In this document: positions 1 to 23,632 of the stretch, piece after piece
Layout of the letters: every line of letters starts with the position of its first letter
How positions within the stretch are numbered: position 1 is the stretch's first letter
Virus record (IMG/VR): IMGVR_UViG_3300031507_000027
Location: 1-23,632 of that record
Source: a virus
DNA length: 23,632 bases
Direction: 5' to 3' (one strand)
Translations under genes and position numbers: made by a program
The notes under the pieces: generated by a model
What the model was told of the DNA's origin: nothing
Databases searched by the model: none
Seen by the model: the letters and a program-made list of their open reading frames with translations, nothing else

Positions 1-372
1 GAGACCGGCCCCTACGCCCTTTGCGGCACCTTCTAGACCGTGCCCAATTGTTTTGCCGATGTCTGCAAGAACCGAGTCTTTGTTGTCTTCCTGGTGACCC
101 TGAAGGGCTTCATCCAAAGCGTTGGCCACTCCATAAAGTGGCGTCTGCAGAGCATCGAAAACGCTGCTCAGAAAAGTCTGCTTGTGGGCAGAGTTGTACT
201 TCTTCTTAGCTTCTGCATTCTGCTTGGCAATATCTTTCAAAGTTGCCTGAGCAGGCTGAGACCAACCCGCATTTGCCATAATCATCGCGGCAGTATTCTT
301 GATACTATCAGCATTGGGGGAGTACTGGTTTTGCAGGAAGCTAAGATTTAGCGGAGTGTACTTTTGTGCCAC
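1..372 (-). CDS. Partial structural protein, probably a large internal virion (ejection) protein; N-terminal 124 codons
   Basis: The open frame runs off the left edge of the window, so only the N-terminus is seen. The start is GTG at 372-370, preceded by GAGGGG six bases upstream. The visible part begins MAQKYTPLNLSFLQNQYSP, continues into a Lys/Ala/Gln-rich helical stretch (about residues 50-80), and ends in a Gly/Ala-rich segment (IGHGLEGAAKGVGAGL) that looks amphipathic or membrane-active. It is the last visible gene of the late operon and follows two Gln/Ala-rich proteins. In podoviruses this is the usual place of the large ejection protein, often one with a lysozyme domain. No enzymatic domain is visible here, so the role is inferred from position only. 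Confidence 0.75.
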   Translation of the reverse strand, partial: MAQKYTPLNLSFLQNQYSPNADSIKNTAAMIMANAGWSQPAQATLKDIAKQNAEAKKKYNSAHKQTFLSSVFDALQTPLYGVANALDEALQGHQEDNKDSVLADIGKTIGHGLEGAAKGVGAGL

Positions 373-382
373 AGTTAACCCC

Positions 383-634
383 TCAGTAACTTACTGGTGT
401 AAGCTTGATCTCCGAGATTTTAACCATTTGATTAAATTCATCCTTCCTGTCAGCATTCTCATAAACAACGTTGTCAATAATCCTGCCAACCATCCCTCGA
501 CGTCCTCGAAGCTTATTCAACCATTCGTAATCCTCGTCTAGGCCCATAGTAATCCACTCTTCTGGATTGAGATTTTCTCGCCTCAAATAGCTCCTAGCAA
601 TTGAGTGCGTGGGAGCTACCAGCAATTGTTTCAT
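383..634 (-). CDS. Small protein of unknown function (83 aa)
   Basis: It lies between the 448-aa structural protein and the partial ejection-type protein, and its start overlaps the previous stop by one base (ATG at 634-632). The protein is charged and soluble, starts MKQLLVAPTHSIARSYLRRE, and has a central stretch KLRGRRGMVGRIIDNVVYEN. The pattern of a short strand, 'PTHSIARSY', then 'LRGRRG' resembles small uncharacterised phage proteins that look like a fragment of a nucleotide-binding fold, but there is no Walker A lysine, so no activity is claimed. Its position among virion genes does not prove that it is in the virion. Confidence 0.7.
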   Translation of the reverse strand: MKQLLVAPTHSIARSYLRRENLNPEEWITMGLDEDYEWLNKLRGRRGMVGRIIDNVVYENADRKDEFNQMVKISEIKLTPVSY

Positions 635-1980
635 TAGTGCAACTTTCCTAGATACGCTTCAAGTGCGGCCATCGTAGAGTTAATGTCACCTGTTGAGTAG
701 CGGCCGTTCTGCTTGGCAAATTGCGCCCTCAAAAGGTCTTCCATGTACTGCTGACCGACGTCAGAGTAAGTTGGCGACTTACCCATTGATGCATCGCCTG
801 GGGTCAACTGGAATTTGCCGTTGGTGACATCCTTGTTGGATAGAACATTATTGAGCTGTTCCATCAAGTTCTTGGCTAGAATTGGCTGATCCGGGTACTG
901 TGAAGCCAAATAGTTCTGAGCCCCAGGAAGTCCACTTGTGATTGCAGAACTTCCAGTTCCAGCACCAAAACCACTTGCTGCACCACTCAAAGAAGAGTCA
1001 GCTTTAGTCGCATCAAGTTGGTACTGGTAAAGTTTCATCATGTTGTTGAACTGCTGCTGACTTTCAGTCTGGACTCTAGAAGCATCCTGAGACTGCATCT
1101 GCTGAAGTAGCGCAGCAATTGCAGAACCCTTGGACATGTTCAAAGATTCCTGCTGACTACCATTCTGAGAGAGATAATCCGTCAGCTGGCTCATGATATC
1201 CTGAGCGGTATTCTCACCAGCCATCTTGGCGTTGTTGCCAGAATTCTGAGTGTAGTCACTTTGAGCTTCTTGCTGCTGCTGAAGTGCGGTCTGCGCGTTC
1301 TGCTGATCAGCTTCAGTCTGATTCTGAAAGTAAGCCTGGTCATCTTTCGATTGCTGAGAAGCATCCTGAGAAGCCGCCTGAACTCCGAGCCTCTTTAGTA
1401 CGGCATCTTGCTGTGCCGCCTGCTGGTCATACTCACCCTGCATTTGCTGCTGGGCTTGATCGTAACGCTGATTTGTTGCGTCGTCTTCCGACTTAAATTG
1501 TTCTGTCAGGCCAGGAAGCTGTGCGAGAGTATCTTTTGCAAGAGCACCGTACATTTGACGTGCAGTATTAGCGGACTTTTCTCCACGCTTGCTATGGATC
1601 TGGGCTTCGTTTTTAAGTGCAGCAATCTGAGGATCGTACTGTGCCCCAACTTGCTGTTCAGCCATTGCTTTAAGTTGATCGTATGGCGTTGAAGCTACGC
1701 TAATCGAATTAGCGGCGTTGAAAAGTTGCTGCTGAAGCGCAGTAAAAGGGTCTACTGCACCAGTACCACTCAGGCCACTTTTTTGTGCAGCCTGAGCTTT
1801 TTGATTTACTGCCTGACGTTCAATTGCTTCAGCCAGACTTCCAGCCTGACTTGCTGGCTGACCTATACTGATGGGGAGATTGAAACCTCCCGAGCCGCCC
1901 TTCTTCTTGGTCTTCTTTTTGCCTTTTGGAGCCTGCGGGCCATACGGTACGCCGTTGATCCCAGGAATTGGAAGAGACAA
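634..1980 (-). CDS. Gln/Ala-rich internal virion (ejection-type) protein, 448 aa
   Basis: The start is TTG at 1980-1978 in a TAATTG arrangement directly after the previous stop, with GGGG seven bases upstream. Residues 1-45 are Pro/Gly-rich with a basic cluster (KGKKKTKKK, about 20-28). Residues 50-325 are strongly Gln/Ala/Asp/Ser-rich and predicted helical (for example QRYDQAQQQMQGEYDQQAAQ at 171-190), which suggests long coiled coils. Residues 325-350 form a Gly/Ser linker, and residues 355-448 form a more ordinary C-terminal domain. This composition, and the place after the tail-hub genes, is typical of podovirus internal core or ejection proteins that leave the capsid with the DNA. That function is inferred; there is no catalytic motif. 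Confidence 0.75.
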   Translation of the reverse strand: MSLPIPGINGVPYGPQAPKGKKKTKKKGGSGGFNLPISIGQPASQAGSLAEAIERQAVNQKAQAAQKSGLSGTGAVDPFTALQQQLFNAANSISVASTPYDQLKAMAEQQVGAQYDPQIAALKNEAQIHSKRGEKSANTARQMYGALAKDTLAQLPGLTEQFKSEDDATNQRYDQAQQQMQGEYDQQAAQQDAVLKRLGVQAASQDASQQSKDDQAYFQNQTEADQQNAQTALQQQQEAQSDYTQNSGNNAKMAGENTAQDIMSQLTDYLSQNGSQQESLNMSKGSAIAALLQQMQSQDASRVQTESQQQFNNMMKLYQYQLDATKADSSLSGAASGFGAGTGSSAITSGLPGAQNYLASQYPDQPILAKNLMEQLNNVLSNKDVTNGKFQLTPGDASMGKSPTYSDVGQQYMEDLLRAQFAKQNGRYSTGDINSTMAALEAYLGKLH

Positions 1981-2571
1981 TTAGATCCCCAATTGAGCCG
2001 CGCGTCGACGGATTGCATCCTGTCGAGCATTGTTTTGTTCCGTAGCGAGCTGGCTCAAGAAAGACTTCTGCTGGGCTGACAAGTCGCCAAGCTGGTCAGT
2101 TTTGCCAGTTACTAGACTTTTGACTCGGGCGTTGAAATCGGTGTTGTAGTTTCCTAGCGCAGTCGCGAATACGCCTGAGTGTAGGATTCCACGCCCTGCG
2201 AAATCATTCTGTTGATCAAGTCGATCTTGGGCACCCTGACGATTGAGCGCTCTCTGACTTTCCGCATAATCCCGATTGACGATGCCCGATTGACGCGTGT
2301 AATTGGAATTGTATTCCGCCTTTGATCGGTTATAATCAGCTAGCTGCTGCTGATAGGTTGTGTCACCGGCGAGATATTTAGCTGTCGCCGAAGTTGGCTT
2401 CTTGGGCGCAGACTTCCTTTTTGTCGCCGCCTTCTTTTTGGCATTGTTCTGGTTAACCCTCTTTGTTGCTGCCGCAGCTTTAGCAGCAGCTTGGTCAACT
2501 ATGGGTTGAATCGTTGTCGGTCCAACATTTGAAACTGTAGTTGGAGGAGCTCCAATAATTGGCACCGCCAT
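1981..2571 (-). CDS. Internal virion/structural protein, 196 aa
   Basis: ATG start with a GGGGG stretch about nine bases upstream, three bases after the previous stop. The N-terminus is Pro/Thr/Ala-rich, with a basic patch at residues 45-58 (KKKAATKRKSAPKKP). From about residue 65 it is a helical, Gln/Asn/Arg-rich domain with the segment FAGRGILHSGVFATALGNY at about 124-142. A 'long helix, R/S-G-x-L-x-S-G, helix' pattern recurs in uncharacterised virion proteins of actinobacteriophages that sit beside ejection proteins. It precedes the 448-aa protein and probably works with it as part of the internal core. The family resemblance is from memory and was not searched. Confidence 0.75.
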   Translation of the reverse strand: MAVPIIGAPPTTVSNVGPTTIQPIVDQAAAKAAAATKRVNQNNAKKKAATKRKSAPKKPTSATAKYLAGDTTYQQQLADYNRSKAEYNSNYTRQSGIVNRDYAESQRALNRQGAQDRLDQQNDFAGRGILHSGVFATALGNYNTDFNARVKSLVTGKTDQLGDLSAQQKSFLSQLATEQNNARQDAIRRRAAQLGI

Positions 2572-2574
2572 TTT

Positions 2575-2853
2575 TTAGAGCCCCCTCAGCCGACGTCGAA
2601 TGGCTTCAATTCTTGGGTCATTCCCACCGACCTGACTTTGCTGACCTACCATTTCCTTCGGTTTAATGTCGAGGCCCCAATTGGGGGGATTCATTTGGTT
2701 GGGAACTTTCTTTACAACTTCGTGATAAGGTTCTCCGGGGCCAAGCCCAGCCCCCATGTCGGGCTTACCTTGGCCATAAGTATTCCAAGATGTGTAATTC
2801 TTACCAACGGTTTTTGAGCCCCTGAGCCAATCTGTTGGGTCGTAAGTTGCCAT
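2575..2853 (-). CDS. Small protein, 92 aa, unknown
   Basis: It starts with ATG directly after the preceding stop (TAGATG); the ribosome site GGAGGTGG lies in the end of the previous gene. It is rich in Gly, Pro, Lys and Trp (MATYDPTDWLRGSKTVGKNY at the start) and ends IEAIRRRLRGL. The arginine-rich end resembles that of its upstream neighbour (KAAILRRLKGQMGG), so the two tiny proteins may be related. Both look largely disordered with one short basic helix. The place between the beta-propeller and the ejection proteins suggests a minor virion or assembly role. Confidence 0.65.
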   Translation of the reverse strand: MATYDPTDWLRGSKTVGKNYTSWNTYGQGKPDMGAGLGPGEPYHEVVKKVPNQMNPPNWGLDIKPKEMVGQQSQVGGNDPRIEAIRRRLRGL

Positions 2854-3114
2854 CTACATTCCACCTCCCGACAAAACGTTAAAGTTCATTGGGTTACCAC
2901 CCATTTGCCCCTTGAGTCTACGGAGAATTGCAGCTTTACGGGCTTTGGCTTGGTTATCTCGTTCGGCATAACCAAGTTGACCGGACCCTGAGACCGGGCC
3001 AATGTTCGGCATACTTCGTCCGCCACCATAGTGCTTATTTCCCGCAGCGTAGCTATTGAATTGGTTTGCCCCGGGGGGAGGGTCAGGGACTCTCTTGTTC
3101 CCAAATCGATCCAC
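2854..3114 (-). CDS. Small Gly/Asn-rich protein, 86 aa, unknown
   Basis: The start is GTG at 3114-3112, one base after the stop of the beta-propeller gene, so translation is probably coupled. It starts MDRFGNKRVPDPPPGANQFN, is rich in Gly, Asn and Pro, and carries one basic helix near the end (AKARKAAILRRLKGQ, about residues 56-70). It ends FNVLSGGGM. A short 'R-R-L-(K/R)-G' helix is also at the end of the next gene, which may mean they share a binding partner. No known domain is recognised. An overlapping frame from 3104 to 2886 was not preferred because it lacks the tight stop-start spacing of this operon. Confidence 0.6.
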   Translation of the reverse strand: MDRFGNKRVPDPPPGANQFNSYAAGNKHYGGGRSMPNIGPVSGSGQLGYAERDNQAKARKAAILRRLKGQMGGNPMNFNVLSGGGM

Positions 3115-3115
3115 C

Positions 3116-4816
3116 TTAGTTCACCGCCTCTGGCGCAAGTTGCTTAGCGGCAATAAACGCTGTCAATGAGTAAAGTCTAGCAGGACCATCGGTAATATTG
3201 CCAGCGGTAATTAGGTCGACCCTGAATTGCACGACCCTGAACCTAAGACTTTTACCGAATCTGATGAATCTACGTGCGAGGCCTGCGCTTTGTGGCTGCT
3301 GAATAACAAGATCAGGAATCGTGAACAATGGGTAACCCCACGTGTTCAACTGATGCCATTGATAAGCGTGAAGCTGTGCCCATGTGACCCGATAGGCAAT
3401 TGTAAATGGAAACAAAGTTCCGGTTACATCTCGACCTGTGATGCAGTCAATTCCCCAGTGCATCAATCTTTTGAACCGATGACTCAAGCCGACGTCGTAA
3501 GCTTTTGTAGTCATGGAGCAATTGATATCTACGAAGTTTGGCGTCAGTTGACCATTTTCTTCGATGACATCTTCGTAGCGATCCTGCATGATATAAAGTT
3601 TCAGGTACGCTTTCCAGGCACCGGACGAACCAAAGCCAGCCGAGTCAGTGACTTTTCCAAGAGCGCTCGCAGCAATGTAGGATTCATATCCCCGATTGAG
3701 GTCCGTATTTGTGTTGTCGAGTCGGATCGCGCGCCCAATGTATTGAATGGACTCGTCATTACTCTCATAGCGCGTCCAGGCCCGAAGTCGTAGGTGGTAG
3801 ATATAAAGACGGTTGAAGAACCGGCAATATAGCCTATCTCCAACAAGTGAGAGACTTTGGGCGAACTTCCACCATTCATCAACAGTTGACGTCAACCCTT
3901 CAAAAGGTGTCGTGTGATCGTATTCAAATGGAACTTTCACCGAGACCCGAGTGAAAGTGTAGTTCGTCATTTCGTAGACTTCATCGTACTGAAGCAAAAA
4001 GATGGAGTTCTCGTAAGCTACGACACAATTGCGGCCCATAACTCCAATTGTTGTACTGACGGGCTGCAAAACCGCTTGAGCTGGACCCTGGTCATAACTT
4101 AGGACGTAAGTTTTATTGTCCTTGAAAATGACTAGATTGTCTTGATAAACGGCGAGATCATTGACGGCATCGCCGTCCCCAACATTGATGTCGAAAAAGG
4201 AAGATGACTGAAACGTTCCGAAAGTAGCCAGGTCTGAAAACCAGAGCCTAGAACTATCGGTGATGTTTCGTCGACCAGAAATCCATAGACGGTCTTTATA
4301 AACTGTTGCAGCGTAGCCCCTTGGCATGTTTGGCAGGGCTGTGACAAGACCGGAGTTGAGTGCGTAACTTTGTCCAGTGCCCAATGACGCGGTTCCACCT
4401 TCTGGGCCGGGGCAAAGGTAGATGGTATCTGAGTAGCGAATTGCGGCTTGATAGGTACCGTCTGCAATCTTTTGGATGGTGCCGTCATTGACCCCGCCGA
4501 GAAAGTAAATCCAAGCTGCAAAAGCGCCTGTGTGACAGCTGTTGAAAATGATGAATTGAACGCCCTGGTATACAAAGCTTCCAAGTAGGAGTTGGTCACT
4601 TTCAGGTGGGAGGGTACCTGTGACTTCTGTTCGTGAAATTCCATAGAGCAAGGTCCAAGGAGGTCGACTTTTGAGGCTGCCATCAAGATCGATGTCAAAG
4701 TTGACACAGTCCGTCATTTCATTGTCAGCGATCGCTGAAATGTCCGAGTAGGTGTTAACGCCCCCAGAATAGGGGCCAATTTTGAGCTCCTGGACTGCGC
4801 TTTTGGAATCAGCCAC
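3116..4816 (-). CDS. Tail hub/DNA-stabilisation beta-propeller protein (P22 gp10-like), 566 aa
   Basis: The GTG start at 4816-4814 overlaps the adaptor gene by 8 bases (GTGGCTGA). The N-terminal segment 10-60 has the pattern YSGGVNTYSDISAIADNEM, then VNFDIDLDGSLKSRPPW, which is typical of phage proteins that line the tail hub. Residues 165-245 hold repeated beta strands: YKDRLWISG, RLWFSDLATFG, FFDINVGDGDAVNDLAVYQD and NLVIFKDNKTYVLSYD. This 'device-in-use' strand pattern is found in P22 gp10-like packaged-DNA stabilisation or tail accessory factors, which fold as beta-propellers and plug the portal-adaptor channel. It follows the adaptor gene, as in P22. The fold is inferred from the pattern; propeller blades were not modelled. 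Confidence 0.75.
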   Translation of the reverse strand: MADSKSAVQELKIGPYSGGVNTYSDISAIADNEMTDCVNFDIDLDGSLKSRPPWTLLYGISRTEVTGTLPPESDQLLLGSFVYQGVQFIIFNSCHTGAFAAWIYFLGGVNDGTIQKIADGTYQAAIRYSDTIYLCPGPEGGTASLGTGQSYALNSGLVTALPNMPRGYAATVYKDRLWISGRRNITDSSRLWFSDLATFGTFQSSSFFDINVGDGDAVNDLAVYQDNLVIFKDNKTYVLSYDQGPAQAVLQPVSTTIGVMGRNCVVAYENSIFLLQYDEVYEMTNYTFTRVSVKVPFEYDHTTPFEGLTSTVDEWWKFAQSLSLVGDRLYCRFFNRLYIYHLRLRAWTRYESNDESIQYIGRAIRLDNTNTDLNRGYESYIAASALGKVTDSAGFGSSGAWKAYLKLYIMQDRYEDVIEENGQLTPNFVDINCSMTTKAYDVGLSHRFKRLMHWGIDCITGRDVTGTLFPFTIAYRVTWAQLHAYQWHQLNTWGYPLFTIPDLVIQQPQSAGLARRFIRFGKSLRFRVVQFRVDLITAGNITDGPARLYSLTAFIAAKQLAPEAVN

Positions 4817-5495
4817 TGGTCAACATCCCCCCATCAAGGTAAGTGTCATCTTCTGGCAGAGTTGTGATGGTGGGGTAATATTCCGTCGTTGTATCTTTCT
4901 CCTGATTCTTTAGCTTCTGGACTTGGCTTGAGAATTGTCCTGCCTTGTAGGATGCCATTTGAGGATTTTCGTCGAGTTCATAAGCTTGTTGGAGACAGTA
5001 CTGGACAATTGAGTTGTGATATCTTGTAGGCAGACCCAAAGCGTCAGCCAAAGTTGCAACTGTCGCCGGGAATTTAGCGTAATAAATCCTCAGCCCACCA
5101 GTGATGTTCGTGTTCGGCGTCGGAAAAAGTGTGACGGTACCGCCATAGACCATGAAAACTTCAGGCGTACCATTTCCATAGCCACCCTGCTGAACCGTAG
5201 CTTTGAAACCATCGATGTACTCATTGAACTCAGCAAAACTTAGCGACCGAAGTCGAAAGTTGTTATACATCAGACTTCGCAGAGTATCGATATCGGTCGG
5301 CATTGTGTAATCTGACTGAGCGTTCACAATGTCAGCAGTAGCAACAGTTTCTAGAAGTTGCTCATTGTCTGTTGTGACTTGGAGTTGAGCATCATTAATC
5401 CACCGGATCAAATCGTCATCTGTGATTTGAACTCCAGCGTCATCACCAAATGTACGTCTTACTCGAACCGCGACGTCCGATACGTTCAAGGTCAA
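4809..5495 (-). CDS. Head-tail adaptor protein, 228 aa
   Basis: The N-terminus (VAVRVRRTFGDDAGVQITDD, then DLIRWINDAQLQV) is the signature helix-loop-helix of podovirus head-tail adaptors (P22 gp4 / T7 gp11-like connector proteins), which form a 12-subunit ring under the portal. The middle is beta-rich (TPEVFMVYGGTVTLFPTPN at about 115-133), and the C-terminus (RYHNSIVQYCLQQAYELDEN, about 163-182) is the usual helical part. The start is TTG at 5495-5493 with GGGGAG four bases upstream. It overlaps the previous gene by 53 bases, which is long, but the conserved N-terminal helix needs it and no later start fits. Confidence 0.8.
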   Translation of the reverse strand: MTLNVSDVAVRVRRTFGDDAGVQITDDDLIRWINDAQLQVTTDNEQLLETVATADIVNAQSDYTMPTDIDTLRSLMYNNFRLRSLSFAEFNEYIDGFKATVQQGGYGNGTPEVFMVYGGTVTLFPTPNTNITGGLRIYYAKFPATVATLADALGLPTRYHNSIVQYCLQQAYELDENPQMASYKAGQFSSQVQKLKNQEKDTTTEYYPTITTLPEDDTYLDGGMLTSG

Positions 5496-5931
5496 TCAAC
5501 TCCCCGTGCTGATTTTTGATAAGGTAGGAACTTCTGTTGTTTCGGATTACAGCCTGTGCCATTTCATGCTGCTCTTGGCGGCGTTCTTGATTAATCTTCG
5601 CATTGTAGATCTCCTTGGCACTATTATAATTGTCGAGCCAAGTGAGCAAGTTACCAGAGTTATTATTCTGTCTCGACTGAAAGACGGTGGCCAAAAGGCG
5701 TTCATCGGCTTCCATTGCTGTGCAGATCAAATATGGGCGACCATTCACTGGGAAACAGACGACACGAAAAGGTTCGTCTTTTTCATTTCGGCTTCCCGGA
5801 GGAATCCACTGCAATTGCAGCTTAGGGTCAAAGTCCTGTAGGATTTCATTTACTCTTTGCTGCTTTTCTGAGATCCAAGTTTTACCGTCGTTCGACGGAA
5901 AGTAGATGTGACCGTCGTCGGTGAGATTCAT
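5443..5931 (-). CDS. Minor virion or assembly protein, 162 aa, unknown
   Basis: The start is set at ATG 5931-5929, which overlaps the previous stop as ATGA; a TTG 22 codons upstream would lie inside the preceding gene and has no ribosome site. The protein starts MNLTDDGHIYFPSNDGKTW, has a beta-rich front half (FRVVCFPVNGRPYLICTAME), then a long helix (about 85-135, NSAKEIYNAKINQERRQEQH), and ends in a short beta-like segment. It sits between the capsid-associated 127-aa protein and the adaptor. Proteins of this shape occur at this position in other actinophage podovirus-type genomes, but I know no assigned function. Confidence 0.7.
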   Translation of the reverse strand: MNLTDDGHIYFPSNDGKTWISEKQQRVNEILQDFDPKLQLQWIPPGSRNEKDEPFRVVCFPVNGRPYLICTAMEADERLLATVFQSRQNNNSGNLLTWLDNYNSAKEIYNAKINQERRQEQHEMAQAVIRNNRSSYLIKNQHGELIDLERIGRRGSSKTYIW

Positions 5932-6311
5932 GGGCTCGCTACAATCTTGGCCGTAATAGTTCCACCAGTGAGTGCAGTCGTAATGGCGACCCTCCAATAA
6001 CGGGAAGTCCCAAAGTTTCCTGCCTGCTGGCTGTACATCTTTGTGATGGCACCGGTAAAGTCTGTGGCAGCAGTTACAGAGCGAATATCTGCCCAGTTTA
6101 CGTTATCAATTGATCCCTGAATGACAATTGTTCCAGCCGTCAAAACTGCCGAGGAGGTAATCTGAACGCAAACAGCTAGAGCTATCTTTCCAGCGTCGTA
6201 CGTGGAACCATTTGAAACGGATGAAGCGTTTGTAAGTGAAGTTACGGGAAGGTAGCCATTTACCTGAGTATCGAAATAACTCTGCACAAGTTCATTTATG
6301 CTACCTGACAT
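5928..6311 (-). CDS. Small beta-rich virion protein, 127 aa, possible capsid decoration protein
   Basis: ATG start with GGAGG three bases upstream (6315-6319). It is the first gene after the hairpin that follows the major capsid gene. It is Thr/Ser/Ala/Val-rich and almost wholly beta-strand in pattern. The middle (LTAGTIVIQGSIDNVNWADI, about 57-76) looks like a beta-sandwich segment often annotated in phage structural proteins; the C-terminus is SRYWRVAITTALTGGTITAK. The position just after the capsid gene and its own strong ribosome site suggest a protein made in quantity, such as a head decoration or completion protein. The specific role is a guess. Confidence 0.7.
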   Translation of the reverse strand: MSGSINELVQSYFDTQVNGYLPVTSLTNASSVSNGSTYDAGKIALAVCVQITSSAVLTAGTIVIQGSIDNVNWADIRSVTAATDFTGAITKMYSQQAGNFGTSRYWRVAITTALTGGTITAKIVASP

Positions 6312-6334
6312 TTTCCTCCGTATGAAATGTTAAA

Positions 6335-6378
6335 GGGGGCGGAGTGCGGGGTTTTCAAAACACCCACAATCCGCCCCC
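6335..6378 (-). terminator. Strong hairpin after the major capsid gene
   Basis: GGGGGCGGA (6335-6343) pairs perfectly with TCCGCCCCC (6370-6378), and the inner part (GTTTT/AAAAC) can extend the helix. On the minus-strand RNA it is followed by UUUAACAUUU, so the U run is short. It may partly stop transcription after the capsid gene, or protect the 3' end of the capsid message, with the downstream genes read at a lower level. Confidence 0.6.
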
Positions 6379-6399
6379 ACAACCGGACGCAAAGCTAGT

Positions 6400-7590
6400 C
6401 TAGCTCTCCGTAATATCGCTCACAAGACCCTGAGAGTTTCGACGGTGACAACCAAGCTGACGGTAAGTGTAAAGAGTGGCGTCATAGGCATCAAAGCCAA
6501 TTACGCGCTGCCACTTTGAACCGTCACGGTCCATGAAAGACCAGTCACTTTCACGGTAGTACTTGAGAGCCTTTTCGTTCAGGTAGTACATCCGGTTCGG
6601 CTGGCAATCGAGATCCGAAATTAGCGGGATCTCGCCATTGTCAGTCGTGAACTTCAGGCCCTTGAAGCCACCCTCAAATTCGGTGACGTTGGAATATTCT
6701 CGCTGCTGAACAAGCAGGTTGAAGTAACTTCGACGGACACCGAGACTTGTCGTGATTAGGGTCGTCTTTCCGCCCTGGGTACGAATGTCATCGATCTGCT
6801 TAATCATCAAAGATTCAGAAAGTGCGCGGTTCGTGCCACCGTTGGCATTTACCGTAGACTTCCACTTCGTCTCGACCGCAGGGTCAATGTTATAGAGAAC
6901 ACCCGTGGCAGAAACAATCTGAGACAGGCCGATTGTCTCACGGTTGATAGAACCGGTACGAACAACAAGGTCACCAGTTGCACCAGCAGCAATTGCTGCA
7001 CCATCGACAACAATTGAGGCACCCGGAGTGACTGCCGTAACATTTCGAGCCGTAGCACGAAGAGTTACACCAGTCGAGTCGTAAACATCTACGACCATTC
7101 CAACTTCCATGTACTGGGTGTTGGTGGTCGGAATTGTGTTGACCGCATAGGCGCCGGAAGAAACCATCAGCGCACCGACAGAAGTTCCAAAGACCTGTCG
7201 GTTCATGTCCTTAGAAACGTCGGTCTGGAGACCTTCCATTTCCTGGTCCAGAACTGACGCAAAAGCCTGGCCGTTAGTTTTTGCGAGTTCCATGGTCTGA
7301 CCCGAAAGTCGAACCGAACCGTAAAGATAGGCCAGAGAAATACGTGCCGACGCGTAACCTTGGTTCATCGCGGTCGGCAGCTGTTCCATTTCAAGTCGTG
7401 CACCAATTCCATGGTTACGCTTCACGTGAATTGGGAAAACAACGTACTTTCCACCGACGTCAGAAGTGACGCCCTCTGAAGTACTTTCGAGCCGCTTCGA
7501 AGTTACCAGCTCATTCTGGAGCTGATCCTGAATCTTCGGCTCGTAGATTTCCTTCAGAATGTTTGTAGCGGTAGTGAGGGTTGCCCCCAT
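6400..7590 (-). CDS. Major capsid protein (HK97-fold), 396 aa
   Basis: ATG start with GGAGG only three bases upstream. It directly follows the scaffold gene and precedes head-tail genes, as in P22-like and other podovirus-type phages. The N-terminal arm (EIYEPKIQDQLQNELVTSKR at about 14-33) leads to a beta-hairpin region (GGKYVVFPIHVKRNHGIGAR, 46-65) that resembles the E-loop. The helix QTMELAKTNGQAFASVLDQE (98-117) with following 'DVSKDMNRQVFG' resembles the long spine helix and P-domain of HK97-type capsid proteins of this size. The C-terminal half has the alternating strands and the 'TTSLGVRRSYFNLL' helix expected of the P- and A-domains. No maturation protease gene is visible next to it, so processing, if any, is unknown. 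Confidence 0.85.
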   Translation of the reverse strand: MGATLTTATNILKEIYEPKIQDQLQNELVTSKRLESTSEGVTSDVGGKYVVFPIHVKRNHGIGARLEMEQLPTAMNQGYASARISLAYLYGSVRLSGQTMELAKTNGQAFASVLDQEMEGLQTDVSKDMNRQVFGTSVGALMVSSGAYAVNTIPTTNTQYMEVGMVVDVYDSTGVTLRATARNVTAVTPGASIVVDGAAIAAGATGDLVVRTGSINRETIGLSQIVSATGVLYNIDPAVETKWKSTVNANGGTNRALSESLMIKQIDDIRTQGGKTTLITTSLGVRRSYFNLLVQQREYSNVTEFEGGFKGLKFTTDNGEIPLISDLDCQPNRMYYLNEKALKYYRESDWSFMDRDGSKWQRVIGFDAYDATLYTYRQLGCHRRNSQGLVSDITES

Positions 7591-7601
7591 AAACCTCCGA
7601 T

Positions 7602-8390
7602 TTAAGAATTAAGTTGCTGCTGAACCATTTGAGCAACAAGAGCACGCCGCTCCTTGTCACCCAACTTGGTTGGGTCAATTGCCTGAGAAGGGAGACCCGT
7701 TCCCCCACCAGAATTTCCCATCACCGTGGGGGCAAATGGGCGGGGATTCTGCTGGAGAATGTTTTGAGTCAGCTGCTGGTAAGCACTTGCCGCTTCCTCT
7801 GACGAAGCACCATTTGCCATGAGCGAAAGAAAATAGCCCTCATCGAAAGCAGGGTACTTCTGCTTTAGCTCATTGATTTCAGCGTCGAGCTTTGCGTCAG
7901 CCGCTTGAGAAGTCTCCTGCTGTTTCTGCTGAAGAATTGTCTGAGCGACCAAATCTAGGCCCTGCTGAAGCTGATCAAAACGTGGGTCCTGGAAGTTTTG
8001 GGTTTGGGCTTCTTCGCCCTCACCGTCAACTTCCTCGCCCTCGGTTTCACCTGAACCAAAACCGTGAGCTTCTTGGAGTGCATTGTAAACAGCCAGAGGG
8101 TCAGTCTGAACCATATAGGCCAACTGAGCCGCCTGCTCCAAATCTTGCGGTGAGATTCCGTTGTCAACAAAAGGCTGATAGCCCTCAAAAGCCTTGACTT
8201 GAGAATTTGCCTGCTCAATTCGCTGCTGAGCCGACTGGTCCCACTGCTGAAAATGTGGAGTCAACGTCTGGTGAAACTGTTCCGGAATTGCACTCAGAGC
8301 TTCCGTCCAAGCTGGATTCAGCCCTGGAGCTTCACCGCCACCTTCGACGGCTCCACCCTGTACTTCTCCACCCTCGATTGGAGTGCCCAT
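7602..8390 (-). CDS. Scaffolding protein, 262 aa
   Basis: ATG start with AAAAGGGG four bases upstream, eleven bases before the capsid gene. The protein is highly acidic and Gln/Glu/Ala-rich, with a Gly/Glu disordered N-terminus, helical segments and an acidic low-complexity linker around residues 112-130 (GSGETEGEEVDGEGEEAQ). The C-terminus is basic-helical (PTKLGDKERRALVAQMVQQQ, about 240-259), the usual place where scaffolds bind the capsid protein's inner face. Composition, length and position directly upstream of the major capsid gene all fit a scaffold. Parts of the middle (ELKQKYPAFDEGYFLSLMAN) are found in many phage scaffolds. Confidence 0.85.
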   Translation of the reverse strand: MGTPIEGGEVQGGAVEGGGEAPGLNPAWTEALSAIPEQFHQTLTPHFQQWDQSAQQRIEQANSQVKAFEGYQPFVDNGISPQDLEQAAQLAYMVQTDPLAVYNALQEAHGFGSGETEGEEVDGEGEEAQTQNFQDPRFDQLQQGLDLVAQTILQQKQQETSQAADAKLDAEINELKQKYPAFDEGYFLSLMANGASSEEAASAYQQLTQNILQQNPRPFAPTVMGNSGGGTGLPSQAIDPTKLGDKERRALVAQMVQQQLNS

Positions 8391-8412
8391 CGTTCCCCTT
8401 TTCTGGCCCGTA

Positions 8413-8424
8413 CCCCTCGCGGGG
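8413..8424 (-). other. Short GC hairpin in the spacer before the scaffold gene
   Basis: CCCC-TCGC-GGGG forms a 4-bp hairpin with a tetraloop (GCGA on the RNA strand), within the 53-base spacer between the Acb2/Tad1-like gene and the scaffold gene. It has no U run. It may act as a weak pause or as an mRNA processing or stability element that separates scaffold and capsid expression from the small genes upstream. Confidence 0.3.
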
Positions 8425-8443
8425 CCCTAGACCCAAATACAAG

Positions 8444-8695
8444 TTACTTCGGTTGCTCCAAGTCCACAACCGAAGCAGAATTACTATCACAAGCGATCGC
8501 ACCATTTGCCCACATCATCGCAGCACGCAAATGTTGAACTGCAATCTTTCGTGCTTCACTCGCGGGAACATTATCAATGACCCAGTGAGCAAGGTTTGCA
8601 AAGTTCGACCGAGTCAAGTTGTGAAGTTCAGCCGTCATGTCAGTCGCAGGATGAAGACCAAAGTCATTCGTAACTTTTTCGTGCGACTGGTCCAT
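8444..8695 (-). CDS. Acb2/Tad1-like hairpin-domain protein, probable cyclic-nucleotide sponge, 83 aa
   Basis: Residues 16-68 carry the pattern of the Acb2/Tad1 family: 'HPATDMTAELH', then a helix NLTRSNFANLAHWVIDNVP, then 'PASEARKIAVQHLRAAMMWA' and 'NGAIA'. The second helix with S/A-x-x-R-x-x-A-x-x-x-L-x-x-A-M-M-W-A-N-x-A-I-A is the strongest mark. Known members are small phage proteins that bind signalling nucleotides made by CBASS or Thoeris defences and so block the effector. The length (about 80-95 aa) fits. It is translated directly after an unknown 73-aa protein (TAAATG) and lies inside the virion operon, so it would be made late. Ligand-binding residues cannot be assigned here; a family relative without sponge activity is the main alternative. 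Confidence 0.7.
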   Translation of the reverse strand: MDQSHEKVTNDFGLHPATDMTAELHNLTRSNFANLAHWVIDNVPASEARKIAVQHLRAAMMWANGAIACDSNSASVVDLEQPK

Positions 8696-8917
8696 TTACT
8701 TAGCCTCAGGCTTCTTTGCCGCACGGAGAGCAGCAAGTCGACGCTTTGCTGCATCCCGGGAAGCTGCTACAGCATCTTCCTTCTTATTCGCACCAGGATT
8801 CGCTCCCTTCCCTGGCATGAAAGGAGGCGCTTTCTTTTGTGCGGGAATCATTGCCACGGTATACTCCTTCTTTTTACTCTTCTCGTAAACTTCTTTAAGA
8901 AGACCGTTGTCCATCAT
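8696..8917 (-). CDS. Lys/Ala-rich small protein, 73 aa, unknown
   Basis: It starts at ATG 8917-8915, overlapping the previous stop as ATGA. The first 20 residues contain a helix (LLKEVYEKSKKKEYTVAMIP), followed by a disordered Pro/Gly/Lys stretch and a basic Ala/Arg/Lys-rich helix at the end (ASRDAAKRRLAALRAAKKPE, about 52-71). Basic, helical tails like this often bind nucleic acid or acidic partner proteins such as a scaffold, but this is only an inference from composition. It is the middle of three small genes between portal and scaffold. Confidence 0.6.
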   Translation of the reverse strand: MMDNGLLKEVYEKSKKKEYTVAMIPAQKKAPPFMPGKGANPGANKKEDAVAASRDAAKRRLAALRAAKKPEAK

Positions 8918-9183
8918 GCCGTAGAAGTAGGCATGTAGTCAGCAATTGTAGTCTTGTCCTGAATTGAGCGCAGGGCAAAAACCTTGTCATTGACACAAGT
9001 AGCATCAAGTCGAGCAGTGGTGTAATAAGCTCCATTCAGCGCCTGAAGTGCAGCATCCAGAGCTGAAATGGAAGAATAGTTCACCGGAGTGTTGACGCCG
9101 CTTGTTGAGCCACCCATTGTTGCGTTGGCCTTAAGACTGTTAACGAAATCTACATCGATCTGACCAAGTTGAGTGTTAGGCAT
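8914..9183 (-). CDS. Small virion-region protein, 89 aa, unknown
   Basis: The start is placed at ATG 9183-9181 (MPNTQLGQIDVDFVNSLKAN), which overlaps the portal stop by 8 bases and has GGAGG eleven bases upstream. A longer frame begins about 30 codons earlier but lies inside the portal gene and has a basic, unrelated composition. The protein is Ala/Thr/Asn-rich; the part SSISALDAALQALNGAYYTT (37-56) is a predicted helix, and it ends IADYMPTSTA. No family is recognised. Its fixed place directly after the portal suggests a head assembly role. Confidence 0.65.
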   Translation of the reverse strand: MPNTQLGQIDVDFVNSLKANATMGGSTSGVNTPVNYSSISALDAALQALNGAYYTTARLDATCVNDKVFALRSIQDKTTIADYMPTSTA

Positions 9184-11422
9184 TTGGTGGGACACCTCCC
9201 GAACTTTGCGGCGGACTTCCCTGTTGCGGAGCCTGCTGACTCGGATCAGCCTGAGAATCTTGTGGAGATCCAGCAATCTGTTGCAACATTTCAGGAGAGA
9301 CCTGGCCGTTTTCCATTCCCCCTGATGTTACAGCATTCTGGCCCTGCTGAGGAGCGGGCTGTCCAGGAATTGCACCCATGGCCATCATGTGCTGATTTAC
9401 ATGCTGCTCGAAAAGTGCCTTAGTTTCAGGCGGGAGCTGCTCATATTCTTGAGACTTGCGATAATTATTATGGGCTTGAATGTGAATCTCATGAGCATCA
9501 AAACTGTTCACGGGAACAATCAACGGTGGCTCAGTCGGATTTCCTGCCTGATCAACAAGTGGCTGACCAGTGTTCGGGTCAACAAGTCCCTGCTGGGGAT
9601 CTTTCTGACCTGTCATCGGGTTTGTCGGAACAAAAGTCGAAGCAAACTGGGAAACTTGTTCCTGAGTTACAGCCGACATCCGCATATTCTCGCGAGACGC
9701 CTGCGCATAATCAACACGAATCTCCTCATACAACCTTTGTACGCCACCCATGTCCATAAGCTCCAGCCCCTTTTCAGGGGGAATGAAACCTTGCTGCATC
9801 ATGTCCATGAGGAAAGCTTGCTTAGCAGACTTTGACGTCGGTAGAGCGCTACCAGCCTCGACACGAATATCCGTGTTATCCCGAAGATCTGCACCCTGAA
9901 AACTTAGGACGTTGAAACTTCCGTCCTTACCTACAACTTTTACTTGTCGCGGGGTGTCCCAATACTGCTTAACATAGCAGAGGGTTTCGTAGCCGATCTT
10001 TTCAAACGCTTCCTCGATGCCAGCGTAAGTCGTCGAAAGCATTGTTTCATCTTGTTCCTGGAGATAGTTAATCGCAGTAGCTGCGGTAACTCCAGCAGGC
10101 GCCTGACCTTTTGAAACTTGATGCTGACCAGAGATATCTTCAAAGTCCATCAGAAGTCGATCAAGATCCTGAAGAACGTAAGCGGGCAAATTTTGCATTG
10201 GAAGTGGCTGCGGGGGAGGGAAGCCGAGTTCGTACTCGACAACCTGACCCGGCTCAGTTGTAATCTTGCTGGCTACAATTGATCCCTTAGCCGACAAAAG
10301 TCGGTCGTGAGCCATGCGGTTTTTGTTCTCGGTAATCTGACCACGAGAACGATTGTACTCTCGCTGAATCGAGATCAGGTCATTGATGACACTGTCAGCG
10401 TAGAAGCGACCCGTAGGAATGTGGGGAATCTTAATGTACGGGTACTGCTGATGAAGATAAGGGTTGCCCTCAACATACTGAACAACTTTATCCCCAATAA
10501 TGGTGAACATTCCACCCTTGGGCATAAATTCGACGTTGCCTGGCTTAACCCAAACTTCGTAGCACATAACCGAGTCACGCTTAAACTGGCCAGCACCGAC
10601 TAGGTTCAGAAAGCTGTCGTTAAGAATGTCAGTCGACTCCATAACATTCGGAGCGATGTCCATTCCATAGTTCAGCTTAATCCACTGGGGGGAGCGGGTC
10701 TGAATCTGAATAACATACGGCTGGTCTTCGATATCTTCCTGCATCATGTCAGGAACAAACAAGTGAAATGGGGTGACATTCTCGTAGCAAAAATCCCCAT
10801 CCGGAGGATTCTCCGCTGGGGCTCCAAGCATTTTAGCCATCTGAGCCATTTGTGGGTCCATAGGCTTCCACAGCTTAGACTTTTTCTTTGGGTCCCAGTA
10901 GCATTTCATGAACCCTGTACCACAAGTTAGAGTCCACAAAATTGACTGACGAAACTTTGCGCCGATTTTCTGTGAGCGGTAAATCGAGTCCCAGATTTGC
11001 TCAGCTGCCTGCGCCGCAGAAGTGTCATTATCTTCACCAGTCGACGGAACAACTGTAGCGCTAGGCTTCTGAGAAGTCAGCCGAGAAATCTCTGTACGAA
11101 TGATAGGGCGAATGCGATTAATGACGGGACGAGCACGAAAGTAGGGAGCGGGAGGAATGTAAAGACGGACACCAACGCCAGACCCGCTAGAGTTCGAAAC
11201 AGGTACCAGCTGTACATTCTGCTTTCCGGCATAAAATGCCAGGTTGATGTACCACTGTCGTTCAAGTTGCTGTCGAATTGTTCGGCATCGGAGGTGAGCG
11301 TCTTTCGTCCATGCGATGACTTTGTTTTCAAAATCTTTATCCTTCGACCTGGAAGCCATTTGTTCGACTTGGTCTTGAGAATAGCCATTAACGTCGGCAC
11401 CGACGACTGTAGTAGAAGCCAT
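9176..11422 (-). CDS. Portal protein (P22-like), 748 aa
   Basis: ATG start with GGGAGG three bases upstream. The N-terminal helical part (WYINLAFYAGKQNVQLVPVS, then RARPVINRIRPIIRTEISRL) and the following 'QKPSATVVPST' motif are typical of the large P22/T7-type portal family. Next come the wing region (HLFVPDMMQEDIEDQPYVIQ) and the helical stem/clip part (SVINDLISIQREYNRSRGQI). The C-terminal 150 residues are Gln/Pro/Gly-rich and probably disordered or barrel-like, as in other long portals. The length of 748 aa matches P22-like portals (about 700 aa). It forms the 12-subunit DNA gate at one capsid vertex and docks the terminase and, later, the adaptor encoded at 4809-5495. Confidence 0.9.
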   Translation of the reverse strand: MASTTVVGADVNGYSQDQVEQMASRSKDKDFENKVIAWTKDAHLRCRTIRQQLERQWYINLAFYAGKQNVQLVPVSNSSGSGVGVRLYIPPAPYFRARPVINRIRPIIRTEISRLTSQKPSATVVPSTGEDNDTSAAQAAEQIWDSIYRSQKIGAKFRQSILWTLTCGTGFMKCYWDPKKKSKLWKPMDPQMAQMAKMLGAPAENPPDGDFCYENVTPFHLFVPDMMQEDIEDQPYVIQIQTRSPQWIKLNYGMDIAPNVMESTDILNDSFLNLVGAGQFKRDSVMCYEVWVKPGNVEFMPKGGMFTIIGDKVVQYVEGNPYLHQQYPYIKIPHIPTGRFYADSVINDLISIQREYNRSRGQITENKNRMAHDRLLSAKGSIVASKITTEPGQVVEYELGFPPPQPLPMQNLPAYVLQDLDRLLMDFEDISGQHQVSKGQAPAGVTAATAINYLQEQDETMLSTTYAGIEEAFEKIGYETLCYVKQYWDTPRQVKVVGKDGSFNVLSFQGADLRDNTDIRVEAGSALPTSKSAKQAFLMDMMQQGFIPPEKGLELMDMGGVQRLYEEIRVDYAQASRENMRMSAVTQEQVSQFASTFVPTNPMTGQKDPQQGLVDPNTGQPLVDQAGNPTEPPLIVPVNSFDAHEIHIQAHNNYRKSQEYEQLPPETKALFEQHVNQHMMAMGAIPGQPAPQQGQNAVTSGGMENGQVSPEMLQQIAGSPQDSQADPSQQAPQQGSPPQSSGGVPPNA

Positions 11423-11438
11423 TCACCTCCCTTTTAAA

Positions 11439-11561
11439 TTAGTCGAGACCGAATTCGGTAGCAAAATCTACTTGGTCTTCTTGGTTAAAAGCTGTGTTGG
11501 GGTCTAGGCCGTGAGCTTTGTATTGTTCAGCCATGGCCATTGCCTGCGAAACATCATCCAT
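11439..11561 (-). CDS. Tiny acidic protein, 40 aa, unknown
   Basis: The start is ATG 11561-11559 (MDDVSQAMAMAEQYKAHGLD), overlapping the previous stop by 8 bases (ATGGATGA). This is the same overlap style as at 9183, 4816 and 19055. It ends 16 bases before the portal start. The protein is acidic with one helix and the C-terminal end VDFATEFGLD. A longer frame reading through the preceding gene gives a hydrophobic, implausible N-terminus and was not used. No ribosome site is obvious, so expression would depend on translation of the upstream gene. Confidence 0.5.
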   Translation of the reverse strand: MDDVSQAMAMAEQYKAHGLDPNTAFNQEDQVDFATEFGLD

Positions 11562-12315
11562 CGGATTTAGTGGTTCGACGTCGTGACTTTGAGGCGACTG
11601 GCTTGTCGTCAACTGCAAGTTCTGAAACGTCATCGGATCCTTGCTCAACAGCAAGTTCGTCAGAGTCTGATTCATCTTCAATTGTCGATCCGTCGTCTCC
11701 GACAGCAGGTTCAAGTTTCTCGAATTCTGGGTCGCATTCTTCTGAATTAGATCCGTCAGAATTGTCAGGTTCGACGAGTTCTGCTTCTGGGATCTCGTCA
11801 GCAGGAACACTAGGCAAACAATCACCATTGAGGTGATCCCGAAGGAGAACCATTGCAGCATCATAAGCCTCAGCAAACTGACCGCGCTCGTCATTCGTTT
11901 CACCCAGAATGTCATTGAGACCATTTATCTGAGTATTCTTAACATTAACTTCATCAGGCGATACAAACCCAAGAAGTCGAGCAGCTTCAGAAATGCAGAA
12001 AGTACAGAAGTAAACAACCCCATACCATTCTACAGACTTACCAAAGTCCACGAACTGACGACCATCCCCACCCGGAGAAGTGCAAAGTGCACATACTCCG
12101 GGCTTTTTTATGGGACTATCCAGAATTGTGAACCTGGAGTGTGGGTTTTCTTCAGCGACCTTTAGGGCGTCGACTTTTAGGTCAGCCTTAACTTCTTCAA
12201 CTTCTTCAGGCTCAGGGTCCACGCTTTGAGGCATGTGAACAATTGCCATCAGGTCAGGTGGAATTGGAGAGTTGCCGTCAATGTCATTCGACTGCTCAAT
12301 TTCATTTACGACCAC
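11554..12315 (-). CDS. Acidic protein with a four-cysteine zinc-ribbon-like site, 253 aa
   Basis: GTG start at 12315-12313 with GAGGAAGG about eleven bases upstream; it overlaps the previous stop by 10 bases. The centre has two CxxC pairs, C75-x2-C78 and C104-x2-C107, about 25 residues apart, with aromatic and hydrophobic residues around the second (VEWYGVVYFCTFCISEAARL). This is a typical zinc-ribbon or treble-clef spacing. The regions 30-50 and 170-240 are very acidic (runs of D/E/S), and the end is basic (ASKSRRRTTK). The place between TerL and portal suggests packaging or assembly; acidic tails could mimic DNA or bind basic partners. The metal site is inferred from Cys spacing only. Confidence 0.7.
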   Translation of the reverse strand: MVVNEIEQSNDIDGNSPIPPDLMAIVHMPQSVDPEPEEVEEVKADLKVDALKVAEENPHSRFTILDSPIKKPGVCALCTSPGGDGRQFVDFGKSVEWYGVVYFCTFCISEAARLLGFVSPDEVNVKNTQINGLNDILGETNDERGQFAEAYDAAMVLLRDHLNGDCLPSVPADEIPEAELVEPDNSDGSNSEECDPEFEKLEPAVGDDGSTIEDESDSDELAVEQGSDDVSELAVDDKPVASKSRRRTTKSDG

Positions 12316-12746
12316 TGCGTGGTACTACCTTCCTCGCCCGAAGTCGAATCAGACGTGCCGACTTCACCGATCCCGACCGAGGGGTCATGTTCACTTGATA
12401 CAGTGCCCACTTCCGCGCCATCTTCTGACGAAGAAACTTCCTCCGACCCATCGGAAAGTCCGCCCGCTGTTTCACCTTCCGGACGAGAGTCAACCGGGAT
12501 ATCTGCCTGCTGCTCGTCAGCAAAGTGCACCGTCTGATAGTTAGAAGGTACCGTGCCAGTTCGCTCCGAAACTTCCGGCTGATAACCGGGGTAATTGTTC
12601 TCGACTACAATCTCACGCGCCTCACGCTTCTCGAACTTTGCCGCACGGTCCTCAATCTGCTGGGCCGTCAGACGGTCAAGATTCTCATTCGGAGCTGCTG
12701 CACCGAGAGTGGGATTGTTCCAGATTTCGGGATCGAGGTCAGTCAT
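12306..12746 (-). CDS. Acidic, largely disordered protein, 146 aa
   Basis: It starts at ATG 12746-12744, overlapping the stop of the small Cys-rich gene before it (ATGA). The N-terminal 60 residues hold a helical segment (LTAQQIEDRAAKFEKREARE) and a 'VVENNYPGYQPEVSERTG' stretch. From about residue 75 to the end it is almost only E, D, S, G and T (for example SDGSEEVSSSEDGAEVGTV), so it is probably disordered. It has no metal-site cysteines. Together with the acidic tails of the next protein it forms a block of strongly acidic products between TerL and portal. Function unknown. Confidence 0.65.
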   Translation of the reverse strand: MTDLDPEIWNNPTLGAAAPNENLDRLTAQQIEDRAAKFEKREAREIVVENNYPGYQPEVSERTGTVPSNYQTVHFADEQQADIPVDSRPEGETAGGLSDGSEEVSSSEDGAEVGTVSSEHDPSVGIGEVGTSDSTSGEEGSTTQWS

Positions 12747-12871
12747 TTTGATTTCTCCCTAGAGCGATGTCCGCAGTCACAATCTGATCGAACTCTATGT
12801 GCATTCTCAGCTTTGCAGACATTGTGATTGTTATTCTTGCAGTTGTCGCAGACGAAACTAGTTGTCATCAT
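12743..12871 (-). CDS. Small Cys/His-rich putative zinc-binding protein, 42 aa
   Basis: This short gene links TerL to the next gene: its start (ATG 12871 or 12868) overlaps the end of TerL and its stop overlaps the next start as ATGA, so the spacing alone argues that it is real. The protein reads MMTTSFVCDNCKNNNHNVCK and then a C-x-C-G-H motif (CDCGH). It has C8-x2-C11, C19, H25, then C31-x-C33 and H35, enough for one zinc site and perhaps two. Small one-site zinc fingers in phages are often nucleic-acid or protein-binding adaptors, but no partner can be named here. Metal binding is inferred from residue spacing. Confidence 0.65.
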   Translation of the reverse strand: MMTTSFVCDNCKNNNHNVCKAENAHRVRSDCDCGHRSREKSK

Positions 12872-14393
12872 TCAGAACAACATTCCAATTTGTTTGCCTA
12901 GCCGAAAGAACCGCCGGAGTGAGATTCTTGTCAACATTCCACTCACCAAATCCGGGATTCTTTGCGGCGTTACCCCCAATTCTCGGGAGAGCTTCGGGCA
13001 TTGGCTTTTGGTTAATTGGCCTTAGTTCCGGCATGAAACTGAAGAAGTACCTACATTCGTCACATGCGTGGTCATCCTTCTTGTGAATGGCATCGTACGG
13101 GTTGTTCTGCGATTGCTGTTTCTTACTCGCCCACGTTTTCCAACGGAGGCGAGTGATTTCACGAATCAGGTTAGCGCAGTTTCTGGTGATATACCAGCTT
13201 GGAGTGTTGTCTTCTCGCAGGGCTAGGTACTGGTTGACTTTCGCGACGCCCGTGGTGACGTCATTATTACCAAGTACGAAACCGATGCCCCGAATCGCAT
13301 ACTCAGTCTGTATCGACGTTCCTGTGACTCCTTGTTTTTGAGCGAGTGCAGGATCACAAATGTTGATGTCTGGGACTCTTCCATGGGACAAGTTTTTACG
13401 CTTGATGACCTCAGCGTGATAGTCAACGATCCGACCTGCTTCGTAATGTTCATCAAAAGTCACGACCTGATTATCTTCATCGACAGCGTGCCAATGTACC
13501 GATGTGGGGTTATTGAAACCATGGTCCAAAGACATGTAATGCTTGTAGTTGCGGCCAACAAAGTTCTTCGCGTCAATTTGGTCGATGATGTGGATTTGGG
13601 GGTTGAACGACTTGTAGACAAGTCCACCCATCTGGACGAACTTACCTTTTCCTCGGGCAAGTTTTTCATCGTCATCCAAACCGTCTAGAAAGAAGTCGAT
13701 TTCTGCTTGGTCGAGGTGAGGGTTCTCAGCCATGTCAACTTCAATAACCGCGATAGAACTGTCGCCAAGAATTCCAGGCTCATAAATGTCGTCAAAGATC
13801 CAGGTCATTCCTTCGACCGGGGTCATTGTCATCCATGACGAACCTTTACGGTCAATCAATCGAGCTTTGCACTCAGTGAAGATATCTTTTGGCGGTTCTT
13901 CGTCGTAGTGAATGAAGTCACGACTTGTACCAGCGAACTTGTCTAGGTCCTGGTCGTAAGACATCAGTTCGACAAAAGAACCATTTTCCAAGTTTAGAAC
14001 TCGATCTCCGGCATCGTAAGCAGAAAACCAGCTACCACCACGCAATTTGCTAGGCGGGATCCACTGCTTTAGCTGGGGGATGATGATTTTGGAGATTCCA
14101 TTGATAAAGTCAACAGACACGATCCTGCCTGCAATTGGGTGAGCTGGAATCTTCCTGTAAGGATGTTCTCTAGTGAGCCACCAGATATCTTCAACAATTC
14201 CTCCAGTAGTTTTTCCGGAACGGTTACCCCCAATGTAAAGTCTGGTTCGTGCAGGTGAAGAATGAAATCGCTTTTGTTTAGGGTGTGGGACGTAGGAATT
14301 GATGTCAGGGAAACTTGCAACTCGGACAAGATTCTCACTCAGATCTGCGAAAGCATCATGGAGGCTACCAATTTTACGTTGACGTGGGGGCAA
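12858..14393 (-). CDS. terL: Terminase large subunit (packaging ATPase-nuclease), 511 aa
   Basis: It pumps the DNA into the capsid and cuts it. The ATPase domain has a Walker A motif GGNRSGKT (55-62), a Walker B region FIHYDEEP (160-167; D164, E165) and a coupling motif near MTMTPVEG (188-195). The RNase H-like nuclease domain shows the expected acidic residues: D290 in MSLDHGFNNP, D347 in NICDPAL, and D440/D441 in HKKDDHACDECRY. The length (511 aa) is usual for TerL. The start is TTG 14393-14391 with AAGGAGG three bases upstream; ATG codons just after are out of frame. The TerS candidate is not adjacent but lies 4.6 kb upstream. The strong inverted repeat at 14421-14580 is directly in front of the gene. 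Confidence 0.93.
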   Translation of the reverse strand: MPPRQRKIGSLHDAFADLSENLVRVASFPDINSYVPHPKQKRFHSSPARTRLYIGGNRSGKTTGGIVEDIWWLTREHPYRKIPAHPIAGRIVSVDFINGISKIIIPQLKQWIPPSKLRGGSWFSAYDAGDRVLNLENGSFVELMSYDQDLDKFAGTSRDFIHYDEEPPKDIFTECKARLIDRKGSSWMTMTPVEGMTWIFDDIYEPGILGDSSIAVIEVDMAENPHLDQAEIDFFLDGLDDDEKLARGKGKFVQMGGLVYKSFNPQIHIIDQIDAKNFVGRNYKHYMSLDHGFNNPTSVHWHAVDEDNQVVTFDEHYEAGRIVDYHAEVIKRKNLSHGRVPDINICDPALAQKQGVTGTSIQTEYAIRGIGFVLGNNDVTTGVAKVNQYLALREDNTPSWYITRNCANLIREITRLRWKTWASKKQQSQNNPYDAIHKKDDHACDECRYFFSFMPELRPINQKPMPEALPRIGGNAAKNPGFGEWNVDKNLTPAVLSARQTNWNVVLNDDN

Positions 14394-14420
14394 ATACCTC
14401 CTTCTTCAATTTGTTCGAAA

Positions 14421-14580
14421 ACTTTAAACTCGCAACATTTTGCGGGGGTCCCTCGCTACATGCCCTAGCCTGGCTCAACCGCGACCTCCCCTTCCCTCCT
14501 GCGTCGGTCAGTTGAGCCCACGGCAGAGTCAGCCTATTGCATTTCGCCCCCCGCAAAACAGCGAGTTCAAACTTTTCTCA
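14421..14580 (-). ncRNA. Large structured element before TerL (leader RNA, small RNA or packaging site)
   Basis: This is non-coding sequence between the tail-protein gene and TerL. A long-range stem pairs TTTTGCGGGGG (14438-14448) with CCCCCGCAAAA (14548-14558), 11 bp perfect, stacked on AACTCGC (14427-14433) with GCGAGTT (14561-14567), 7 bp perfect, and extended further outwards by A/T pairs. Inside, GGCTCAAC (14472-14479) pairs with GTTGAGCC (14511-14518), 8 bp perfect. The apical loop is homopurine on the RNA strand (AGGAGGGAAGGGGAGG, 14500-14485), could form a two-layer G-quadruplex and looks like a Shine-Dalgarno decoy. The ribosome site of TerL lies about 20 bases after the outer stem. 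What it does is unknown: TerL translation control, a phage small RNA, or the pac/cos site are the options. Confidence 0.6.
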
Positions 14581-14582
14581 CA

Positions 14583-15887
14583 CTAGACATCCCAGAAGAT
14601 GTTACTTCCAGCAGCGTAAGCTACACCTGCGAGATGAATTCGATTAAAATCAGCACTTCCACCGAAGCAGCGCATTGTAGTATCTGCGACACCATCATTT
14701 GGAATAAACACCCGAGCACCCTGATAGCCCTGCAAACTCGTTGCCACGGAACTGACGGCCAAAGTCTCATGACCTAGCATGAAAGTTCCCGCAACGCGAG
14801 GTCTGATACCAATTGGTGGGGGACCAAACAATCCGTAAGAAACTCCCCGAGACATATTGCCAGCCGTGAAGCCAATGATTCCACGCCAGTAAACTCGTCC
14901 ACGATTGTCGAGGGCAATTTGGAACGGATTCGCTGGGGTTGGATTCAAAGTCCAACCAGTAATCTTCATGACAGTTGTTGGGATTGTCAGCCATGGGGAA
15001 ATAGCATCTTGGATAGGTCGCCAATGCCAACCCCAAGCTGCATCTTTCACAACTAGGATGTAGATTGATTTAGTGTCGGTCTTATAGAATCTGTCACCAA
15101 CGTTGAATGGTCCACTTTGTGGAAGAGTGGTTCCTGAAAGTGGAGCCGGAGCTCTGGAAATCTTCTCCCAGTTGTAGTTGATCCATGTCTCATAGTCTGA
15201 CATGAAATCAACTGACGTCGGTTCGTTAAGTTGATACTGGGGAGTCTGGGTGGCTCCACCCCCAATGTAATTGGCTACACTAGAGATAGCTTTGACATAC
15301 TTGTAGAAAGTGTCAGTACGTAGACCGGTTTCCCGATTCGCTCGGGTGAGACTAGCGCCAGTAAAAAAAGACGCTCTCAAAGTGTTGGACAATTCTAGCT
15401 GAACACCGGCGCTCTGCCTAGTTTTGTTGGTAATGTTGGCCAGACTGCTACCGTTAAGTTCAGCTGTACCAACCGATGCCGTGAAACCTGCACCCTGCAA
15501 AGCGAGAATGACGGCGTCCCTGTTTGCTGTATCAAGTCCACCAACATAAGTTTCAGCCACGCCAGCGCTTTGGTCGGCCATGCCGTGAAAGCTGAAACAA
15601 TAGTCCATTCCTGCGACGAGTTTAGTCCCTAGTGGCTCGTCATAGTTTGTGGACGTGATATGCAGGTCAGAGTTGCTGGAAGATTTAATACCTTCGAGGG
15701 AGTAATAGTTATGCCGACACGATGCAGCAACGCCTAGTGCAACTTCAGAACTTCCGGGTTCAATCGATCCACCGTGAATTGCTATAGATGCAACTTGTGA
15801 CCGGTTATATTTAATCGGCAGTCGATAATCGACATTCGCAACCTCGGCAGCGGCAAGTGCAGCCCAGTTTGGAAATAGGTCAGCCAT
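14583..15887 (-). CDS. Tail protein with poly-gamma-glutamate hydrolase domain, 434 aa
   Basis: Residues 30-210 match the poly-gamma-glutamate hydrolase family (PF05908): AIHGGSIEPGSSEVALGVAA (36-55), YYSLEGIK (61-68), LHITSTNYDEP (75-85), FSFHGM (98-103), VGGLD (115-119), and GVQLELSNTLR (161-171). These include the expected metal-site histidine and acidic residues (H38, E43/E48, H76, H101). The family cleaves poly-gamma-glutamate capsules. Residues 225-434 are a separate beta-rich C-terminal part (for example SGPFNVGDRFYKTDTKSIYI, then the repeated NRGRVYWRGIIGF), likely receptor binding or trimerisation. ATG follows the previous stop directly (TAAATG). Sitting after two minor tail proteins and next to the endolysin, it probably acts at the tail tip as a depolymerase during adsorption. 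A free lytic enzyme is less likely but possible. Confidence 0.8.
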   Translation of the reverse strand: MADLFPNWAALAAAEVANVDYRLPIKYNRSQVASIAIHGGSIEPGSSEVALGVAASCRHNYYSLEGIKSSSNSDLHITSTNYDEPLGTKLVAGMDYCFSFHGMADQSAGVAETYVGGLDTANRDAVILALQGAGFTASVGTAELNGSSLANITNKTRQSAGVQLELSNTLRASFFTGASLTRANRETGLRTDTFYKYVKAISSVANYIGGGATQTPQYQLNEPTSVDFMSDYETWINYNWEKISRAPAPLSGTTLPQSGPFNVGDRFYKTDTKSIYILVVKDAAWGWHWRPIQDAISPWLTIPTTVMKITGWTLNPTPANPFQIALDNRGRVYWRGIIGFTAGNMSRGVSYGLFGPPPIGIRPRVAGTFMLGHETLAVSSVATSLQGYQGARVFIPNDGVADTTMRCFGGSADFNRIHLAGVAYAAGSNIFWDV

Positions 15888-16511
15888 TTAGTACCACCAC
15901 CAAACTTGGTCTAGTTCAACAAAGTTACCGCCACCGCCGCCGCCGAGATACTGAGCAGCCATCCTTACGAAACTGCCGGAAGTGTCGATAGTGATGTAAC
16001 CACCTGCCGTGACTGAAGTTCCACCAGTCAAACCTGTAGCGCATTGGTTGATGTGTTTGCCACCAACTGGACCCAAAGTGTTTGCAGGAGATCCGGCCGA
16101 GAGAGCATTGAATTGAAACGAGCTCCCCTGAGTCCAAGGATTCGCAGAAGAGTCGAATTGGATTCCACCACTCAGCTCAACTTTGCGGATAAGGGAGTTG
16201 CTGCGCCATTTCGGTTGGAAGCTAGGACGAATTGCTCTAGGAGCCAACATCGGAATATTAGCCCATGCCGACCAAGCGGAATCGATATCGTCAGGAACTC
16301 TAGCGGCAGCACCATCCCAAACTGCAAAGCGAGAGTTACTGTCTAGATATTCCTGACCAGCCTCGGCAAGAGTGAGAGTTCCACCGTTCATCAATGGTGT
16401 CAGTCTCAAATCCAAATGATCCCAGTTGGCGTTAAGTTGAGCAACTTCGTCAACAAGAGGATCATTTGGCGTCGGTGGAATAATTTTAGTGAAGTTGAAG
16501 AAAGTCGCCAC
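15888..16511 (-). CDS. Minor tail/fibre protein, 207 aa, related at its N-terminus to the previous gene
   Basis: The GTG start (16511-16509) shares one base with the previous stop (TAGTG), with GGGG five bases upstream. The first 40 residues (FFNFTKIIPPTPNDPLVDEV, then AQLNANWDHLDLRL) match the N-terminus of the upstream tail protein (FKFYKPDPTEFVDPVSQLNR, then NWDIADEAV). This looks like a shared virion-attachment module. The remainder is Gly/Ser/Ala-rich and beta-rich with a run of glycines (LGGGGGGNF, about 189-197) and the aromatic end VWWWY. The likely role is a short tail fibre or base component that carries or links the PGA-hydrolase protein made next. Confidence 0.75.
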   Translation of the reverse strand: MATFFNFTKIIPPTPNDPLVDEVAQLNANWDHLDLRLTPLMNGGTLTLAEAGQEYLDSNSRFAVWDGAAARVPDDIDSAWSAWANIPMLAPRAIRPSFQPKWRSNSLIRKVELSGGIQFDSSANPWTQGSSFQFNALSAGSPANTLGPVGGKHINQCATGLTGGTSVTAGGYITIDTSGSFVRMAAQYLGGGGGGNFVELDQVWWWY

Positions 16512-17176
16512 TAGGTCCCCGTAACTTCAACGTTGAAAGTGCAGCCAGTGAACTCAACTCTGTTTTCAGCAGATGGCGAACCGGGATTTGCACCGTATCT
16601 TTTGAACTGTAGCGAGCCATCAGACCCAAAGAACAGTCGTGCAATTGAAAAGTCCGCTGTCGTGTTACCAGCCCAGACGTGAAAGTACTTTGTGAGCACT
16701 GGTCTGAACTGAGTTGGAATTACTCCCGAAGGGATGACGGTAACGTTGGTGTTGAGTTCCATGTTTCCGCCAAGTTCCCAGAAGGCTCCTGACCATTCAA
16801 CTTCGCCAGTTGTTCCACCTGAGTTTTGCACCAGCCTGGCACTGATATCAAAGTTAGGAGGAAAGAAGTTGTAACCCTCGCTGAAGTCCGACCCGCGTTG
16901 AGTAAATGGAGCCACGTAAGCTTTTGGGTCTTGGTACCACTGATTCGAGGCTTTAAAGTAGGTGACGAGAGAATTAGAGTACTGCCGATAGAACTTTGCT
17001 CTCGTCGTGCGAGCCTGCGACATGTCAGGGTAGGCGAGAGGAGTAAACTCCCACTCCAACAATCGGCGCACAGCTTCGTCGGCGATATCCCAGTTACGGT
17101 TTAGCTGACTTACTGGGTCAACAAACTCTGTTGGATCAGGTTTGTAGAACTTGAAGTTGGTTGAGTAAGTTCCCAT
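16511..17176 (-). CDS. Minor tail/fibre protein, 221 aa
   Basis: ATG start five bases after the endolysin stop, with AGGTGG upstream. The N-terminal module, residues 5-36 (FKFYKPDPTEFVDPVSQLNR, NWDIADEAVRRL), is shared with the next gene. The rest is beta-rich (for example RLFFGSDGSLQFKRYGANPG near residue 190), ending EFTGCTFNVEVTGT. The two genes thus look like copies that kept the attachment part and diverged in the exposed part. No catalytic motif is seen. Confidence 0.75.
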   Translation of the reverse strand: MGTYSTNFKFYKPDPTEFVDPVSQLNRNWDIADEAVRRLLEWEFTPLAYPDMSQARTTRAKFYRQYSNSLVTYFKASNQWYQDPKAYVAPFTQRGSDFSEGYNFFPPNFDISARLVQNSGGTTGEVEWSGAFWELGGNMELNTNVTVIPSGVIPTQFRPVLTKYFHVWAGNTTADFSIARLFFGSDGSLQFKRYGANPGSPSAENRVEFTGCTFNVEVTGT

Positions 17177-17181
17177 GCCAC

Positions 17182-17958
17182 CTACTTCTTAGGAACCGTG
17201 AGCTTGTCACCAACCTGAAGAAGTGCAGGATTATCCGTGATGAGCTTCTCTACGGTCTCACCGTATTCCTTTGCGATGGCGACAAGCGTGTCACCTTTAA
17301 CGACCGTTATAACTTGGGTCGTCCTTCTGGGGAGCGGACCTTCTTTCATAGCCTGATCAACGTGCGACCTGAAAGTCATCACGTCAAAGAGAAGACCCTT
17401 CTTGTAACCAGGGTCCCACTTTCCAGGCTGCCATTCACCGTGGGCAATTGAAGACCTGAAACCCCAATTGTGGTACGTGTTAATTGCCGCGTTCACTCGC
17501 ACGGCGGTTTCGTACAACTTTGGGTAATGTGTCGACGGATCAGAAAGTCCGTTGTACATCCACTCGAAGCCGTAGAAACGTGAATTGCCGTCAACATTTG
17601 CTTTGTGCGGAGTGAGTCGACCAGTGTAATTCTCACTGATCACGTGGCTGAGAATGTCACTGTCACCGAGACCAAAGTGGTTGACGCGGCCCCAACCGTT
17701 CAGGAGAACAAAACCATCCTGCTGAATTCCAGCGTGACAAAGTGGGCCGGGAAGATCTCCGTAACCATTCCAGAGAACATCGCGGCCAGACTTGTCGTCA
17801 TTGCCGCCCGTGTGGTGGTTACCAATTCCGTTGACCGGACCCCACTCGCCCTTAGAATTGCGGTTGTGATTCTGCCAGTTGGCTCGGTTTTCACGGTGGG
17901 GGATTCCCCACTTGTCGAGCAGTGCAACAAACTGGGTTGCTGTCATTGGATTAGCCAC
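17182..17958 (-). CDS. Endolysin: N-acetylmuramoyl-L-alanine amidase with C-terminal LysM, 258 aa
   Basis: The GTG start (17958-17956) overlaps the previous stop by 8 bases, with AGGAGG upstream. The amidase_2/PGRP-type domain covers about residues 15-205: IGNHHTGG (45-52) holds the first zinc histidine, followed by PLCHAGIQQDG (72-82), and SSIAHGEWQPGKWDPG (169-184) holds the second histidine and the K-x-D-P-G segment. Residues 215-256 form a LysM domain (VITVVKGDTLVAIAKEYGET, then LLQVGDKLTVP), which binds the wall glycan. It cuts the bond between muramic acid and the peptide to release progeny. A holin-like gene lies 1.8 kb upstream in the same operon. There is no signal peptide, so it needs the holin. 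Confidence 0.93.
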   Translation of the reverse strand: MANPMTATQFVALLDKWGIPHRENRANWQNHNRNSKGEWGPVNGIGNHHTGGNDDKSGRDVLWNGYGDLPGPLCHAGIQQDGFVLLNGWGRVNHFGLGDSDILSHVISENYTGRLTPHKANVDGNSRFYGFEWMYNGLSDPSTHYPKLYETAVRVNAAINTYHNWGFRSSIAHGEWQPGKWDPGYKKGLLFDVMTFRSHVDQAMKEGPLPRRTTQVITVVKGDTLVAIAKEYGETVEKLITDNPALLQVGDKLTVPKK

Positions 17959-18100
17959 TGTTACGAGCCTCCTGGTACCAAAGCTGGAACTGGTTGAAAG
18001 TAATTCTCTTGTCCTGATCCATTACGGCGTCCATTATTCTGTCACCGTGTGGATGGTTGTTGAAGATGTAACGCCAGGCGTTGGTGAATGCGTCAATCAC
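17951..18100 (-). CDS. Small protein, 49 aa, unknown
   Basis: The start is GTG 18100-18098, overlapping the stop of the previous gene as GTGA; an upstream TTG would give a 53-base longer overlap without a better ribosome site. The protein is V/MIDAFTNAWRYIFNNHPHGD in its first 20 residues and ends FNQFQLWYQEARNSG. It has two helices and is rich in aromatic residues. It sits directly before the endolysin, whose start lies in its last codons, so its translation probably couples to the lysin. No membrane segment is seen, so it is not a clear holin or spanin. Confidence 0.55.
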   Translation of the reverse strand: MIDAFTNAWRYIFNNHPHGDRIMDAVMDQDKRITFNQFQLWYQEARNSG

Positions 18101-18345
18101 TTTGACATTCCCGGGGCAAGTTTCACACCGTACCAATTGTCACGGTGGCGCACGGTCTCTTCGTAAATCTTCAGAGAGCCGTGCATAAAGTTGGCAAGGA
18201 GAAAGTCGGGAGTGTTTGAACTATTCTCCTTGCTATACTTGTTGATGAGCTGAGTCAGTTCTTTATGGAACAAACCTTCAGGGTTCGGTGCGCACTTCTC
18301 TGACTGCTCTTCGACTGTCATGTCATTTCTCATTGCGTCAGCCAT
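18097..18345 (-). CDS. Small conserved phage protein of unknown function, 82 aa
   Basis: ATG start at 18345 within the end of the previous gene. The core GLFHKELTQLINKYSKENSS (24-43), then NTPDFLLANFMHGSLKIYEE, matches a widespread uncharacterised small phage protein pattern (F-x-x-E-L-x-x-L-I-N-x-x-S-x-E-N-x-S-N-T-P-D-F-x-L-A). It is helical with an N-terminal unstructured part. The function of that family is not known to me. It is in the run of small genes between the HxH-motif protein and the endolysin. Confidence 0.7.
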   Translation of the reverse strand: MADAMRNDMTVEEQSEKCAPNPEGLFHKELTQLINKYSKENSSNTPDFLLANFMHGSLKIYEETVRHRDNWYGVKLAPGMSK

Positions 18346-18530
18346 TTAACTAGCTTCCTGCCTTCTTCGTGGAATCTCCAGCAGCGGTAATGGTTCTTTC
18401 TGTACTGCCAGAAGTAGTGGATATCATCGCAGGGGAAACAATACTTCTTGATTTCCGTTTGCCAAAGTAGCCACTCGAAACTTGCTTTCGAAAGCCACCA
18501 AGGCTTAATCTTCCTCAGAGTGAGCTTCAT
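18330..18530 (-). CDS. Trp/Lys-rich small protein with a possible metal site, 66 aa
   Basis: The start is taken as ATG 18530-18528 (MKLTLRKIKPWWLSKASFEW); frames upstream run through the neighbour. It overlaps the preceding small gene by 26 bases and the next gene by 16 bases. The middle has YCFPCDDIHYFWQYRKNHYR (30-49) and C50, so C31-x2-C34 with H38, H47 and C50 could hold one zinc ion. It is rich in Trp, Tyr and Lys. The ribosome site is weak (GGTGG at about ten bases), so translation may depend on the upstream gene. This is the least certain of the small late genes. Confidence 0.45.
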   Translation of the reverse strand: MKLTLRKIKPWWLSKASFEWLLWQTEIKKYCFPCDDIHYFWQYRKNHYRCWRFHEEGRKLVKWLTQ

Positions 18531-18645
18531 GTTTATGCTGCCACCAGTTTCTAAAAGCGTCAGCTGCCGAGTCACCAAAAGATGTGTGACCGCACTGACA
18601 CTTTGCCCTGACTTCGCATTCTCCGACTGCAATATCAACTATCAC
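18505..18645 (-). CDS. Small putative zinc-finger protein, 46 aa
   Basis: The GTG start overlaps the stop of the preceding gene as GTGA (18645-18642), the tight overlap used throughout this operon. The protein reads MIVDIAVGECEVRAKCQCGH, then TSFGDSAADAFRNWWQHKHE and AHSEED. Cysteines 10, 16 and 18 and histidines 20, 37, 39 and 42 give a C-x-C-x-H ... H-x-H-x2-H pattern that can hold zinc in a C2H2-like fold. Proteins of this type, with 'CxCGxxxF...W...H...H', are common as small unknown phage proteins. It is too short to be picked by a length cutoff but fits the stop-start pattern. Confidence 0.6.
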   Translation of the reverse strand: MIVDIAVGECEVRAKCQCGHTSFGDSAADAFRNWWQHKHEAHSEED

Positions 18646-19055
18646 GTCGTGTTGTCCGTAAAGTTGACGAAGTTCTTGAGCATCGCAATCAAGTTAGTCA
18701 AAGCAACGTTGCCACCTTTAGCACCCGTCAAAACAAGTGCTGGCTTCGTGTCATTGCCTGACGTGTTAACTGCTAGCGGACCCAACTTTGGCGAAGTGAG
18801 ACCGTCGTGAATGTGGTTACCTGGACTAGCCTGATTTCGAGCCGTACCCAAAGTGTGGTGCTGACTTTTAGGTGAACTATCTGCGTCGCTCGAAGAATGG
18901 TCCAAGTTCGACTGTTGTGGACTTACCCCAGTACCTGAAGTCATGTCTTCTTGAGCGTTGTAAACTTGACCGAACTGATCCGGTGAGTTAACCGACGCCT
19001 GGCCAGTTTCAATCCCAAACTTGACTGGCTCTAGATTCTTCCCAATGCTACTCAT
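18642..19055 (-). CDS. HxH-motif virion protein, possible tail-fibre/needle component, 137 aa
   Basis: ATG start overlaps the TerS-like stop by 8 bases (ATGAGTAG). The middle has SPKSQHHTLGTARNQASPGN at 61-80, then HIHDGLTSPKLGP. The 'HHTLGxGxNQAxPGNHxHDG' pattern is frequent in tail and fibre proteins of actinobacteriophages. The NHIHDG part is an HxH motif like those that hold an iron ion on the axis of trimeric phage fibres and spikes (known for T4 gp37). The N-terminus (NLEPVKFGIETGQASVNSPD) looks extended, and the last 25 residues are helical. It may be a small trimeric tip or needle. Metal binding and trimer state are inferred. Confidence 0.65.
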   Translation of the reverse strand: MSSIGKNLEPVKFGIETGQASVNSPDQFGQVYNAQEDMTSGTGVSPQQSNLDHSSSDADSSPKSQHHTLGTARNQASPGNHIHDGLTSPKLGPLAVNTSGNDTKPALVLTGAKGGNVALTNLIAMLKNFVNFTDNTT

Positions 19056-19788
19056 CGTTTAGACTTTCGAGTGAGGGAATCTTAATCGTCTCAACGGTTT
19101 CTGCTGTACCTGCAATACTACGCAGACGGAAGTCTTGAGCACCACCCATCATTTGGTTCGTCAGGCCCGTACTGTAACTTTCAGCGCTAGCGATCTGTGA
19201 CAAGTCCATTGCGATTTGGTGAAGCAAGACCGGGTCTTTGACGTACTTCTGGATTACCTCAATGAACGTGTGAAGTACCCGTCGAACGTCGATTTGTTCT
19301 TCTTCGTTCGGGCGGTAGCGGCCGGTGACTTCGTACATTGTTTTGACCGCAGCAATGTTACCGTTGCGAACGCCCTTGAGAAGACCTTTATGAGCTTCAG
19401 GCAAACTGTTGGCCAGCAACTTCTCAGAGCGGTCAGACAAGTACTTTGCGAACTCATCGTCAAGAAGCCACTGTGACCATTGTCGCGTCGTGATGCCCAG
19501 GTCGCGCAACTTCTTTTCATCGCTGCGTCGGTCGACCATGTCTAGCATTGTTGCAGCAGCATGCATTTGTTCAGGCGTGAACTTGTCGCCAGGGGCTGGG
19601 TAAATGATCCCCCGAGCCTTGAAACTTTTGAGCACCAACTCGTTGGCTTTGAAGTCGGCCAACAACTTTGGCGTCAAGTTGAAACGTTGGTTCAATTGTG
19701 CGTCGGTGGGGGCGTTGCCAGTTGACGCGTGAAATCTTTCGATGAAGAAGATGAGGTCTAGTTCGACGTCGGTGAGAAGTTCAGTCAA
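19048..19788 (-). CDS. Small terminase-like DNA-binding protein, about 246 aa
   Basis: The N-terminal 45 residues form a possible winged-helix or HTH (LDLIFFIERFHASTGNAPTD, then AQLNQRFNLTPKLLADFKA). The middle, KFTPEQMHAAATMLDMVDRR followed by SDEKKLRDLGITTRQWSQWL, then DDEFAKYLSDRSEKLL, is the pattern of phage HTH proteins often annotated as small terminase subunits (phBC6A51-like). The segment GNIAAVKTMYEVTGRYRP is also typical of that group. TerS would bind the packaging site and regulate TerL. The TTG at 19788-19786, overlapping the previous stop by 8 bases with GGCGG upstream, is preferred; TTG 19821 or GTG 19800 are alternatives. TerL lies far downstream, so the TerS role is likely but not proven. 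Confidence 0.65.
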   Translation of the reverse strand: MTELLTDVELDLIFFIERFHASTGNAPTDAQLNQRFNLTPKLLADFKANELVLKSFKARGIIYPAPGDKFTPEQMHAAATMLDMVDRRSDEKKLRDLGITTRQWSQWLLDDEFAKYLSDRSEKLLANSLPEAHKGLLKGVRNGNIAAVKTMYEVTGRYRPNEEEQIDVRRVLHTFIEVIQKYVKDPVLLHQIAMDLSQIASAESYSTGLTNQMMGGAQDFRLRSIAGTAETVETIKIPSLESLNDE

Positions 19789-20062
19789 CTTTGCCGCCAC
19801 CCTTAACAAATGAAGAAGCAAGGTTGCTGTTAATTTCCTTGAGTCGCTTCATGGCTTCGTCGTGGGCCGTTCCGGGCACTACAAGTTCCCGAGCGATTGA
19901 AGCCATCACCATCTGAAACAAGTAGGTCATCCACAAAGTGAACGTGAAATGTCCCCCGTCGATCGCCTTCTGAAGCGCCTGCCCAGCAATTGCCAGGAAG
20001 GCTAGCAACATTACAGGCTCATTCTTAAGTTTGTTGAGAAGAAGTCTTGCCAACTTTCGCAC
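19781..20062 (-). CDS. Holin-like membrane protein, 93 aa
   Basis: The start is set to GTG 20062-20060 because GGAGG lies six bases upstream; a TTG ten codons earlier would place the ribosome site inside the gene. A basic N-terminus (VRKLARLLLNKLKNEP) is followed by two membrane-like segments, about 16-31 (PVMLLAFLAIAGQALQ) and 40-57 (TFTLWMTYLFQMVMASIA), then a charged C-terminal tail (HDEAMKRLKEINSNLASSF). This two-segment, about 90-aa layout with a charged tail fits small phage holins, which open the membrane for the endolysin at 17182-17958. It is not next to the lysin, so another membrane role is possible. Confidence 0.6.
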   Translation of the reverse strand: MRKLARLLLNKLKNEPVMLLAFLAIAGQALQKAIDGGHFTFTLWMTYLFQMVMASIARELVVPGTAHDEAMKRLKEINSNLASSFVKGGGKVD

Positions 20063-20212
20063 CTGAAACCTCCAAGTAGAAACGGTTTTCAATAAGCCCG
20101 GTTCAGGGCTGGGATTTCCATGATCACACCCTAGGAGGCCTCTTCCCGAGACTCTTTGGCCCCTCTCGCTGGCTTGACCCCCTCAGTGGCACTCTAGTTC
20201 CATGTCGAGCCG
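20063..20212 (-). promoter_or_regulatory. 150-base spacer between the HTH regulator and the holin-like gene
   Basis: There is no convincing gene here. A small hairpin AGCCC/GGGCT (20095-20099 with 20106-20110) is followed on the RNA by UUAUU, so it may act as a weak terminator. A second possible stem pairs CGAGA with TCTCG near 20153-20174. A ten-codon peptide with a good start (ATG GAA ATC) could be read across the hairpin, but this is too short to claim. The region probably sets the ratio between regulator and late genes. The ribosome site of the holin-like gene, GGAGG, is at 20069-20073. Confidence 0.35.
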
Positions 20213-20728
20213 CTAAGCCCTTACGTGGCTACTGGTGACCTCGTCGTTCCAGGCCGAATCCAGCAACTTTACTTGTTCCAGCGCCATTTTAATTTGCTGT
20301 GGCATGCCCCGTTGAATTCCTTCCTCGTACTTCTGAACGCTATCTGGGTGCAGACACATTCCAACCGCAAAAGCTAGTGGGCTCTGCCAGTAGCCATTTC
20401 GCCAACGTTCAAAAGTTAGGTGCTCAGCTTCTGCACCGTTACGTCGGAGAATGTGCGGTGCGAGTTCCTCAACCGTGGCGGTTCTCTTGTGGTGCTGAAA
20501 GCTGCGGTACTTGTCTTCAACACTTCTCGGGTGCACCGACAAACTCTGAGCCACCCACCTTGTTAGCTGCGGGTTGAGACTTGTGTAAGTCCCTTGTTCA
20601 GCTCGCGAAAGGTACTGCCGTGACAGGCCCAGGTTCTTAGCCAACATGTTACTCGTCATCGACTTCTCAAGTCGTGCTTCAACAATTGGGTTTGTGACGT
20701 CCCCGCTAAAACTGTTCAGACTGGTCAA
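20213..20728 (-). CDS. Transcription regulator with two HTH domains, 171 aa
   Basis: TTG start at 20728-20726 with AAGGAGG three bases upstream. Residues 16-50 form an XRE-type helix-turn-helix (VEARLEKSMTSNMLAKNLGL, SRQYLSRAEQGTY), and residues 105-140 a second one (FERWRNGYWQSPLAFAVGMC, LHPDSVQKYEEGIQRG). Two tandem HTHs in one chain would let it contact an inverted or direct repeat as a monomer, or a longer site as a dimer. It is the first gene of the leftward late operon and lies at the divergent junction with the early genes, so it probably regulates that operon, the early promoter at 20992-21020, or both. No repressor-type C-terminal domain or protease is seen. Confidence 0.8.
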   Translation of the reverse strand: MTSLNSFSGDVTNPIVEARLEKSMTSNMLAKNLGLSRQYLSRAEQGTYTSLNPQLTRWVAQSLSVHPRSVEDKYRSFQHHKRTATVEELAPHILRRNGAEAEHLTFERWRNGYWQSPLAFAVGMCLHPDSVQKYEEGIQRGMPQQIKMALEQVKLLDSAWNDEVTSSHVRA

Positions 20729-20752
20729 TGGCCTCCTTTTTACGTTAACTTG

Positions 20753-20758
20753 ATTCTA
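20753..20758 (-). promoter_or_regulatory. Likely promoter (-10) of the leftward late operon
   Basis: On the minus strand TAGAAT (preceded by CGGG) lies about 20 bases before the ribosome site of the HTH gene, leaving a 5' leader of roughly 19 bases. The -35 region, 17 bases upstream, is TAGTGT, a poor match. TAGAAT is also the -10 of the early gene at 22507. Activator use or a weak basal promoter would fit the weak -35. Confidence 0.5.
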
Positions 20759-20794
20759 CCCGCTCGTTCTGGTTGACACTAGGTTGTGAAACTT

Positions 20795-20911
20795 GTGAAA
20801 AAACTTGGCGTCGCTCTAATTGCCTTTGTGGCAAGTTTCGACTTGTTCGTCGGCCTTGCCGACCCTGAAAGTTTGAAGGCCCTCTGCGAACTTCTTTCTC
20901 ACTCGTTTTAG
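20795..20911 (+). CDS. Possible small hydrophobic peptide, 38 aa
   Basis: In an otherwise empty 260-base stretch, a GTG-started frame reads MKKLGVALIAFVASFDLFVG and then LADPESLKALCELLSHSF. It has a short basic start and a hydrophobic stretch like a signal or membrane peptide. The ribosome site is poor (AGG about twelve bases upstream), and the same sequence carries three tandem hairpins, so it could instead be a non-coding structured region. Confidence 0.3.
   Translation: MKKLGVALIAFVASFDLFVGLADPESLKALCELLSHSF
20820..20863 (+). repeat. Three tandem small hairpins
   Basis: TTGCC-TTTGT-GGCAA (20820-20834), CAAGT-TTCG-ACTTG (20832-20845) and GTCGGC-CTT-GCCGAC (20849-20863) lie one after another, each with perfect 5-6 bp stems; the middle one has a UUCG tetraloop. 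The first two share three bases, so they are mutually exclusive. They lie within the early/late junction. Confidence 0.5.
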
Positions 20912-20991
20912 TGCCTCGGAGTTTTGGTTGACAGTCTACTTTTCTGGTGTTGGTCGATGGGAACTGAGAAGAGGAAACGCGAGTGGATTTC

Positions 20992-21020
20992 TAGACAACA
21001 TGCCGACACACCCGTAGATT
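20992..21020 (+). promoter_or_regulatory. Early rightward promoter
   Basis: TAGACA (-35, 20992-20997) and TAGATT (-10, 21015-21020) are exactly 17 bases apart. The start of transcription would fall near 21027, about 30 bases before the ATG at 21058. Both boxes are close to the vegetative sigma consensus (five of six and four of six). Confidence 0.6.
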
Positions 21021-21031
21021 GACAGATGTCA
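21020..21031. promoter_or_regulatory. Operator-like inverted repeat at the early start site
   Basis: TGACA-GA-TGTCA is a perfect inverted repeat with a two-base centre that covers the end of the -10 box and the likely start of transcription. A bound protein would block the promoter. A near copy, TGTCA-CA-TGACG, is at 22281-22292. The HTH protein at 20213-20728 is an obvious candidate binder, but this is an inference. Confidence 0.45.
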
Positions 21032-21057
21032 GCAAAACATTCACCCAGGGGGACGCA

Positions 21058-21315
21058 ATGATCACTCGAATCTTTCTCGCACTCGCGATTGCATTCGGCA
21101 TGATTGCTGCGCCCACCCTGAATGTGGAGACGTCGGTTGTTACCGAGGTCGAGGTGATGTCATGGGATGAGTTCCACGCCGAAGAATTGTCTGAGGCTCT
21201 CGCGCACTTTGACCACTTGTTCAACTCGTACGAGTACAAGTTGAGCAAGAACAATCGGAGCATGATTCGACGTGACGGTGAGACGTCGTTCAAGTTCGTT
21301 GCGAAAGGCAAGTGA
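21058..21315 (+). CDS. Small secreted or membrane-anchored protein, 85 aa
   Basis: The ATG at 21058 is preferred over one at 21019 because AGGGGG lies five bases upstream and the protein then begins with a clean signal-like segment, MITRIFLALAIAFGMIAAPT. The rest is charged (VEVMSWDEFHAEELSEALAH), with a basic end (RRDGETSFKFVAKGK). It is the first gene after the early promoter. A secreted or membrane-anchored early protein could act at the cell envelope, for example in superinfection exclusion, but nothing in the sequence names a function. Confidence 0.65.
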   Translation: MITRIFLALAIAFGMIAAPTLNVETSVVTEVEVMSWDEFHAEELSEALAHFDHLFNSYEYKLSKNNRSMIRRDGETSFKFVAKGK

Positions 21316-21316
21316 C

Positions 21317-21442
21317 ATGGGACGCTACCAAGTTTGGTACGGCTTCAGCATTAAGCGCTTCGATGACAAGCGACAGGCAGAGATCTTCGCCCGCGATCAG
21401 GGTGGAATTGTCATCGATGACGAGATTCGTACTGCTGGCTAA
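21317..21442 (+). CDS. Tiny protein, 41 aa, unknown
   Basis: ATG one base after the previous stop, with AAAGG about nine bases upstream. The protein reads MGRYQVWYGFSIKRFDDKRQ, then AEIFARDQGGIVIDDEI, and ends RTAG. This has a strand-helix-strand pattern like other small phage proteins with 'F-D-x-(R/K)-x-x-A-E-x-F-A'. The next gene begins directly after its stop (TAATTG). The regular spacing supports it as a real gene despite the length. Confidence 0.6.
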   Translation: MGRYQVWYGFSIKRFDDKRQAEIFARDQGGIVIDDEIRTAG

Positions 21443-21721
21443 TTGAGAGTGGCCGCTCTCAACCGAACAAAGGTGAAGCAAGTGATCTCAACAATCGCAG
21501 GTGTAGCAAACTGCACCGTCAGCGTTGCAGTCTTTCGCGAGGTGGGTTCATCAATCCTCGCATCAATTCCTGCATCACTTCCGTCGGACGCGTTCGACTA
21601 TGCCGCGCAGGCTCAAGGCTACTTTCGATTCGCGATTCAGGACATGGACGCCACGCGAATTGAGATCGAGATCTTTCGTGGTGGCGAAACTCTCGAACTG
21701 ATTCAGATCACCCGCGACTAG
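21443..21721 (+). CDS. Small protein, 92 aa, unknown
   Basis: Starts at TTG 21443 directly after the previous stop (TAATTG, the same junction as at 1980); a GTG two codons later is an alternative. No strong ribosome site is seen, so translation is probably coupled. The front half is helix/strand mixed (KVKQVISTIAGVANCTVSVA), and the end is beta-like with charged residues (TRIEIEIFRGGETLELIQIT). No family is recognised. Confidence 0.6.
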   Translation: MRVAALNRTKVKQVISTIAGVANCTVSVAVFREVGSSILASIPASLPSDAFDYAAQAQGYFRFAIQDMDATRIEIEIFRGGETLELIQITRD

Positions 21722-21763
21722 TCTGGTAAGCTGACAGTCCAACCCGACGCAAAGGTGGAGACC

Positions 21764-22042
21764 ATGAACTTCAGGCTGAAAATTGTGTCCTGCGAATACC
21801 TCGATGACGTGCCGACAATTCGTCACGAGTACGCAATGAAGGACGCGATTGAGTTCGCCGAGATCGTGCAGTCCTCAATGTCGCGAATCAGCGACATGCT
21901 GAAGTTCGACACGGACTACCGCGGCACATTTCAGGTCGAACTGAAAGTGTTCGTTGACAATGAACTTCGTGCGACTCAGTACTTCCGGCGCAGCGAAAGT
22001 GAAAACAGCGTGATCACAAGTTGGCGCGTCTGCAATTACTGA
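21764..22042 (+). CDS. Small protein, 92 aa, unknown
   Basis: The ATG at 21764 has GGTGGAG just upstream; a GTG at 21755 lies in that ribosome site and is less likely. The protein begins MNFRLKIVSCEYLDDVPTIR, has a helical middle (KDAIEFAEIVQSSMSRISDM), and a beta-like end (GTFQVELKVFVDNELRATQY). The end has the same 'charged beta' look as the preceding gene's end, but similarity is too weak to call a duplication. It is the last gene before the terminator at 22066-22093. Confidence 0.65.
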   Translation: MNFRLKIVSCEYLDDVPTIRHEYAMKDAIEFAEIVQSSMSRISDMLKFDTDYRGTFQVELKVFVDNELRATQYFRRSESENSVITSWRVCNY

Positions 22043-22065
22043 TCTCGTCCGAGTGAAGTGAGGGA

Positions 22066-22093
22066 AACCCGGGAATTTCCCGGGTTTTCTTTT
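22066..22093 (+). terminator. Strong intrinsic terminator of the first early unit
   Basis: AACCCGGGA (22066-22074) pairs perfectly with TCCCGGGTT (22078-22086) around a three-base loop, followed by TTTTCTTTT. It closes the four-gene unit that starts at the promoter at 20992. Confidence 0.85.
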
Positions 22094-22387
22094 GAGGCGG
22101 GCTGGAATTGCGAGTGGACTTTTGGACATCGCCCAGGAACGCCGTAATGTTGTCCATGTCGCCGCAACGCATTGCAGTGGGTTTGAGTCCCATGGATGCG
22201 TAGCCACAAAGTCGCCAACTTTGTGCCGAGTGATTGTGACCCGTCAACTTTGACGGTTTGAGAATTCAATAGTGGACGCGTGTCACATGACGTCACCTTT
22301 AGGTGATCCTTGTGTGGCTATCTTGACAAATTGTGTCTAAGCACCCGCTTAGGCGCAGCAAACATCAGGTTCGGTCACAGGAGAACC
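22094..22387 (+). other. Intergenic spacer with a hairpin array
   Basis: No gene with a usable ribosome site is seen in these roughly 300 bases. The left part (22094-22200) shows nothing clear, apart from a T-arm-like GTGGG-TTTGAGT-CCCAT that is not part of a tRNA. The right part holds four perfect small hairpins (22205-22352) and a TTGACA at 22324-22329 without a good -10 box 16-18 bases later. Confidence 0.5.
22205..22352. repeat. Array of four small perfect hairpins
   Basis: CACAAAGT-CGCCA-ACTTTGTG (22205-22225), CCGTCA-ACTT-TGACGG (22241-22256), TCACCT-TT-AGGTGA (22293-22306) and CTAAGC-ACCC-GCTTAG (22337-22352) are four unrelated perfect palindromes with short loops, spaced about 15-40 bases. 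The palindrome TGACGTCA (22288-22295) overlaps the third. None has a T run, so they are not terminators. Candidate roles are a replication origin, protein sites or a structured leader. Confidence 0.6.
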
Positions 22388-22456
22388 ATGCGCTTACTCA
22401 AAGTTAGCGTGTTGGTTGACTGCTTCTGTGACTGTTCCTGCTACTTGCTGTGCTAG
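22388..22456 (+). CDS. Possible Cys-rich leader peptide, 22 aa
   Basis: ATG with AGGAG four bases upstream. It reads MRLLKVSVLVD and then CFCDCSCYLLC, so five of the last eleven residues are cysteine. Its stop TAG (22454-22456) is the first part of the -10 box TAGAAT of the next gene, so it ends where the downstream promoter begins. Cys-rich peptides ahead of genes can act in cysteine-responsive attenuation in mycobacteria. That would need a transcript starting further upstream, which is not shown. Confidence 0.4.
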   Translation: MRLLKVSVLVDCFCDCSCYLLC

Positions 22457-22459
22457 AAT
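22451..22459 (+). promoter_or_regulatory. Extended -10 promoter of the 22507 gene
   Basis: TGCTAGAAT has the TG-n extension and a good -10 box; the -35 area (ACTGTT at 17 bases) is weak, as is usual for extended -10 promoters. Transcription would start near 22466, about 40 bases before the ATG. Confidence 0.6.
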
Positions 22460-22506
22460 CACCAGTGGGAAGCAACGGAGAACACACTCACCTGAAAGGC
22501 TCAATC

Positions 22507-23493
22507 ATGGCGATCACATTCAACGAAGCGATGGATCTCGTAAAGCAAGCGGGAGTTCCGGAAGCTGGCTTGAAGCCGATCCGTGACAAGTGGGATGAAG
22601 CTTTCAATCTCATCCTGAAGAACAATGAGCGTGTTGCGCAGATCAATGCTGCGAGGGCGCAGGACCCGAACAACACTGAGTACATTGATTCACTCTGGAA
22701 GCTGCACGCAAAGAATGACCCAAAGCTTTCGGAGACCGAAGCAAAGTTCGACGCAATTGCCGAGCAGTACGAGGAACTTCTCAAGGAGCTTCGCGAATTC
22801 GGTCGCACAAAGGTTCCGACTCCTCTTTCTGAGGACGACGCGAAGAATGTTCGCAAGGCAGTCAACGAAAGTTCCGAGACAATTCAGACTGCAATTGCTG
22901 GTGCCGCTTCGATGATGGCAATGGTCGACGCCATTCTCGCGGCCAATGGAAATTCGGTGCCTGGCGGCCTGATTTCTCTAATGCCCGAAGTTGACAGCCT
23001 GAAGAACACTCGCGGCCGAAAGGCAGGAACTTCCACCACAAGTTACGCAACGCGTATTGGTGGATTCGAAATCAACGGCCGCAACATTCACCGAGACGGT
23101 AAGGCAAACTTCCGTTACGCGGCAGATTCTCTCAGCACTGAATTTGGTGCCGAGAACTTCCCCGAGAACAAGGTGACCGGCGAAGAAATCGAAGAGGCTT
23201 ATTTCGCCGCGATCGAAAAGCCTTTCCGAAGTGTAAAGACGGCAGACACCACAAAGACTTTCGAATTCACGAAGGAAGTCAAGATCGCCGAGAACGCCAC
23301 AGAAACTCGCACGGTAAGCCTGACGGTGAAGGCAAAGGAAGCTGACACCGCTTCCAACACTGAAAGTGTCAACCAGTCTGACACGACGAACGTTCCGGAA
23401 AACAAGTCGGCTGAAAGTGAGCCGGTAAAGTCAGCCGAGAACAAGACCCCCGCAAAGAAGACGGCGGCCCCCGCAGCTCAGGCAAAGAAGTAA
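22507..23493 (+). CDS. Early protein with coiled-coil front and histone-like tail, 328 aa, unknown
   Basis: ATG 22507 with GAAAGG seven bases upstream; an earlier GTG at 22450 lies in the promoter and is rejected. Residues 1-150 are helical and charged (for example ETEAKFDAIAEQYEELLKEL at 76-95). Residues 168-240 form a compact domain with TRGRKAGTS (an AT-hook-like RGRK) and then SYATRIGGFEINGRNIHRDG, KANFRYAADSLSTEFG and a helix EEIEEAYFAAIEKPF. From about 275 it is low-complexity, ending PAKKTAAPAAQAKK, like histone H1 or nucleoid-protein tails. It stands alone between its own promoter and terminator, so it is probably made in quantity early. DNA binding is an inference; no family is assigned. 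Confidence 0.75.
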   Translation: MAITFNEAMDLVKQAGVPEAGLKPIRDKWDEAFNLILKNNERVAQINAARAQDPNNTEYIDSLWKLHAKNDPKLSETEAKFDAIAEQYEELLKELREFGRTKVPTPLSEDDAKNVRKAVNESSETIQTAIAGAASMMAMVDAILAANGNSVPGGLISLMPEVDSLKNTRGRKAGTSTTSYATRIGGFEINGRNIHRDGKANFRYAADSLSTEFGAENFPENKVTGEEIEEAYFAAIEKPFRSVKTADTTKTFEFTKEVKIAENATETRTVSLTVKAKEADTASNTESVNQSDTTNVPENKSAESEPVKSAENKTPAKKTAAPAAQAKK

Positions 23494-23516
23494 AACTTCA
23501 CCACACAGACAATCAA

Positions 23517-23545
23517 CCCTCGGCCAAATTGGTCGGGGGTTTTTT
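23517..23545 (+). terminator. Intrinsic terminator after the 22507 gene
   Basis: CCCTCGGCC (23517-23525) pairs with GGTCGGGGG (23531-23539), nine pairs with two G-U, around AAATT, followed by six T. Confidence 0.85.
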
Positions 23546-23599
23546 GTTGCTCTGAAACACTCTTAAGTGAGAGGCTTTAGTTTCAACAAACTTTGATGC

Positions 23600-23632
23600 A
23601 TGAGCAACGGCAGATGGAATTTCCGCAGCCCG
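23600..23632 (+). CDS. Possible start of a next gene, cut by the window edge
   Basis: ATG 23600 reads MSNGRWNFRSP to the edge. No clear ribosome site is visible. An inverted repeat CACT-CTTA-AGTG (23558-23569) lies upstream and might be part of its control region. Only eleven codons are seen, so this is a weak call. Confidence 0.25.
   Translation, partial: MSNGRWNFRSP

Follow-up and report, generated by a model that had tools for sequence, protein, structure and literature searches.

A long imperfect hairpin, here called the rod, lies directly before the terminase gene TerL in a 23.6-kb phage fragment from IMG/VR (hereafter the window, meaning the whole stretch analyzed), and it is a genuine folded RNA under selection that was previously unlisted. 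Related phages carry it in two copies, one in each of two divergent operons. At a rough probability of 40%, the rods are regarded as cis-acting elements with a nut/put-like effect on the transcribing polymerase; the structure was established by folding and covariation, and the function is argued from arrangement and analogy.

Location and Fold of Copy 1

The late genes of the window phage are located on the − strand, and copy 1 fills the gap that runs from the stop codon of a tail gene to the Shine-Dalgarno (SD) sequence of TerL, which itself lies outside the rod (Table 1). PHROG 4175, matched by the N-terminus of the tail-fibre-like product, is a poly-gamma-glutamate hydrolase, and the homologue of this gene in the Streptomyces contig G048 is much shorter (225 aa vs 434). 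Stop-codon readthrough was rejected, the window frame closing ∼17 codons past the stop. No tRNA or tmRNA gene was found when ARAGORN was run on the window.

Table 1. Rod copy 1, its parts and the adjoining genes in the window.
Feature	Position	Strand	Basis or remark
Upstream gene, 434 aa, tail-fibre-like	14583..15887	−	N-terminal match to PHROG 4175; stop codon directly before rod
Rod copy 1, whole element, 167 nt, single imperfect hairpin of ∼58 bp	14413..14579	− (14579→14413)	Folds, homologues, covariation, covariance model
P1 5' arm, GAAAA.UUUGAACUCGC	14561..14577	−	Pairs with 14417-14433; helix 1, 85% of cells paired
P2 5' arm, GUUUUGCGGGGG (relatives: UUUGACG.GGG)	14548..14559	−	Several compensated pairs, e.g., columns 28/154, 29/153, 32/150
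Apex GA-C-GCA-G-GA: tandem GA, closing pair, GNA triloop	14497..14505	−	GA/GA and GNA pattern, 16/20 copies
One-sided 3' bulge GAGGGA beside 2-bp GC clamp	14449..14454	−	Near-invariant columns in copy 1 alignment; duplex drawings
P2 3' arm, CCCCCGCAAAAU	14437..14448	−	Duplex drawing and alignment
P1 3' arm, GCGAGUUUAAA.UUUUC	14417..14433	−	Duplex drawing and alignment
TerL, downstream gene, 511 aa	12858..14393	−	SD GAAGGAGG; TTG start 19 nt past rod

When copy 1 and its flanks were folded in the sense of the − strand, a minimum free energy of −97.1 kcal/mol was obtained (z −6.6), against −67.1 ± 4.6 for shuffled sequences, none of which (0/200) was as good; the + strand of the region folded less well (−69.1, z −4.7). 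As none of the 587 windows scanned over the 23.6-kb fragment folded more strongly than copy 1 (5.1 s.d. below the mean), the earlier note was right that nothing else in the late block compares with it. The perfect 11-bp arms TTTTGCGGGGG/CCCCCGCAAAA and 7-bp arms AACTCGC/GCGAGTT that it described are present in the sequence, and they correspond to P2 and to part of P1, respectively. The inner 8-bp stem GGCTCAAC/GTTGAGCC that it also proposed was not favoured: the window and locus L055 lost ∼10 and 21 kcal/mol, respectively, when this stem was imposed, and besides these two, L007 was the only one in which it could be drawn. The 16-base homopurine run was likewise found as described, but it does not form the apical loop; it is the paired 3' side of a ladder of tandem G·A and G·U pairs. 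With the purine run paired and the inner stem disfavoured, the suggestion that a G-run loop mimics a Shine-Dalgarno sequence was rejected. The true apex of copy 1 is a GCA triloop (14502-14500), which is closed by a C-G pair and flanked by GA/GA. Between the GC clamp and the apex, short helices are separated by small symmetric purine loops, and the register common to the rod family is CUC.GCCGUGG/CCGCGGU.GAG. According to the drawings, the rods contain duplex segments of 11–20 bp, and the ladder of purine loops interrupts the duplex.

Relatives and Covariation of Copy 1

A search with TerL yielded 79 IMG/VR loci, whose region before TerL was then folded. The rod was found before TerL in L001, L002/L003, L004, L005/L006/L027, L007, L008, L009, L012, L055 and L060. 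The related sequences are few (12 phages): eleven phages besides the window carry the rod before TerL, L055 being the nearest rod relative of the window, and compensatory changes occur along its full length. An alignment of eleven copies 1 was made with MAFFT and scored on a 62-pair structure, the middle of which is less certain than the outer half. As shown by this count, 93 cells were changed on both sides of a pair, compared with 37 ± 5 in shuffled alignments and at most 38 when the partner was slid. In the test of paired base changes suggested earlier, changed pairs were mostly compensated.

A covariance model (R1), the E-values of which are rough, was built from copy 1 alone and scored copy 1 of the window at 153.7 bits. 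Over 84 sources, only known rods were matched, the sole other matches being weaker antisense ones of the same places. A further copy 1, outside the training set, was found by R1 in the Streptomyces contig G048 (E 4e-32). Against the 4227 families of Rfam 15, no match reached the gathering score, and permissive searching gave chance matches only (E above 1). No match was obtained when the rod was compared by blastn with 50,697 phage records. DNA pattern scans of IMG/VR added a single contig, L090, which was a chance match, and a scan for the apex returned mostly unrelated contigs that were rejected by R1. No described equivalent of the rod was found in the literature searched.

A Second Copy before the Helicase Gene

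When R1 was applied to whole records, a diverged copy 2 was detected on the opposite strand, ∼13–15 kb away, in G001, G002, G004, G011, G027 and G044. It is also present in G007 and in the Streptomyces contig G048, and hence in 8/8 relatives searched beyond TerL, none of whose copies 2 was in the training set of R1. The window is a fragment, and its counterpart of copy 2, if any, would lie beyond the fragment end. Copy 2 belongs to the divergent early arm, where the gene of an SNF2-type helicase follows it either directly or past one or two small ORFs. The helicase has 689–709 aa and belongs to the SNF2 family (Pfam SNF2-rel_dom and Helicase_C; PHROG 62). Five copies 2, aligned separately from copy 1, gave 39 doubly changed cells vs 15 ± 3 in shuffled alignments; in the outer 13-bp helix, 98.5% of cells were paired and 9/13 pairs were doubly changed. 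A fold scan of selected genomes ranked the two rods above every other fold in the whole 45–47-kb genomes G044, G048 and G001. In G048, the late rod is ∼5 kb and the early rod ∼9.5 kb downstream of the divergent point.

The presence of two copies on opposite strands argues against a unique pac/cos site, a phi29-type packaging RNA and a leader specific to TerL, the first and third of which were readings offered in the earlier note. A unique pac/cos site was rejected because each near-complete genome holds two copies on opposite strands, the second being ∼13–15 kb off and in front of the helicase gene. The TerL-specific leader is contradicted by the same helicase-linked copy and by the small ORFs that separate rod and TerL in some genomes. 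The phi29 pRNA was brought into the comparison by the place of the rod near TerL, and it is likewise structured, phage-encoded and ∼170 nt long. However, it is branched and serves the packaging motor in one copy, whereas the R1 model has 0 branch points, the rods lie in two copies inside two operons, and Rfam gave no match. An intrinsic terminator (short GC stem with a direct U tract) was also rejected, since the terminator scan, which did call a canonical one at 23515-23541, passed over the rod.

A signal at the DNA level, that is, a single-strand priming or origin hairpin or a packaging site with one copy per strand, was considered very unlikely. The copies do lie on opposite strands, DNA parameters likewise give folded rods, and both GNA triloops and tandem GA keep their stability in DNA. 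Nevertheless, every copy stands in operon sense between a stop codon and an SD sequence, two copies are unlike a unique pac/cos site, and G·U outnumbers A·C in well-paired columns (43 vs 19, which is weak against composition). A mobile palindrome was not favoured either, given that the rods always keep their place and orientation and that their spread tracks the TerL tree.

Features Common to All Copies

Across the copies, the rod length ranges from 139 to 177 nt. In 20/20 copies, the stop codon of the upstream gene ends no more than 6 nt from the first base of the rod, and the operon-sense strand gives a more stable fold than the opposite strand. The apex GA-[1–2 bp]-GNA-[1–2 bp]-GA was found in 16/20 (chance ∼0.01 per 50-nt centre), and the remaining four (L004, L008, L012 and copy 2 of G007) still have a GNA triloop on a closed helix. 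Most copies also have UUUGAC/GUCAAA and, with a U·U at its centre, GGCUGG/CCUGCC. The helix sequences turn over while the GA/GNA/GA apex, a bulge of the AGGGA type and the U·U and G·A mismatches are kept. Where the start is clear, the next SD and start codon mostly lie 4–24 nt behind the rod, and in several copies (G002, G005, G027, G044 and G001) a small unrelated ORF comes first. Extra small ORFs, some of them zinc-ribbon-like, were seen exactly between the rod and TerL or the helicase (L002, L005; L156 5441-5695).

It is possible, though doubtful, that the rods are RNA processing or stabilizing sites, a reading placed second after an effect on polymerase. Cutting of the rod (e.g., by RNase III) or a block to exonucleases would then divide the message of each arm in two, so that the upstream portion gains a protected 3' end and the portion with the downstream core module gains a defined 5' end. 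REP-type stabilizers and T7 RNase III signals are found mid-operon, directly behind stop codons. All 20 copies are so placed, long duplex segments of 11–20 bp are available, and the position is independent of the identity of the downstream gene; the distance from the divergent point is neutral for this explanation. The rods resemble these signals as irregular intergenic hairpins by stop codons in polycistronic phage messages, but the known signals are shorter or simpler, whereas the rods are more than twice as long and have conserved apex and bulge sequences. A processing site would need little conservation of apex or internal loops, yet here it is GA/GNA/GA and the AGGGA-type bulge that are kept while the helices turn over, and the purine-loop ladder breaks the duplex.

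Translational control of TerL and the helicase, by folding or by a rod-bound protein, would agree with the short distance to the next SD and start and with both downstream products being large ATPases. It is quite unlikely, considering that a small unrelated ORF comes first in the five genomes named above, that the SD of the window is outside the rod, and that the paired purine run offers no free SD mimic.

Distribution among Phages and Hosts

In a tree of 50 TerLs, the rod bearers fall on one side of a branch with support of 100/98, and a single change is needed. Relatives of TerL lacking the stem, raised earlier as a counter-case, were looked for: none was found inside the clade, while sister phages with TerL 64–70% identical and the same gene order around it do lack the rod. 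In four sister genomes, R1 gave no match and no window folded more than 4.1 s.d. below the mean. In Arthrobacter Jasmine-type phages, Cellulosimicrobium DS1 and Microbacterium Shocker, TerL overlaps or abuts the preceding gene, so that no gap for a rod exists; R1 found nothing in Casserole, DS1 and Shocker. A different, very stable long hairpin (TTGTCAAGGG/CCCTTGACA) was observed directly before TerL in L063 (∼3347-3475), where TerL is more distant and R1 gave no match.

The rod bearer G048 is a 46,429-bp contig in the assembly of Streptomyces griseosporeus JCM 4766, and it encodes a WhiB protein, an actinobacterial hallmark. A TerL search of 393 genomes of the genus Streptomyces returned only this contig. 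The rod bearers are regarded as a clade of actinobacterial phages, probably of Streptomyces, and such a host is probable for the window phage itself by kinship only. Also noted were genes without an assigned function that most or all rod bearers have and that were found in 0/4 sisters: G048:C11 (L183 3975-4835 and 5061-5729; L182 11001-11582 and 13634-13966). These genes are candidates for a protein partner of the rods.

With a common apex, two copies per genome, a very stable compact fold and one gain in the clade, the rods could also be excised as trans-acting small RNAs or decoys that soak up a host protein such as a defence or RNA-turnover factor. This is unlikely, as the 0–6 nt before the rod hold no promoter or terminator of its own and fixation at the same two operon junctions is unneeded for a trans-acting RNA. 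The interpretation in the earlier note is borne out in part: the element is a structured and apparently unreported phage RNA, with strong covariation in each copy separately and no Rfam match. 6S RNA is similarly rod-like and similar in length; the rod differs in having no large central open bubble, in being embedded in operons, and in having no Rfam match.

Leaders of the First Early Gene

A non-coding leader before the first early gene, 22043-22450 (+), ranks second in strength among the folds of the window (−75.9 at 22281). Leaders of 400–600 nt precede the homologous early gene in G001, G002, G004, G027, G044 and G048. These leaders have common hairpins (GTCACCTTTAGGTGA, CTAAGC..GCTTAG and CTTGACAAG), most of them have a stretch resembling a tRNA T-arm (GTGGGTTCGAGTCCCAT), and the leader is possibly another structured RNA. 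Directly behind the first early gene lies a strong canonical intrinsic terminator (12 bp followed by TTTTT; window 23515-23541, +), with a similar one at the same place in G044. It exemplifies the termination signals of these phages, and the rods are unlike it.

Discussion

The rods would form a new cis-acting structured RNA family in two divergent polycistronic messages. Each 139–177-nt rod fills a gap that is free of ribosomes, from one stop codon to the SD that follows, and its irregular purine features may be recognized on the nascent transcript by a host or phage factor or by RNA polymerase itself, and this recognition would change the fate of the downstream core module. The likeliest action would be of the nut/put/EAR kind, with the elongating polymerase kept going across the long module that follows the rod. 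Action in cis is deduced from position and sense, which are kept while neighbouring small ORFs change, and recognition through the apex and the purine mismatches from their being kept while helix sequences turn over. The small ORFs between the rod and the downstream gene indicate that the position in the message matters and not one target gene. The occurrence of one copy before the packaging genes and another before the replication helicase suggests a switch or marker within both long phage messages.

An effect on polymerase was placed first because putL/putR and nutL/nutR likewise come as two copies, one in each arm. The lambda sites nutL and nutR lie as two copies in divergent operons, and nutR follows the stop codon of cro. 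The rods share this divergent two-copy arrangement with the boxA/boxB sites of lambda, but no boxA-like sequence was seen by eye beside them, no N-like protein was identified, and their apex, a GNA triloop capping a long rod, is unlike a 15-nt boxB. The putL and putR sites of HK022 are two related RNAs, one per divergent operon, whose action extends over at least 10 kb to distant terminators; put RNA has ∼70 nt and two stem-loops, and the sites lie at or within ∼270 nt of promoters (PMC9378689). Like put, the rods are two related structured RNAs, one per divergent operon, in untranslated transcript and with non-canonical purine pairs. HK022 put binds the beta' zinc-binding domain and suppresses termination, whereas the effect of the rod on polymerase is putative.

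The antitermination reading is weakened chiefly by the distance of the rods from the divergent point (∼5 and ∼9.5 kb), kilobases into the arms, since put sites are near promoters (0–270 nt); local promoters closer to the rods are possible. It is further weakened by the rod being one unbranched hairpin instead of two stem-loops within ∼70 nt, and by the fully syntenic sister phages, which live without it. Scans for consensus promoters and terminators gave no excess near the rods of the kind that antitermination would need. The specific proposal of a new phage RNA class that reprograms actinobacterial RNA polymerase (processive antitermination or pause suppression) via a GA-GNA-GA rod is offered tentatively.

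Comparative proof of a structured RNA in the operons of tailed phages is known in few cases. The rod adds a case in which covariation is strong, two paralogous copies occupy fixed junctions, and the clade is clearly set off from syntenic rod-less phages. Its conserved apex and bulge are parts to target by mutation, and phages with and without the rod provide a natural comparison for the handling of long messages in actinobacteria, for which the literature searched yielded no phage antitermination RNA. If the rods do reprogram polymerase, they would be the counterpart of nut/put in Streptomyces phages, with an unrelated architecture.
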